A stretch of DNA of 64,000 nucleotides, taken from NCBI GenBank assembly GCA_900215285.1, contig OCMG01000004.1, forward strand, positions 2,526,001 through 2,590,000, given 5' to 3'. Position numbers and translations under genes: made by a program. The DNA comes from Ensifer adhaerens (GTDB lineage Bacteria > Pseudomonadota > Alphaproteobacteria > Rhizobiales > Rhizobiaceae). Of the stretch, positions 1-64,000 are shown one piece after another. How positions within the stretch are numbered: the first letter of the stretch is position 1; every line of letters starts with the position of its first letter. The notes beneath the pieces were generated by a model, which was not told the origin of the DNA, did no database searches, and saw only the letters and a program-made list of their open reading frames with translations.

Positions 1-400
1 TGTGGGAGAGGACGGAAAATCAGCATCTTAGCTTCAGCTAAGTGCTAGATTTTCCAGGTGAGGGGGTAGTTGGCGTGCGCCGACGGTTGCCGTCCGGACC
101 CCCTCTCTTGCAAAATCTAACACTTAGCCTGAGGCTAAGCGTTGATTTTGCTTTCTCCCCCACCAAGGGGGAGACTGGAGCCTGCCGCGCTCGCCTCCCT
201 CCACCTCTCCCCTTGTGGGAGAGGAAGCGATTTCAACATCTTAGCTTTAGCTAAGTGTTAGAAATCGCAGGCGAGGGGGCGGTCGAGTTTGCTTGTGGCA
301 ATCCTGAGGAGCCAGGGGTTCAGCCTCTCCCCTTGTGGGAGAGGACGGAAAATCAGCATCTTAGCTTCAGCTAAGTGTTAGAAATCGCAGGTGAGGGGAA
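1..400. repeat. Four hairpin repeat units (rhizobial intergenic mosaic repeat)
   Basis: Four units share an invariant inner stem CTTAGC/GCTAAG with a 4-5 base loop (27-42, 123-139, 240-255, 360-375). The outer arms differ: GGAAAATC/GATTTTCC (14-21/48-55), GCAAAATC/GATTTTGC (110-117/144-151), GCGATTTC/GAAATCGC (227-234/261-268). The arms pair within each of the first three units. Unit 4 joins the left arm of unit 1 (347-354) to the right arm of unit 3 (381-388), so its outer stem cannot form. Units 1, 3 and 4 are preceded by a CTCTCCCC/GGGGAGAG-type segment (unit 1 only in part, cut by the window edge) and followed by GTGAGGGG-like G-runs. No coding potential is visible. Confidence 0.85.
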
Positions 401-450
401 ACATTGGCCGGGAATTGTCACCATCGACGAATGAGTGAGAGCTTACATAC

Positions 451-1107
451 CTAATTGATGACCACCCCGACGCCGACCAGTTTATTCCGAATTTCTCGCA
501 GTTGATTTGCTTCAACTTGGTCAATTGCTCGGCGGCCCGTTCTGTATTTTTGCCATAGTTGGTTTGCCAAGTGGTAGGATGCTGCCTCGGGCAAATTTCC
601 ATCTCTATTGAGTTGCTCAATCAAGTCACTGTAACTGCGTCTGTCTATTCGAGCATATTTTGCCCTAGTGCGGCCGTCTATGTGTGGACTTGCTGCCTTT
701 TGTTCCAGTTGGTCGCGTATTGCGTTCCAATTATCTCGAATTTGTTCTCTTGTGTTCTCGATAGCGGGAGCTTCGTCTGTTTCTGTAGTTGATTTCTGCA
801 GATCTCCGACGCTCCCGCGGAGTTGTCCCAAGCTCTCAGCGGCAGCAGATATCTGCTCTTCAAGCTCCGAGAATTTTTGTCCAAATCCACCTAACCTATT
901 TTCCAGCTCGACAATGCCGTTGGAAGTTTGATTGAGATGCCGCTTTATCTCGTTGTTTGCAACCTGTAAGGCTGTTTCTATGTCCTTTACTTTGCCACCG
1001 AATATAATTCCGCCGATATAAACACCGCCGATGGCAGCTATCATCGTCAGAATTCCCGAAATCACAGTGCCTTGCGCTTCTGTGAGCGAACTCCACCAAC
1101 TATCCAT
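451..1107 (-). CDS. Membrane-anchored coiled-coil protein, function unknown
   Basis: I do not recognise this 218-residue protein. It has one hydrophobic segment at about residues 13-37 (GTVISGILTMIAAIGG and following), then a heptad-rich, probably coiled-coil region at about 40-115, then a charged, mostly helical C-terminal part. The layout suggests an inner-membrane anchor with a cytoplasmic or periplasmic coiled coil. Its composition is clearly more AT-rich than neighbouring genes, and it lies between a repeat cluster and the nrdJ terminator, which together suggest a recently acquired gene. The start is the ATG at 1107. It reads in the same direction as nrdJ but is separated from it by a strong terminator, so it probably has its own promoter. 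Confidence 0.6.
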   Translation of the reverse strand: MDSWWSSLTEAQGTVISGILTMIAAIGGVYIGGIIFGGKVKDIETALQVANNEIKRHLNQTSNGIVELENRLGGFGQKFSELEEQISAAAESLGQLRGSVGDLQKSTTETDEAPAIENTREQIRDNWNAIRDQLEQKAASPHIDGRTRAKYARIDRRSYSDLIEQLNRDGNLPEAASYHLANQLWQKYRTGRRAIDQVEANQLREIRNKLVGVGVVIN

Positions 1108-1124
1108 CTAATCCCCGTAATAAA

Positions 1125-1149
1125 ATAGGCGCGCAAATTGCGCGCCTAT
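1125..1149 (-). terminator. Intrinsic terminator of nrdJ
   Basis: This is a perfect inverted repeat with 12-base arms (ATAGGCGCGCAA / TTGCGCGCCTAT) around one central base. On the minus strand it is followed by TTTTATTA. It begins 26 bases after the nrdJ stop and separates nrdJ from the 218-residue gene. Confidence 0.85.
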
Positions 1150-1174
1150 ACAATTATAAGTGGATTTTCTGGTG

Positions 1175-4100
1175 TCAAGAGCACCCGCTCGTCGCGCCAC
1201 AAGTATCGCACTTCTCGCAGGTGCCATTCCGCACCATCGTGAAGTTCTGGCATTCGGAGCACATGTTGCCCGTGTAGCCCTGCATCATCGACTTCATGCG
1301 GCGGTCGGCTTCGATCTTCTTGGCGTCCGACTTGGCGGCGGCGGCATCGGCTGCGGCCTTGTCGGAGAAGAGGGCGGTGACTTCGGGGGTTACGACCTCT
1401 TCGGCGATTTCCTCGGCGAATTCGGTGGCGCGTTCCTCGTAGTCACGCTTGAAGCTGGTGGCGGGCTCTTCCGAGGCGACCGCTTCGATCTTGCGGGCGG
1501 CCGAGCCGGAGAAGGCCATGATGTTGGATGCGCGGGCGGTCGCAGGAGCCGCCGTTGCCGCACCCCGCGGCTCGGAGAGCGGCGCATGGCCGCCCGAGAC
1601 GAGGGTCGGCTTGTGGCCGCGGGTCCAGCCGGTCGAGATCAGGTTGGTCTTGCCCTCCTGGATGCCCTTGCCGAGCGCGGTGTTGCCGAAGTCGGACGTG
1701 TCGACATGGGCAAGATCGTTGCGGCCGAGATAGGAGACGGCGAGCTCGCGGAACACGTAGTCGAGGATGGAGGTCGCCGACTTGATCGCGTCATTGCCCT
1801 GAACCATGCCGGCCGGCTCGAACTTGGTGAAGGTGAAGGCCTCCACATATTCTTCCAGCGGCACGCCATATTGCAGGCCGAGCGAGATCGCGATGGCGAA
1901 GTTGTTCATCATCGCACGGAAGGCAGCGCCTTCCTTGTGCATGTCGATGAAGATTTCGCCGAGACGGCCGTCGCCGAATTCGCCGGTGCGCAGATAGACC
2001 TTGTGACCGCCGACGACGGCCTTCTGGGTGTAGCCCTGGCGGCGGTTCGGCAGCTTTTCGCGGTCGCGGATCACCTTCTCGATGACGCGCTCGACGATCT
2101 TCTCGGTGATCGTGACGGCCTGGGCGGCCTGCGGCTGCTGGATCAGGTCCTCCAGCGCATCCTCGTCGCTCTCGTCCTCGATCAGCGAGGCGTTGAGCGG
2201 CTGGGAGAGCTTGGAGCCGTCGCGGTAAAGCGCGTTGGCCTTGAGGCCGAGCTTCCAGGAGAGCATGTAGGCCGCGCCGCAATCCTCAACGGTTGCCTCG
2301 TTCGGCATGTTGATCGTCTTGGAGATCGCGCCCGAGATGAAGGGCTGGGCAGCCGCCATCATGCGGATGTGGCTTTCGACCGACAGGTAGCGTTTGCCGA
2401 TCTTGCCGCAGGGGTTGGCGCAATCGAAGACGGGCAGGTGCTCGTTCTTGAGGAACGGTGCGCCTTCCAGCGTCATCGCGCCGCAGACATGGACGTTGGC
2501 TGCTTCGATATCCTTCTTGGAGAAGCCGATATGTTCGAGCAGGTTGAAGCTCATGTCGGAGAGCTGGTCGTCGGTGACCTTCAGCGTGTCCTTCAGGAAG
2601 TCGGCGCCGAGCGTCCACTGGTTGAAGACGAACTTGATGTCGAAGGCAGACTTCAGCGCGCCGTTGACGGCCTCGATCTTCTCATCCGTGAAGCCCTTGG
2701 CGCGCAGCGTCGAGGGGTTGACGCCGGGCGCCTGATTCAGGTTGCCATGGCCCACCGCATAGGCGTCGATTTCGGCGATCTGGCTTTCGGAATAGCCGAG
2801 CGAGCGCAGCGCTTCGGGAACAGCAGCGTTGATGATCTTGAAATAGCCGCCGCCGGCGAGCTTCTTGAACTTCACGAGGGCGAAGTCGGGCTCGATGCCG
2901 GTCGTGTCGCAATCCATGACGAGGCCGATCGTGCCAGTGGGGGCAATGACCGAGACCTGGGCGTTGCGGTAGCCGTGCTTTTCGCCGAGCTCCAGCGCCT
3001 TGTCCCAGGCAGCGGTGGCATGGCTGATCAGGTCCGCATCCGGGCAATCGCCGTGGATCAGCGCAACCGGGTTGACCGAGAGGGCTTCATAGCCCGAGGT
3101 CTGGCCATGCGCGGCGCGGCGGTGGTTGCGGATGACGCGCAGCATGTTGTCGCGGTTCGGCGCATAGCCCGGGAAGGGGCCGAGTTCCGAGGCGATTTCG
3201 GCAGACGTCGCATAGGAGACGCCGGTCATGATGGCGGTCAGCGCACCCGCGATGGCGCGGCCTTCCGTCGAGTCATAGGGGATGCCCGACGACATCAGCA
3301 GGCCGCCGATATTGGCGTAGCCAAGGCCGAGCGTGCGGTATTCGTAGGAGAGTTCGGCAATGCGGCGCGACGGGAACTGCGCCATCATGACCGAGATTTC
3401 GAGGACGAGTGTCCAGAGGCGAACGGCATGCTCGTAGGAAGCAATGTCGATCCGCTTCGTGGCGGCGTCCTTGAACTGCATCAGGTTCAGCGAGGCCAGG
3501 TTGCAGGCCGTGTCGTCGAGGAACATGTATTCCGAGCACGGGTTCGAGGCCCGGATCGAGCCCGCGGCCGGCGAGGTGTGCCAGTCGTTCATCGTCGAGT
3601 TGAAGTGGATGCCCGGATCGGCAGAGGCCCATGCGGCATAGGAGACCTGTTCCCAAAGGGTGCGGGCCTTCAGCGTCTTGACAACCTTGCCGTCCTTGCG
3701 GGCGGTCAGGTTCCAGTCGCCATCGCTTTCCACGGCGCGCAGGAAGTCGTCCTTGACCGAGATTGAGTTGTTGGAGTTCTGGCCGGAGACGGTGAGATAG
3801 GCTTCCGAATCCCAGTCCGTGTCATAGGTCTTGAATTCGAGATCCTTGTAGCCCTGTTCGGCGAATTGGATGACGCGCTTGATGTAGTTTTCCGGAACGG
3901 AGGACTTCTTGGCGGCGCGGATTTCGCGCTTGAGCGCCGGGTTCTCGTTCGGGTCGAAGCAGGCGCCGTTCTCGGCCTCGCAATTGACGCAGGCCTTCAT
4001 GATCGCCTTGAGGTGCTTGGCGACGATCTTCGAGCCGGTCACAAGGGCGGCAACCTTCTGCTCTTCCTTGACCTTCCAGTTGATATATTCCTCGATATCC

Positions 4101-4963
4101 GGGTGGTCGATATCGACCACGACCATCTTGGCGGCGCGGCGCGTCGTGCCGCCCGACTTGATGGCGCCGGCTGCGCGGTCGCCGATCTTGAGGAAAGACA
4201 TGAGGCCGGAGGAACGGCCGCCGCCGGAGAGCTTTTCGCCCGAACCGCGGAGATTGGAGAAGTTGGAGCCGGTGCCGGAGCCGTACTTGAAGAGACGGGC
4301 TTCACGCACCCAAAGGTCCATGATGCCGCCTTCGTTGACCAGATCGTCCTCGACGGACTGGATGAAGCAGGCATGCGGCTGCGGATGTTCGTAAGCAGAC
4401 TTCGACTGCGTCAGCTTGCCGGTGAAGGGGTCGACATAGAAATGGCCCTGGCCGGGGCCGTCAATGCCATAGGCCCAGTGAAGACCCGTGTTGAACCACT
4501 GTGGGGAATTCGGGGCAACGCGCTGGGTTGCGAGCATGTAGGCAAGCTCGTCGCGGAAGGCCAGCGCATCTTCTTCAGAGGTGAAATACTTGCCCTTCCA
4601 GCCCCAATAGGTCCAGGTGCCGGCCAGACGATCGAAGACCTGACGCGCATCGGTCTCCGCGCCATAGCGCTCGCCCTCGGGCAGCGCCTTCAGCGCCTTT
4701 TCATCCGCCACCGAGCGCCACAGCCACGACGGAACATTGTTCTCCTCGACCTTCTTCAGGCGCGCAGGCACGCCGGCCTTGCGGAAATATTTCTGCGCCA
4801 GAACGTCGGTCGCGACTTGGCTGAACTGGGCCGGGACATCGATATCGGCCGCGCGGAAGACGATCGAGCCGTCGGGATTGCGGATTTCGCTGGTCGCCTG
4901 GCGGAAGGGAATTTCCGCATAGGCCGACTGACCTTCCTTGGTAAAACGACGTTCGATGCGCAT
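1175..4963 (-). CDS. nrdJ: Adenosylcobalamin-dependent (class II) ribonucleotide reductase
   Basis: Reduces ribonucleotides to deoxyribonucleotides using adenosylcobalamin, so it is oxygen-independent. The 1262-residue length is typical of the long alphaproteobacterial NrdJ. Visible motifs are [14 protein letters not shown] near residue 230, the substrate-site region [21 protein letters not shown] near 472-492 and [13 protein letters not shown] near 675. A Cys-rich tail ([12 protein letters not shown]) occupies roughly the last 28 residues and probably combines zinc binding with re-reduction of the active site. The start is the ATG at 4963. An NrdR box lies about 165 bp upstream and a terminator follows. 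A long open frame on the opposite strand (1160-3766) is a codon-bias shadow. In this window the enzyme is linked functionally to the cobalamin-ligand gene bluB. Confidence 0.96.
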
Positions 4964-5127
4964 CTTGTCAGTCCTTTTCTGCCGCTGCCTGCCATCCTAA
5001 CCGCAGGCACGATTTTCCTGTTCCGGCTTCGCACCTTCAAAGCGCGCAGCCAGTCGCTCATTCCCTGTCAAGCGGGTGAGACTCTGTTGGTCCCGAACCC
5101 TTTATCTGGTGGTGAGGTTGGCTGTAA

Positions 5128-5143
5128 ACACTAAATATAGTGT
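5128..5143 (-). promoter_or_regulatory. NrdR box upstream of nrdJ
   Basis: ACACTAAATATAGTGT differs at one position from the established NrdR consensus acaCwAtATaTwGtgt and is nested in a longer imperfect palindrome (5121-5151). NrdR represses nrd genes when dATP is high. The usual second, helically phased box is not obvious on either side. The site sits about 165-180 bp upstream of the nrdJ start. Confidence 0.75.
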
Positions 5144-5159
5144 TAAACAGCTTTTTATT

Positions 5160-5889
5160 CCAGCCCCATTCCTATCGCTGCGGGCTGACGCAAGACATGG
5201 CTTTCCCCCTCGGGCCGATGCGGATCATCCGCATTCGGGCCTCTCAGAAAGCCCATCTTTTTGTGATTGAACCGACCTCGTGACCATTCGGTTCCGCCGC
5301 CGCCGCAACGTGAGGATCAATAGACTTTGTTTCGTGCGATTCGGTCAAGGGCTTGTTCACCATAGTGACGAGCCCCCTAGATGTTGTGGGTATCGCTGTG
5401 GAAACTGTGGATGACCGAAACAGGCAAGCAAAAACAGTCATTTGCAGGCGCGTGCTTGGAAGTCGCGACAGAAGCCTACGAGATTTTGAGGGTGTAAACT
5501 TGTGCTGCATGGCACAAAAACCACGAATTTCACGGAGGCGGCGCATTAAAATGCGGATAACGAAATTAAGGCCTTGCGCAATGCGGGTGAGCTTCTTCGT
5601 GAAGCCGGGAACTGGTATTGGCACCAATGTTTTCAGGAGCTTATGCCATCCAGTCCACGCTGTCGCGGCAAGCTCTCCATATCCTTGCCCTTGTCTCTGA
5701 TCTTGCAGGTCATTCCTGGACAGGCACATGGATTGTCGCCTCTTCCGCGGGGAGGGCGCGGCTGCGCGGAACCGGTTTTCATTTGCCGCAAGCAGGTCGC
5801 ATTCGACCTGTTTATGTCGCGCCGGCGCGCGGACCGTGTCACGCGGGCGAACGCGCCATCCGTGATGACAAACAAGCGAGGACTATCTG
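5160..5889. other. Long stretch without a convincing gene
   Basis: No frame here has convincing protein character except possibly the short one at 5244-5360. A near-perfect stem ATGCGGAT/ATCCGCAT lies at about 5218-5234. Two near-matches to the DnaA box occur: TGTGGATGA at 5406-5414 and TGCGGATAA at 5552-5560. It presumably contains the nrdJ promoter at its left end and the promoter of the gene at 5890 at its right end. Confidence 0.5.
5244..5360 (-). CDS. Possible 38-residue small protein
   Basis: A short frame begins with ATG at 5360, preceded by AGGGGG about 9 bases upstream. It encodes a polar peptide that starts MVNKPLTESHETKS and ends KRWAF. A hairpin-forming palindrome follows its stop. 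No family is recognised. It could equally be a chance frame in an intergenic region, and I include it because a plausible ribosome-binding site and a downstream hairpin coincide. Confidence 0.25.
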   Translation of the reverse strand: MNKPLTESHETKSIDPHVAAAAEPNGHEVGSITKRWAF

Positions 5890-6264
5890 ATGGGCTGTTT
5901 CGATTTTGCGCATGCGCTGCGTCGATATCTGGGAATTGGGGTTCTTGGCATGGCGTGTCTGGTTGCCGCCGACGCCGGGGCCCGGTCACCCATGGGACGG
6001 CTATCGTTGCCCAAGGCCTATATCGTTTCCTGCCTATGCAAGACGCCTGCTGAACATGCGCGTATTGCCCGGATTATCAGGTCAAGGGGCGGCACGATCC
6101 TGCATGACGATCGTAAACTGGGCGGCTTTGCCGTGTCTGTGGGGCGAAAGACCACATCCGCGCGGCTCGCGCGGGATCTCGGAAGCATTCCCGGCGTCAC
6201 CGGTGTTCAACCCGATCGCCCTGGCCGTCCCGCATCTGTTGACAACATGGCGCAGGCGAACTGA
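5890..6264 (+). CDS. Secreted inhibitor-I9-like (subtilisin-propeptide-like) small protein
   Basis: A 124-residue protein with an N-terminal signal-like segment (about residues 10-31, ending in ADAGA). One small domain follows. The pattern YIVSCLCKTP...HARIARIIRSRGG...LGGFAVSV...ARDLGSIPGVTGVQPDR matches the inhibitor I9/propeptide fold (a beta strand, a helix, then GGFAVxV and PGVxxVxPD). No protease domain follows, so it is a free-standing propeptide-like domain. Such proteins in fungi and some bacteria inhibit or chaperone subtilases. A trypsin-like secreted protease lies 1.7 kb downstream, but I9 domains normally act on subtilases, so a partnership is unproven. The ATG at 5890 is preceded by GAGG. 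Confidence 0.55.
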   Translation: MGCFDFAHALRRYLGIGVLGMACLVAADAGARSPMGRLSLPKAYIVSCLCKTPAEHARIARIIRSRGGTILHDDRKLGGFAVSVGRKTTSARLARDLGSIPGVTGVQPDRPGRPASVDNMAQAN

Positions 6265-6340
6265 ACAGCTTCTAGACGCGCTGAAGGGGCCAGTCTCCCC
6301 TCGGTGATATCTCGAGGCTATTGCATAATATCAAGCAAAT

Positions 6341-6373
6341 GCGTTTCCGGCGGCCACCAACCGCCGGAAACGC
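6341..6373 (-). terminator. Intrinsic terminator after the amino-acid binding protein gene
   Basis: Perfect 13-base stem GCGTTTCCGGCGG/CCGCCGGAAACGC with a 7-base loop, 10 bases past the stop of the gene at 6383-7486. On the minus strand it is followed by the moderately T-rich ATTTGCTTGATATT. Confidence 0.8.
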
Positions 6374-6382
6374 GCGGTGTCC

Positions 6383-7486
6383 TTACTCGGCGGCAACGAT
6401 CTTGCCGTCTTCCCACTTGTAGAGCGAGAAGCTCTTGGAGGTGAGGTCGCCGGTCTTGCCGTAGGTGAGCTTGCCGATGGCGGTCGAGACCGGCTCGCCG
6501 CTGTGCAGCGCCGTTGCGACGGCATCCGCGTCATCTGCCTTGCCGGCCTTTTCAATGCCGGCCTTCAGAACTTCCACGGCGGCATAGGCATTGAGCGTGA
6601 AAGCTTCGGCCGGAATGTTCTTGGCGGCCAGGGCGTCCATGGCGGTCTTGGCGTCCGGGCTCTTGGTGGCGTCGGAGGCATTGGTGAACAGTGTGCCGGC
6701 TGCAGCCTTCGTGCCGATCGACCAGAATTCGGTATTGGAGAGGCCGTCGCCGCCGATCAGCTGCGCATTGATCGAAAGATCGTGCAGCTGGCGCACCAGC
6801 AGGCCTCCCTCCGGATGGTAACCGCCGAAATAGATGACATCGATCTTCTCTGCCTTGATACGGGTGGTCAAGGCACTGAAATCCTTGTCGCCGGGTGTGA
6901 TGGCTTCGTCGAGAACTTCCTTCACGCCAGCCGCATTGAGCGTCGCCTTGAAGGCATCCGCCAGGCCCTTGCCGTATGCGCCCTTGTCATTGACGATGGC
7001 AATCCGCTTGTCCTTGAAATGGGAGAGCACATATTGGGCGGCGACTTCCGCCTGCTGATCGTCGCGACCGCAGGTGCGGAAGACGTTGGTGAGGTCGCGC
7101 TTGGTCAGGTCCGGGGCGGTTGCCGTCGGCGTAACCATGACGATGCCGTTGTCGGCCAGAACATCGGAGACGGGAATGGCGACGCCGGAGGTCACGGGGC
7201 CGACCACGAAGTGCACGCCTTCGCCGACCAGCTGGTTGGCGGCCGATACGCCCTGTTTCGGCTCGCCGCCATCATCTGCCAGCTTGAGGACGACCTTTTC
7301 GCCCAGGATGCCACCCTTCTTGTTGATCTCCTCGACGGCGACCTCCGCGCCGTTCTTCACCTGCTCGCCATAGGCGGCGACGGGGCCTGTCAGCGGCGCG
7401 ATGAGGCCGATGGTGATGTCGGCATGCGCCAGAGGCGCGAACGCAAGCGTGGCGACGAGCGTCGCGGTCAAAGTCTTCAATGTCAT
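6383..7486 (-). CDS. livK: Branched-chain amino-acid ABC transporter periplasmic binding protein
   Basis: A type I periplasmic binding protein of the LivJ/LivK family that captures leucine, isoleucine, valine or related amino acids for a LivHMGF permease. A signal peptide covers residues 1-22 (cut after LAHA). The mature protein opens with [21 protein letters not shown], the family signature, followed by the two-lobed Leu-binding fold over 345 residues. The ATG at 7486 has an AAGGAG ribosome-binding site. It stands alone, with no permease or ATPase genes beside it, and ends in a strong terminator. Its exact ligand cannot be read from the sequence. Confidence 0.9.
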
Positions 7487-7932
7487 CGTTTTCTCCTTGG
7501 CGGGTTTTCAACCCTGCAGTGAAGCGCCGCACCCGCTCAAAGGATCGTTCATCGGCCCCGAGGCCGCGCCAAAAGACGATCGATGCGGATACGATCAGCG
7601 CTCACGCCGGCCATGTTTGGCTCGGCGACAGCACAGGAGATTTCTAGGAATTTTGCCAGGGAACTGCAAACGAAATCAGGGAGAATGCCGAAATTTTGGT
7701 CAAATGCTGCGAGAGGCGGCACCCTTGCGGTTTTTCAGGTGTGAACCATTCCAGAATTTGCGGGAGGACACACGATTTGCGTGCAACTCGACCTCTTGAC
7801 GTCGTGCCAACTTCCCGAAATCAATACCTCCGTCGGATCGGAGCGCCGATGGTTATGGGTGCATGCTCTCCAGACCGACGGCGCACGTTAACGTCTACCC
7901 CGTTGGAATCATGAACAGTCTGGAAGTTCTGC
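7487..7932. other. Divergent intergenic region, no feature recognised
   Basis: About 446 bases lie between two divergent starts. Apart from the ribosome-binding site of the binding-protein gene at its left end I see no gene, repeat or clear operator. Confidence 0.5.
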
Positions 7933-8808
7933 ATGAACTGCACCCTCCGTACGCTATCAACAGTCATTCTCGGTCTCCTGGCTTCCGGCCCCCCGAGCAT
8001 CGCCTGGTCCCAGAATCAGGCCTTCAAAGGGCCTGCCTGGAACGGCGGGCGCACGGCGCTCACAGAGGTGGAGAAACTCGGAGTCTATCTCTCTTTCGGC
8101 ACCATGACCTGCCATAAGCCCGCGTCGGACGGCAAGCCGGAACAGTATTTCCATGGCACGGGCCAGATCACGATCGCGAAGGACGTGGTCACCACTGCCG
8201 CGCACATCTTTATCAATCCGTTGACCTGCCAGCCCTACACGGCAGACTGGTCCTGCGAGTTCCGGATGGAAAGCGGTCGCTCCTACGCAATCAATATGGA
8301 GGAAAGCCGCTTTGGCACGTCGATGAAGCCTGAGGCCTGGAAAACCCAGAAGCCTGGCCGCTGCAAAACAGAGAAGTCCGAATTCGTGAAGAACGATTGG
8401 GCGGTCATCAAGTTGAAAACGGCTGTTCAGGACGCAACGCCATATTCCGTTTCAGCGATCGATTCGGCCTCCTATCGCGGGGGCGTCGTGACCGAGATCG
8501 CCGGTTACACCCAGGCCTACCTGAAGGACGGCAAAGAAACCCCGACCAAGGAACGATGTCACCTGGAGGGGAAGAGCCCTGTCGGTGGAACGCCTGCTCT
8601 CCCTCTTGTCTTGTCGAGCTGCGGCGGCGGGCCCGGCACATCCGGATCGGGCCTTTTCATGGGAGGCCAGGACGCAGAACCGGGTTCGTCCCAACTGGTC
8701 GCGGTATACCATGGTCCGTTGGTCGACCACGGAAAGCGGACCTCGATCTATGTGCCCGTTGCCGGTGACTTTCTGAAGCAGCTGAAAGAGGTTGCCGCCA
8801 AACGCTAG
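7933..8808 (+). CDS. Secreted trypsin-like serine protease
   Basis: A 291-residue protein with a signal peptide (about residues 1-26, ending SIAWSQ). It has the chymotrypsin-fold catalytic triad in order: His91 in VVTTAAHIF, Asp155 in KNDWAVIKL and Ser237 in GGGPGTSGSGLF. The fold is compatible with V8-like or trypsin-like peptidases. Cys residues at about 60, 99, 108, 144, 209 and 230 could form disulfides, consistent with periplasmic or extracellular location. No PDZ domain is present, so it is not a DegP-type enzyme. The substrate is unknown. A rhizobial repeat begins directly after the stop codon. Confidence 0.75.
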   Translation: MNCTLRTLSTVILGLLASGPPSIAWSQNQAFKGPAWNGGRTALTEVEKLGVYLSFGTMTCHKPASDGKPEQYFHGTGQITIAKDVVTTAAHIFINPLTCQPYTADWSCEFRMESGRSYAINMEESRFGTSMKPEAWKTQKPGRCKTEKSEFVKNDWAVIKLKTAVQDATPYSVSAIDSASYRGGVVTEIAGYTQAYLKDGKETPTKERCHLEGKSPVGGTPALPLVLSSCGGGPGTSGSGLFMGGQDAEPGSSQLVAVYHGPLVDHGKRTSIYVPVAGDFLKQLKEVAAKR

Positions 8809-8872
8809 AGCAATTCCAGAGAAAGTGGAGACCGGTTTTGTGTTAGGAATTGCGTAAAAACAAGCAGATAGA
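8809..8872. repeat. Rhizobial short interspersed repeat, copy 1
   Basis: The segment begins AGAGCAATTCCAGAGAAAG and contains ACCGGTTTTGTG and GGAATTGCGT. CAATTCC (8811-8817) and GGAATTG (8846-8852) form an inverted repeat. The same element recurs at 12252-12320. Both copies sit just after a stop codon, as is common for the RIME-like elements of rhizobia. Confidence 0.75.
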
Positions 8873-9006
8873 CCATTTGAGTATTTCTGTGAAACGCAGA
8901 AATGTTCCAGAGTGCCGCGCGCACTGCTAGACACGCGGCGCTCACATGCTTTGACACTTCGAACCTTGCCTTGCGAACTTCGGTTCCGATTTCGCGCCTT
9001 GATCGC

Positions 9007-9504
9007 TTAGCCCTTGTGGCCCTTTGCGATCGGCTCCTGGTAGGTGAAGCCCATGTCCCAGGGGAAGTAGATCCAGGTGTCCTGGCTGACTTCGGTGACA
9101 AAGGTGTCGATGGTCGGCACGCCCTTGGGCTTGGCGTAGACGCAGGCGAAATGCGCCTTGGGCAGCATGGCGCGGACTTCCAGCGCCGTCTTGCCGGTAT
9201 CGGTCAGGTCGTCGACGACGAGAACGCCGGCGCCATCTTCCGTGAGCAGGTCGCTGGCAATGCCCTTGAGGAGGTTCATGTCGCCCTGGTTCACATAGTC
9301 GTGGTAGGAGGCGATGCAGACCGTGTCGATAAGGCGGATGTTCAGTTCGCGCGAGATGATCGCCGCCGGCACCAGGCCGCCGCGCGTGATGCACACGATG
9401 GCGCGGAATTCCTGGCCGGACCCGGCCAGCCGCCAGGCGAGCGCGCGCGCGTCGCGATGAAACTGGTCCCAGGAGACGGGAAAGGCTTTTTCGGGCAGGG
9501 ACAT
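9007..9504 (-). CDS. gpt: Xanthine (guanine) phosphoribosyltransferase
   Basis: Salvages xanthine and guanine (and hypoxanthine weakly) to the nucleotides using PRPP. The 165-residue protein has the type I phosphoribosyltransferase PRPP loop [14 protein letters not shown] at about residues 92-105 and the substrate-side motif [10 protein letters not shown] near 39-48. The ATG at 9504 is preferred over an in-frame TTG at 9510 because GGAG lies 8 bases upstream of the ATG. It is separated from the upstream universal stress gene by a terminator. Confidence 0.93.
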
Positions 9505-9550
9505 CGGCAATCTCCAATCGGGCGCTCAGCAAACGGGGCAGGGCAATACA

Positions 9551-9584
9551 AAATGCCACGCCCCGAGAACGGGGCGTGGCATTT
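9551..9584 (-). terminator. Terminator between usp and gpt
   Basis: Perfect 15-base stem AAATGCCACGCCCCG/CGGGGCGTGGCATTT with a 4-base loop. A T-run follows on both strands, so it can end usp transcription and could also work in the other direction. Confidence 0.85.
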
Positions 9585-9645
9585 TCTCTAACCGGAAAAT
9601 TCACGAATTTGCAACGGGTGCGTACGCCGCTGCTGTGGGCAAATT

Positions 9646-10488
9646 TCAGCGCGACATGAGAGTGAGCGTCGTCATGGAGCCCAGCAACGTCTTGGTTGCC
9701 CCGCCGAAGATGCGTTCGCGGATTCGCGAATGGGTGTAGGCGCCCATGACAAGCAGGTCTGCCGAAAAGTCCGAGGCGCGGTTTTCAATGACGGCGCCGA
9801 TCGGTTTGCCGCCGGACTCGACATTGTTGGCGTTGACCTTGATGCCGTGTCGGGCAAGCGTGACGCCGAGTTCGGAGCCGGCGAAATCGGCCGACTGGTT
9901 CATGTCGTTGCGGGCATCGACGGAGAAGATTTCGACTTCCTTGGCGGCCAGCAGGAAGGGCATGGCGTCGAAGACGGCGCGGGCGGCCTCGCGCGAGCCG
10001 TTCCAGGCGATCAGCACACGTTCGATCGGCTTCGGCGCTGTCTGGATATAGGGGACCATGATGACCGGGCGGCCGCATTCGAAGATCAGGACTTCGATAT
10101 CCGCGCGCTGGGCCGAGGAGGTGTTCTCATCGAACTGGGCGCAGAGCACCAGGTCGGCGCTGCGGGCGCTGTCGACGACGCCTGCGGACGAATAGCCGCC
10201 CGCGCCGCGGAACTTGCGCCATTCGTGAGAGACACCTTCGCGCTCGGTGATGGCGGTGAACTTTGCCTGGATGGTGGCCGCGCGCTGTTCGGCGGCCTCC
10301 TGCAGCGCCATGATGGCGGAGGGATCCGGGATTTCCATGGGCGCGTAGATGAAGACCTGTTCCGGCGCTTCCGCGTAGACGGCGATCAGATGGGCGTCAT
10401 ATTTGTTGGCCAACGCGACACCCGTCTCGATGACACTGTCGGCAGCCTCGGGGGAGTTGAGAACGGCAAGAATGGTTTTGATCGACAT
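9646..10488 (-). CDS. Tandem-domain universal stress protein
   Basis: A 280-residue cytoplasmic protein with two UspA folds, about residues 1-140 and 150-280. The second ends in the nucleotide-binding type motif LLVMGAYTHSRIRERIFGG near 250-268. The first domain lacks a clear G-2X-G-9X-G(S/T) motif and is probably degenerate. The ATG at 10488 has a strong AGGAGG site. A palindromic FNR/FixK-type box lies about 130 bp upstream, suggesting induction at low oxygen, as is common for rhizobial usp genes. The physiological role of Usp proteins is generally stress survival. Confidence 0.9.
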   Translation of the reverse strand: MSIKTILAVLNSPEAADSVIETGVALANKYDAHLIAVYAEAPEQVFIYAPMEIPDPSAIMALQEAAEQRAATIQAKFTAITEREGVSHEWRKFRGAGGYSSAGVVDSARSADLVLCAQFDENTSSAQRADIEVLIFECGRPVIMVPYIQTAPKPIERVLIAWNGSREAARAVFDAMPFLLAAKEVEIFSVDARNDMNQSADFAGSELGVTLARHGIKVNANNVESGGKPIGAVIENRASDFSADLLVMGAYTHSRIRERIFGGATKTLLGSMTTLTLMSR

Positions 10489-10611
10489 GGTGTGCCTCCT
10501 GATCTTTCTACAAATTGCCAGCCGGCGATAGATATTCTCTATCTCTATAAGCGCGCGAAACGCCCCGCCGGTTCCATAGGGGTACCTTCGCCCCTTGAGC
10601 GTACGCGCGCT

Positions 10612-10625
10612 TTGACCTTGGTCAA
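10612..10625 (-). promoter_or_regulatory. FNR/FixK-like box upstream of usp
   Basis: TTGACCTTGGTCAA has perfect 6-base arms around TT and fits the TTGA-N6-TCAA pattern of FNR/FixK sites. Its centre is about 130 bp upstream of the usp start, leaving room for a promoter at about -40 relative to the site and an ~85-base leader. Confidence 0.55.
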
Positions 10626-10662
10626 GTGAGAGCAGGTTGCCGCCAGCCGCCAGAACGTCTGC

Positions 10663-11418
10663 TCAGGCGGGCTCGCGGGCCTGACGCACTGCATCAAGCA
10701 TGGCCTCGACATCCGATACGGCCGATTGGAGCACCGCCTCGTCGCGCGCTCTGACGACGATCTCGGTGTAGAAACCTTTTCCGTCAAATTTCGGGTAGGA
10801 GCCGATGGATGTCTCGGGGTGGGTCTTCTGCACCTCGGCGAGGGGCTTGCCGATTTCGCCTTCGCCGAAGGGCGAGACCACAGTGCGGCTCATGACTGCA
10901 GCGCCCGTTGGCAATTGCGGCAGCAGCCATCCCAGCATTGCCTGGAAGACGGAGGGAACGCCGGCCATGACATGGACGTTCTCAACGATGAAGCCGGGCG
11001 CGGTGGAAACCGCATTTTCGATATGCCGTGCGCCCTCGGGCATGCGGGCCATGCGCTGGCGCGCCTCGTTGAATTCAAGGCCGCGCCGCGCATACATGTC
11101 CCCCAGTAGCCGCATGGCTGCCGGATCGTGAAGGCAGGGCAGGCCGAAGGCAACGGAGATGGCATCTGCCGTGATGTCGTCATGAGTCGGGCCGATGCCA
11201 CCTGAGGTGAAGACGAGATCGTATTTTGCCCTCAGCGCATTGACGGCGGCGACAATCGCATCCTGATCATCGGCGACGATGCGCACCTCCTTCAGGTCAA
11301 TGCCGGAAAGGGTGAGGTTTTCGGCGAGATAGCCGATATTCTTGTCCTTGGTGCGGCCCGAGAGAAGTTCGTCGCCAATGGCGAGCATGGCGGCTGTGAC
11401 GATTTTATGCTGGGTCAA
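10663..11418 (-). CDS. CinA-type competence/damage-inducible (molybdopterin-binding fold) protein
   Basis: A 251-residue protein with the MoaB/Mog-like domain of CinA: AAMLAIGDELLSGRTKDKN near residue 10-27 and FTSGGIGPTHDDITADAI near 70-87. It lacks the C-terminal nicotinamide-mononucleotide deamidase domain of full-length CinA, so it is the short alphaproteobacterial form. Full-length CinA proteins combine ADP-ribose pyrophosphatase and NMN deamidase activity. The role of short forms is unclear. The start is probably TTG at 11418, with GGAGA about 8 bases upstream. Confidence 0.85.
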   Translation of the reverse strand: MTQHKIVTAAMLAIGDELLSGRTKDKNIGYLAENLTLSGIDLKEVRIVADDQDAIVAAVNALRAKYDLVFTSGGIGPTHDDITADAISVAFGLPCLHDPAAMRLLGDMYARRGLEFNEARQRMARMPEGARHIENAVSTAPGFIVENVHVMAGVPSVFQAMLGWLLPQLPTGAAVMSRTVVSPFGEGEIGKPLAEVQKTHPETSIGSYPKFDGKGFYTEIVVRARDEAVLQSAVSDVEAMLDAVRQAREPA

Positions 11419-11633
11419 GGGATGGTCTCCGGGCGGGCTCAGGCTTCAGAAAATGGAGTTCCGACTGGCGTATTGCAAGGTATTTCTGCGCTGCGACATA
11501 TGACCGGCTCGTGAAATTTTCCCGCCATCCGGTGAACACTGCGTTTCAATCGTGCCGGTTTTACTGAACAACGGGAACCGTCTATGGTCTGCGTCATTGG
11601 TCTTGAACGGCTGTTCCATGAAAGGATCCCACG

Positions 11634-12233
11634 ATGGCAAAAGTTCTCGTTCTCTATTATTCGGCCTATGGCCATATCGAAACCATGGCTTATGCCGTCG
11701 CTGAAGGCGCAAAGTCTGCCGGCGCTGAAGTCACGGTGAAGCGCGTTCCGGAACTGGTTCCGGAAGAGGTTGCCAAGTCTTCCTACTACAAGATGGATCA
11801 GGCTGCCCCGATCGCGACGGTTGACGAACTGGCCGAATACGACGCCATCATCGTGGGCGCCGGCACGCGTTACGGCACGGTCGCTTCGCAGATGCGCAAT
11901 TTCTGGGACCAGACGGGCGGCCTGTGGTTCAACGGCAAGCTCGTCGGCAAGGTCGGCTCGATGTTTACCTCGACCGCCACGCAGCACGGTGGCCAGGAGT
12001 CGACCATCCTCGGCTTCATCCCGACCTTCCTGCATCACGGCATGGTCGTCGTCGGTCTGCCTTACGCCTTCCAGGGCCAGATGGGCACCGAAGAAGTCAA
12101 GGGCGGCTCGCCCTACGGCGCCTCCACGATCACCAACGGCGACGGTTCGCGTCAGCCTTCGGAAGTCGAACTGGAAGGTGCACGTTTCCAGGGCGCGCAT
12201 GTTGCCAAGATCGCTGCGAAGCAGTCCGCCTGA
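11634..12233 (+). CDS. wrbA: NAD(P)H:quinone oxidoreductase, WrbA type
   Basis: A flavodoxin-like FMN protein that reduces quinones by two electrons, protecting against semiquinone radicals. The 199 residues start [17 protein letters not shown], the phosphate-binding loop for [27 protein letters not shown] (about 80-103) and the region around residue 130-140 complete the isoalloxazine pocket. The ATG at 11634 follows an AAGGATC ribosome-binding region. It is divergent from the CinA-type gene and followed by a repeat and a terminator. Confidence 0.94.
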
Positions 12234-12251
12234 TCCTGCGAGCCTGTCGTT

Positions 12252-12320
12252 TGGAGCAATTCCAGCGAAAGTGGAAACCGGTTTCGCGCCAGGAATTGTG
12301 TCAGAACAAGCATACTCTAG
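12252..12320. repeat. Rhizobial short interspersed repeat, copy 2
   Basis: Begins GGAGCAATTCCAGCGAAAG, with AAACCGGTTTCGCG and GGAATTGTGT. It is clearly the same element as 8809-8872, again just after a stop codon (wrbA). Confidence 0.75.
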
Positions 12321-12323
12321 AAG

Positions 12324-12353
12324 AGCGCGCGTCCCTCGGGGCGCGCGTTTTTG
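12324..12353 (+). terminator. Terminator of wrbA
   Basis: GCGCGCGTCCC and GGGGCGCGCG form a GC-rich stem with one G-U pair, followed by TTTTTG. Confidence 0.7.
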
Positions 12354-12410
12354 TTTGCTATGAGTGCTTCGCGGTCGCTTCCATGCAGCTGCGCTTGAGG
12401 CGATCGCCGG

Positions 12411-12614
12411 TCAGTTGGCGCATTTCTGCGCCAACGCCCTGGCCTGGACGCGTTCGAGATCGCTCATCGTGGCGGGATCCGTCTTCCTCAGCTCCTCGCA
12501 CTGGGCCTTCAGGCCTTCCGTGCTGCTTCTTGTGTAGAACGTGTAGCCCACAAAGGTTGCCCCGATGGTGGCGACGATCACGCAAATGCTGGCCGCAATA
12601 ATCAGAAACTTCAT
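12411..12614 (-). CDS. Small single-pass membrane protein, function unknown
   Basis: A 67-residue protein with one hydrophobic helix (about residues 3-27), which is either a membrane anchor or an uncleaved signal. A short charged, helical tail contains Cys39 and a Cys near the end (QKCAN). It matches no family I can name. The ATG at 12614 is preceded by GGAA. It lies alone between the wrbA terminator and a tRNA gene. Confidence 0.5.
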   Translation of the reverse strand: MKFLIIAASICVIVATIGATFVGYTFYTRSSTEGLKAQCEELRKTDPATMSDLERVQARALAQKCAN

Positions 12615-12741
12615 GGCTTTCCTTCCCGTGTGAACGCAGCTCGAGAGCCGGTTTAACCGTCGTCGCCATGGTCAGCGAGCCGGATATCCCAAGCCTTAAG
12701 GGGTACCCGTCGCAGCCGCCTGTTGACACAGAACGCAGTTC

Positions 12742-12826
12742 TGGTGCGGGCGACGGGGGTCGAACCCGTACAGCCAAGGCCGAGGGATTTTAAGTCCCTT
12801 GCGTCTACCAGTTTCGCCACGCCCGC
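12742..12826 (-). tRNA. tRNA-Leu (anticodon UAA)
   Basis: The minus strand folds as a class II tRNA. The acceptor GCGGGCG pairs with CGCCCGC, followed by discriminator A and an encoded CCA (12742-12744). The anticodon loop is CTTAAAA, giving UAA (leucine UUA codons). There is a long variable arm and a T loop GGTTCGACCCC. The 85-base length fits tRNA-Leu. No integrase or truncated att duplicate is seen beside it. Confidence 0.95.
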
Positions 12827-13074
12827 AACGATGTCTTTCGCCTAGCCGAGCTTTCGACGGCAATCAAGGCCGCTTGCCGGTGGAAGGGTTCCAATCCCGC
12901 CAGAAATATTGGCTGGCGCTTTCGTCGCGGCACGCATGTGAGCTAAATGCAGGAGGGTGATGGACGGGTGGCGGTTCTCGCGAAGCCCTGTTCGCAGGGC
13001 GAAAATGGGGTGGTTTCGAGCGCGATGGTATGCGATAGCGATTGATCATCTGGATCAGGGCGGAGAGGCCGATT

Positions 13075-14325
13075 TTGGACAGGCAGGGTGTCGAAGATGC
13101 GCTTGGCGCGATGCGCGGACTGTTTGCGGAAACACCGCTGCAGCTCAATGATCATCTGAGCGCGCGCTATGGCGCGGAGATCTGGTTGAAGCGCGAGGAC
13201 CTGTCGCCGGTGCGCTCCTACAAGATCCGTGGGGCGTTCAACTTTCTGCGCAAGGCCATTGGCGAGGGCGGGACCGAGCAGACCTTCGTATGTGCCTCTG
13301 CCGGTAATCACGCGCAAGGCTTCGCCTATGTCTGCCGCCATTTCGGCGTCCATGGTACCGTCTTCATGCCGGTGACGACGCCGCAGCAGAAGATCGAGAA
13401 GACGCGCATGTTCGGTGCCGGCTTCATCGAGATCAAGCTCTTCGGGGATTTTTTCGACCAGTGCTATCAAGCGGCCCGCGACCACGCGGACACGGCGGGT
13501 GCCATCATGGTGCCACCCTTCGATCACCCTGATATCATCGAGGGGCAGGCGACCGTTGCAGCAGAAATCCTCGCCCAGCTGCCAGATGGCAGCGTGCCGG
13601 ATCTCGTCGTCATCCCCGTCGGCGGCGGCGGATTGTCATCGGGCGTGAGCGGATACCTGGAGAATATCGTCGACAGGAACGGGTTTGTCTTTTGCGAACC
13701 GGAGGGCGCGCCTAGTCTCAAACGCGCTCTGGAGGCCGGCGAACCGGTGACGCTCGCCAGGGTCGACAATTTCGTCGACGGGGCGGCCGTCGCGCGGATT
13801 GGCGACCTCAACTTTGCCGCCCTTTCGAAGTTCTCGCCCCGACAGGTGATGACGATCGCGGAGAACGCGATCTGCGTCTCCATGATCGAGATGCTGAATA
13901 TTGAGGGCGTGGTGCTGGAGCCGGCGGGCGCTCTCTCCATCGCAGCCCTGGCGCAACTGCCGGCGGAGCGGTTGAAGGGCAGACGTGTCGTGGCCATCGT
14001 GTCGGGCGGCAATTTCGACTTCGAGCGGCTGCCCGATGTCAAGGAGCGCGCCATGCGCCACTCCGGCGTGAAGAAGTATTTCATTCTGCGGCTGGCGCAA
14101 CGACCAGGCGCACTGAAGGACTTCCTCAACCTTCTCGGACCGGAAGACGACATTGCTCGTTTCGAATATCTAAAGAAATCCGCACGCAATTTCGGTTCGA
14201 TCCTCATCGGGATCGAGACGGCGAGGCCGGAGAATTTCGGGCGCCTGACCGCCGCGTTTGATGCCGCGGGTCTCAGCTATCAGGACATTACAGACAATGA
14301 AATCCTGTCCAGTTTGATTATCTAA
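13075..14325 (+). CDS. ilvA: Threonine ammonia-lyase (threonine dehydratase)
   Basis: A PLP enzyme that converts threonine to 2-oxobutyrate and ammonia, the first step to isoleucine. The PLP lysine is in SPVRSYKIRGAF near residue 45 and the phosphate-binding glycine loop is VGGGGLSSG near 180. A single C-terminal ACT-like segment (about 330-416, KYFILRLAQRPGALKDFL) gives possible allosteric control. I prefer the TTG at 13075, with GGAGAGG six bases upstream, over the TTG at 13042 that opens the frame. It lies close to but not in an obvious operon. Confidence 0.9.
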   Translation: MDRQGVEDALGAMRGLFAETPLQLNDHLSARYGAEIWLKREDLSPVRSYKIRGAFNFLRKAIGEGGTEQTFVCASAGNHAQGFAYVCRHFGVHGTVFMPVTTPQQKIEKTRMFGAGFIEIKLFGDFFDQCYQAARDHADTAGAIMVPPFDHPDIIEGQATVAAEILAQLPDGSVPDLVVIPVGGGGLSSGVSGYLENIVDRNGFVFCEPEGAPSLKRALEAGEPVTLARVDNFVDGAAVARIGDLNFAALSKFSPRQVMTIAENAICVSMIEMLNIEGVVLEPAGALSIAALAQLPAERLKGRRVVAIVSGGNFDFERLPDVKERAMRHSGVKKYFILRLAQRPGALKDFLNLLGPEDDIARFEYLKKSARNFGSILIGIETARPENFGRLTAAFDAAGLSYQDITDNEILSSLII

Positions 14326-14349
14326 ATATCCGATAATGGTATTTATAGA

Positions 14350-14730
14350 CTAAAGGATGTCCGAGATCTTTTCCTTCGGGCGGCCGAGACGGATGCCTTT
14401 TTCGGAAATGACGATCGGCCGCTCGATGAGGATCGGGTTTTCGAGCATCGCGTCGAGCAGATCGTTGTCCGTCAGCGATGGGTCCTGAAGGTTCAGTGTC
14501 TTGTAAAGCGCTTCCTTGCGGCGCATGAGCTGGCGCGGGTTCATCTCCAGCGCCACCAGCATGCGCACGAGTTCCGCGCGCTCCGGCGGATGCTTCAAGT
14601 ATTCGACGATGGCCGGTTCATGACCCGCGTCGCGGATCATCTGCAGCACGGCACGCGAGGTCGAGCAGCGGGGATTGTGCAGGATGGTGACGTTCAAGAT
14701 GCGCTCGGTGTCAGGATTTTCGCCATGCAC
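14350..14730 (-). CDS. ArsC-family arsenate reductase (glutaredoxin-type)
   Basis: A thioredoxin-fold protein of 126 residues. It has the active-site motif HNPRCSTSRAVL near residue 18-29 and the ArsC-family continuation (YLKHPPERAEL, MRRKEALYKTL, ENPILIERPIVI). Plasmid-type ArsC reduces arsenate using glutathione and glutaredoxin, but many chromosomal members (YffB/Spx-like) act on other thiols. There is no ars operon around it. The GTG at 14730 has GGAG 8 bases upstream; an internal TTG (14697) would match the usual start of the domain. It lies 47 bases after the MocR gene on the same strand, possibly as an operon. Confidence 0.85.
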   Translation of the reverse strand: MHGENPDTERILNVTILHNPRCSTSRAVLQMIRDAGHEPAIVEYLKHPPERAELVRMLVALEMNPRQLMRRKEALYKTLNLQDPSLTDNDLLDAMLENPILIERPIVISEKGIRLGRPKEKISDIL

Positions 14731-14777
14731 GACATGGCTCCGGATCGCCTGTTTCCAGGCATGCTCGCGAACCGCTG

Positions 14778-16196
14778 TCAGGCATCCGTGTCATAGCCGG
14801 TCTGCCCGGCATCAATGAGCGCTTTCAGCGTCTTCAGCCCGTTTTCAACATCTTTCCGATCCTGCGGCGAGGAATAGCTGATGCGAACGGCATGGTGGAC
14901 CTTGTCGGAGCGGGCCGGCTTGAACTCGTCTTCGTCGTCGATGAGGATGCCCCGGTCGAAGGCCGCCTGCTTGTAGGTGCCCGCGTGCCACGGTTCGGGC
15001 AGGCGCAGCCAGAAGAAGGGCGCGCCGCGCTGGTGGCTGATGTCGAGGTCGCCGAAGATCGCCTCGACCAGTTGCTCGCGCGCACGGCATTCGGACAGAA
15101 CCTGGCGCCGGATCGTTGTCGCGGTTCCAGACAGCACCAGAGAGGCGCAAAGTTCGAAGAGCAGAAAGGGAATGCCGCCGGTCGACAGCTTGTGGGTGAT
15201 ATTGACGCGGGCGGCAAAATGCGGCGGGCAGGCGACCCAGCCGCCGCGCACGCCCGCCGCCACGGATTTCGAAAGCCCGCCGATATGGAAGGTCTTGTCG
15301 GGAGCGAGTTCGGCGAGAAAGGGCAGTCCATCCTCCGTCATCGCGCCATAGAGATTGTCCTCGATCACCCAGACATTATGCGCGCGCGCGATCTCGGCAA
15401 TCGCCTTGCGGCGCTCCACGGAGAGCGTCACCGCCGTCGGATTTTGGGCCGAGGGCATCAGGAAGATCGCCTTTGGATGCTTTTGCGCGCAAACGCGCTC
15501 CAGATCGTCCGGCAGGATGCCGCCTTGGTCGGACGCCACGGTGACAATGCGTCGGCCGGTCATCGCCGCGGCGCGCGATACCTGCGCATAGGTCAGTTCC
15601 TCGAAGGCGATATAGTCGCCCGGCTGCGAGATGGCGTGGATGACCGACATGATCCCGGCATGAGCGCCCAGGACAGGGACAATGCAATCAAGCGACGGCT
15701 GCCAGCTGGCATTGGACAGCCATTTGCGTCCCGCTTCCTTCCAGCGGTCGGGGATGACGCGGGTATAGCTCGAAATCTCGTCGCGAAAGTCGCGGACCGT
15801 GCGGCTCAGGAATGTCTCGATCGGGCCGGATTGTCCCACATCGGGCGCTGCCGTTGTATCGAAACGCAGCTTTCCTGCGGGCGGGACGGGGAGGCGGGTT
15901 CCCGAGAAGGCGCTGACGATGCGGTCGCGCCCGTCATTGGCGGGCTCCTCCTGCTGCGGCAGGACATAGGTGCCGCGCCCCACCTCGCCAGAGACCAGGC
16001 CGCGTTCACGCACCAGCGCGTAGGCACGCCCGATTGTCCCGATTGTCACCTTTATGTCGTAGGCAAGGTCGCGCTGTGGCGGAAGCTTTGCGCCGGGCGG
16101 CAAAATGCCGGATGCGATGTCCGCTTCGATCTGATCGGCCAGCCGCACATAGAGTGGACCGGAGCCTTCCTTCAGCGATGGTAGCCAATTTGTCAT
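14778..16196 (-). CDS. MocR/PdxR-type GntR regulator with aminotransferase domain
   Basis: A 472-residue transcription factor. A GntR winged helix-turn-helix occupies residues about 10-75 (GSGPLYVRLADQIEADIASG, GAKLPPQRDLAYDI). A fold-type I aminotransferase-like domain covers about 110-472, with the PLP lysine in HIGGLSKSVAAGVRGGW. Members bind PLP or its amino-acid adducts as effector. The ATG at 16196 is chosen over the longer frame because the winged-helix domain starts just after it. It faces a DUF1127 gene across a short intergenic region with two AGTCAA direct repeats (16229-16234, 16251-16256), so that gene or arsC is a plausible target. Confidence 0.88.
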   Translation of the reverse strand: MTNWLPSLKEGSGPLYVRLADQIEADIASGILPPGAKLPPQRDLAYDIKVTIGTIGRAYALVRERGLVSGEVGRGTYVLPQQEEPANDGRDRIVSAFSGTRLPVPPAGKLRFDTTAAPDVGQSGPIETFLSRTVRDFRDEISSYTRVIPDRWKEAGRKWLSNASWQPSLDCIVPVLGAHAGIMSVIHAISQPGDYIAFEELTYAQVSRAAAMTGRRIVTVASDQGGILPDDLERVCAQKHPKAIFLMPSAQNPTAVTLSVERRKAIAEIARAHNVWVIEDNLYGAMTEDGLPFLAELAPDKTFHIGGLSKSVAAGVRGGWVACPPHFAARVNITHKLSTGGIPFLLFELCASLVLSGTATTIRRQVLSECRAREQLVEAIFGDLDISHQRGAPFFWLRLPEPWHAGTYKQAAFDRGILIDDEDEFKPARSDKVHHAVRISYSSPQDRKDVENGLKTLKALIDAGQTGYDTDA

Positions 16197-16321
16197 GGTG
16201 ACAATTATCCGTATTGAAGCAATTCTCGAGTCAATCGATAAGGGCATCATAGTCAAGTTTCAGTGAAAGGCAAGAAAGGTCCGCGATCAGGGTGACAATG
16301 ATGGAGACGATGGAGACAATG

Positions 16322-16528
16322 ATGGAAAGTGTATCGCTCGAACGGGCCCGGATCACGCATGTGACATTCGGCACCCGCATCGCGAAAGTCCTTGCCGCAC
16401 TCCGCTGGGCCTTCATCCGCAATCGCTCGCGTCTCGCGCTTTCGGAGCTGACAGACGATCAGCTCGCCGATATCGGCATCAGCCGACACGAGGCGGAACG
16501 CGAATGCCGGAAGTTCGATCTGTTCTGA
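16322..16528 (+). CDS. DUF1127 small protein
   Basis: About 68 residues ending RSRLALSELTDDQLADIGISRHEAERECRKF, the DUF1127 (YjiS-like) domain. Short DUF1127 proteins are common in rhizobia, where some have been linked to RNA turnover and phosphate or carbon metabolism. The frame opens with GTG at 16292, but a run of ATGGAGAC repeats offers several starts. The ATG at 16322 has GGAG 6 bases upstream. It is divergent from the MocR gene. Confidence 0.8.
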   Translation: MESVSLERARITHVTFGTRIAKVLAALRWAFIRNRSRLALSELTDDQLADIGISRHEAERECRKFDLF

Positions 16529-16624
16529 TGACGGCTTGACCTCTTTTCGCCCGGAGATGCGCGGAAATCGGCCCTGGCCGGGCGCTTCAGTCCTGTGCGG
16601 TATCGTTTCCTCCCGAGGGCGCAT

Positions 16625-16680
16625 CCGCTTTGCCTTCGTCATCGCCGCCGCGAGGGCGGGGATGACGAAGGCGAAAGCGG
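16625..16680. repeat. REP-like hairpin
   Basis: CCGCTTTGCCTTCGTCATC (16625-16643) pairs with GATGACGAAGGCGAAAGCGG (16661-16680) around a GC-rich inner stem. The GTCATC...GATGAC borders resemble the REP-like ends of the element at 38423, 42306 and 42872. There is no T-run, so it is unlikely to be a simple terminator. Confidence 0.55.
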
Positions 16681-16765
16681 GAGGATGACGGACGGGATCG
16701 TCAGGGTCGTGCTTGTGGGGACGCTGTCCCATCGGTCCTTGCCTTCCCCTCCCGCCTATGCCATC

Positions 16766-17696
<931 letters not shown>

Positions 17697-17701
17697 GCCG
17701 C

Positions 17702-18910
17702 TCAGTTTGACGTCGCGTCTCGGGGGTGGCGGAGGTCGATCGCGGTGTCCCTGCCGGGCAGGAATTGCGGACCAACCTTGCGGATATGGGTCTTGGACGG
17801 GTCGTAAGGCAGGGCCGGGCCGGGTAGCGGCGCCTTGTCGGCCGTTGCCGGCGGTTTGGGAGCCGGCGAGGAGGCCGGTGGCGCTACCGTTGCCGGATTC
17901 GTATCCAGATTGAGGATCGATGAATAGGGCTGTTCGGGCTGCTCGGTGGATGTCGTCGCGGACTGGTCCTGAGGCTCGATCTCCGTGCCGTTCGCCTTCG
18001 CGGCTTCACGCTTCATCATCGAGCGATAATAGGCCGAAAAGTTGCAGCTGCAGGACTTGTTCTGCTTGCGGGTCGAACTGCGGAACTGGAAGGCATAGGG
18101 TTCTTCCTTGTAGGGCAGGCCGCCGCTGGCGGAAACCATTTCGGACATCTCCTGCGTTCCGACACCGTGATAGAAGAGTTCTGTGTCCACGCCCGGGCAC
18201 ATCATCGAGCAGACCTGTGCGTCACGCGCGAAGCTGGCAGGGCTTGTATTGGTGGAAATGGGGAAGAAGCCTCCGTCGCAGGTGCGAACGCAGACCGTCT
18301 GCAGATTGCCGCCCCGATCGCCGCCGCCCAGATTGCGGATCGCGGATTTCTGCGTTTCTGATTGCGGCTGATCCTCCTGCCGCTGCAAATCCATTCGCCC
18401 TTCCGTGTCCTCAGGCAGTTCGTAGCGTGCCTCCTCGGAATCAAGCCGCGGGAGCTCGGCGCGTGGGCTGTCCGGCACGTCGTTGCAGCCATTGCGCTCC
18501 AGCGCGTCCAGCAGCCTCGCGCGGCGGGCAGGGCTCATAGAACGGGTGACGAGCGGAATGTCATGGTTTTGCAATTCCGCGAGATTGTCATACATGCGAT
18601 CCAGCGTTCCGCTCAGCATGTCGCAGGTTTCGGCATTCTGGCCACCGAAAACCAGAAAGCTTCCGGATGTGCATCCGAAGCGTCGCAAGTCGCGCTTGAC
18701 CTTGTCGATTTCACGCTGCTGATGAGAAATGGCCTGCTGGTAAACGCGCGTCTCGCGCGTGTTGCCGATTGTCTCGGTGTCCGAATTCAGCTCCATGCGG
18801 ATGCTGCCGCAAATAGAGGTCGCCCCAGCATTTCCGGCCAGGCAAAGGCCCGCCATCAGGGTTAATGCGCCTGCTTGCAGTCTCGGACTAAGTCTAATGG
18901 ACCAAACCAA
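17702..18910 (-). CDS. DUF2865 secreted protein
   Basis: A 402-residue protein with a signal peptide (about residues 1-30, ending in AGNAGA). The conserved core is VCVRTCDGGFFPIS (about 210-223), VCSMMCPGVDTELFYHGVGTQ and KSCSCNFS, all Cys-containing, which identify DUF2865. The C-terminal ~90 residues are Pro/Ala rich. Function is unknown; the family is confined mostly to Hyphomicrobiales. The frame extends to 18967, but TTG at 18910 has AGGAG 9 bases upstream and places the signal peptide at the N-terminus. Confidence 0.75.
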   Translation of the reverse strand: MVWSIRLSPRLQAGALTLMAGLCLAGNAGATSICGSIRMELNSDTETIGNTRETRVYQQAISHQQREIDKVKRDLRRFGCTSGSFLVFGGQNAETCDMLSGTLDRMYDNLAELQNHDIPLVTRSMSPARRARLLDALERNGCNDVPDSPRAELPRLDSEEARYELPEDTEGRMDLQRQEDQPQSETQKSAIRNLGGGDRGGNLQTVCVRTCDGGFFPISTNTSPASFARDAQVCSMMCPGVDTELFYHGVGTQEMSEMVSASGGLPYKEEPYAFQFRSSTRKQNKSCSCNFSAYYRSMMKREAAKANGTEIEPQDQSATTSTEQPEQPYSSILNLDTNPATVAPPASSPAPKPPATADKAPLPGPALPYDPSKTHIRKVGPQFLPGRDTAIDLRHPRDATSN

Positions 18911-19031
18911 GGTTGGCGGCTCCTGTCGGTCAAGCAAAAGGGGTAGAGTGACCCCATTGTGGGCCAATCGGGCGTTGGTCGCAATCGCGACGTGCTTCTT
19001 TGCTTAACAACGACAGGAACCGGATTTTGTT

Positions 19032-19676
19032 TCAGGCCGCGACGGCAATGCGCATGTCCGGCGGGGTTGCGAGCAGCGGACCGCTAATTCCGGCAATGGC
19101 TTTCATGTCCGACAGCAGCTTGTCGTTCACATCCCAGCCGACGGCCACGGCATGGACGCTGCCAATTTTCCGGGGTTCGCCAATGCGGTTACCCGGGCAA
19201 CCCATGCGCCGGAACATGCGCTCCAGGAAGACGTCCGTGACGGTGACGATGCCGCTGATGCCAGAGGCGAGCCCGAGTTCGCCGACAGCGCACATGAGCT
19301 CGGCTGCCGCGACCGTTACCTGGTTGGAGGCGCGGTCCTGCGAGATCTCGGGGTCGATGCAGAAACGGCTCGATTCCCAGATGTCGGGACGGCGGATGGC
19401 CGGACTGCTGCCGAGCAGCGACGGGAATGTATCGTCGAGCATGTTGGGGCCCAGCGTCGGCAGGAGCCGGAGGGCACCGCGCAGATGGCGCGTGCCGGGC
19501 GTGTAGGACAGGACATAAATGGGGTTGATGTCGTCATAGTGGTCGATCTCGATATCGTCGCGTACCCTCACGTCCCACCCGAGCAGGTCATGAAAGACAC
19601 GCTTGCGCAACCGGAACATGGGCGCGAGCGCCTGGGGTCTGAAATGGCGCTCAAGGCCTGAAAAGATCTCGATCAA
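19032..19676 (-). CDS. LuxI-family acyl-homoserine-lactone synthase
   Basis: Makes an N-acyl-homoserine lactone from S-adenosylmethionine and an acyl carrier protein. From the TTG at 19676 (GGAG 8 bases upstream) the invariant residues fall at the canonical LuxI numbers: Arg24, Phe28, Trp34, Asp45, Asp48. The second conserved block is WESSRFCID. The frame extends to an ATG at 19697 that has no good ribosome-binding site. It is the last gene of a luxR-luxI pair. The setting beside malic enzyme and plcP resembles the sin locus of Sinorhizobium meliloti, so SinI-like long-chain lactones are possible, but the chain length cannot be read from the sequence. Confidence 0.9.
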   Translation of the reverse strand: MIEIFSGLERHFRPQALAPMFRLRKRVFHDLLGWDVRVRDDIEIDHYDDINPIYVLSYTPGTRHLRGALRLLPTLGPNMLDDTFPSLLGSSPAIRRPDIWESSRFCIDPEISQDRASNQVTVAAAELMCAVGELGLASGISGIVTVTDVFLERMFRRMGCPGNRIGEPRKIGSVHAVAVGWDVNDKLLSDMKAIAGISGPLLATPPDMRIAVAA

Positions 19677-19736
19677 GGCGGTTCTCCAAATGGTCATTGA
19701 CCGGAGATTTCCACCATTAAAATCATGACTTGCGTA

Positions 19737-19752
19737 TTGTCTGTATAGACAA
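19737..19752 (-). promoter_or_regulatory. lux-box-like palindrome upstream of luxI
   Basis: TTGTCTGTATAGACAA is an inverted repeat with 6-base perfect arms (TTGTCT/AGACAA). It is centred about 68 bp upstream of the luxI start, the expected place for LuxR-type autoregulation. The surrounding bases are AT-rich, as in a promoter. Confidence 0.6.
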
Positions 19753-19789
19753 CTTTAAATATATTATATTTGGTTGTAGGAGCAGGCGA

Positions 19790-20548
19790 TTATCTGTCGT
19801 TTCGCGGGGAGAAGGTAGCTTCCGGAATGTCGATCATGCGGTTGGCGACGGCCTTGGCAACGGCCTGCTTGTTCGACACGGCGTGCAGTTTTTCGCGGCA
19901 ATTGGCCATGAAATGGCGGACCGTGCGTATCGAAATGCCGAGGATCTGCGCGATCTCCCAATAGGTCTTTCCCTTCGCGACCCATTGCAGGATCTCGGCT
20001 TCGCGTGGGGTCAGGTGCGGGCCTCTCCGGGCCGACCAAGTGCCGGATTCGGATGAAAGCCGCTTGGCGTGAAAAAGCCCCGCAAGGGCTGCGATGTCCC
20101 GGAACAGGATCTCCACCGGCATCGGCCAATCGTCCAACCTTATGGAAGTGCAGGCGAAAAACGCGACGCCCGGCCGCGAGGGGAGGAGCGGGAAGACCAG
20201 CATGGGGCGGTCGAGTCCGCAGGTCGCCAGCGTTTGCGCATATCGGCGATCGGTTGTCTTGATGGCGGCCGGATCGATCTCGCCAGGGCCGAAAAGGCTC
20301 TTCGTGGCGCTGAAAAGCGGAGCAAGGGGCGCCACGCCCTGTTGGCGGATGAGGCGAGCGAGCGGCGGGTTTGCGTCGTGAAGCAAGGTGACGGCGCGAA
20401 ACGCGTCGCCCTGCCACTCCGCGTCGGCATAGAGGATGTGCCCGAGTTGGTAGCGGGTCCTGAGCGCCATCAGAAAGGCTCGTGAATCCGCGGCGGTCGC
20501 TTTTGAGAGCGTGTCGACGAGCGCGCTATAGCCAGTCTGGCCCGGCAT
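19790..20548 (-). CDS. LuxR-family quorum-sensing regulator
   Basis: A 252-residue protein. An autoinducer-binding-like domain covers about residues 1-165. Its C-terminal LuxR helix-turn-helix is LTPREAEILQWVAKGKTYWEIAQILGISIRTVRHFMANCREKLHA at about 180-225. The autoinducer domain has W and D residues in plausible positions (DAEWQGDAFR, RLDDWPMPVEILFRDIA). It lies 113 bp upstream of luxI on the same strand and probably controls it through the palindrome at 19737. Its own ribosome-binding site lies inside a predicted hairpin (20552-20576). A SinR-type role is inferred from context. Confidence 0.87.
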   Translation of the reverse strand: MPGQTGYSALVDTLSKATAADSRAFLMALRTRYQLGHILYADAEWQGDAFRAVTLLHDANPPLARLIRQQGVAPLAPLFSATKSLFGPGEIDPAAIKTTDRRYAQTLATCGLDRPMLVFPLLPSRPGVAFFACTSIRLDDWPMPVEILFRDIAALAGLFHAKRLSSESGTWSARRGPHLTPREAEILQWVAKGKTYWEIAQILGISIRTVRHFMANCREKLHAVSNKQAVAKAVANRMIDIPEATFSPRNDR

Positions 20549-20551
20549 TGC

Positions 20552-20576
20552 TTATCCCTAAAAATCTACGGGATAA
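20552..20576 (-). promoter_or_regulatory. Inverted repeat over the luxR ribosome-binding site
   Basis: TTATCCC (20552-20558) and GGGATAA (20570-20576) flank 11 bases. In the mRNA the arm nearest the start contains the AGGGAT Shine-Dalgarno sequence, so the hairpin would mask it. Alternatively it is a protein operator. Confidence 0.5.
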
Positions 20577-20617
20577 ACAATGGCCGGGGGCTTGGCAACC
20601 ATGCGATGCAGCGGGCG

Positions 20618-22939
20618 TTAGTGCCCGCCTTCGGGATGAGACGCTTCAACGACGGCGAGCGTCGCCATGTTGACGACGCCGCGCGACGTTACCGAGGGCG
20701 TCAGGATGTGGGCCGGCATGGCGGCACCCAGGAGGATCGGCCCGACATGCAGGCTGTCCGTCATCGTCTTGACGATGCCGAGTGTGATGTTGGCGGAGTC
20801 GAGGTTCGGGAAGACGATGAGGTTGGCTTCGCCGGAAAGCGTCGTATCGGGCATGACGCGCTTGCGCAGGATTTCCGAGATCGCGGAATCGCCATGCATT
20901 TCACCGTCGGCCTCGAGATCGGGCGCCTGTTCGCGCACGAGTTGGGTCGCCAGTCGCATCTTGGCGGCGGACTCGGAATCGCGCGAGCCGAAGTTGGAAT
21001 GCGAGACGAGGGCGGCGCGCGGCTTGATGCCGAAACGGCGGATTTCGCGTGCGGCCATGATCGTCATTTCGGCGATCTCCTCGGCGCTCGGATTGTAGGT
21101 CACATAGGTGTCGGTGAAGAAGGTTGCGCCGCGTTGCGAGATGAGCAGGCTCAAGCCCGAGAAGTCGATGACGCCGGGCTTCTTGCCGATGATCTGCTTG
21201 ACGTCGCGCAGGTGGCGGTCATAGCGGCCTTCGAGGCCGCAGATCAGCGCATCCGCATCGCCGCGCTTGACGGCGAGTGCACCGATCACGGTCGAGTTGG
21301 TGCGTACGATGGTGCGGGCGGCTTCCGGCGTGACACCCTTGCGGCCGACATGGGCGAAATATTCGTCCACGTAGTCGCGATAGCGACGGTCTGATTCCGG
21401 GTTCACGACTTCGAAGTCGACATCGGGGCGGATCTTCAGGCCGAAACGCTCCAGGCGCGTCTGCAGGATCGACGGGCGGCCGATGAGGATCGGCTTTGCG
21501 ATGCCTTCTTCGAGCAGCACCTGGGCGGCGCGCAGCACGCGTTCGTCTTCACCCTCGGCGAAGATGACGCGCTTCTTGGCAGCGGTCTTGGCGGCGGTGA
21601 AGAGCGGCTTCATGATGAAGCCCGAGCGGAAGACGAAGCGGTTCAGCTCGTCCATATAGGCGTCGAAGTCCTGGATCGGACGCGTGGCGACGCCGGTTTC
21701 GGCGGCAGCCTTGGCAACGCAAGGGGCGATGCGCAGGATCAGGCGCTGGTCGAAAGGCGAAGGGATGAGATATTCTGGCCCGAAGACGGGCGTCTCGCCC
21801 GAATAGGCGCGGGCGGCCACATCCGAGGGCTCCTCGCGGGCAAGGGCCGCGATGGCGCGCACGGCGGCGAGCTTCATTTCCTCGTTGATCGTGCGGGCGC
21901 CGCAATCGAGCGCGCCGCGGAAGATATAGGGGAAACAGAGAACGTTGTTGACCTGGTTCGGGAAGTCCGACCGGCCGGTGCAAATCATCGCGTCAGGCCG
22001 CGCCTCGCGGGCCAGATTTGGCATGATTTCCGGGTTCGGATTGGCCAGAGCCATGATCAGCGGCTTTTCGGCCATCTGCGCCAGCAGTTCCGGCTTCAGG
22101 ACTCCGGCGGCAGAAAGGCCAAGGAAGATATCGGCGCCGCCGATGGATTCGGCCAGTGTCCGCTTGTCGCTCTCCTGTGCGTAGACCGACTTCCATTCGT
22201 CCATCAGCGCCTCACGGCCCTTGTAGACGAGACCTTCGATGTCGTGCACCCAGATGTTCTCGCGCCGTGCGCCGAGCGCGACGAGCAGGTTGAGGCAGGC
22301 AAGCGCTGCCGCGCCTGCGCCGGAGGCGACGATCTTGACGGTCGAAATGTCCTTGCCGGCCAGTTCCAGGCCGTTCAGGACGGCGGCGGCGACGATGATG
22401 GCGGTGCCGTGCTGGTCGTCATGGAAGACCGGGATGTCCATGATCTCGCGCAGCTGACGCTCGACCTCGAAACATTCGGGCGCCTTGATATCCTCGAGAT
22501 TGATGCCGCCGAAGGTGGGTTCGAGCGCCGAGACGACCTTGACCATGTCTTCCACGGCAGGCGCGTTGATCTCGATGTCGAAGACGTCGATGCCGGCGAA
22601 TTTCTTGAAGAGGACGGCCTTGCCTTCCATCACCGGCTTGGAGGCCAGCGCGCCGATATTGCCGAGACCGAGAACGGCGGTGCCGTTCGAGACGACGGCC
22701 ACAAGGTTCGAACGGGCTGTGTAGAAGGCTGCCGTGGCCGGATCGTCCTTGATGGCGAGGCAGGGGGCAGCGACACCCGGCGAATAGGCGAGCGCCAGGT
22801 CGCGCTGGTTGCCGAGCGGCTTGGTGGCGGTGATTTCCATCTTACCGGGGCGGGGATAGCGATGATAAAACAGTGCCTGTGCGTCGAGGTCTGCCGATTG
22901 CGGCGCGCCCTGCGCCTTGTTGTCATCAAGCGAATCCAT
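20618..22939 (-). CDS. dme: Malic enzyme with C-terminal phosphotransacetylase-like domain
   Basis: Oxidatively decarboxylates malate to pyruvate, supplying acetyl-CoA during growth on C4-dicarboxylates; NAD-dependent DME is needed for nitrogen fixation in S. meliloti. Residues about 25-420 carry the malic enzyme: [11 protein letters not shown], the catalytic region [20 protein letters not shown], and the nucleotide fold [22 protein letters not shown]. Residues about 440-773 are a Pta-like domain that normally has no transferase activity. The ATG at 22939 (GGAGA 7 bases upstream) is preferred over upstream starts. NAD versus NADP preference cannot be settled here; dme is suggested by its position next to luxRI and plcP. 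Confidence 0.9.
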
Positions 22940-23132
22940 GCTTGCCATCTCCGGTGGTCTTCTTGGTTTCAGAATCTTCCATACACCAATTGTCGGCCGG
23001 CGGGAGTATCTGTGTGCCCCCGACCGTGATTTTCTGGCATGCATCCGGTGCATGTCGAAAAATGCTGTCTACCGCTCTGGCGTTAACTAAATCGCAATAC
23101 GCGGTCCTGCTGCAGGGCTTGCGGAAGCCTTT

Positions 23133-23150
23133 CTGTCATCATCCTGAAAC
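23133..23150 (+). promoter_or_regulatory. PHO-box-like site upstream of the phospholipase gene
   Basis: CTGTCAT-CATC-CTGAAAC fits two 7-base CTGTCAT-type repeats spaced by 4 bases, the pattern bound by PhoB. The first repeat is perfect and the second weaker. It ends 66 bp before the start codon. Confidence 0.5.
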
Positions 23151-23215
23151 ACGAGTCTGGTTTTCAGGATTGTGACAATCGCAATGACGAAGCGCAGCGA
23201 TGAAAGGCTGGGACG

Positions 23216-24043
23216 ATGAGCGCCGAACCCGAGGCAAGGACATTCCGCACCATCTTCATTTCAGACGTCCATCTGGGCTCGAAGGCGGCCAAGGCCGACT
23301 TTCTGATCGATTTCATGCGCTATCACGAGGCCGAGACCTATATTCTGGTCGGTGACATCATCGACGGCTGGCGGCTGAAGCGTAGCTGGCACTGGCCGCA
23401 GAGCTGCAACGACGTTGTCCAGAAGCTCTTGCGCAGGGCCCGCAAGGGCGCGCGCATCATCTATGTGCCGGGCAATCACGACGAATTCCTGCGCGACTTC
23501 CCCGGCATGCATTTCGGCGGCATCGAGGTGGCGCTGAACTGGATTCACGAAGCGGCTGACGGCAAGAAGTATCTCGTCATCCATGGCGACGAGTTCGACA
23601 TCGTCGTGCGCAATTACCGCCTGCTCGCCTATCTCGGCGACTGGGCCTATGATGCGGCGATTCTGGTCAATCGCGGGCTTGCTGCGGTGCGCCGTCGCCT
23701 CGGCCTGCCTTACTGGTCGTTCTCTGCCTGGGCGAAGCTGCAGGTCAAGCACGCCGTCAATTTCATCGGCGAATTCCAGCATTTCGTGGCAGAAGAAGCC
23801 CGCCGCCACAAGGTCGACGGCGTGGTGTGCGGCCATATTCACCATGCGGTGATGGAGGATATCGAGGGTATCCAGTACATCAACACGGGTGACTGGGTTG
23901 AAAGCTGCACGGCCGTCGTCGAGCATTTCGATGGCCGCATGGAGCTGATCCACTGGACCCCTGCATCGCAGATCGTCCCGAAGCCGAAGATCCTGCAGCT
24001 TGCCGCGCGCGGCGAAAAGGAGCGGGCCGCCGAGGCCGCCTGA
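23216..24043 (+). CDS. plcP: PlcP-like phospholipase C (LpxH-family metallophosphoesterase)
   Basis: A 275-residue calcineurin-like phosphoesterase with all metal-binding motifs: ISDVHLGS (about 15-22), VGDIIDGW (about 44-51), PGNHDEF (about 83-89), VIHGDEFD (about 121-128) and CGHIHHAV (about 206-213). The family also contains LpxH, but in S. meliloti the homologue next to dme is PlcP, which removes the head group of phosphatidylcholine so that phosphate-free lipids can be made during phosphate limitation. The PHO-box-like site supports that role. An LpxH-type function remains possible. It is divergent from the malic enzyme. Confidence 0.78.
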   Translation: MSAEPEARTFRTIFISDVHLGSKAAKADFLIDFMRYHEAETYILVGDIIDGWRLKRSWHWPQSCNDVVQKLLRRARKGARIIYVPGNHDEFLRDFPGMHFGGIEVALNWIHEAADGKKYLVIHGDEFDIVVRNYRLLAYLGDWAYDAAILVNRGLAAVRRRLGLPYWSFSAWAKLQVKHAVNFIGEFQHFVAEEARRHKVDGVVCGHIHHAVMEDIEGIQYINTGDWVESCTAVVEHFDGRMELIHWTPASQIVPKPKILQLAARGEKERAAEAA

Positions 24044-24053
24044 AGGGTTCGGA

Positions 24054-24506
24054 TCAGGCGAACATCTGCCGGTACTGGATGAAGCCGGACTTCGAGGCGA
24101 TGCGGTCATAGAGCTTCATGGCATCCGTATTCGTCTCATGTGTCAGCCAGTGCACCCGGGACGCACCCTTGGCCTTGGCATCCTCGTAGACGAACTCGAT
24201 CAGCTTGCGGCCAATGCCGCCGCCGCGAAGGCCTTCCTCGACATAGAGGTCCTGCAGATAGACATAATCGCCCACCGTCCAGCAGGAGCGGTGGAAGATA
24301 TAATGCACCATGCCGACGCAGCGGTCGCCCTGAAAGGCGAGGGCGGCAAACATGGGCTCGTCGGGATCGAGGAAGCGACGCCAGGTGACGGCGCTGGTTT
24401 CTTCGGGAATGTCCGTCTTGTAGAAGCGCTGATAGCCTCTCCAGAGCGGCATCCAGATGTCATGGTCATCCCGTGTAACGGGCCGGATGATAACTTCGGT
24501 CGACAA
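24054..24506 (-). CDS. GNAT-family N-acetyltransferase
   Basis: About 150 residues with the GNAT acetyl-CoA site VYLQDLYVEEGLRGGGIGRKLIE (motif A, R/Q-x-x-G-x-G/A as RGGGIG). A C-terminal LYDRIASKSGF is the usual motif B. The substrate is unknown. The frame opens at an ATG at 24521 lacking a Shine-Dalgarno sequence, while TTG at 24506 has GGAGAA six bases upstream. It is convergent with the plcP-like gene, with only 10 bases between stops. Confidence 0.82.
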   Translation of the reverse strand: MSTEVIIRPVTRDDHDIWMPLWRGYQRFYKTDIPEETSAVTWRRFLDPDEPMFAALAFQGDRCVGMVHYIFHRSCWTVGDYVYLQDLYVEEGLRGGGIGRKLIEFVYEDAKAKGASRVHWLTHETNTDAMKLYDRIASKSGFIQYRQMFA

Positions 24507-24603
24507 GGCGCGTTCTCCCATGATTGACGAGGAAGGTTATTGCTGCCGCCTTTTGCCGTCCAATTCAACTTCCTGCTTGGTCCATGAGCGACGTTGATTT
24601 TGA

Positions 24604-25335
24604 CTAGGACCGCTTGTTGATGGTGCAATCATGGTCCTGGATATCTTCGCCACCGGCCATGCCCTTGATGGTCGGGAAGGCGACATCCGTCAGCACCACA
24701 AAGCCCGGCCCTTCCTTGAAATACACGCCCACGACATCGAGGTTGTGCTGAGCCATTTCCATTGCCGGATCTTTCAGCGTCTTTGCCAGGTCGATGAAGG
24801 GATTGTAGCTCCGAAGCTTTCTTCCCATCACCCGCTTCGCCATGAAATGATGACCCGCGATCTCGACCGGAAGCGGTGCCCATTGCGGCTTGACCTGGTC
24901 GACCACCTTCGCCAGCGCGTTGTGGGCTTCGATGCTCAGGCAGTCGATATGAATATGCAGCTGGTTCTGGGTGCGCGCGCTTTTGGCATTGACTGCAAGG
25001 CTCAGTTCATCGCGGGTCATTCGGCGCGGCAACCTGCTGTCGACGGCCTGCTTTTCTTTCCAGGCGCCGGCGAAGAAATTCGGTGTCGCCGGATCGAGCA
25101 GCCTCCCGTCCTCTATGCCGGTGATCCTCTGCGTGGGAATCAGCAGATGCTGCGCCACGCCGCGCTGATCCTTCAGGATTGCGTAATGCTCTGCCTTGTT
25201 GACGCTGACGCAAGGGGCCGTGTTCACCACGCATTTGCCGTGGACGATGTTCCAAAGGGCATTGGGGTCTGCGTGGGCAATGGGCGCGGAGGCGAGAAGG
25301 GCAAGGCCGAGAAAGGCGGACAGGCGAAGGCGCAT
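24604..25335 (-). CDS. cdh: CDP-diacylglycerol pyrophosphatase
   Basis: Hydrolyses CDP-diacylglycerol to phosphatidate and CMP. The 243-residue protein has a signal or anchor sequence (about residues 1-22, ending IAHA) and the HIT-like catalytic block SARTQNQLHIHIDCL near 118-132, with the His-x-His of the Cdh family. The N-terminal block DPNALWNIVHGKCV is also typical. The ATG at 25335 is chosen because it starts the signal peptide directly. Its presence close to a PlcP-like gene suggests membrane-lipid turnover, though the two are not co-transcribed. Confidence 0.88.
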   Translation of the reverse strand: MRLRLSAFLGLALLASAPIAHADPNALWNIVHGKCVVNTAPCVSVNKAEHYAILKDQRGVAQHLLIPTQRITGIEDGRLLDPATPNFFAGAWKEKQAVDSRLPRRMTRDELSLAVNAKSARTQNQLHIHIDCLSIEAHNALAKVVDQVKPQWAPLPVEIAGHHFMAKRVMGRKLRSYNPFIDLAKTLKDPAMEMAQHNLDVVGVYFKEGPGFVVLTDVAFPTIKGMAGGEDIQDHDCTINKRS

Positions 25336-25525
25336 AGTGGATGATCCTCGAGAGACGAAAACGAAGCAGTTGCACCATAGCCATTGGCGCGTGTCCGTTT
25401 GTGGCGGCACCTGGGCCGCTCGATCACATTTTCGCGATGGCCGCAGCAGGATTGAAACGGACGGACTTCACAAGATCAGGATTTGAAATCTCCGAGGCTT
25501 GATGGAACCCGAAAAGCCGCTTGCA

Positions 25526-25934
25526 TCAGAGATGCCTGATTGCATGCAGCGTGAACTTCGAGACCTTCTCCGGCAAAGCGTCGATGTCGAACCAGCCGAA
25601 TTCGGGGAGCTTTTCGGGCTCCATGACGCGCGGTTCGCCGGTGAAGTCGTCCGTCACGTAGATCAACGACACCCAGTGGTGACCGTCGTCGGGAAAGCGG
25701 TTTTCGGAAATGCAGAGGAAGCGGATATCGCCGATCGTCAGGCCCGATTCCTCCTCGGCCTCGCGGCGGACGGCGTCAATGCAGGCTTCCATATGGTCGA
25801 CCTTGCCACCGACGATGTTCCAGTGGCCGGCCTCGGGAAAACGGGTGCGGCGGTACAGCAGAATCGAACGGCCCCGTCTGATGACGAGGCCGACACCCAG
25901 TCCCGGAAAGTCCGTTCCCGGAAGACCCACGGAA

Positions 25935-25954
<20 letters not shown>
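25526..25954 (-). CDS. Nudix hydrolase
   Basis: A 142-residue protein with a perfect Nudix box at residues 50-72 (G50, E56, R64, E65, E68, E69, G71 of Gx5Ex7REUxEExGU). Family members hydrolyse nucleoside diphosphates linked to another group; the substrate here is unknown. Its first 20 bases overlap the end of the DEAD-box helicase gene, so it is probably translated from the helicase transcript. Confidence 0.88.
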
Positions 25955-27482
<1,528 letters not shown>

Positions 27483-27596
27483 AGGAACGACCGGTTAATC
27501 GGCAGCGTGTGCATGCGATGTTGCGTCAGCGGATTAGTCCTCTTGCCCCGCAAAGTCAAGTTTTCCGGGACTTTTGAGGTCGATCTCGATGAAATT

Positions 27597-28226
27597 TCAT
27601 CTGTTTGACAAGATTGCCACACCCGTTGCGGCCATGATGGTGCCGGCAGCCCGGTTCATGCGGCGCATGATGGCGGTGCTGGAGGCCACCGCCCGTGCTT
27701 TCAGCGCCAGTCCTGCATAGAAGCCGATGACCAGAACCTCGACGATGAGAATGACCGCGACCAGTTCGGTATAGCCTCTGAAGGTGATTCCAGTGGCTGC
27801 GACGTTCGGCAGGATGGCGAGATAGAAAAGCGGCATTTTGGGGTTGCCGATATTCAGGGCGACGCCGGTAGCATAGGTCTTCAGAAGCGAGCCGCGCGAG
27901 ATCTGGGCTGGTTCCACTGCGGGCGTGCCAGGGGGCGTTGAGGGTGCTGTGAGCCAGAGCGAGATGCCCATCCATATCAGATAAGTCGCGCCTGCCATGC
28001 GGAGATACACCATATAGGGCGCCAGCGCCTCCGCCGCGTGGCTCAGGCCGGCAAGGCCGAGCGTCAGGAAGGCGAGAATCCCCGTGACCGTGCCCAGCCC
28101 ATAGACGACGCCGGCCCTGAGGCCGCCAGAGAGGGTGCGGGTGAAGATGGTGAAATTGTCGGGGCCGGGGCTTGCTGCGAAGACAAAAAACGCGAGCGCG
28201 AAGGCAAAGAGCGTGGAAAGCGCCAT
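27597..28226 (-). CDS. LysE/RhtB-family amino-acid exporter
   Basis: A 209-residue membrane protein with about six hydrophobic helices and the family start LFAFALAFFVFAASPGPDNFTIFTRTLSGG (a PGP motif near residue 16-19). Members export amino acids such as threonine, homoserine or lysine, with the substrate set by subfamily. The frame continues upstream to 28286, but ATG at 28226 begins the first helix directly. It is followed by the DEAD-box gene on the same strand with a gap of over 100 bases. Confidence 0.88.
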   Translation of the reverse strand: MALSTLFAFALAFFVFAASPGPDNFTIFTRTLSGGLRAGVVYGLGTVTGILAFLTLGLAGLSHAAEALAPYMVYLRMAGATYLIWMGISLWLTAPSTPPGTPAVEPAQISRGSLLKTYATGVALNIGNPKMPLFYLAILPNVAATGITFRGYTELVAVILIVEVLVIGFYAGLALKARAVASSTAIMRRMNRAAGTIMAATGVAILSNR

Positions 28227-28305
28227 GTCAGAAAACTCCGGTTGCGACCGGATGTGCAGACTGCGCGCAAAAATGCCGCCTGTCAAAGGCGGCGCAGATC
28301 ACGTT

Positions 28306-29592
28306 TCAAAGCAGGGAGGTGATTTTCAGGCCGGCATTGAGGAAGCCCGAGGGGTCGATGGCGACGCCGTTGCGGCGGACTTCGTAATGCAGGTGCGGAC
28401 CGGTGGAGCGGCCGGTATTGCCGACGCGGCCGATCGTTTCGCCCGTATCGACATGCTGGCCGACGTGAACCAGGATTTCGGAGAGATGTCCGTAGCGGGT
28501 GGTTACGCCGTTGCCGTGATCGATTTCGACCAGGTTGCCGTAGCCGGAGGCCGGGCCGGCGGTGATGACAGTGCCGGCACCGGTGGCGCGGGCGGGGTCG
28601 CCGATATTGCCGCGAAAGTCGATGCCGGGATGCAGCGCGAGCGTACCGAGGAAGGGGTCCTTGCGGTAGCCGAAGCCGCTCGTTTCCATCGCGCCGGGGA
28701 TCGGATTGCCGAACGGATAGCGCATGGCCTGGCTGCGGATGTCCTCAAGGCGCTGCAGCGCGAGATCGAGCTGCGTCAGCTTGAGATCGAACTTGTCGCC
28801 GGTCGGATTGTTGACCGGGATGTAGGGGCCGCCGGTATCTGCCGTGCTGTCGGTCTCTTTCGGCTGAATGCCGGTTCGGCGGAGAATCGTCGCAATCGCG
28901 TCCGCCTTTTCGGATGCGCCGAGGCGAAGGTTCTCGATCTTGGCGATCTGCTGCTGCTCGATCGATTTCAGGGACAGCGAAACGTTGCTGAAAATGCGGT
29001 CGGCGCGATTGGCCGGCGATTCGGCTGACGTCGGTGCAAAGCCGAGGGCGCGGGTGGTGATCGGGTCAATCGCGGCCGTCTTTGTATCGGTGCCGAGGAT
29101 CGCGTCAAATGGCGATTCGGCGCTGGCGCGCCTGTCGTCGGCTGCGGGCCTGGAGGCCGGAACCGGGATTTCAGGCTGCACGGCGCCGGCACTTTCGGCG
29201 CGCTCTATCAGTTCGTTGATCTTGCCATGGCGATCGGTGAGGGCCGACTGGCGCTCCATCAGCTTCTCGACCTTCTTCTCCACCACCTGCTGGTCGAGAA
29301 GCTGGCGCGAGGTGACCCGATCGACCTGGGCGCGCAAAGCCGAGATGCGGTCCTCATATTCATGCTGGATGCGGGCCTGGCGGGCAATGGACGCGCCCAG
29401 CAGGTCGTCGCGCAGGACCAGATAGGTCGTTGCGCCGAAATATCCCATCGTCAAGGTCGCGACCACCGCGACGCCGAGCGCTGTCATCCACGGCTTCACC
29501 GTCAGGTGCCGAACCTTGTCGCCCGATGCCAGGATCAGCACAGGCGCTTTGCGACGTTTGGCAAAGACGCTTTTTCCTGCTTCACTGCCCAC
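28306..29592 (-). CDS. M23-family peptidoglycan endopeptidase
   Basis: A zinc metallopeptidase that cuts peptide crosslinks in the cell wall. A transmembrane helix lies near residues 37-60 (WMTALGVAVVATLTMGYFGATTYLVL). A coiled coil follows at about 70-130, then a linker, then an M23 domain in the last ~125 residues with GIDFRGNIG and HLHYEVRRNG carrying the zinc ligands. This resembles septal or elongation-associated M23 proteins of alphaproteobacteria. GTG at 29592 with GGGGGT upstream is preferred over the frame start at 29619. Confidence 0.88.
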   Translation of the reverse strand: MGSEAGKSVFAKRRKAPVLILASGDKVRHLTVKPWMTALGVAVVATLTMGYFGATTYLVLRDDLLGASIARQARIQHEYEDRISALRAQVDRVTSRQLLDQQVVEKKVEKLMERQSALTDRHGKINELIERAESAGAVQPEIPVPASRPAADDRRASAESPFDAILGTDTKTAAIDPITTRALGFAPTSAESPANRADRIFSNVSLSLKSIEQQQIAKIENLRLGASEKADAIATILRRTGIQPKETDSTADTGGPYIPVNNPTGDKFDLKLTQLDLALQRLEDIRSQAMRYPFGNPIPGAMETSGFGYRKDPFLGTLALHPGIDFRGNIGDPARATGAGTVITAGPASGYGNLVEIDHGNGVTTRYGHLSEILVHVGQHVDTGETIGRVGNTGRSTGPHLHYEVRRNGVAIDPSGFLNAGLKITSLL

Positions 29593-29709
29593 GAGGCTAC
29601 CCCCAAACCAAAAAACCACACGTTTTCATGGGGGAATTACACACTGTTAAGGTTAACAAATCGTTCCGGTCCGTTAACGGCTGCCTTGCTGGCCCGTCGT
29701 GAAGGCTTG

Positions 29710-30546
29710 TCAGGCGAAGCTTGTGGAGGTCAGTGCGCGGTAAAACGAGGGCGTCAGGCCTGCCTCGGCGCGCGCGACATCGTTGAAGGGCGCCTTGAGA
29801 GGACCACGGAAGTTCAACCGGACCAGCGACTGAAAGGTCGCAGCCGGATCCTTTTTCTCGCGGGCGCAGAGAAAACGGAACCACTTGGCCCCGATCGCCA
29901 CATGGCCTTTTTCATCATTGTAAATAATATCAAGGACTTCGGCGCTTTCCGTGTCGCCCGTTTCGCGCATCTTTTCCTGCAGAGAGGGTGTCACGTCGAG
30001 CCCGCGCGCCTCGAGGATCAGAGGCACGACGGCGAGTCGTGCCGTCAGGTCGTTGCGGGTATCATGGGCCGCCTGCCAGAGCCCGTCATGGGCAGGCAGG
30101 TCTCCGTAATCCGCGCCCAGAGCTTTCAGCCGCCCGCGCACCAGATTGAAATGCTTGGCCTCTTCGAAAGCGACCTGCATCCAGCCGTCAAAGAAAGAGC
30201 GCGGGACGGGTTCGGACGCGAATCGGGCGACGATGTCGAGCGCGAGATCGACGGCGTTGAGTTCGATATGGGCGAGCGCGTGCAGCATCGCGATCCGTCC
30301 TTTGACCGATCCAAGGCTGCGCCGCTTGACCTGGGTGGGCGGCACGAGAAGCGGGCGGTCGGGCCGACCGGGACGATCCGGCACGACCGCATCGGCGGGA
30401 TGACGCAGGGAGAGGGTGCGGCCATACCACGCTTCGGCGACCCGGGAGGCGAGCGCCGTCTTCAGGTCAAGGTCTGGCGCGCGGATCGCCTGAACGGCCC
30501 CGTCACGCAGCGACCTGAAAGGAGGAATGGCCGTTGCCTGCGTCAC
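29710..30546 (-). CDS. DUF455 ferritin-like protein
   Basis: A 278-residue, predicted all-helical protein with carboxylate and histidine residues spaced as in a di-iron four-helix bundle: ALAHIELNAVD (about 90-100), FEEAKHFNL (about 127-135), LEARGLDVTP and NDEKGHVAIG (about 212-221). DUF455 proteins are ferritin-like, but their activity is unknown. The start is GTG at 30546, one base after the stop of the Bcp gene, so both are in one operon. This supports a role in iron or peroxide handling. Confidence 0.83.
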   Translation of the reverse strand: MTQATAIPPFRSLRDGAVQAIRAPDLDLKTALASRVAEAWYGRTLSLRHPADAVVPDRPGRPDRPLLVPPTQVKRRSLGSVKGRIAMLHALAHIELNAVDLALDIVARFASEPVPRSFFDGWMQVAFEEAKHFNLVRGRLKALGADYGDLPAHDGLWQAAHDTRNDLTARLAVVPLILEARGLDVTPSLQEKMRETGDTESAEVLDIIYNDEKGHVAIGAKWFRFLCAREKKDPAATFQSLVRLNFRGPLKAPFNDVARAEAGLTPSFYRALTSTSFA

Positions 30547-30547
30547 G

Positions 30548-31018
30548 TCAGGATGCTGCCTTCACGGCTTCGAGCACCTCTTGCGCATGGCCCTTGACCT
30601 TCACGCCAGCCCAGGTCTTCAGGATTCTGCCGTCAGCACCGATGAGAAAAGTGGTGCGGGCAATGCCCATGTATTTCTTTCCGTACATGCTCTTTTCCTG
30701 CCAGACGCCATAGCTTTGCGCCATGTCCGTCGATTCGTCGGAGCCGAGAGCCACCGTCAGATTATGCTTGGCGGCGAACTTCTCGTGCTTCTTGACCGGA
30801 TCTGGCGAAACGCCAATGACGACGGCGCCAGCCTTCTCGAAATCGGACTTCAAAGCGCTGAAATCGATCGCTTCCGTGGTGCATGCGGGTGTATCAGCCT
30901 TGGGATAGAAATACAGCACCACTTTCTTGCCAGAATAGTCCTTTAACGACAGTTTCGTTCCACCGTCCGCCGGTATTGCAAAGTCGGGTGCCAGATCGCC
31001 AGGCTGAAGTTCGGACAT
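30548..31018 (-). CDS. bcp: Bcp-type peroxiredoxin (thiol peroxidase)
   Basis: A 156-residue thioredoxin-fold peroxiredoxin that reduces hydrogen peroxide and organic hydroperoxides. The peroxidatic cysteine is Cys46 in ADTPACTTEA. In atypical two-Cys Bcp the resolving Cys is five residues later; here that position (51) is Ile and no other Cys is visible, so this is a one-Cys type. The ATG at 31018 has AAGGAAA upstream. It is translated just before the DUF455 gene. Confidence 0.93.
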   Translation of the reverse strand: MSELQPGDLAPDFAIPADGGTKLSLKDYSGKKVVLYFYPKADTPACTTEAIDFSALKSDFEKAGAVVIGVSPDPVKKHEKFAAKHNLTVALGSDESTDMAQSYGVWQEKSMYGKKYMGIARTTFLIGADGRILKTWAGVKVKGHAQEVLEAVKAAS

Positions 31019-31116
31019 TGGATTTCCTTTCCCTTCGGGAGACAGTTTTAACGGTTCGGGCTATATAGGTTTGACTGAATCGCCCAGCAATTCATACGGG
31101 AGGAGACCCTGATCGG

Positions 31117-34100
31117 ATGACTGACGTCAACGGCGGAAACGCCGGAGATCAGGGCGATGCTGCGCCGCTTGAACCGGTTCCGGCGCAGGTCGAACCGGTC
31201 GCGAAGCCCGTGCGGCGGCGCAAGGGGGCGGCGCGCCGTGTCTTCGTCGCCGTCATGGAGCTCGTCCTTCTTGTCGCTTTTCTCGCGGGCGGCCTTTATT
31301 TCGCGATTGAGCGCGGCGTTTTCGACGACATGCTGAAGCGCGAGGCCGTGGCCATCCTGGCGCGCGCTGCGGGGTCGGAAAATTATACGGCCGACGTCGG
31401 TTCGGCGACCCTTCGGTTTAACGCGCATGGCGAACTCGTCATTGATGCGAAGGATGTTTCCATTCTTCCCGCGGAGACGCAAGGCGCCGTTTTCCGCACC
31501 GGACATGTCAAGATCGCGCTGGAGACGCTCTCCCTTTTGTCCGGTCGTTTGACCGTCGCCTCCGTCTCCGTGGATGGAACGGGTATCAACTTCAACGCCC
31601 TGCAGTCTCAGCCAATGGGTGAGACGTTCCGCATCGACAGCATTCCGGCGACGCTGGACAGGGTGTTCTCGGCGCTGGACTCGTTCGACAGCGCAAGCGG
31701 CAAGACCGACATCCGCAGGCTGAAGCTGACTGGCATTAATTTCGAACTGCCCGCCAAGCAGAAGCGTGAGGCCAAGGTCGCGGTCCATCAGATCCTGCTC
31801 GAGCGACGCAGGGACGGCAATATCGCGATTTCCGGCGACTATATGGTCGATGGGGAAACGGGCAGCATACAAGCGGTCACGCAACGCGACGAGAACGGCA
31901 TCCGGGGGCTGACATTCGAGCTCGGCCGGTTCAACCTTCGACCGTTCATGATGGAGCGCAGTCGAACGGGCGAACCCGTCATCGGTCTGGAGGGGGATCT
32001 GACCCTGCGTGCGGACGCCACCCGCAAGGCCGCCGACAAGCCTGCCGCTCTGAAAATGGCGGCCCGGATTTCGAACGGTGCCTTCTATGGAGAGGGACAG
32101 GCGTCGCCCATTACCAAGGGCGAAATGCTGGCGCATTACGATTTCGCCGCACAGAAGATCGAGGTGGAGCCTTCCATCTTCGAGTTTGGCGAAACCCGAC
32201 TTCCCTTCACGGGCGGGTTCATCGACATGGATCGTCTGGACCGACCGGAGAAAACCGGGATCGGCATCGATCTCATGATCGATCGCGGCCATGCGGCGCC
32301 CGCCAATCTGGGTGATCAGCCGGTGGATTTCGTCGGCAAGGCGTTTGGCATCTTTCATCCCGACACGCTGGAACTGGTGGCTCCCGACATGGTCATCTCG
32401 TCGCAGACCGGTTTTATCGGTGGTTCGTTGACGGTCAAGTTCCGAACGCCGCAGACGCCCGAGATGGTAAGCGATTCGCCCGAAGTCAGCCTTGGCCTCT
32501 TCACGCAGAATGTCGCTGCCAACACGATCCGCGCGCTCTGGCCGTTCTGGATGGCGCCGGATGGGCGCAACTGGGTCTACAACAATCTCTTTGGCGGCAC
32601 GATCAGCAATGGATCGCTGGCCGTCTTCCTGCCTGCGGGTCGGCTTCCATTCTATCCGGAAGATCACGTTACGCTCAACGAGAGCGAGTTGAAGATCCGT
32701 TTCGATATCGACAATGCCCGCGTCAGCATCGCCGGTGACATTCCGCCGATACGTGACACGGTGGCGCATTTCGAGATGATGGGCGACCGCATTGATACGG
32801 CCATCAAGAAGGCCACAGCCTACTTCCCGTCCGGGCGGACGATCGAGGTGGGGGACGGCAGCTTCATTGTCGACAACGTGAGCCAGAACCCTGCCATTGC
32901 CCGCACCGAGTTCAAGCTTTCCGCCGATGCTTCGGCACTTCTGGAGCTGACCACCTATCGACCGATCTCCTCGCTGCAGGACACGGGCTTCAAACCGGAC
33001 GATTTCGCCGGGCGGGCCACCGTTGCTCTGAAGGCGCGTTTTGCGCTGAAGAACGGTCCGGGTGTGCGTCCGCCCGAGTGGACGGCATTGCTGAAGCTTT
33101 CGGACGTGGCCGTCAAGCAGCCGCTGGGCGGGCACAAATTCAGCAATATCAACGGTGAAATGAGGATCAACCCACTGTCCGCCAACATGGAGGCGGATGC
33201 GAAGGTGGAGGGCATTCCGCTTCATTTCAGCCTCGTGGAGCCGCTGAGCAAGGCGAGCCGCCAGAAACGGCAGCGGATCGTGACCGCGAATCTCGAGGCC
33301 AAGCAGCTTGAGAAGTTCGTGCCCGGCGTCGCCGATGTCGTCAGCGGGCCGCTCAGCCTGCGCACGGAACTTCGGGACGATGCCTCGCAGTCCGTGTCGG
33401 TCGAGCTGACAAAGGCCAAGGTGCTGATTCCCTGGGCCGGCTGGGAAAAGGGCGCGGGCGTTCCCGCCAATGTCGAATTCGTCACCCGCAAGGACGGCGA
33501 TCACTTCCAGATATCGGATTTCAACTTTTCAGGCGACGGCTTTGGCGCCAGGGGCAGCCTGCAGACGGACAATGAGGGACTGGCCGTTGCGGAGTTCTCC
33601 AAGGTCAAGCTCGCGCCGACCGATGACATTGCGGTCAAGATTGCCCGCAGCGGAGCGCGCTACATCATTACCGCCTCCGGCAAGTCCGCCGACGCGCGGG
33701 GCATTCTGGCGCGGTTGAAATCACCCGGCCAGTCTGACGGAGCCAATATCGATTTTTCGGTGAATGCGAAGATCTCCTCGATACTCGGCTTCAATAATGA
33801 AACGCTGAAGAACGTGGATGCGGCCTATTCGGTCAAGAACGGCAAGCCGACGGCCGTGAAGCTGACAGCCGTGACGGGCAATGATCAGGCCGTCGTCGCC
33901 AAGCTCTCCCAGGATACGGGGATTGCGCGGTCGATCGACCTGACGGCCACGGATGCCGGTGCGTTGGCGCGATTTACCGGGCTCTATAGCAATATGCGCG
34001 GCGGGCTCCTGAATGTGGGCATGCGCTATCTTGCCGATGGCGTGTGGCGCGGCGTCGTGGACGTTCGCGATTTCCAGCTCGTCAACGAACAGCGCCTGCA

Positions 34101-34524
34101 GGAAATCGTCTCGACCCGATCCGGCAAGGATGGCAAGAGCCTGAATGACGCTGTGAAGAAAAACATCGATGTCAGCAGCCAGAAGTTTACGCGCGGCTAT
34201 GGCCGCGTCCTGATCGACGGCGAGACCGTGCGCATCGAGAACGGGGTCGTCCGCGGCGAACAGGTGGGTGCGACCTTCCAGGGCATATTGCGCGACGGAA
34301 CCGGTCAGATGAACATGACGGGCACGTTCATGCCCGCCTATGGCCTCAATCGCCTGTTTGCCGAACTGCCGATCGTGGGTCTCTTCCTCGGGAATGGCCG
34401 AGACCGCGGCCTGATCGGGATCACGTTCCGGCTGTCCGGACCCACCGAGCAGCCGGGCCTGCAGATCAACCCGCTGTCGATCATCGCACCCGGCGTTTTC
34501 CGCAGCATCTTCCAGTTTCAATGA
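31117..34524 (+). CDS. Large AsmA/YhdP-like (DUF3971) envelope protein
   Basis: A 1135-residue protein. A cytoplasmic basic N-terminus (about 1-42) precedes one membrane helix (FVAVMELVLLVAFLAGGLYFAIERG, about 43-66), then a very long, mostly beta-structured periplasmic part. Family features are the DUF3971 region in the first half and an AsmA-like C-terminal region ending GLNRLFAELPIVGLFLGNG...LIGITFRLSGPTEQPGLQINPLS. YhdP-like proteins bridge the envelope and are thought to carry phospholipids to the outer membrane. A terminator overlaps its stop. An antisense open frame covering 31048-33504 is a shadow. Confidence 0.87.
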   Translation: MTDVNGGNAGDQGDAAPLEPVPAQVEPVAKPVRRRKGAARRVFVAVMELVLLVAFLAGGLYFAIERGVFDDMLKREAVAILARAAGSENYTADVGSATLRFNAHGELVIDAKDVSILPAETQGAVFRTGHVKIALETLSLLSGRLTVASVSVDGTGINFNALQSQPMGETFRIDSIPATLDRVFSALDSFDSASGKTDIRRLKLTGINFELPAKQKREAKVAVHQILLERRRDGNIAISGDYMVDGETGSIQAVTQRDENGIRGLTFELGRFNLRPFMMERSRTGEPVIGLEGDLTLRADATRKAADKPAALKMAARISNGAFYGEGQASPITKGEMLAHYDFAAQKIEVEPSIFEFGETRLPFTGGFIDMDRLDRPEKTGIGIDLMIDRGHAAPANLGDQPVDFVGKAFGIFHPDTLELVAPDMVISSQTGFIGGSLTVKFRTPQTPEMVSDSPEVSLGLFTQNVAANTIRALWPFWMAPDGRNWVYNNLFGGTISNGSLAVFLPAGRLPFYPEDHVTLNESELKIRFDIDNARVSIAGDIPPIRDTVAHFEMMGDRIDTAIKKATAYFPSGRTIEVGDGSFIVDNVSQNPAIARTEFKLSADASALLELTTYRPISSLQDTGFKPDDFAGRATVALKARFALKNGPGVRPPEWTALLKLSDVAVKQPLGGHKFSNINGEMRINPLSANMEADAKVEGIPLHFSLVEPLSKASRQKRQRIVTANLEAKQLEKFVPGVADVVSGPLSLRTELRDDASQSVSVELTKAKVLIPWAGWEKGAGVPANVEFVTRKDGDHFQISDFNFSGDGFGARGSLQTDNEGLAVAEFSKVKLAPTDDIAVKIARSGARYIITASGKSADARGILARLKSPGQSDGANIDFSVNAKISSILGFNNETLKNVDAAYSVKNGKPTAVKLTAVTGNDQAVVAKLSQDTGIARSIDLTATDAGALARFTGLYSNMRGGLLNVGMRYLADGVWRGVVDVRDFQLVNEQRLQEIVSTRSGKDGKSLNDAVKKNIDVSSQKFTRGYGRVLIDGETVRIENGVVRGEQVGATFQGILRDGTGQMNMTGTFMPAYGLNRLFAELPIVGLFLGNGRDRGLIGITFRLSGPTEQPGLQINPLSIIAPGVFRSIFQFQ

Positions 34525-34553
34525 AAAAAAAGGCGGGCCGCTGCCGACCCGCC
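34524..34553 (-). terminator. Bidirectional terminator between the YhdP-like gene and tyrS
   Basis: The stem GGCGGG/CCCGCC lies at 34532-34553. On the minus strand it is followed by a run of eight T, making a classic terminator for tyrS. The A-run overlaps the TGA of the plus-strand gene, so the two genes share a very compact end. Confidence 0.85.
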
Positions 34554-34577
34554 CGTCTTCTCAAAATCGGACCACTG

Positions 34578-35831
34578 TCAGACCGGGCGCACGAGGACGT
34601 GCTTCTTTTTGCCCATCGAGACCTTGATGACGCCATCGGCGGTGACTTCGCCGGAGCCGATCAGCTTGCGTTCGTCCGAGACGCCCTTGTCGTTGATCCG
34701 GATCGCGCCGCCTTGGACATGACGGCGGGCTTCGCCGTTGGAAGCGGCAAAGCCGGCCTTGACCAAGAGCGCGAGCAGGCCGATGCCGGCCTTGAGTTCA
34801 GCCTTTGCAATCTCGACAGATGGAAGGTTTTCGGCAAGCGCGCCTTCCTCGAAGGTCTTGCGGGCGGTCTCGGCGGCCTCTTCCGCCGCCGCGCGGCCGT
34901 GCAGCATGGCGGTGACTTCGGTCGCGAGGATCTTCTTGACCTCGTTGATCTCCGAGCCGCTGAGCGCCGACAGGCGGGCGATCTCATCCATCGGCAGCGT
35001 CGTGTAGAGCTTGAGGAAGCGCGGCACGTCGGCGTCTTCGGTGTTGCGCCAGTACTGCCAGAAGTCATAGGCCGACAGCATCGCCGGGTTCAGCCAGACA
35101 GCACCCGTGGCCGACTTGCCCATCTTGGCTCCGGAAGCGGTCGTCAGCAGCGGCGAGGTCAGCGCATAAAGCTGCGGCGTTCCCATGCGGTGACCGAGGT
35201 CGATGCCGTTGACGATATTGCCCCACTGGTCCGAGCCACCCATCTGCAGGCGGCAGCCGTAGCGCTGCGACAGTTCCACGAAGTCATAGGCCTGCAGGAT
35301 CATGTAGTTGAATTCGAGGAAGGACAGCGACTGCTCGCGATCGAGACGCGTCTTGACGCTGTCGAAGGAAAGCATCCGGTTGACCGAGAAATGCTTGCCG
35401 ACGTCGCGCAGGAATTCGAGATAGTTCAGCGAACGCAGCCATTCGGCGTTGTTGATCATCAACGCGTCCTTGGGCCCATCGCCATAGGTCAGGTAGTTGG
35501 AGAAGACCTGCTTGATCGAGGCGATGTTGCTCTCGATCGTGTCGACCGTCATCAGCTGGCGGGCTTCTTCCTTGAACGAGGGATCGCCGACCATACCGGT
35601 GCCGCCCCCCATCAGCGAGATCGGCCGATGGCCGGTCTGCTGGAACCAGTGCAGCATCATGATCTGGATGAGAGAACCCGCATGCAGCGAAGGCGCCGTC
35701 GGGTCGTAGCCGATATAGGCCGTCACGGTTTCCTTGCAGAGCAGGTCATCAAGGCCGCTTTCGTCGGAGACCTGATGAATGAAGCCGCGCTCGGAGAGCG
35801 TGCGAAGGAAATCGGACTTGAAACCGGACAT
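34578..35831 (-). CDS. tyrS: Tyrosyl-tRNA synthetase
   Basis: Charges tRNA-Tyr with tyrosine. The 417-residue class Ic synthetase has the HIGH-like site [17 protein letters not shown] (about 38-54) and the KMSKS-like site [15 protein letters not shown]-terminal S4-like RNA-binding domain follows (about 350-417; [19 protein letters not shown]). The ATG at 35831 gives the normal length; the frame runs on to 35993 without support. It is convergent with the YhdP-like gene and divergent from anmK. Confidence 0.96.
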
Positions 35832-35950
35832 GGACGTAATCTCTCTGCACTCTTGCCAGTAGACGTGTAACCGGCGGGCCTTTAGCACTGTTTTCAGGCG
35901 ATTGCACCCGATTCCGCATCGAATGCGATCTTTGGGCTGGGAGTTTATGC

Positions 35951-37087
35951 ATGCTTGAGACCATGACCGCGATCGGTCTGATGAGCGGAACATCCATGGA
36001 CGGCATCGATGTGGCGCTGATCGAGACGGACGGCGAGGATTTCGTCAAGCGCGGGCCGGCGATGGAGTTTCCCTATGCGCCGGATTTCCGTCGGCGGCTG
36101 GCGGCGTCGCTGGAGGATGCCAAGGCGATCACGGAGCGGCGCGAAAGGCCGGGGAGCCTTTGCGACATCGAGCGCGAGATCACCGATCTGCATGCGGATG
36201 CGGTGAAGCGGTTTCTGGCGGCAAATTGGCTCAAGGCGGACGATGTCGGCGTCGTCGGCTTTCACGGGCAGACGGTGATCCACCGGCCGGATCAGGGCTA
36301 TACGGTGCAGATCGGCGACGGTCTTTTGCTGGCTAAACAAACTGGCATTCCGGTCGTCTTTGACATGCGAGCCAACGACATGGTGCATGGCGGGCAGGGC
36401 GCGCCGCTGGTGCCGGCCTATCATGCGGCGCTGGCGCGCGGGCTTTACTGGGATCAGTTTCCGGTCGTTTTCGTCAATATCGGCGGGATTTCCAACCTCA
36501 CCTATATCGGCGCGGATGGCGAGATCATCGCGTTTGATAGCGGGCCGGGCAATACGCTGATCGACCAATGGGTGGAGGCGGAGGCCGGCATTCCCTATGA
36601 CGCCGGCGGTTCGATTGCCTCAGAGGGAGTGGTGATTTCATCGCTCGCCGAACGTTATCTGTCGCATGCCTTCTTCACTGCCGAGAAACGCCGCTCGCTT
36701 GACCGTAACGATTTTCGTCCGCCGGAAAGCCACGAGGTCGGTTTGCACGATGGCGCGCGCACGCTTGCCCATGTCAGCGCCGCCGCGATCCTGAAATCGG
36801 CGCGTCACCTGCCGGTGAGGCCGCGCACCTACATCATCTGCGGTGGCGGGCGGCTTAACCGCGCCATTGTCGGCGATCTCGACCGGATGGCGGGCGCGGA
36901 GGGTGCAAAGGTCGTCATTGCCGAGGATCTGGGTTTTAACGGTGCGGGGATGGAGGCGGAGGCTTGGGCTTATCTGGCCGTGCGCTCGCTGAAGGGCTTG
37001 CCCCTGACCTATCCGGGTACGACAGGTGTCCGTGCACCCGTGTCGGGTGGGGTGCTGGTGCTGCCAGAGGCTCAAGTGTCCAGCTGA
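35951..37087 (+). CDS. anmK: Anhydro-N-acetylmuramic acid kinase
   Basis: Phosphorylates and opens 1,6-anhydro-MurNAc to MurNAc-6-phosphate in cell-wall recycling. The 378-residue ASKHA-fold protein has the ATP-binding signature [19 protein letters not shown] near residue 8-26 and [11 protein letters not shown] near 177-187. VICGGG-like [12 protein letters not shown] near 295-306 completes the family pattern. The start at ATG 35951 or ATG 35963 is uncertain. It follows tyrS divergently. Confidence 0.94.
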
Positions 37088-37152
37088 ATTTCGTCGTCCG
37101 CGCCGTCGGTGGGCCAGCGGCCAAGGGCCAAGGAGATTGGCGAGGTTTCGCC

Positions 37153-38004
37153 TCAGCGCCCCAGCGTTTCGGCGAAGCGCTCGCCATCCCGCAGTCCGAT
37201 CTCATAGGCGCGACGCAGGCCGTCGGGGTCGCGGATGGTGAAGTTGTTGACCGTAACCGGTTCGGACGGGCCGACCACCATGCGGTTCGGTGTCGAGGGC
37301 GGCACCCTGCCGTGACGGGTGGTGAGCAGCAGGGTGTGGCCACCTTCGTCCTCCGTTTCCTCCAGCATCAGGAGCGGCGGGTTGTCGACCAGTCCGCCAT
37401 CGAGGCAGGGCCGACCATGGATGCGGCCGACGCGCATGAAGGGTGGAACGGAGGCGGTGGCAAGCATGCCATCGATGAGGTCGCGGGCCGTTTGCATGTC
37501 GTAGGTGGAAATCCAGGCGGGCGAGAGGCCGAGATAGCGTCCGGCCTTGGAATAGGCACCGCCGGTGATGCGCTTTTCAAGCTGATAGGCCGCAATGGAG
37601 CCGAGTGCGGCAATGGCTGACGGCAGAAGTGGCGGCGGGCGTGAAACTTGCATGAAGATCGGCGGCTGCGCCTTCAGGGTCTCCAGATCGCTATCCCCAA
37701 AGATTGTCGCCAGAAAATCCTCGAACAGACCGCCGACGACGAAGGGCGAGCGGCCGAAGACGAGGTTCTTCCAGACGACATCCGCACGCCCTTCCTCCGC
37801 AAAGGCAATCGCCGCCTCGCGCACCTGCCGCGCCTTGCCGGCAAGGTTCATCGCACAGTGATAGGCGCCGGCAGAGACGGTGACATAATATTGCGGCCGC
37901 TGCGGATGAAGGCCGTTGAAAGCCTCCCAAAAGCCGGACTGCCAGTAACAACGATTGCCGCCCCCGGCAAAGCCGATGGCATCGAAATGGATTGATGAGG
38001 ACAT
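37153..38004 (-). CDS. Patatin-like phospholipase with altered nucleophile elbow
   Basis: A 283-residue lipid acyl hydrolase-like protein with the glycine-rich oxyanion motif GFAGGGNRCYW (11-21). The nucleophile elbow TVSAGAYH has Ser44, but the first glycine of GxSxG is replaced by valine. The second active-site motif LDGGLVDNPPL carries Asp202. The Ser-Asp dyad is therefore intact. Substrate and localisation are unknown, and no signal peptide is visible. Confidence 0.82.
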   Translation of the reverse strand: MSSSIHFDAIGFAGGGNRCYWQSGFWEAFNGLHPQRPQYYVTVSAGAYHCAMNLAGKARQVREAAIAFAEEGRADVVWKNLVFGRSPFVVGGLFEDFLATIFGDSDLETLKAQPPIFMQVSRPPPLLPSAIAALGSIAAYQLEKRITGGAYSKAGRYLGLSPAWISTYDMQTARDLIDGMLATASVPPFMRVGRIHGRPCLDGGLVDNPPLLMLEETEDEGGHTLLLTTRHGRVPPSTPNRMVVGPSEPVTVNNFTIRDPDGLRRAYEIGLRDGERFAETLGR

Positions 38005-38115
38005 CGTTGAGTGCTGCTGATTGACGGAGACGTAAAGGGAAGCCGGATCAGAGCAAGGCGGGGTGGGTTTGTCAATGCGGGGATGCGGTGGCTGTGTTCT
38101 TGAGGGCCGATCGTT

Positions 38116-38322
38116 CTATTTGCGAAGAAGCGACAAGCCTTCTTCTTCGCGGCCTTTTCCGCGTTCCTGCCTCTCGCGAAACTGAAGATAAGCGTCGTAG
38201 TCCTTTGCTATGTGAGCCGCTGCTTTCCCGAGCAGTTCGTTCGCCGTGATCCCATTAATTGCCGCAGCAGCGTGGACCTTCTCTTCTATATGATCAGGTA
38301 TGTCGATTACGGTGGTGCCCAT
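38116..38322 (-). CDS. Antitoxin-like ribbon-helix-helix protein, no toxin partner seen
   Basis: About 68 residues: a short beta strand (TTVIDIPDHIEEK), a helix-turn-helix-like segment (VHAAAAINGITANELLGKAAAHIAKDY), and a charged tail rich in Arg and Glu. This resembles RelB/CopG-like antitoxins. No toxin frame is visible on either side: downstream is the patatin gene and upstream an inverted repeat element. It could be an orphan antitoxin or a small regulator. Start ATG 38322 rather than 38352, because the family begins at the beta strand. Confidence 0.5.
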   Translation of the reverse strand: MGTTVIDIPDHIEEKVHAAAAINGITANELLGKAAAHIAKDYDAYLQFRERQERGKGREEEGLSLLRK

Positions 38323-38422
38323 GCTTCCGATCCATTTGAAATCAGAACTCACATGGGGCGCATGATGCGTTTAAAAGTTTCCTCTCGCAAACCACAAGTG
38401 AAGGCGCGTGCTGCTTTTCACT

Positions 38423-38581
38423 CCGTCATCCTCGGGCTTGTCCCGAGGATCTGCTACGGTCTGTCTCGCCGCATCGTGAATGGCTTGAAACTTGAGTTTG
38501 TTTCAGCTTCGGCGGCTCTGGCCGGACCGTTGCATTCTAGTTTTCGTCAGTAGATCCTCGCCACAGGGGCGAGGATGACGG
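38423..38581 (-). mobile_element. REP-ended element, copy 1 (inverted relative to copies 2 and 3)
   Basis: A 159-bp element. Read on the minus strand it starts CCGTCATCCTCGCCCC, continues with GGATCTACTGACGAAAAC and ends GTAGCAGATCCTCGGGACA...GAGGATGACGG, matching copies 2 and 3. Each end forms a small hairpin. Here the left hairpin arms are CCTCGCC/GGCGAGG where the other copies have CCTCGGG/CCCGAGG, which are compensating changes. There is no coding content. Confidence 0.75.
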
Positions 38582-38619
38582 TGTGCGAGGTGGGCCGTAG
38601 TTCCCTGAAGCTCGTTATT

Positions 38620-39297
38620 TTACCGGATCCGCTTGGCCGCCGGTTCCGGAACCAGATCGCCGGCGAGGCGGCGGTCGAGGTAATCCTCACACTCCGTCAT
38701 CAGCGGTTCCATCTGGTTGGAGAAGAAGTGGTTCGCGCCGGGTATGGTCTTGTGGGTGATGAGAATGCCCTTCTGGGCCTTCAGCTTTTCAACGAGACCG
38801 TTGACGTCCTTTTCCGGTGCCACGCGGTCGGCGTCGCCGGAGACGATCAGGCCAGAGGAGGGGCAGGGCGCGAGGAAGGAGAAGTCGTAGATGTTCGGCT
38901 GCGGCGCGACCGAGATGAAGCCTTCGATTTCCGGACGACGCATCAGCAGCTGCATGCCGATCCAAGCGCCGAAAGAGTAGCCTGCAACCCAGCAGTTCTT
39001 CGAATCGGTGTGCATGGACTGCACCCAGTCGAGCGCGGAGGCAGCGTCGGAGAGTTCGCCGGCGCCATGGTCGAATTCGCCCTGGCTGCGCCCGATGCCG
39101 CGGAAATTGAAGCGGAGCGTCGTGAAACCGCGCTTCTGGAACATGTAGAAGAGCTGGTAGACGATCTGGTTGTTCATCGTGCCGCCGAACTGCGGATGCG
39201 GATGCAGGATGATGGCGATCGGGGCGTTCTTTTCCTTGGACGGCTGGTAGCGACCCTCAAGACGGCCGGCCGGGCCATTGAAAATGATTTCGGGCAT
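38620..39297 (-). CDS. Alpha/beta hydrolase
   Basis: A 225-residue hydrolase with nucleophile elbow VAGYSFGAWIG (Ser about 108), an HPHPQFGGTM oxyanion-type segment, GLIVSGDADRVAP (catalytic Asp) and PGANHFFSNQ (catalytic His near 194). The substrate is unknown; close relatives are widespread in Rhizobiaceae. ATG at 39297 with GGAGAAAT upstream is preferred over 39324. It is divergent from the suf operon and may share its regulatory region. Confidence 0.85.
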   Translation of the reverse strand: MPEIIFNGPAGRLEGRYQPSKEKNAPIAIILHPHPQFGGTMNNQIVYQLFYMFQKRGFTTLRFNFRGIGRSQGEFDHGAGELSDAASALDWVQSMHTDSKNCWVAGYSFGAWIGMQLLMRRPEIEGFISVAPQPNIYDFSFLAPCPSSGLIVSGDADRVAPEKDVNGLVEKLKAQKGILITHKTIPGANHFFSNQMEPLMTECEDYLDRRLAGDLVPEPAAKRIR

Positions 39298-39350
39298 AAT
39301 TTCTCCGGTCTGTTGCCGGTTCAAAACCGGGAAAAGGACGTGTTAGTACT

Positions 39351-39365
39351 TGACGAAACAAGTCA
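39351..39365 (+). promoter_or_regulatory. IRO-box-like site (RirA type) upstream of suf
   Basis: TGACGAAACAAGTCA fits the TGA-N9-TCA pattern of the rhizobial iron-responsive operator bound by RirA. It lies between the hydrolase and the first suf gene, about 145 bp before the cysteine desulfurase start. Confidence 0.55.
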
Positions 39366-39369
39366 GCTT

Positions 39370-39398
39370 TTCTAAACCTAGTTTAGAACCATTCGAAA
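39370..39398 (+). promoter_or_regulatory. ICE-box-like site (Irr type) upstream of suf
   Basis: TTTAGAA-CCA-TTCGAAA (39382-39398) differs by one base from TTTAGAA-N3-TTCTAAA, the Irr iron-control element. A further TTCTAAA half-site lies at 39370-39376, giving a second overlapping palindrome TTCTAAAC-CTA-GTTTAGAA. In Agrobacterium tumefaciens suf is known to respond to both RirA and Irr. Confidence 0.6.
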
Positions 39399-39509
39399 AA
39401 GTCGGACTTAGGCCCGCTTTCCTGATGGGCATGTCTCTTACGGCATGCGATGCTGAAATTTCAAGAAAAATGCGCCATGCAATGCGCTTGGCGAAAGATA
39501 CGGCAAGTC

Positions 39510-40676
39510 ATGGCTGGAAAGCGCACATATCTGGACTGGAACGCGACCGCGCCGCTTCTTGACGAAGCGCGCGATGCGATTCTGTCCGCGCTGGCGCTTC
39601 CGGGCAATGCTTCCTCGGTTCATGTCGAAGGCCGGGCGGCGCGGGCGGTGATCGATCGGGCGCGTGACAAAGTGGCCGTGCTGGTCGGCGCGAAGTCGGC
39701 GAATGTCGTCTTCACGTCGGGCGCGACGGAGGCGGCCAATCTGGTGCTGACGCCGGATTTCCGCATGGGGCGCTCAGCGCTGAAAGTTTCAAAATCGTAT
39801 GTTTCGGCAATCGAACATCCTGCCATCCGCGAAGGCGGTCGGTTTGCAAAAGAGGATGTCGTCGAAATTCCGGTCAAGCCGGCCGGTGTTGTCGATCTCG
39901 ATGCGCTGGCCACGCTGCTGGCTGAGCACGACATAGAGGCAGGACTGCCGCTGGTGGCTGTGATGCTCGCCAATAACGAGACTGGCATCATCCAGCCCGT
40001 TGCCGAGGTTGCCGCTCTTGTACGCAAAGCCGGCGGCATCTTCGTTTGTGACGCGGTGCAGGCGGCGGGTCGCGTACCGGTTTCGATTGACGAGATCGGG
40101 GCGGATTTTCTGATCCTTTCGGCCCACAAGTTCGGCGGGCCGAAGGGGGCCGGCGCGCTTGTCTCGCGTGGCGAGGCGATGATGCCTGCGCCGCTGCTGC
40201 GGGGCGGCGGGCATGAGAAGGGTCACCGCGCGGGCACCGAGAATATCGCTGCGATTGCCGGCTTTGGCGCGGCTGCGGAATATCAACGCCAAAACCTTGA
40301 AGCGCGGGCCACAAGCCTCCAGTTTAAGAGAGACCGGCTGGAAAGCGCGATGCGCCGCGCCTGCCCGGATCTCATCATCCATGGCGCGGATGGCCCGAGA
40401 CTGCCCAATACATCCTTCTTTTCCGTGCCGGGGCTGAAATCCGAGACCGGGCAGATTGCGTTTGATCTCGAAGGGATTGCGCTTTCTGCAGGCTCGGCCT
40501 GTTCGTCCGGCAAGGTGGGCGAAAGCCATGTCCTGGCCGCCATGGGCTTTGACCCGAAGCTTGGCGCTCTTCGCGCCTCCATCGGGCCGGAAACCACGGA
40601 TGAGGATATAGATCACGCCATTGCCGCCTTTGAACGGCTTCTGGCGCGGCTCAACCGGCAGGGCGCTGCCGCTTGA
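39510..40676 (+). CDS. sufS2: Class I cysteine desulfurase (first gene of suf operon)
   Basis: A PLP enzyme that takes sulfur from cysteine as persulfide for Fe-S assembly. The 388-residue protein has the PLP lysine in LSAHKFGGPKGAGAL near residue 207 and the active Cys in LSAGSACSSGKVGESHVLAAMG near 331. The SSGK loop is typical of class I (IscS/NifS) enzymes, unlike the class II SufS later in the operon. Iron-responsive boxes precede it. ATG 39510 begins the family-typical AGKRTYLDWNATAP. The gene order matches the A. tumefaciens operon described as sufS2BCDS1XA. Confidence 0.9.
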   Translation: MAGKRTYLDWNATAPLLDEARDAILSALALPGNASSVHVEGRAARAVIDRARDKVAVLVGAKSANVVFTSGATEAANLVLTPDFRMGRSALKVSKSYVSAIEHPAIREGGRFAKEDVVEIPVKPAGVVDLDALATLLAEHDIEAGLPLVAVMLANNETGIIQPVAEVAALVRKAGGIFVCDAVQAAGRVPVSIDEIGADFLILSAHKFGGPKGAGALVSRGEAMMPAPLLRGGGHEKGHRAGTENIAAIAGFGAAAEYQRQNLEARATSLQFKRDRLESAMRRACPDLIIHGADGPRLPNTSFFSVPGLKSETGQIAFDLEGIALSAGSACSSGKVGESHVLAAMGFDPKLGALRASIGPETTDEDIDHAIAAFERLLARLNRQGAAA

Positions 40677-40808
40677 GGAATGCCAAAATATAAGACTTGA
40701 GGAAAAGCAATTTTCCTTGCGGAGCTGCCGCAATCGCTGCAAAAGCTCCGGCCAACAGATGAAGATGACAAGCTGCCGGTTCTTGAGCCGGCAAGATTGG
40801 AGCACACC

Positions 40809-42278
40809 ATGGTCGCCGTTCAGGAAACCATTGATCAGGTCCGCAAGATCGACGTGGATCAATATAAATACGGCTTCGAGACGATGATCGAATCCGACCG
40901 CGCGCCCAAGGGTCTGTCGGAAGATATCGTGCGTTTCATTTCTGCCAAGAAGCAGGAGCCGGAATGGATGCTGGAATGGCGTCTGGAGGCCTATCGTCGC
41001 TGGCTGACGATGGAAGAGCCGACCTGGGCGCGCGTCGATTATCCGAAGATCGATTTCAACGACATCTATTACTATTCCGCGCCGAAGTCGGCCTCCGGCC
41101 CGAAGTCGCTGGACGAGGTCGATCCGGAACTGCTCAAGACCTATGAAAAGCTTGGCATTCCGCTGCGGGAACAGGAAATTCTCGCTGGCGTGAAGCAGTC
41201 GAAGATCGCCGTTGACGCCGTGTTCGACAGCGTTTCCGTCGTCACGACTTTCAAGGAAGAGCTGTCCAAGGCCGGCGTCATTTTCATGTCGATCTCGGAA
41301 GCGATCCGCGAGCATCCGGAGCTGGTGAAGAAGTATCTGGCCTCCGTCGTGCCGGTCACCGACAATTACTATTCGACGCTCAATTGCGCCGTCTTTACCG
41401 ATGGTTCCTTCGTCTATGTGCCGAAGGGCGTTCGTTGCCCGATGGAGCTGTCGACCTATTTCCGCATCAACGAGAAGAATACGGGCCAGTTCGAGCGCAC
41501 GCTGATCATCGCCGAAGAAGGGGCTTACGTCTCCTATCTCGAAGGCTGCACTGCGCCGCAGCGCGATGAAAATCAGCTGCACGCGGCTGTCGTTGAACTG
41601 ATCGCGATGGACGATGCCGAGATCAAGTATTCCACCGTCCAGAACTGGTATCCGGGCGACAAGGACGGCAAGGGCGGCATCTACAATTTCGTAACCAAGC
41701 GCGGCGACTGCCGGGGCAAGAATTCCAAGATCTCCTGGACGCAGGTCGAGACCGGTTCGGCGATCACCTGGAAATACCCGTCCTGCATCCTGCGCGGCGA
41801 CGGTTCGCGCGGCGAGTTCTACTCGATTGCGGTGTCCAACGGCCATCAGCAGGTCGATAGCGGCACCAAGATGATCCATCTCGGCAAGAACACGTCGAGC
41901 CGCATCATCTCAAAGGGCATCTCCGCCGGCTTCTCGCAGAACACCTATCGCGGCCAGGTGGCGATCAACCGCCGTGCGGACAACGCCCGCAACTTTACCC
42001 AGTGCGACTCGCTCCTCATCGGCGACAAGTGCGGCGCGCATACCGTGCCTTACATCGAGGCGAAGAACGCGTCGGCGCAGCTGGAGCACGAGGCGACTAC
42101 CTCGAAGATCTCCGAAGACCAGCTCTTCTACTGCCTCGCCCGCGGCATTCCGGAAGAGGCAGCCATCGCGCTGATCGTCAACGGGTTCGTGAAGGACGTC
42201 ATCCAGGAACTGCCGATGGAATTTGCGGTCGAAGCGCAGAAGCTGATCGGGATTTCGCTTGAGGGTAGCGTGGGGTGA
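40809..42278 (+). CDS. sufB: Fe-S cluster scaffold component SufB
   Basis: The scaffold subunit of the SufBCD complex, where Fe-S clusters form. The 489-residue length is normal, and core blocks such as [42 protein letters not shown] and [22 protein letters not shown] are conserved. The ATG at 40809 has GGAG 8 bases upstream. Unusually, 903 bases separate its stop from sufC, because a repeat-bracketed GIY-YIG gene has been inserted. Confidence 0.97.
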
Positions 42279-42305
42279 TGGAGGTGGCGAGTACCCCTAT
42301 ACCTA

Positions 42306-42464
42306 CCGTCATCCTCGGGCTTGTCCCGAGGATCTACTGACGAAAACGCGGGTTAGGCGGTGCAGCGTGAATGCTGAGGGTTTAAGTGACTGCCTCATGT
42401 GGTCCATTCACCGAGCGGGCTTGGTAAGCGTAGCAGATCCTCGGGACAGGCCCGAGGATGACGG
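42306..42464 (+). mobile_element. REP-ended element, copy 2
   Basis: 159 bp, starting CCGTCATCCTCGGGCTTG and ending GGCCCGAGGATGACGG. Both termini fold into hairpins (CCTCGGG/CCCGAGG and its mirror). Internal blocks ACTGACGAA, CGGTGCAGCG, GTCCATTCAC and GCGTAGCAGATCC are shared with copy 3. It lies 27 bases after the sufB stop and just upstream of the GIY-YIG gene, in direct orientation with copy 3. Confidence 0.8.
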
Positions 42465-42482
42465 AGAAGGGGAGCGCATCGC

Positions 42483-42824
42483 ATGACCGGCTTCGTCTAC
42501 ATGATGTCGGACAAGCCTCGTGGGGTGATCTACACCGGTGTGACCAGCGACCTCCATGGGCGCAGTTGGGAACACCGGAATGGAGTGAATGAGGGTTTTA
42601 CGGCGAAGTATCAGGCCAAATATCTGGTCTGGTTCGAGAGCCATCCGAATATCGTTCTGGCGATCCGGCGGGAGAAGGCGCTGAAGCGATATTTGCGGGA
42701 GTGGAAGATAAGTCTGATCGAGGGGCTCAATCCGACGTGGATGGATCTGTTCGAGAAGATTGACGAGATGGAGAATATGTATCGACCACACCCGAATACG
42801 CGGATGTGGGGTGATTATAACTAA
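42483..42824 (+). CDS. GIY-YIG endonuclease-domain protein
   Basis: A 113-residue single-domain GIY-YIG nuclease of the UPF0213/YhbQ-like group: FVYMMSDKPRGVIYTGVTSDLHGRSWEHRNG covers the two GIY/YIG-type tyrosines and the catalytic Arg27, with a downstream Glu and a basic stretch (IRREKALKRYLREWK). The role of these small nucleases is not well defined. Its GGGGAG ribosome-binding site starts directly after repeat copy 2, and copy 3 lies 48 bases after its stop. It sits inside the suf operon in the same direction and must be co-transcribed unless it has its own signals. Confidence 0.85.
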   Translation: MTGFVYMMSDKPRGVIYTGVTSDLHGRSWEHRNGVNEGFTAKYQAKYLVWFESHPNIVLAIRREKALKRYLREWKISLIEGLNPTWMDLFEKIDEMENMYRPHPNTRMWGDYN

Positions 42825-42871
42825 GGGTTTGGGCTGAGACTAATCTGACTGATACGGCGACCAAACCCACG

Positions 42872-43029
42872 ACGTCATCCTCGGGCTTGTCCCGAGGATC
42901 TACTGACGAAGACGAGAATGAGACGGTGCAGCGAGGGAGCTGCGGGTGAAGCGGGCGGCGCGGCAGGGTCCATTCACGGAACGGCTTTGGCGAGCGTAGC
43001 AGATCCTCGGGACGGGCCCGAGGATGACG
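42872..43029 (+). mobile_element. REP-ended element, copy 3
   Basis: About 158 bp, beginning ACGTCATCCTCGGGCTTG and ending GGGCCCGAGGATGACG, similar to copy 2 with many internal substitutions. A partial extra end (GGCCCGAGGATGACGG, 43037-43052) follows. Together with copy 2 it brackets the GIY-YIG gene between sufB and sufC. Confidence 0.8.
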
Positions 43030-43181
43030 ACGTTGAGGCCCGAGGATGACGGAGGCGAGGGCCGACGTTAACGGAGGTCGGGGTGCTGCCCCGCTGGAAA
43101 ACAAACATGCCGGTCATTTTCCGGCGACAGGAATATCAAACAGGCGGCCTTTGATCCGCCCGATGAACAGGAAGAAATACG

Positions 43182-43937
43182 ATGCTTGAGATCAGAAACC
43201 TTCATGCGCGGATCGCCGAGGATGGCACCGAGATCATTCGTGGTTTGAACCTCACGGTGAAGGCCGGGGAAGTGGCGGCCATCATGGGGCCGAACGGGTC
43301 GGGGAAGTCGACGCTGTCCTATATCCTTTCGGGCCGCGAGGACTATGAAGTCACCGAGGGCGATATCCTCTATAACGGCGAGAGCATTCTGGAGCTCGAT
43401 CCGGCCGAGCGTGCGGCGAAGGGCATTTTCCTCGCCTTCCAGTATCCGGTCGAAATTCCGGGCGTTGCCACGATGCAGTTCCTCAAGGTGGCACTGAATG
43501 AGCAGCGCAAGCAGCGTGGCGAAGCGGAGCTGACGACGCCGGACTTCATGAAGCGGGTCAAGGATGCGGCGGCACATCTGAAGATCGCGCCGGAAATGCT
43601 GCGCCGTCCGCTCAATGTCGGCTTCTCGGGTGGCGAGAAGAAGCGCGCCGAAATCCTGCAGATGGCGCTCCTGGAGCCGAAGCTTTGCGTTCTCGACGAG
43701 ACCGATTCCGGCCTCGACATCGACGCGCTGAAGATCGTCTCGGATGGCGTCAATGCGCTGCGGTCGCCAGACCGCGCCGTGATCGTCATCACGCACTACC
43801 AGCGCCTGCTCGAACATATCGTGCCGGATACGGTTCACGTTCTCTACAAGGGCCAGATCATCAAGTCGGGCGACAAGTCGCTTGCGCTTGAACTCGAAGC
43901 CAACGGCTATGCCGACGTGATCGAAGCTGCGGCTTGA
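43182..43937 (+). CDS. sufC: Fe-S assembly ATPase SufC
   Basis: The ABC-type ATPase of SufBCD. The 251-residue protein has Walker A GPNGSGKST (about 33-41), signature SGGEKKRAEI (about 149-158), Walker B LCVLDETDSGLD (about 168-179) and the switch His in VIVITHYQRLL. It lies directly before sufD. The preceding 357 bases hold repeat copy 3, so its 5' leader in the operon mRNA is structured. Confidence 0.97.
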   Translation: MLEIRNLHARIAEDGTEIIRGLNLTVKAGEVAAIMGPNGSGKSTLSYILSGREDYEVTEGDILYNGESILELDPAERAAKGIFLAFQYPVEIPGVATMQFLKVALNEQRKQRGEAELTTPDFMKRVKDAAAHLKIAPEMLRRPLNVGFSGGEKKRAEILQMALLEPKLCVLDETDSGLDIDALKIVSDGVNALRSPDRAVIVITHYQRLLEHIVPDTVHVLYKGQIIKSGDKSLALELEANGYADVIEAAA

Positions 43938-43947
43938 GGACAACGCG

Positions 43948-45222
43948 ATGAGTGCTCAACCCCAGATCAAGCTGACGGAAGCGGAAAATGCGCTTCTTAT
44001 GGCTTATACCGAACAGGTCGGCGACCTGCCGGGCAATGGCGATGTGCTGATTGCCCGCGACCGCCTGATCACGGACATCAAGACGCGCGGCCTGCCGACG
44101 CGCCGCGTCGAGGCCTGGCATTATACGGACCTGCGCAACCTTCTGCGTCAGATCCCGGCCAATACGAACGGCGACGTGGCGGCTCTTGAGCCGCTGATTG
44201 CCGGCAGCGCCGTGTTCGCGCTCGAAAACGGTAAAGTCGTCCGCAAGGGCAAGGCCGAGGGCGTTTCCGTTCGCGGCATTGCTGGCATGCTGGAAGACGG
44301 CACAGGCGCGTTCCTGATGTCGCCGCGCGGTGACGATGATGCGGTTGGCCGGATCAATGGTGGCTTCCTGCGCGACGGTCTCGAAATTGCGGTTGCCGAT
44401 GGCGCGGCGCTGGCCCAGCCGCTCGAATTGCATGTTCTGCATTCCGGCGGGCAGTCGCATGCGCGCTTTGTCGTCTCTGTCGGCGCCGGCGCGTCCGCTC
44501 GGATCATCGAGCGCCAGCGGGGCAATGGCTCGGCGCAGGCGCTGGTTTCCAGCGTGTCGGACCTGACGCTGAAGGCTGGTGCGGATGTCACCTGGGTCAT
44601 CGTGCAGGAGCAGGGCGTCTCCGATACCCATCTCGGCCAGATCAATTTCCGGCTGGAAAAGGATGCCAAACTCCGTCTCTTCATCGTCAATGCCGGCGGC
44701 AAGCTTGTGCGCCAGGAAGTGCATGGCGTGACGGTGGGCGAGGGCTCGGACTTTACCTTCCGGGTCGTGAACCTGCTCGGCGGTGAAAGCCATACCGATG
44801 TCACCATGACGCTTGGCCATGACGTGCCGGAAACGACCTCGACCGAGATCGTCCGCAATGTCGTGTTCGACAAGGCAAGCGGTGTCTTCCAGGGCCAGAT
44901 TCGGGTTGCTCCCGATGCGCAGAAGACCGATGCGCGCATGGCCTGCAACACGCTGCTGCTTTCCGAAGAGGCTGATTTCTCGACCAAGCCGGAACTGGAA
45001 ATCTTCGCCGATGACGTGCAATGCGCCCATGGCGCGACGGTCACCGATATCGACCGCAACCATCTCTACTACCTAATGGCGCGCGGCATTCCGGAAAAGA
45101 AGGCGCGCGCGCTTCTGGTGCAGGCCTTCGTCGCGGAAGTGGTCGAGGAACTGGATGACGAGCCGCTGGTGGAAGCGCTGGAAGACGTCATCGAAGGCTG
45201 GCTCGAAAGGCATGGTAACTGA
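43948..45222 (+). CDS. sufD: Fe-S assembly protein SufD
   Basis: The partner of SufB in the SufBCD complex, involved in iron entry and complex stability. The 424-residue protein has the beta-helix core and the typical C-terminal block FADDVQCAHGATVTDIDRNHLYYLMARGIPEKKARALLVQAFV (about residues 353-395). RRVEAWHYTDLRNL near 52-65 is the N-terminal family signature. It is 10 bases after sufC and overlaps or abuts sufS1. Confidence 0.95.
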   Translation: MSAQPQIKLTEAENALLMAYTEQVGDLPGNGDVLIARDRLITDIKTRGLPTRRVEAWHYTDLRNLLRQIPANTNGDVAALEPLIAGSAVFALENGKVVRKGKAEGVSVRGIAGMLEDGTGAFLMSPRGDDDAVGRINGGFLRDGLEIAVADGAALAQPLELHVLHSGGQSHARFVVSVGAGASARIIERQRGNGSAQALVSSVSDLTLKAGADVTWVIVQEQGVSDTHLGQINFRLEKDAKLRLFIVNAGGKLVRQEVHGVTVGEGSDFTFRVVNLLGGESHTDVTMTLGHDVPETTSTEIVRNVVFDKASGVFQGQIRVAPDAQKTDARMACNTLLLSEEADFSTKPELEIFADDVQCAHGATVTDIDRNHLYYLMARGIPEKKARALLVQAFVAEVVEELDDEPLVEALEDVIEGWLERHGN

Positions 45223-45223
45223 C

Positions 45224-46453
45224 ATGGATGCGACCGCATACGACGTCGAGGCCATTCGCCGGGACTTTCCGATCCTGTCGCGCGAAGTCTATGGCAAGCC
45301 GCTCGTCTATCTCGACAACGGCGCTTCGGCCCAGAAGCCGCAGGCCGTCATCGATGCGGTCTCGCATACGTACGCCCAAGAATATGCCAACGTCCACCGC
45401 GGCCTGCATTTCCTGTCGAATGCTGCCACGGAGGCCTACGAGGCGTCGCGCGAGAAGGTGCGCCGCTTCCTCAATGCCGGTTCGGTGGACGAGATCGTCT
45501 TCACCAAGTCCTCGACCGAGGCGATCAACACCGTCGCCTATGGCTGGGGCATGCCGCATATCGGCGAGGGCGACGAGATCGTCGTCACGATCATGGAGCA
45601 TCACTCCAATATCGTGCCTTGGCATTTCATCCGCGAGCGGCAGGGCGCGAAACTCGTCTGGGTGCCGGTCGATGACGACGGCGCGTTTCATATCGAGGCG
45701 TTCGAGAAGTCGCTGACGGAAAAGACGAAACTCGTCGCCATCACGCATATGTCGAATGCGCTCGGCACCATCGTTCCGGTCAAGGAAGTCTGCCGCATCG
45801 CGCATGAGCGCGGCATTCCGGTTCTGGTCGATGGGTCGCAGGGCGCGGTTCACATGCCGGTCGATGTCCGCGACATCGATTGCGACTGGTACGTGATGAC
45901 CGGCCACAAGCTCTATGGCCCGTCCGGCATCGGTGTGCTCTATGGCAAAATGGACCGGATGAAACAGATGCGTCCCTTCATGGGCGGCGGCGAGATGATC
46001 GTCGATGTCAGCGAAGAGGCCGTCACCTATAACGACCCGCCGCATCGGTTCGAGGCCGGCACGCCGCCGATCGTCCAAGCTATCGGGCTTGGCCATGCGC
46101 TCGACTATATGGAAAAGGTCGGCCGGGCGGCGATTGCCGCGCACGAGGCGGATCTGACGGCCTATGCGACGGAACGTCTCCGGGCGGTGAATTCGCTCAA
46201 AGTGTTCGGCAACGCGCCGGGCAAGGGCGGCATATTTTCGTTCGAGCTGGAAGGCATTCATGCCCATGACGTGTCGATGGTGATCGACCGGCAGGGCGTT
46301 GCGGTCCGGGCCGGCACGCATTGCGCCCAGCCGCTCTTGAAACGCTTCGGCGTGACGTCCACATGCAGGGCGTCTTTCGCCATGTACAATACGCGCGCCG
46401 AGGTCGACAAACTGGCCGAGGCGCTGGAACAGGCGCGCAAGTTCTTTGCCTGA
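45224..46453 (+). CDS. sufS1: Class II cysteine desulfurase SufS
   Basis: A SufS-type desulfurase supplying persulfide sulfur. The 409-residue protein has the PLP lysine in YVMTGHKLYGPSGIGVLYG near 230 and the catalytic Cys in VRAGTHCAQPLLKRF near 365, the class II arrangement. ATG 45224, one base after the sufD stop, is preferred; ATG 45212 is an alternative that overlaps sufD. SufE is not encoded here, so sulfur transfer probably goes through another partner. Confidence 0.95.
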   Translation: MDATAYDVEAIRRDFPILSREVYGKPLVYLDNGASAQKPQAVIDAVSHTYAQEYANVHRGLHFLSNAATEAYEASREKVRRFLNAGSVDEIVFTKSSTEAINTVAYGWGMPHIGEGDEIVVTIMEHHSNIVPWHFIRERQGAKLVWVPVDDDGAFHIEAFEKSLTEKTKLVAITHMSNALGTIVPVKEVCRIAHERGIPVLVDGSQGAVHMPVDVRDIDCDWYVMTGHKLYGPSGIGVLYGKMDRMKQMRPFMGGGEMIVDVSEEAVTYNDPPHRFEAGTPPIVQAIGLGHALDYMEKVGRAAIAAHEADLTAYATERLRAVNSLKVFGNAPGKGGIFSFELEGIHAHDVSMVIDRQGVAVRAGTHCAQPLLKRFGVTSTCRASFAMYNTRAEVDKLAEALEQARKFFA

Positions 46454-46466
46454 AAGTGAGATGGCC

Positions 46467-46874
46467 ATGAGTGTAAACGAAGCAGAGAGCGCAGGCGAAA
46501 CCGTTCAAGACGAGGCCCAGGCCGGCGTCCGCGAGGGCATCGTGCAGTCGTCCATTCCAGCCGATGAGCTGGCGCGTCTTTCGGACGATATCATCTCCGC
46601 GCTGAAGACGGTCTACGACCCGGAGATCCCGGCGGATATCTTCGAACTTGGACTGATCTACAAGATCGATGTCGAGGATGACCGCATGGTCAAGATCGAC
46701 ATGACGCTGACGGCGCCGGGCTGCCCGGTTGCCGGCGAAATGCCGGGCTGGGTCGAGAATGCGGTCGGCGCGGTCGAAGGCGTCTCCGGTGTCGAGGTCA
46801 AGATGGTGTTCGAGCCGCCGTGGTCGCCGGCCCGCATGTCGGAAGAGGCGCAGGTCGCGCTCGGCTGGTACTGA
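46467..46874 (+). CDS. sufT: SufT-type DUF59 (MIP18-family) Fe-S maturation protein
   Basis: A 135-residue protein with the DUF59 domain: ISALKTVYDPEIPADIFELGLIYKIDVEDD and MTLTAPGCPVAGEMPGWV, whose conserved Cys can bind a cluster. SufT helps deliver Fe-S clusters under high demand. It was labelled SufX in A. tumefaciens, as I recall. ATG 46467 has AGTGAG six bases upstream. It is in the operon between sufS1 and sufA. Confidence 0.92.
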   Translation: MSVNEAESAGETVQDEAQAGVREGIVQSSIPADELARLSDDIISALKTVYDPEIPADIFELGLIYKIDVEDDRMVKIDMTLTAPGCPVAGEMPGWVENAVGAVEGVSGVEVKMVFEPPWSPARMSEEAQVALGWY

Positions 46875-46972
46875 CGTCTTTTCGGTGGCCTTCGTATTGA
46901 ACGCTTAACCGGGCAGGACTACATTCGATTCACGAAGCGCGGGCCTTGAACCCGTTGCGGAAGGAGACAGAG

Positions 46973-47353
46973 ATGGCTTTTCAGGTCATGACATTGAGCG
47001 ATGCCGCGGCCGACCGGGTCAAGGCAATCGTCGAGAACAACGGCCCGGATGCGCAAGGCATTCGCGTGTCGATCCGCAAGGGCGGCTGCGCCGGCATGGA
47101 ATATGCCGTGGACCTTGTGTCCGAACCGAACGCCAAGGATGATTTCATCGAGCGCGATGGTGCCAAGGTCTGGATCGATCCGGCCGCCGTTCTCTATCTC
47201 CTCGGCACGCAGATGGATTTCGAGACGACCAAGCTGCGCTCCGGATTCGTCTTCAACAATCCGAACCAGACATCGGCCTGCGGCTGCGGCGAATCGGTGG
47301 AGTTGAAGCCGGCCGATCTCGCGAAGCTTGCCGGTCTTGAGGCACGCGTTTGA
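46973..47353 (+). CDS. sufA: A-type Fe-S carrier SufA
   Basis: Carries assembled Fe-S clusters to target proteins. The 126-residue protein has the three conserved Cys: one in SIRKGGCAGMEY (near 39-50), and two in the C-terminal CGCGES motif near 103-108. The ATG at 46973 has AAGGAGA six bases upstream. It is the last gene of the suf operon; no strong terminator follows in the next 190 bases. Confidence 0.95.
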   Translation: MAFQVMTLSDAAADRVKAIVENNGPDAQGIRVSIRKGGCAGMEYAVDLVSEPNAKDDFIERDGAKVWIDPAAVLYLLGTQMDFETTKLRSGFVFNNPNQTSACGCGESVELKPADLAKLAGLEARV

Positions 47354-47540
47354 CACGGTTGAACGCGTCAATCTCGCGGTTCACAAAATCGGTCCATTGA
47401 CAATCTTGAGCCTTCGACGTCTTTTGCCTTTCCGATAAGCCCGCAAGCAGCGGGCCGATCAGCGCGGCAGTTCTTCACAAGAATGATCTGTGATCTTCTT
47501 AAGCCCGCGCATCTGGTCGGGATATTGAGGCCTCGAACGC

Positions 47541-49364
47541 GTGTTATCTCATCCTGTCATTTCGCATGCCCTTGCCGCGACCATTGCCGAACCTGCCTTC
47601 GTCGTGACACTGACGGGCCGGTATGCCGGGGACAACAGGGCGTTCCGGCTCCGCATCGGCGTCTGTGAGGGGGAGCTCGAGGGCACGTTCCTGCCCGAAA
47701 TCACCGCGGACGCGATCGGATGCGGTGAGGTCGTTCTGGACTTGTCGCTTCCGCGCGTTTCGCGGCCGTTGAAGGTGGTGGTGCAGCCGCTGCTGGTGCG
47801 CAATGTTGCCATCGGCTATTGCGTGCGCCCCCAGCCGGATTTGCCGGGTGTCTCTTCGCTTGATGTAGCTGCCGACCTCATACAGCGGGCGGTCGACTCG
47901 CTCCCCATGGGTGTGACCGTATGGGATGCCGGCGACAGGCTGCTTCTGGCCAGCACGTGCATTATCGAACGATATGCGGCGCATGGTATTGCGATGAGCC
48001 CCGGGGTGAACCGTATCGAGACTGTGCGTGCCGGATTGAAGGCTGGCGTCTATGGCACGAAATACACCGGTCTCTTGCTTTCCGCCCAGGAGCTGTCGAG
48101 GAAGCGCTGGCTCAGCCGGCCCTTCATCGCAGGTGCCTCCACCGTGGAGCAGGTATCCGAGACCGAATGGCTGAAGATCACCTCTCACCTTTCCGATCCG
48201 GGGCTGATCGTTTCATTCTACGAGACGATCGACGAACCGAAGGAGAGCCAGATCACTCCTGGCGCCACGGCTGAATATTTTCTCACCCTGCTGCGCTACC
48301 TTCCGGACTTCGTGGTGCATATGGATCTGGATGGAAAGCCGGAATTCATCAACGCGCCATTTGCAGAAGCTCTGGGTCTCGATGGCTGGGAGACCGGGCA
48401 GACGCTTTCGGCGGATTTCTTCGCCGATACGTTCGGGGCCTCGCTGCGCGACATCGTACAGCATCTGAGGGTTGACGGTCCGCCAGTGTCTTTCGATCAA
48501 CGACTGCGAAAGGCCGATAACAGCTTCGTCTGGCTCCGGTGGAGCGCGCACGGATTGTTTCATGGTGAAAAGCCCGTCGGCATCGTTGCGACAGGCCGCA
48601 ATATTACGCTGGAATACTCGCAACAGCAGGAACTCAAGCACCAGAGCGAGGAGCTTGCCAAGAAGAACAAGTCACTTGAGCAGTTCGCGGCCGTGGTCTC
48701 GCACGACCTGAAGGCACCGCTTCGACATATTTCGGTCTTCGCTGACATGATCGTGGAGGAGGCGGCCCAAGGCAATCTTGCCGATGTACAGGTCTATGCG
48801 CAGCAGGTGCGGTCCTCCGCGCAACGCATGGACCGCGTGATCCGCCGATTGCTCGAATATTCGCAGATCGCCTACAAGATAGCGGCCTTCAGCCGGGTCA
48901 ATCTCGCGGACATTGCGATCCAGGCGATCCAGAACCTCGAAAGCGAGATCGATGAAGCAAAGGCTGAACTTTTGCTTTCAAAATTGCCTTCGATCAATGG
49001 CGACGCCGATCTGATGCGTCATCTCCTGCAGAACCTGATCGCCAATGCGGTCAAGTATCGGCGAAAAGGGGTCGTGCCGCGCGTGCGGATTTATGCGACG
49101 GACAAGGGGGCAATGGTGAATCTCGTGGTAGAGGACAATGGCATCGGAATCGATCGGAAATTCGCCGATCGGATCTTCACGGCCTTCCAGCGGCTGCATA
49201 GCGACGACAAGATTTATGAAGGCTTCGGGATCGGGCTGGCCTTGTGCAAGCAGATTGCGGAAAGCCACCGCGGTGTCATCGAACTCGACACGTCCTATCA
49301 TGGCGGCGCCCGCTTCATCGTGCGTCTGCCGCAAGACCTGAACCTGCAGGAGCGTAGCATTTGA
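47541..49364 (+). CDS. Soluble PAS-containing sensor histidine kinase
   Basis: A 607-residue kinase without membrane helices. The N-terminal ~105 residues are unassigned. A PAS-like segment begins near residue 113 (AVDSLPMGVTVWDAGDRLLL) and a second PAS covers about 245-355 (LLRYLPDFVVHMDLDGKPEFINAPF, VGIVATGRNIT). A coiled coil (355-380) leads to HisKA with the phospho-acceptor His388 in VVSHDLKAPLRHI. The ATPase domain has N box LLQNLIANAVKYR and G boxes DNGIGID and GFGIGLALCK. The output half resembles bacteriophytochrome-type kinases. GTG start. It is translationally coupled to the response regulator. Confidence 0.88.
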   Translation: MLSHPVISHALAATIAEPAFVVTLTGRYAGDNRAFRLRIGVCEGELEGTFLPEITADAIGCGEVVLDLSLPRVSRPLKVVVQPLLVRNVAIGYCVRPQPDLPGVSSLDVAADLIQRAVDSLPMGVTVWDAGDRLLLASTCIIERYAAHGIAMSPGVNRIETVRAGLKAGVYGTKYTGLLLSAQELSRKRWLSRPFIAGASTVEQVSETEWLKITSHLSDPGLIVSFYETIDEPKESQITPGATAEYFLTLLRYLPDFVVHMDLDGKPEFINAPFAEALGLDGWETGQTLSADFFADTFGASLRDIVQHLRVDGPPVSFDQRLRKADNSFVWLRWSAHGLFHGEKPVGIVATGRNITLEYSQQQELKHQSEELAKKNKSLEQFAAVVSHDLKAPLRHISVFADMIVEEAAQGNLADVQVYAQQVRSSAQRMDRVIRRLLEYSQIAYKIAAFSRVNLADIAIQAIQNLESEIDEAKAELLLSKLPSINGDADLMRHLLQNLIANAVKYRRKGVVPRVRIYATDKGAMVNLVVEDNGIGIDRKFADRIFTAFQRLHSDDKIYEGFGIGLALCKQIAESHRGVIELDTSYHGGARFIVRLPQDLNLQERSI

Positions 49365-49375
49365 GCCAGGAACCT

Positions 49376-49768
49376 ATGCGTATTCTGGTCATCGAAGACG
49401 ATCCCATTGACTTTTCTCTGGTCAGGAAGGGTTTTGAGGGCGTGGATGTGCCGATCGAGCTCTTTCACTGTCCGACAGCGGACCGGGTCATGGACATGCT
49501 GGAGAGCAGAGCGTGCAAGATCGTGCTGCTGGACCTGAGCCTGGGACGTGATGCCGGAATGGATGTGTTGCGGGCGATTCGCGCCGACAAGCGCTTTGCG
49601 GCCTTGCCGGTGATTGTCCTGTCGTCTTCCGCCAATCATCGCGACATTGCGGAGGGCTATGGCGCGGGCGCGAATGCCTATGTCGAAAAGCCGCTGACAA
49701 TGGAACTCTATCGCCGCTTCGCCCGCGCCTTTTGCGCGTTCTGGGTCGAGGTCGCGCTGGTTGGCTGA
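49376..49768 (+). CDS. Single-domain response regulator (CheY/Rcp1-like)
   Basis: A 130-residue receiver with acidic pocket EDD (about 7-9), phospho-acceptor Asp53 in VLLDLSLG, Ser/Thr in VIVLSSSANH and Lys in YVEKPL near 104. There is no output domain, so it acts through a partner protein, as Rcp1-type regulators of phytochrome-like kinases do. An in-frame TTG at 49361 would overlap the kinase stop, but ATG 49376 has CAGGA six bases upstream. Confidence 0.9.
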   Translation: MRILVIEDDPIDFSLVRKGFEGVDVPIELFHCPTADRVMDMLESRACKIVLLDLSLGRDAGMDVLRAIRADKRFAALPVIVLSSSANHRDIAEGYGAGANAYVEKPLTMELYRRFARAFCAFWVEVALVG

Positions 49769-49803
49769 CGTCGTCGGGACTGCCTCCCGCAGAAAAGGAA
49801 GAT

Positions 49804-49841
49804 GGAGCACCACGGGGACCTGACGTCTCCGTGCGTGCTCC
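49804..49841. other. Strong hairpin between the response regulator and yfdX-like genes
   Basis: GGAGCACCACGGGGAC pairs with GTCTCCGTGCGTGCTCC around a short loop, with two bulges. The two flanking genes are convergent, so it may end either transcript, although no T-run follows. Confidence 0.45.
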
Positions 49842-49911
49842 AGTTGCGGAGACCCCGTTCTGCGGAGCCTCCGATCAACGTCTGCCGAGGCAGGCGCCAT
49901 CTCTTGCTTGC

Positions 49912-50712
49912 TTACTTTGCGGGCGTCGGGGCGGCCTTGGCATCGTCACTGGCGGCGGCTGGCTTGGCGGGCGTCTTTGCGTCGGCCGCCTTGGCCGGCT
50001 TTGCCTTGTACGGCTGACCGTAGACATCGACGATGTTGAGCATCGCATGGTCGGTGATGTCCTTCAGGGCCGCGTTGGCCTCGTAGAACTTGCCCTGATC
50101 GATCAGGTCGGCCGCCTTGTTCACATCGTTGGTGGTCTGTTCAAGCGGTAGAACGGCGGTGGTGAACTTCACGTCGACATTGGCCAGAGCAAGCTTTTCA
50201 AGCGCACCCTTTCGATCCTCGTTCTTCAGGCTCTTGTTGGCATCAGCCACGGCTGCCATCTTTTCAGGCGTGGCCTGGAAGTCCTCGCCCAGCGCAATCT
50301 GGGAGTCGACCGGCAGCCAGGCGATGGGCGTCTTGTCATCCGCCTTGGTCGCCGCGGCCTTGTCACCCGGATCGGCCTTTTTCGCGGGCGTCAGTTCCGA
50401 GACCGCCTTCATGAAGACGCTGTCATCCTTGCCGGCCTTTTGCATTTCTTCCTTCGCCTTGTGGATCAGGGATTTGGCCTGGTCAGGCTCTGCATTGAAG
50501 ATCGCGATGCGCGTCGCCTGGATATCCTGGAGGGCCTGCGCGCCATCCTTTGACAGCTTGCCGACATCCTTGTCGATCGCCTTGTTCAATTTCGCGTCCT
50601 GCTTCACGGCTGCAGGTGCTTGAGTATTGGCTGCCGAGTCCGCTGCATAAGCGACACCACTCATAACAGTGCTTGCGATCAGGATCGCTGCAAAACCTTT
50701 TCGAATGGTCAT
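49912..50712 (-). CDS. YfdX-family periplasmic protein
   Basis: A 266-residue protein with a signal peptide (about 1-23, cut after VAYA). The YfdX domain includes SKDGAQALQDIQATRIAIFNAEPDQAKSLIHKAKEEM (about 54-90). The Ala/Pro/Lys-rich C-terminal ~35 residues (KAKPAKAADAKTPAKPAAAS) look disordered. YfdX in E. coli is linked to acid and drug stress through EvgA, but its biochemical role is unknown. The ATG at 50712 has GGAGAAG upstream. It is convergent with the sensor kinase/receiver pair. Confidence 0.82.
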   Translation of the reverse strand: MTIRKGFAAILIASTVMSGVAYAADSAANTQAPAAVKQDAKLNKAIDKDVGKLSKDGAQALQDIQATRIAIFNAEPDQAKSLIHKAKEEMQKAGKDDSVFMKAVSELTPAKKADPGDKAAATKADDKTPIAWLPVDSQIALGEDFQATPEKMAAVADANKSLKNEDRKGALEKLALANVDVKFTTAVLPLEQTTNDVNKAADLIDQGKFYEANAALKDITDHAMLNIVDVYGQPYKAKPAKAADAKTPAKPAAASDDAKAAPTPAK

Positions 50713-50899
50713 CTTACTTCTCCATATTAGTTATTTCGCTGCGGCATCGAGGTTTATCCCTGATGTCGGAGACAGAATAACGCCAGATGGCCGATTATTT
50801 GCATTACAATCGGGTCATGAAGCATTGTTAAGATTTTACGTTTTCTAAATCTACTTCCGCGAGTGCATTCGAATTATGCGTTAGGCTGCCGCAAACGAG

Positions 50900-50933
50900 A
50901 GCCGCCGCGCTGCTGGTCGGCGGCGCGGCGGCT
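50900..50933 (-). terminator. Terminator-like hairpin of gcvP
   Basis: AGCCGCCGCGC (50900-50910) and GCGCGGCGGCT (50923-50933) form an 11-base stem with a 12-base loop, about 35 bases past the gcvP stop. On the minus strand CTCGTTTG follows, a weak T-run. Confidence 0.6.
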
Positions 50934-50966
50934 TGAATTGCCGATACCTGTTCTGGCGCGCGCGGA

Positions 50967-53831
<2,865 letters not shown>

Positions 53832-53895
53832 CGGCTTGGGTTCCGGTTCCTGTGATTGGTGTGATTTTAGAAGGGTGCTCGGCCCTTGCGGGCTG

Positions 53896-54024
53896 CCCCC
53901 TCATCTATCATTCGGACATCTTCTCCCCGATGGGGAGAAGCGGGAGCTTGCCGCGGCGTCCGTGGCTTCCTCTCCCCCTTGTGGGGAGAGGTCCGCCGAG
54001 CGAAGCGGAGGCGGGGTGAGGGGG
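53896..54024. repeat. G/C-run bordered intergenic repeat between gcvH and gcvP
   Basis: Starts CCCCCTCATCTATCATTCGG and ends GGCGGGGTGAGGGGG, with internal inverted pairs CTTCTCCCC/GGGGAGAAG and CTCTCCCC/GGGGAGAG. CCTCTCCCC..GTGGGGAGAGG resembles the segment found in the repeat cluster at 1-400, so both probably belong to one mosaic repeat family. There is no coding content. Confidence 0.65.
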
Positions 54025-54051
54025 ACGGTCTGGCTCAGGCGATCCCTGCGC

Positions 54052-54414
54052 TTAAGCGATCAACGCCTCATAGGCCGCCTTGTCCAGCAGCGCTGCGGCA
54101 TCGGTCGGGTTGGCGAGCTTCAGCTTGAAGAACCAGGCTGCACCTTCGGGGTCCGAGCCGACCAGCGACGGATCGTCGACGATGGCCTGGTTGACTTCGA
54201 CGATCTCGCCGTCGAGCGGGCAGTAGACTTCCGAAGCAGCCTTGACAGACTCGACGGTTGCGGCAGCCGCACCCTTGGCGAAGGATGCGCCTTCTTCCGG
54301 CAGTTCGACGAAGACGAGGTCGCCGAGCTGTTCGGAGGCATGCGCCGTGATGCCGACGGTGGCGACGTCGCCTTCAATGAGCAGCCATTCGTGTTCTTCG
54401 GTGAATTTGAGCAT
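54052..54414 (-). CDS. gcvH: Glycine cleavage H protein
   Basis: The lipoyl carrier of the glycine cleavage system. The 120-residue protein has the lipoylated lysine in [22 protein letters not shown] (about residues 46-67). It lies 20 bases after gcvT. The ATG at 54414 has AAGGGGAAA upstream. Confidence 0.96.
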
Positions 54415-54434
54415 GGATTTCCCCTTTATTGAAA

Positions 54435-55574
54435 TTAGCGTTTGTAGCCGGGCGTGATGAAAGGAAGCGCGGAAACGGTGACGGGCAGGTATTTGCCACG
54501 CACTTCCGCGTAGATGGTGGTGCCGGTGGCGGCGTAGCCGGAGGCGACATAGCCCATGGCGACCGGGCCTTCGACTGTTGGGCCGAAGCCGCCGGAGGTG
54601 ACTTCGCCGATCTTTTGGCCGCCGGCCTCGTCTGCAAAGAGTGCGGTATGGCCGCGAACCGGGGCCTTGCCTTCCGGCCTCAGGCCGACGCGGAGGCGGG
54701 ACACGCCCTCGTCCAGGCCCTTCAGCACGGCGTCGGCACCCGGAAAGCCACCAGCGCGCGTGCCGCCGGTGCGGCGGACCTTCTGGATCGCCCAGTTGAG
54801 CGAGGCTTCCGCCGGCGTCGTCGTCGTGTCGATATCGTTGCCATAGAGGCAGAGGCCGGCTTCGAGCCGCAGCGAGTCGCGCGCGCCAAGGCCGATCGGC
54901 ATGACGCCGTCGATGGCGAGGAGTGCGCGGGCCAGTTCCTCTGCCTTTTCGTTCGGTACCGAGATTTCATAGCCGTCCTCGCCCGAATAGCCGGAGCGGG
55001 AGACGATGCAGTCAGTGCCGACGAGGGTCACGGTCGCGACATCCATGAACTTCATGGCGGCGGTTTCCGACGCGAGGCGGGCAAGCGCGGCTTCAGCCTT
55101 CGGACCCTGCAGCGCGATCAGCGCGCGCTCGGGCAGTGGCGTCACGGTGCAGGTATCGCCGATCTGCTTTTCCAGATGGGCGAAATCGGCGTCCTTGCAG
55201 GCGGCGTTGACGACGACGAAGAAATGGTCGCCGCGATTGACGATCATGAGGTCGTCGAGAATGCCGCCGGTTTCGTTGGTGAAGAGCGCATAGCGCTGGC
55301 GGCCCGGGGCGATGCCAAGGACATCGACAGGCACAAGAGTTTCGAGCGCCTTGGCCGCATCGGCATTGTCGCCGGACTTCGCCTTCACGATGACCTGGCC
55401 CATGTGCGACACGTCGAAGAGGCCGGCGGATGCGCGGGTATGGATATGTTCCTTGAGCACGCCGGCGGGATATTGTACCGGCATGTCATAGCCGGCAAAC
55501 GGCACCATGCGGGCGCCAAGCTCCAGATGGAGCGCATGAAGCGGGGTCTTTTTCAGATCTGTCTCGGCGCTCAA
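54435..55574 (-). CDS. gcvT: Aminomethyltransferase, T protein
   Basis: Transfers the methylene group from the H protein to tetrahydrofolate, releasing ammonia. The 379-residue protein has the family blocks LFDVSHMGQ (about 60-68), [11 protein letters not shown] and [14 protein letters not shown] (about 195-208). TTG at 55574 with GGAG 8 bases upstream gives the usual family length; the frame also extends to GTG 55604. It is the first gene of the operon, behind a tandem glycine riboswitch. Confidence 0.95.
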
Positions 55575-55649
55575 GAGCGGGTCTCCGGGCAAGGGCGTAA
55601 TCACGCCGGCTCATTCGATTGGGCGCTTTCGCGCCGGTTTCTCCTTGAG

Positions 55650-55812
55650 CCCCCTCTGTCCCTTTGCCTGAGATTGTTATCCCTTCGGCATGCGGTTTCC
55701 CGCCATTCTCCAGAGTGCAGTTCCGATCCGTTGGTCCTTTGGCCTGAGAGTTTCCGGGGCGGTTGCTCCTTCGGCACCAGTCGATCTGATCGACCAGATT
55801 CTCCCAACGGGA
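55650..55812 (-). promoter_or_regulatory. Tandem glycine riboswitch controlling gcvTHP
   Basis: Two aptamers lie in a row on the minus strand. The first has GGGAGAATCTGG, GCCGAAGGAGCAACCGCC and CTCTCAGGCCAAAGGACC. The second has CTGGAGAATGGCGGG, GCCGAAGGGATAACA and ATCTCAGGCAAAGGGACAG. These match the glycine riboswitch blocks GGAGAG, CCGAAGGGGCAA and CTCAGGCAAAAGGAC. A GGCGC/GCGCC stem (about 55622-55635) lies between the aptamers and gcvT and may be part of the expression platform. Glycine should activate the operon. Confidence 0.92.
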
Positions 55813-55972
55813 TGCTCCAATTATTGGGTCGGCATGGCATTTGACAAGAGGGGAATGGCGTTGTGACACAAAAAAATGTCGCAACAGAGCAGCGCACAAA
55901 CGCCAGCGAGCGCGGCATCGCTGCCACGCTGGATCCAGAATGCAGGGCGCGAACGCTCGCTTTTACTTGCCG

Positions 55973-56254
55973 TTACTTTTCGTGACCGTTGTCCAGATAC
56001 GCAGCCGTTGCGTGCTGGGGTGTCGTCTGCGGCACCTTGTGATGGGTCGCGGTCAGGAATGTCAGGGCCAGCGATGGCGGATGCACCAGTTCCAAAAGAG
56101 ACCGATCGGCGATGTCTCCATCGGCGATGGCCCTGGCATGCCAGTCTTCGATGGCTGCTGCCATCGGATTGTATGATGCGGCCCGGACCGTTGCCTTGTA
56201 GTTCTCACTGACAGCGGCAGCGGTGGGGGCCGACACGGTGATTACCTGTGCCAT
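55973..56254 (-). CDS. Small protein of unknown function
   Basis: A 93-residue protein with no recognised domain. It begins MAQVITVSAPTAAAVSEN, has a helical segment around NPMAAAIEDWHARAIADGDIADRSLL and a polar tail. The composition looks coding, but no neighbours give a clue. The ATG at 56254 is the only good start. It lies between the glycine riboswitch and a divergent gene. Confidence 0.45.
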   Translation of the reverse strand: MAQVITVSAPTAAAVSENYKATVRAASYNPMAAAIEDWHARAIADGDIADRSLLELVHPPSLALTFLTATHHKVPQTTPQHATAAYLDNGHEK

Positions 56255-56480
56255 GTTCGATTGTCCCGTTGTTCAAGGACCCTCTGTTTCATTGACAGGG
56301 ACAGAATAGAGCAACTTCTATTATCTGTCGTAAAACAACTTGGTAAAAGTTTATAGAATCCCAAATCAATTATCTGGCCGTTGTTTACCTGTGTGGCAGA
56401 TAAAAACTTGGACTCCATTGCGGTCTTGAATTCTGCGCGGGAACGTTGCACATCAGGCGCGATGAAACAGAGGTTCCGCG

Positions 56481-57365
56481 ATGTCCGGCTCAAGGGCGAT
56501 TGATCATCTTGTTCTGGCGGTGACCGGTCTCGCGGCCGCACGCGCGCGGCTGTCTCTCCTTGGCTTTACCGTCGCCCCGGATGCACGCCACCCCTTTGGG
56601 ACTGAAAACGCTTGTGTTTTTCTCAAGGACGGGACCTATCTGGAGCCGCTGGCGATCGGCTCGGACGCGGACAGCAGGGCCTCCGCGCGGGACGGCAATG
56701 TCTTCACGGCGCGCGACCGCGCCTTCCGTTTCCGCCACGGACAGGAAGGACTGGAGGCGGTCGTCTTCCAGACATCCGATGCACTGGCCGATCATGGGGC
56801 CTATGTCGAAACGGGTTTTTTGGGCGGTGGGATGCTGGATTTTTCGCGCCCCTTCCGCACGCCGGAGGGCGCGGAAAGCATCGCCTCGTTCCGGCTCGCC
56901 TTTGCGGCCGATCTCAGATCGCCCGATTTCTTTGCCTTTACTTGCCAGCGCCTCAATACGGTAGCCGTGGACCGTTCGGTCTTGACGGCGCATGAAAATG
57001 GGGCGCTCGGACTTGCCCGCGTCACGCTTTGTGAGCCGCACCCGCAGGATTTCGCGGATTTTCTAGAGGTGGCCTCTCGCGGCGGACGCCCGGAGCGGGT
57101 CGGCGAATGCCTGGAGATGGGCGCAGGTGGTTCAAGTCTCTCGGTGGTGACTCACGCCGAATTTGAAGCGCGGTTCGGCCGTCAATATTGCGGTCATGCG
57201 CGGGGCCTAAGAGGCCGAGCAGTTTCGTTTCATGTCGCTTCGCTTGAGGCGGTCACAACACTTTTGCGCCGCAATGGCGTGGTTCACGAGACGATCGGCA
57301 AGCGGCTGGTCGTCCCCGAGGCGTCCGGGCAGGGCGTTCTCTACAGTTTCGAGGAAAAGGCATGA
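56481..57365 (+). CDS. Glyoxalase-like (VOC) protein
   Basis: A 294-residue protein with a VOC-type fold: [37 protein letters not shown] (about 8-44), then [13 protein letters not shown], and a second half ending [10 protein letters not shown]. It resembles the Glyoxalase_5 family, whose members are found beside kdsA in some rhizobia. The metal-binding pattern is not obvious, so an enzymatic role is uncertain. It overlaps kdsA by 4 bases, making one operon. Confidence 0.8.
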
Positions 57366-58210
57366 CTGACGGAAAGACCAATTCGAGCGTGACGATCGGT
57401 TCCGGTGCCGGCGCAGTGACGTTTTCCAATACCGGTCGCCTGTCATTGATCGCAGGCCCATGCCAGATGGAAAGCCGTGATCATGCTTATGAGATCGCTG
57501 GCGCGCTGAAGGAGATCTGCGGAAAGCTGGATATCGGCCTGGTTTACAAGTCGTCCTTCGACAAGGCGAACCGCACGTCGCTTTCGGCTGGACGCGGCAT
57601 CGGGCTTGAGAAGGCGATGGAGGTGTTTGCGGATCTCAAGAAGGATTTCGGCTTCCCGGTCATCACCGACATTCATACGGAAGAGCAGTGCGCAATCGTC
57701 GCGCAGACGGTGGACGTGCTGCAGATCCCGGCCTTCCTGTGCCGCCAGACCGATCTTCTCGTCGCTGCCGCCAAGACCGGCAAGGCGATCAATGTGAAGA
57801 AGGGCCAGTTCCTCGCGCCCTGGGACATGAAGAATGTGCTCAACAAGCTGAACGCCAGCGGCAACCCGAATGTGCTGCTGTGCGAACGCGGCGCGTCCTT
57901 CGGCTACAACACGCTCGTCTCCGATATGCGCTCGCTGCCGATCATGGCAGCGATGGGCGCGCCGGTGGTGTTCGACGCCACGCATTCCGTCCAGCAGCCT
58001 GGCGGACAGGGTGGCTCGACCGGCGGGCAGCGCGAGTTCGTCGAGACGCTGGCGCGTGCGGCGGTTGCCGTGGGCGTCGCCGGTCTCTTCATCGAGACGC
58101 ACGAGGACCCCGATCATGCGCCGTCCGATGGCCCCAACATGGTGCATCTGAAGGACATGCCGCGGCTTCTCGAAAAGCTGCTTGCCTTCGACGCCGTGGC
58201 CAAGGGCTGA
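57362..58210 (+). CDS. kdsA: 3-deoxy-8-phosphooctulonate (KDO-8-phosphate) synthase
   Basis: Condenses arabinose-5-phosphate and phosphoenolpyruvate to KDO-8-phosphate for lipopolysaccharide. The 282-residue protein has [13 protein letters not shown] (about 31-43), [11 protein letters not shown] (about 61-71), TDIHTEEQC and [25 protein letters not shown] (about 202-226). The Asn in SFDKANRTS suggests a metal-independent KdsA. It is in an operon with the preceding glyoxalase-like gene and the following DUF2233 gene. Confidence 0.96.
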
Positions 58211-58213
58211 CTT

Positions 58214-58969
58214 TTGGGCTGGCGCCGCGTTCTGTTTCTGGCGGCGGGTCTCTTCGCCGCCGCGCCGCTTGCCGCCCACGCGACGGCGCCCTGCGAATGG
58301 ACCGGCTATCTCGGCAATGATTATGCTGTGTGCATCTTCGATCCAGCGAAAGACAATATCCGGCTTTTCAACGCCGATGCGACCGGCAAGCCCTATGGCG
58401 GGTTCAAAGCGCTTGGACGCGATGTCTGGCTCTCCGGAAAGCATGTCATTCGCTTCGCCATGAATGCCGGCATGTATCACTCGGACCTCAGCCCGGTCGG
58501 TCTGCATGTGGAGGAAGGCATCGAGAAACACGGCCTCGTGCGCGGCGGTGGCTGGGGCAATTTCTTCCTGCGGCCGAACGGCGTCTTCTATATCGGCAAG
58601 GACGGCAAGGCGGGTGTCATGGAGACGGAAGCCTATGCGGCAAGCGGCATGCAGCCCAGGCTTGCCACGCAGTCCGGCCCGATGCTCGTCATAGACGGAC
58701 AGATCCACCCGGCCTTCCTGCCGCAGAGCGACAGCCTGAAACTGCGCAACGGCGTCGGTGTCGACGACAAGGGCAGGGTGGTCTTTGTGGTGACAAAAGG
58801 ACCGGTACGCTTCTACGACTTCGCCGTCTTCTACCGTGATGTGCTGAACTGCCGGAACGCCCTGTTCCTGGATGGATCGATCTCCAGCATGATGGTTCCG
58901 GCCTGGGGCCGTCTCGACGAAAGCGAGCCGCTGGGGCCGATTCTCGCGGTGCTGGACAGCTTGCCTTAA
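58214..58969 (+). CDS. DUF2233 / phosphodiester glycosidase-like periplasmic protein
   Basis: A 251-residue protein with a signal peptide (about 1-23, ending AAHATA). It has the DUF2233/NAGPA core: FAMNAGMYHSDLSPVGLHVEEG (about 81-102), GNFFLRPNGVFYI, ATQSGPMLVIDGQIHP and CRNALFLDGSISSMMVP (about 216-232). Related mammalian enzymes uncover GlcNAc-phosphodiester bonds; the bacterial substrate is unknown. It starts with TTG 58214, three bases after kdsA. Its stop overlaps that of the convergent DUF815 gene by 4 bases. Confidence 0.85.
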   Translation: MGWRRVLFLAAGLFAAAPLAAHATAPCEWTGYLGNDYAVCIFDPAKDNIRLFNADATGKPYGGFKALGRDVWLSGKHVIRFAMNAGMYHSDLSPVGLHVEEGIEKHGLVRGGGWGNFFLRPNGVFYIGKDGKAGVMETEAYAASGMQPRLATQSGPMLVIDGQIHPAFLPQSDSLKLRNGVGVDDKGRVVFVVTKGPVRFYDFAVFYRDVLNCRNALFLDGSISSMMVPAWGRLDESEPLGPILAVLDSLP

Positions 58970-59832
58970 ATCAGCACCTTGCCCTGGCGACCCGCCTCAT
59001 CCTGGACGAATTGCCACGCCACACGGCCCGAACGGGCACCGCGTGTCGTCGCCCATTCGAGCGCGCGGTGATGCAGGTCTTCACGACCGCCTTCCAGCCC
59101 GAAATGGGCGGCATAGCCGTCTATCATGCCGAGATAGTCTTCCTGGCTGCATTTGTGGAAGCCGAGCCAAAGGCCGAAGCGGTCGGAGAGCGAGACCTTT
59201 TCTTCCACCGCTTCCGATGGGTTGATCGCCGTCGACTGTTCGTTCTCGATCATGTTGCGCGGAAGCAGGTGGCGCCGGTTGGATGTCGCGTAGAAGATGA
59301 CATTGTCCGGACGGCCCTCGATGCCTCCGTCGAGGGCGGCCTTCAGAGATTTGTAGGACGTGTCGTCATGGTCGAAGGAGAGGTCGTCGCAGTAAAGGAT
59401 GACGCGGACCGGGCTTGTCCGGAGGATGTCCATCAGTGCGGGGAGGCTGTTGATATCCTCGCGGTGGATTTCGACGAGCTTCAGTTTCGAACCTGTGTTC
59501 TCGCAGAGCCGGGCGTGGACCGCCTTCACGAGCGATGATTTGCCCATGCCGCGCGCGCCCCACAGGAGAACGTTGTTGGCGGGAAAGCCTTCCGCGAAGC
59601 GCTGGGTGTTCTCGAAAAGAATGTCGCGGACATGGTCGACGCCATGGATCAGCTCCAGCTTGACCCGGTTCGGTCGGCTGACCGGCTGCAGGAAGCTGCG
59701 GGACGGCGACCAGACGAAGCAGTCGGCGGCGTTCCAATCGTTCTCTGCAGGCTTCGGACCCGCGATTCTTTCCAGCGCCTCGCGCAGCTGCCTGATCTCG
59801 ATCAGAAGTTCGCGCGTCGTATCGTCCGACAT
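58966..59832 (-). CDS. DUF815-family AAA-type ATPase
   Basis: A 288-residue protein with Walker A LLWGARGMGKSSLVKAV (about 91-107) and the Walker B-like VILYCDDLSF (about 147-156). FYATSNRRHLLPRNMIENE follows as the sensor 1 region. DUF815 proteins are AAA-type ATPases of unknown function, common in alphaproteobacteria. The N-terminal 1-25 may form a coiled coil. It is convergent with the DUF2233 gene. Confidence 0.9.
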   Translation of the reverse strand: MSDDTTRELLIEIRQLREALERIAGPKPAENDWNAADCFVWSPSRSFLQPVSRPNRVKLELIHGVDHVRDILFENTQRFAEGFPANNVLLWGARGMGKSSLVKAVHARLCENTGSKLKLVEIHREDINSLPALMDILRTSPVRVILYCDDLSFDHDDTSYKSLKAALDGGIEGRPDNVIFYATSNRRHLLPRNMIENEQSTAINPSEAVEEKVSLSDRFGLWLGFHKCSQEDYLGMIDGYAAHFGLEGGREDLHHRALEWATTRGARSGRVAWQFVQDEAGRQGKVLI

Positions 59833-60024
59833 GCCTTTTCCTCCAGTGTCATCCGGTTTTTACCGGGCCTAACATGAGGCAAATCTGGCCGAAAGGCCGA
59901 TATGTCCGGAAAACGTTCGCGAGAGGTAGCTATTTGTTGCATTCGTGACCGCGAACACTATATTCCGGCGGCTTGAGACCAGGGGCGCAACTCGTGCTCC
60001 GTACATGAATTGCAAGGAGTTTTC

Positions 60025-60372
60025 ATGTTCATCACCGACGCATTCGCCCAGAGCGCGGGCACGCCGGCCGCAGGGGGCGGCCCGACCGAGATCCTGCTGT
60101 CGATCGCGCCTTTCCTCCTGATCTTCGTCGTCATGTATTTCCTGATCATCCGCCCGCAGCGCACGCAGATGAAGCGCCGCGAGGAGATGCTGAACAACGT
60201 GCGCCGTGGCGACCAGGTGGTGACCGGCGGCGGTATCATCGGCAAGGTGACTAAGGTCAATGACGACGAAAAGGAAGTCGAAGTCGAAATCGCCGATGGC
60301 GTGAAAATCCGCGTGGTGCGTTCGCTGATCACCGAGGTTCGCGTCAAGGGCGAACCGGTCACCAAGCAGTGA
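60025..60372 (+). CDS. yajC: Sec translocase auxiliary subunit YajC
   Basis: A 115-residue inner-membrane protein that associates with SecDF and YidC. One helix (EILLSIAPFLLIFVVMYFLIIRPQ, about 20-44) is followed by the YajC-type motif RPQRTQMKRREEMLNNVRRGDQVVTGGGIIGKV. ATG 60025 has AAGGAG seven bases upstream, so the longer frame from 60010 is not used. It is the first gene of the yajC-secDF group. Confidence 0.96.
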   Translation: MFITDAFAQSAGTPAAGGGPTEILLSIAPFLLIFVVMYFLIIRPQRTQMKRREEMLNNVRRGDQVVTGGGIIGKVTKVNDDEKEVEVEIADGVKIRVVRSLITEVRVKGEPVTKQ

Positions 60373-60430
60373 CATTGCGCCCGTCCGGCATTCCCGGGCG
60401 GGCTTCTTCTTCTGAAAGTCCGAGAGTCCC

Positions 60431-62986
60431 ATGCTCTATTATTCCCGTTGGAAGTCCATCTTCATCTGGCTTGTCATCGCCGTCAGCGTCATCATCGCGC
60501 TGCCGAATGCGATCCCAGACAAGACTCTCTCGGAGCTTCCGTCCTGGTTCCCGAAACACAAGATCACGCTTGGTCTCGACCTGCAGGGCGGCTCGCACGT
60601 CATGCTGCAGGTGGATCGCAACGACATCATCAAGGAACGGCTGCAGTCGACCGTCGATGATGTGCGCACGAAATTGCGTGAGGCCAATATCGGTTACACG
60701 GGCCTTTCGGGCACCGGCCAGACCGTCCAGGTCCGTATCCGCGATCTGAGCCAGCTTGATGCGGCCAAGAAGGCGCTGGAAAGCCTGACGCAGCCGGTTT
60801 CGGCTGGCACGATCACGAGCGGCTCCATCGTTGAAGCAACGCTCACGGATGCCGGCGACGGGCTGCTGAAGATCAATATCACGGACCAGGGCATCGAATA
60901 CCGGATGGCGTCCGCAGTGACGCAATCCACCGAAGTCATTCGCCGTCGCGTCGATGAACTCGGCACGACCGAGCCGACCATCCAGCGAGAAGGCTCCGAC
61001 CGCATCATCGTTCAGGTTCCCGGTCTTCAGGACCCGCAGCGCCTGAAGAACATCCTGAACCAGACGGCAAAGCTTTCTTTCCACATGGTGGATCAGTCCA
61101 TGTCGGCGCAGGATGCGCTGAACGGTCGTGCACCCGCCACGTCGGAAATCCTCTATTCGAAGGATGATCCGCCGGTTCCCTATCTGGTCGAGAAGCGCGC
61201 GCTCGTGTCGGGCGAGGATCTGGTTGACGCGCAGGCAAGCTTCAATTCGCAGACCAATGAGCCGGTCGTCACCTTCCGTTTCGACTCCAAGGGCGCGACG
61301 CGCTTTGCGCAGGCCACCAGCGAGAATGTCGGCAAGCCCTTCGCCATCGTGCTCGATGACCAGGTGCTTTCCGCTCCTGTAATCCGCGAGCCGATTCTCG
61401 GCGGCTCCGGGCAGATCTCGGGCAATTTCACGGTGCAGTCGGCCAACGATCTGGCCGTGCTTCTGCGCGCCGGCGCATTGCCGGCTACGCTGACCGTGGT
61501 CGAAGAGCGGACAGTCGGCCCAGGCCTGGGCGCCGACTCCATCCGGAGCGGTGTTCTGGCTGGCGTGATCGGCACCATTCTGGTGATCACGTTCATGGTC
61601 GTGTTCTATGGCGTTCTGGGCGTCGTCGCCAATATCGCGGTGACCCTGAACGTGATCATGATCCTCGCGATCCTGACCATGTTGGGAGCAACGCTGACGC
61701 TGCCGGGGATCGCCGGTATCGTGCTGACGATCGGCGTGGCAGTGGACGCCAACGTTCTCGTCTACGAGCGCATCCGGGAAGATTTCAAGAGTGGCAAGCC
61801 GTTCCTGCAATCGGTGGAAAGCGGGTTCACCCGCGCCTTCGCGACGATTGTCGACGCCAACGTCACGCACTTCATCGCGGCGGCCGTGCTCTTCTTCCTC
61901 GGCTCTGGCCCGATCCGCGGCTTTGCCATCACGCTGATGATCGGTATCGTCACGACCGTCTTCACAGCCTACACACTGACGCGGTGGCTGGTGGCCATTT
62001 GGGTGCGACGCACGCGTCCGAAGGCTGTGCCGAAGGGTGTCCGCACCGGATTCTTCGACGGGTCGAACATCCGGTTCATGCGGCTGCGCAACTTCAACTT
62101 CGGCCTTTCCGCCATGCTGTCGGTCGCCTCCGTTGTGGGCTTCATGACGGTCGGCATGAACCTGGGCATCGACTTTACCGGTGGTTCGATCTTCCAGGTG
62201 AAGGCGATCCAGGGCGATGCCAATCTCGAAAGCCTGCGCCAGCGGCTATCGGGACTGAATCTCGGTGAAGTGCAGGTGCAGGGATTCGGCTCTCCGTCGG
62301 AGGCGCTGATCCGTGTGCAGGCGCAGAACCGCGGCGAGAATGCCGAACAGTCGGTGGATTCGCTGGTTCGAGGCGAACTTCAGAAGGATTACAGCTTCTC
62401 GCGTGTTGAAGTCGTGGGTCCGACTGTGTCCGGCGAGCTCGCCAAGACAGGCACGATCGGCGTGACGGTGGCGCTCATCGGCATTCTTCTCTATGTCTGG
62501 CTGCGGTTCGAATGGCAGTTCGCTGTGGGCGCCATCATCGCGACCGTGCACGACGTGTTGCTGACGATTGGGATGTTCGTGATTACCGGGACCGAGTTCA
62601 ACGTCTCCAGTATTGCGGCCGTCCTGACAATCGTCGGCTACTCTCTGAACGACACGGTGGTCATTTACGACCGTGTCCGAGAGACGATGCGGCGATACAA
62701 GAAGATGCCCATGTCGTTGATCATTGACACATCGACCAACCAGACGATGTCGCGCACGATCATGACCTCGATCACCACATCGCTGGCGATCCTGGCGCTC
62801 GTCATCTTCGGCGGTGAGGTCATCCGGTCCTTCACGATTGCCATGCTGTTCGGCGTGATCGTCGGCACCTATTCGTCGATCTATATCGCGGCTCCGATCC
62901 TCATTCTGTTCAAGCTGCGTTCGGACGACGGCGCGGATACGAAGGACGCCGAGGACGGTAGCGCGCAGCCTGCGGGCGCAAAATGA
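60431..62986 (+). CDS. secDF: Fused protein-export membrane protein SecDF
   Basis: Uses the proton gradient to pull translocated proteins across the inner membrane. In this 851-residue fusion the SecD half (about 1-520) has GLDLQGGSHVMLQV near 40-53, a periplasmic domain, and VLTIGVAVDANVLVYERIREDFKSGK. The SecF half (about 540-830) has MNLGIDFTGGSIF and VGYSLNDTVVIYDRVRE. About twelve membrane helices are expected. It follows yajC and overlaps the next gene by 4 bases. Confidence 0.97.
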   Translation: MLYYSRWKSIFIWLVIAVSVIIALPNAIPDKTLSELPSWFPKHKITLGLDLQGGSHVMLQVDRNDIIKERLQSTVDDVRTKLREANIGYTGLSGTGQTVQVRIRDLSQLDAAKKALESLTQPVSAGTITSGSIVEATLTDAGDGLLKINITDQGIEYRMASAVTQSTEVIRRRVDELGTTEPTIQREGSDRIIVQVPGLQDPQRLKNILNQTAKLSFHMVDQSMSAQDALNGRAPATSEILYSKDDPPVPYLVEKRALVSGEDLVDAQASFNSQTNEPVVTFRFDSKGATRFAQATSENVGKPFAIVLDDQVLSAPVIREPILGGSGQISGNFTVQSANDLAVLLRAGALPATLTVVEERTVGPGLGADSIRSGVLAGVIGTILVITFMVVFYGVLGVVANIAVTLNVIMILAILTMLGATLTLPGIAGIVLTIGVAVDANVLVYERIREDFKSGKPFLQSVESGFTRAFATIVDANVTHFIAAAVLFFLGSGPIRGFAITLMIGIVTTVFTAYTLTRWLVAIWVRRTRPKAVPKGVRTGFFDGSNIRFMRLRNFNFGLSAMLSVASVVGFMTVGMNLGIDFTGGSIFQVKAIQGDANLESLRQRLSGLNLGEVQVQGFGSPSEALIRVQAQNRGENAEQSVDSLVRGELQKDYSFSRVEVVGPTVSGELAKTGTIGVTVALIGILLYVWLRFEWQFAVGAIIATVHDVLLTIGMFVITGTEFNVSSIAAVLTIVGYSLNDTVVIYDRVRETMRRYKKMPMSLIIDTSTNQTMSRTIMTSITTSLAILALVIFGGEVIRSFTIAMLFGVIVGTYSSIYIAAPILILFKLRSDDGADTKDAEDGSAQPAGAK

Positions 62987-63363
62987 GCCGGGGCGAAGGT
63001 CCCGGCTACCTGCCCGAGCAGGCGCAGATCGACGTTTATGGCAATGGCGGCTTCCGCTTCGCCGACATGTCGCATCGCGGTTCCATTCTCTGCCTGCCGT
63101 CGGGCATTCATGCCTGGACGGCTGTGGAGGGGACGCCTCTGCGGCCGGAGGATTTCGAGAAGGTTCTTGCCGAGGCGGAACGGATCGAATTCCTGCTGGT
63201 TGGGACGGGCCTGGACATCAAGCCGCTTCCGGCTGAGCTGAAGGCGCTATTCCGGGCGCATGGCATGAACTCCGACCCCATGAGCACCGGGGCCGCCGTG
63301 CGCACCTACAACATCATGCTTTCGGAGAAGCGGCCGGTGGCAGCGGCGTTCATCGCCGTCTGA
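62983..63363 (+). CDS. Mth938-like (DUF498) domain protein
   Basis: A 126-residue protein with the DUF498/Mth938-like fold: IDVYGNGGFRFADMSHRGSILCLPSGIHAW (about 16-45), EFLLVGTGLDIKPLP and MSTGAAVRTYNIMLSEKRPVAAAFI. The family includes the mitochondrial complex I assembly factor NDUFAF3. In rhizobia it usually follows secDF. It overlaps secDF by 4 bases and is therefore co-translated. Confidence 0.9.
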   Translation: MSRGEGPGYLPEQAQIDVYGNGGFRFADMSHRGSILCLPSGIHAWTAVEGTPLRPEDFEKVLAEAERIEFLLVGTGLDIKPLPAELKALFRAHGMNSDPMSTGAAVRTYNIMLSEKRPVAAAFIAV

Positions 63364-63380
63364 GGCCTTGAGGGACCCGC

Positions 63381-64000
63381 ATGTCTACGCACCAACCCGC
63401 CAGCACGTCTGCTCTCGACGAGGCCTTTTCCTATTGTCTCTCAACGCTGCGCGATCTCGACCGCGATCGCTATCTGGCCTCATTGCTGATGCCGGAAGAG
63501 GTCAGGCGGGACATGGCGGCGCTCTACCTCTTTCATGCGGAGATCGCGCGTGTGCGGGATCTCGTGCGCGAGCCTCTGCCGGGTGAAATTCGGCTGCAGT
63601 GGTGGCGCGACCTCTTCGAGAAATCGGCAAACGGTGAAGATGCGGGCCCGCTTGCTGCAGCCTTGTTCGATGTCATCCGGCGCCACTCGCTGCCGCGCAG
63701 CGTGTTGATGAGCATGTGCGAGGCACGGATATTCGATCTCTACGACGATCCCATGCCGTCGCGGCACGATTTCGAAGGCTATGCCGGGGAGACCGCCTCC
63801 GCACTGATCCAGCTTGGACTGATGATCGTGGCGCCGACATCCGCGCAGGCGCATGCGGAAGCTGCGGGCCATGCAGGTGTGGCGCAGGCCGTCGCGGGCG
63901 CGCTTCTGCTGATGCCGCGTCATGCGGCGCGCGGACAAGTCTACCTGCCGCTCGACATGCTGTCTGCCGCCGGTCTTGATCGCGACACGTTTCTCGCGCG
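63381..64000 (+). CDS. Squalene/phytoene-synthase-like protein (3' end beyond window)
   Basis: Only the first 206 residues are inside the window. They show a helical squalene/phytoene synthase fold: FSYCLSTLRDLDRDRYLASLLMPEEVR, AEIARVRDLVREPLPGEIRLQWWRDLFE and YDDPMPSRHDFEGYAGETASALIQL. The aspartate-rich motifs of true synthases are weak, matching the NDUFAF6-like group whose eukaryotic member helps assemble complex I. The pairing with a Mth938/NDUFAF3-like gene just upstream fits a common role. ATG 63381 starts 17 bases after the preceding gene. Confidence 0.85.
   Translation, partial: MSTHQPASTSALDEAFSYCLSTLRDLDRDRYLASLLMPEEVRRDMAALYLFHAEIARVRDLVREPLPGEIRLQWWRDLFEKSANGEDAGPLAAALFDVIRRHSLPRSVLMSMCEARIFDLYDDPMPSRHDFEGYAGETASALIQLGLMIVAPTSAQAHAEAAGHAGVAQAVAGALLLMPRHAARGQVYLPLDMLSAAGLDRDTFLA

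Follow-up and report, generated by a model that had tools for sequence, protein, structure and literature searches.

The palindromic repeats known as CGTC REPs occur mostly in the alpha-Proteobacteria, where they are widespread, and include the dRS3 repeats of Neisseria; in the accessible part of the survey by Di Nocera, De Gregorio and Rocco (2013, PMC3733652) they are said to "apparently lack a dedicated transposase". In the window analyzed here, the whole stretch of 64,000 nucleotides from Ensifer adhaerens, two elements with hairpin ends enclose a small GIY-YIG nuclease gene inside the suf operon. An earlier note on this DNA had proposed that the enzyme spreads the hairpins as RAYTs do with their REPs, that repeats and gene form one mobile module, or that the enzyme has been domesticated for the processing of suf mRNA.

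The block between sufB and sufC

The block separates sufB (40797..42278, + strand, matching the equivalogs TIGR01980 and PRK11814) from sufC (43182..43937, + strand, matching TIGR01978), and the gap between the end of sufB at 42278 and the start of sufC at 43182, read directly, is 903 bp, as the earlier note had it. Its description of two hairpin-ended elements in the same orientation around a 113-residue GIY-YIG gene was likewise confirmed: REPIN 1 lies at 42306..42464, the gene at 42483..42824 on the + strand, and REPIN 2 at 42869..43033. REPIN 1 consists of a CGTC hairpin, a spacer and an inverted CGTC hairpin, with arms of 33 nt that are 94% complementary and 93 nt apart; REPIN 2 has the same orientation and spacer type, and its arms of 36 nt are 89% complementary and also separated by 93 nt. 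Identity between the two is 85% at the left end (75 nt) and 89% at the right end (63 nt), and each element is a complete inverted pair on its own, with the CGTC tags outermost. A half REP (families D3, I7 and I8), the remnant of a single arm, adjoins REPIN 2 at 43036..43052.

The window hairpin is made up of the CGTC tag, a 9-bp stem (ATCCTCGGG/CCCGAGGAT) and a 5-nt loop (CTTGT). According to the accessible text of PMC3733652, CGTC REPs have a CGTC, TGTC or CCTC tag, a stem of 8–9 bp starting with AT, a loop of 4–5 nt and, in "most" of them, a CCA tail, and they form inverted dimers; the window copies match in tag, stem and loop, and differ by a CTA or CTG tail in place of CCA. No Rfam family matched the window elements up to an E-value of 0.1.

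With up to 3 mismatches, the 27-bp REPIN end was found five times in the window (maximum 0 in 100 shuffles) and the 31-bp end 17 times in the source genome (0 for the reversed control pattern), which holds one GIY-YIG gene of this kind (E ≤ 0.001). Six more copies in this genome (L004–L009) are inverted pairs at other sites. One of them (L007), at 38423..38581 after conversion to window coordinates, belongs to the same REPIN family and has no adjoining GIY-YIG gene; it shows an exact 27-bp match at 38425–38451, its inverted partner is present, and it is about 70% similar to REPIN 1. This copy overlaps the end of a 113-codon ORF (38212–38553) that is doubtful as a real gene.

A minimal Slx1-like nuclease

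The sole Pfam domain in the 113 aa of the encoded protein is PF01541 (E = 1.1e−9, residues 3–75), and the family profile matched the PDB entries 1zg2 (E = 2e−13), 1ywl (E = 4e−9) and, more distantly, the SLX1 homologue 7wme (E = 6e−4). As a stand-alone domain with solved UPF0213 members as its closest structures, the protein is assigned to the Slx1-like (UPF0213-type) group. The domain was modelled confidently with AlphaFold2 (mean pLDDT 87.7, pTM 0.81), and Y6, Y17, R27, H31 and E64, which we take to be the catalytic residues of the GIY-YIG domain, are invariant in 15/15 aligned proteins. Database records label members of the family as "excinuclease ABC subunit C" or "GIY-YIG nuclease family protein", and three of the proteins had no match among the defence families of PADLOC or the phage families of PHROG.

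With PF01541 alone and no Y1/HUH domain, the window protein is not a RAYT, nor does it qualify as a GIY-YIG homing endonuclease (HEase cluster), as Pfam showed no C-terminal NUMOD-type modules. A RAYT as the mobiliser was rejected for ten repeat-bearing genomes, the source genome included, none of which (0/10) has a PF01797 (Y1) match at E ≤ 1e−5. The window protein shares the minimal stand-alone GIY-YIG domain with 1zg2 and 1ywl; for the prokaryotic Slx1-like group a role in repair was predicted, and no link to REPs is described in the accessible part of that work (PMC1564403), whereas the gene studied here is flanked by them.

Association of the gene with repeats

Within the genus, homologues were found in 5/6 genomes, nine in total, all of which (9/9) have repeats on both sides; these repeats fall into three families, one for each of three protein groups. 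Two larger samples were then compiled, each from part of the better-scoring matches listed. Sample 1 comprised 157 loci, mostly from Rhizobiaceae, 156 of them with long enough flanks; duplicates (L014, L017, L018, L043, L044, and L048) and repeat-only loci (L002–L009) were left out, and the seeding with the window gene led to an over-representation of the suf clade. Sample 2 comprised 83 loci, 81 of them outside Rhizobiaceae, taken from a phylum search in which 153/396 genomes had a match; L216 and L219 were dropped, as they were already in sample 1. The left and right flanks of each gene were compared by a local similarity score, with thresholds (20 and 28) of our own choice.

Among the matches listed, 117/156 genes of sample 1 shared a flank repeat at a score ≥ 20 and 110/156 at ≥ 28, compared with 1/38 controls. 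Looser-gap controls gave 2/87 positives, one being a second GIY-YIG gene (L114) and the other a gene (L077) located some 560 bp away from a GIY-YIG gene. In sample 2, shared flanks were present at 59/83 genes among the matches listed (by rank: order 18/21, class 21/30, phylum 20/30, same family 0/2), and the controls at ≥ 20 amounted to 0/8 for order, 0/23 for class and a not entirely clean 4/21 for phylum, with none for the two same-family loci. When 700-bp flanks were compared in 40 shared genomes, shared repeats were found at 47/60 GIY-YIG genes vs. 0/29 ParE toxin genes (30 loci, one of which was too short), and a strict CGTC hairpin was present on both sides of 37/60 and 2/29, respectively. 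Homologous GIY-YIG genes are thus associated with repeats, the opposite of what the earlier note had named as a refutation. Its question of whether the same ends always flank the gene is answered positively for 117/156 genes and negatively for 39/156, which lack a shared flank repeat (both among the matches listed).

Strict CGTC hairpins within 300 bp on both sides were detected at 118/239 GIY-YIG genes, including the window gene, vs. 1/239 with block-shuffled flanks, and at 2/140 ordinary control genes with gaps; counted by side, a hairpin was present at 300/478 real and 15/478 shuffled ones. Considering the nearest pair at these 118 genes, the tags were outermost in 56, 30 showed the order that dimers on both sides would give, and 32 had other arrangements; in many relatives, single hairpins and not pairs bracket the gene. 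The nearest strict upstream hairpin, present at 146/239 genes, most commonly ended 20–24 bp before the start (27/146), measured from the profile-aligned gene start. The hairpin finder, with tags restricted to CGTC, TGTC and CCTC, returned 427, 55 and 33 of these, respectively, in the flanks of the 239 genes, and the stem began with AT in 409/515 tallied hairpins. Several other clades have longer loops than the window hairpins, and the tail is CCA in many clades, with CTA or CTG taking its place in that of the window.

Eight of the 33 matches in a plasmid collection were examined, and in three of these records strict hairpins bracket the gene (Neisseria gonorrhoeae L321, Azospirillum L324, and Shinella L327). 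In the other five, a convincing hairpin is missing from at least one side: hairpins are one-sided in Photobacterium (L325) and Sinorhizobium meliloti (L326), Rhizobium tumorigenes (L328) has one on one side and a doubtful one opposite, and no bracketing pair was found in Planktothrix (L322) and Spirosoma (L323). In L321 (NZ_CP119140.1), twelve CGTC hairpins of dRS3-like form make up an array around an unannotated GIY-YIG frame, which may be connected with the repeat arrays of Neisseria. The GIY-YIG relative without CGTC hairpins in L322 (Planktothrix agardhii plasmid p1) is located between an MmeI-type restriction-modification gene and the DISARM gene drmA.

GIY-YIG is not mentioned in the main text of PMC3733652, and no enzyme associated with CGTC REPs is reported in the accessible part of this survey, whereas here a small GIY-YIG gene adjoins the repeats. 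Within the open-licence PMC literature, as far as its texts were accessible, no paper linking GIY-YIG proteins with REPs, RAYTs or inverted repeats was found among those listed, and such a paper could exist elsewhere.

Repeat type follows nuclease type

The 117 repeat-flanked genes form 6786 pairs, 6368 of which have no neighbouring protein in common. Over these 6368 pairs, protein identity and repeat similarity were correlated (r = 0.515), a value reached by 0/1999 permutations (maximum 0.133), in which kinship was handled only by removing the pairs with a shared neighbour. The fraction of pairs with similar repeats (score ≥ 20) was 0.00 (rounded) at < 40% protein identity and 0.66 at ≥ 80%. 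In genomes with at least two genes that are < 60% identical, the nearest homologue from another genome had the more similar repeat in 35 cases, and the paralogue in the same genome in 5; for this count, DNA comparison was the sole means of removing pairs whose outer flanks resembled each other. Mapped on the protein tree, repeat classes required 18 changes vs. a mean of 34.6 when shuffled; because single-linkage classes are too coarse (82/117 fall in one class), we relied on the pairwise identity test. A different palindrome family, of the form CCTCATCCTGAGG...CCTTCGA, flanks further nuclease groups (L013, L015, L016, L154, L155, L159–L169, and L171; loci assigned by classes R1 and R2, others by eye).

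The association tests and this clade specificity, both drawn from sequence, support the earlier proposal that the GIY-YIG enzyme is tied to hairpin repeats as the counterpart of a RAYT. We consider the block to be a RAYT-type REP system with a different enzyme, in which the Slx1-like GIY-YIG nuclease acts as the dedicated partner of CGTC REPs, and we give this reading a probability of about 0.7. In the accessible parts of PMC2817692 and PMC3116915, RAYT genes are always flanked by two inverted REPs, and a third of them adjoin REP dimers or mosaics. The likeness extends to the placement of the gene within inverted REPs or dimers, the dispersed gene-less REP pairs and a repeat that tracks the enzyme type, while the RAYT system differs in its Y1/HUH enzyme and GTAG tag, as opposed to GIY-YIG and CGTC. 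RAYTs are also single-copy according to PMC3116915 (accessible part), whereas some genomes here carry near-identical genes at two sites.

Repeat abundance and gene presence

Across 198 Rhizobiaceae genomes, window-type repeats averaged 13.8 copies where a GIY-YIG match was present (106 genomes) vs. 5.1 where there was none (92 genomes; p = 9e−9), and in the genus-matched comparison (genera with both kinds of genomes) copies were higher with the gene in 29, lower in 8 and tied in 4. A second repeat type reached ≥ 5 copies in 17/106 genomes with the gene vs. 1/92 without. The repeats are hence not equally abundant in genomes that lack the gene, the other outcome that would have spoken against the hypothesis, and the expected correlation of copy number with the gene holds within most of the genera compared, yet it fails in 13/92 gene-less genomes with ≥ 10 window-type (T/A-type) repeats (e.g., 85 in G008, 75 in G174, and 48 in G091). 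A laxer gene search gave one doubtful match in these 13 repeat-rich genomes (G041, E = 0.0076) and, in 13 other genomes, a match in G034 at 6.8e−5. One reading of the repeat-rich genomes is that the gene was lost after the repeats had spread. Broken or internally deleted genes flanked by intact repeats are found at L031, L032 and L041.

A unit that ends at the CGTC tags

The boundaries of the unit were analyzed in locus pairs with a related gene and no shared neighbour. Using a cut-off of 8 bp, which was our choice, homology ended within this distance of the CGTC tag at 68/228 left and 44/166 right ends, compared with an average of 16.6 and 11.0 for jittered ends (at most 28 and 21). In 17/564 locus pairs, homology stopped at the tags on both sides; the pairs are not independent of each other because they share 128 loci. 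In genome G189, L061 and L075 have a 381-bp CGTC...GACG unit in common that is about 92% identical and lies in unlike outer DNA; for an empty-site comparison at L075, the relatives in its genus were too diverged. Three other genomes (G136, G003, and G144) each hold a pair of genes at two sites whose proteins are 94–100% identical. Homology that stops at the CGTC tags beyond chance in unrelated surroundings argues, on the basis of alignments, for the suggestion that the repeats and the gene constitute one mobile module.

Simple REP-gene-REP units (n = 42) measure 346–518 bp, and the dispersed REPINs about 80–165 bp in those measured. None of the simple units (0/42) has an exact direct repeat of ≥ 4 nt at its ends, which fits repair or recombination, and an insertion sequence with target-site duplication was rejected on this count. 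Direct matches of 2 nt at the unit ends were found at a frequency of 0.31 vs. 0.20 in shuffles (6/1000), and longer ones (3–10 nt) were not above shuffles; target duplications of very few bases may therefore exist. Outside the tags there is weak inverted complementarity (4-nt, 0.43 vs. 0.32 shuffled, 1/1000; e.g., L218, L124, and L126); longer terminal repeats or a preference for certain targets could account for it.

Free-standing GIY-YIG homing endonucleases exist as a kind, and a selfish element consisting of one nuclease gene is plausible here too. By this route, a selfish GIY-YIG gene would invade REPINs that were already there, cutting empty ones and being copied in by recombination between REP arms, while the REPs themselves would be amplified by another process. 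Such recombination would also place the homology boundaries at REPs, and it agrees with the missing direct repeats in the 42 units, with the existence of GIY-YIG homing enzymes (HEase; accessible part of PMC1564403), and with gene-less REPs in the very same sufB-sufC gap of G112 (two), G001, G013 and G047 (one each). However, it leaves unexplained by itself why repeat abundance tracks the gene, the protein lacks the extra DNA-binding modules of the known homing enzymes, and its repeat ends belong to a dispersed family; we regard invasion of this kind as unlikely.

A further possibility is that the nuclease clears structures, i.e., that it protects replication by resolving REP cruciforms and is retained where these repeats are numerous. 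Slx1 is structure-specific, its prokaryotic relatives are predicted to act in repair (PMC1564403, accessible part), the family profile matches an SLX1 homologue in the PDB, and a correlation between gene and repeats would likewise result. This role predicts neither a gene bracketed by its cognate repeats nor a tag-to-tag unit in unrelated surroundings, and it appears improbable to us.

The sufB-sufC gap as an insertion place

On the protein tree, 31/243 loci are linked to suf (among them L172–L196 and L324, the latter in Azospirillum lipoferum), all 31 in the same orientation as the suf genes; 29 were seen to lie within the sufB-sufC gap, and the remaining two are truncated at a contig end. 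This share is inflated because the sample was seeded with the window gene, which does not affect the recurrence. The remaining 212/243 loci have no suf gene within the stretch examined. The suf-linked proteins need five changes on the tree, at least four of them forced by supported branches, and their repeats differ. Junctions without the gene, which the earlier note had suggested looking for in relatives, do occur: the gap measures just 65 bp in two genomes of the same genus, G004 and G005, and no GIY-YIG gene was found in it in 19/26 genomes by comparison with the window protein, the gaps without the gene being inspected by eye only. Some gaps are long (323–858 bp) and hold other DNA (G001, G007, G008, G020, G024, G031, G047, G055, and G081).

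The sufB-sufC gap is a recurrent insertion place in alpha-Proteobacteria, used by several GIY-YIG clades with different REPs. The suf clade has kept its position across Rhizobium-type genomes, so movement would be rare or old, which speaks against our preferred explanation. Judging from its orientation, the window unit is probably co-transcribed with suf.

That the nuclease and its hairpins process or tune suf mRNA as a domesticated accessory was suggested by the note, and the shared orientation of all suf-linked loci, the 29 cases between sufB and sufC and the occurrence in Azospirillum would favour it. Nevertheless, the suf-linked genes do not group in a single clade and carry different repeats, no GIY-YIG gene was found in most of the gaps compared, broken copies occur in the gap (L031, L032, and L041), and the majority of loci have no suf gene nearby, so that this role is unsupported and seems very improbable. 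We take the suf position to be a transcribed gap in which such genes settle repeatedly, and not a sign of a suf function. The least probable explanation, passive hitch-hiking of a nuclease unrelated to REPs that are merely abundant in the intergenic DNA around accessory genes, could draw on REPs at 48/280 control sides and 10/58 ParE sides and on the 13 repeat-rich gene-less genomes, but it is already contradicted by the clade specificity (r = 0.515; 35 vs. 5) and the absence of shared flanks at ParE genes (0/29), and it also disagrees with the scarcity of two-sided hairpins at ordinary genes (2/140) and the 20–24 bp mode in upstream spacing.

Proposed mechanism and implications

What comparative sequence analysis establishes is the association, its clade-by-clade specificity, and a tag-to-tag unit in unrelated surroundings; together they suggest that the partner so far missing for a widespread bacterial repeat family is the GIY-YIG enzyme. 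If the nuclease is indeed the dedicated partner of CGTC REPs, the CGTC-tagged palindromes would be the ends of the element, the full element would be REP-gene-REP with the CGTC tags outermost, and the dispersed REPINs would represent short derivatives depending on the nuclease in trans. The enzyme would recognise a single-stranded or cruciform hairpin and cut at its base, in the CGTC tag or close to it, after which host repair or recombination may place copies of the unit at new sites or inside repeats that are already present. Copying is the least secure part of this scheme, since enzymes of the GIY-YIG family hydrolyse DNA but, to our knowledge, do not join strands; their chemistry alone leaves insertion unaccounted for, which counts against our preferred explanation.

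At slightly better than even odds, the principle would extend further: small GIY-YIG proteins, each dedicated to its own repeat, would mobilise the entire CGTC REP superfamily in Pseudomonadota, Neisseria dRS3 included, as an independent invention of the RAYT/REPIN kind without an HUH enzyme. The 2013 survey of CGTC REPs (PMC3733652) left the spreading agent open, and a small candidate enzyme makes this question testable. If the wider reading is true, these elements would form a class of mobile DNA that is bounded by REP hairpins and encodes a GIY-YIG nuclease as its sole protein. With the candidate enzyme as the partner of the repeats, a large and poorly characterised family of GIY-YIG proteins would gain a function, and REP/REPIN parasitism would have arisen more than once, with unrelated nucleases.
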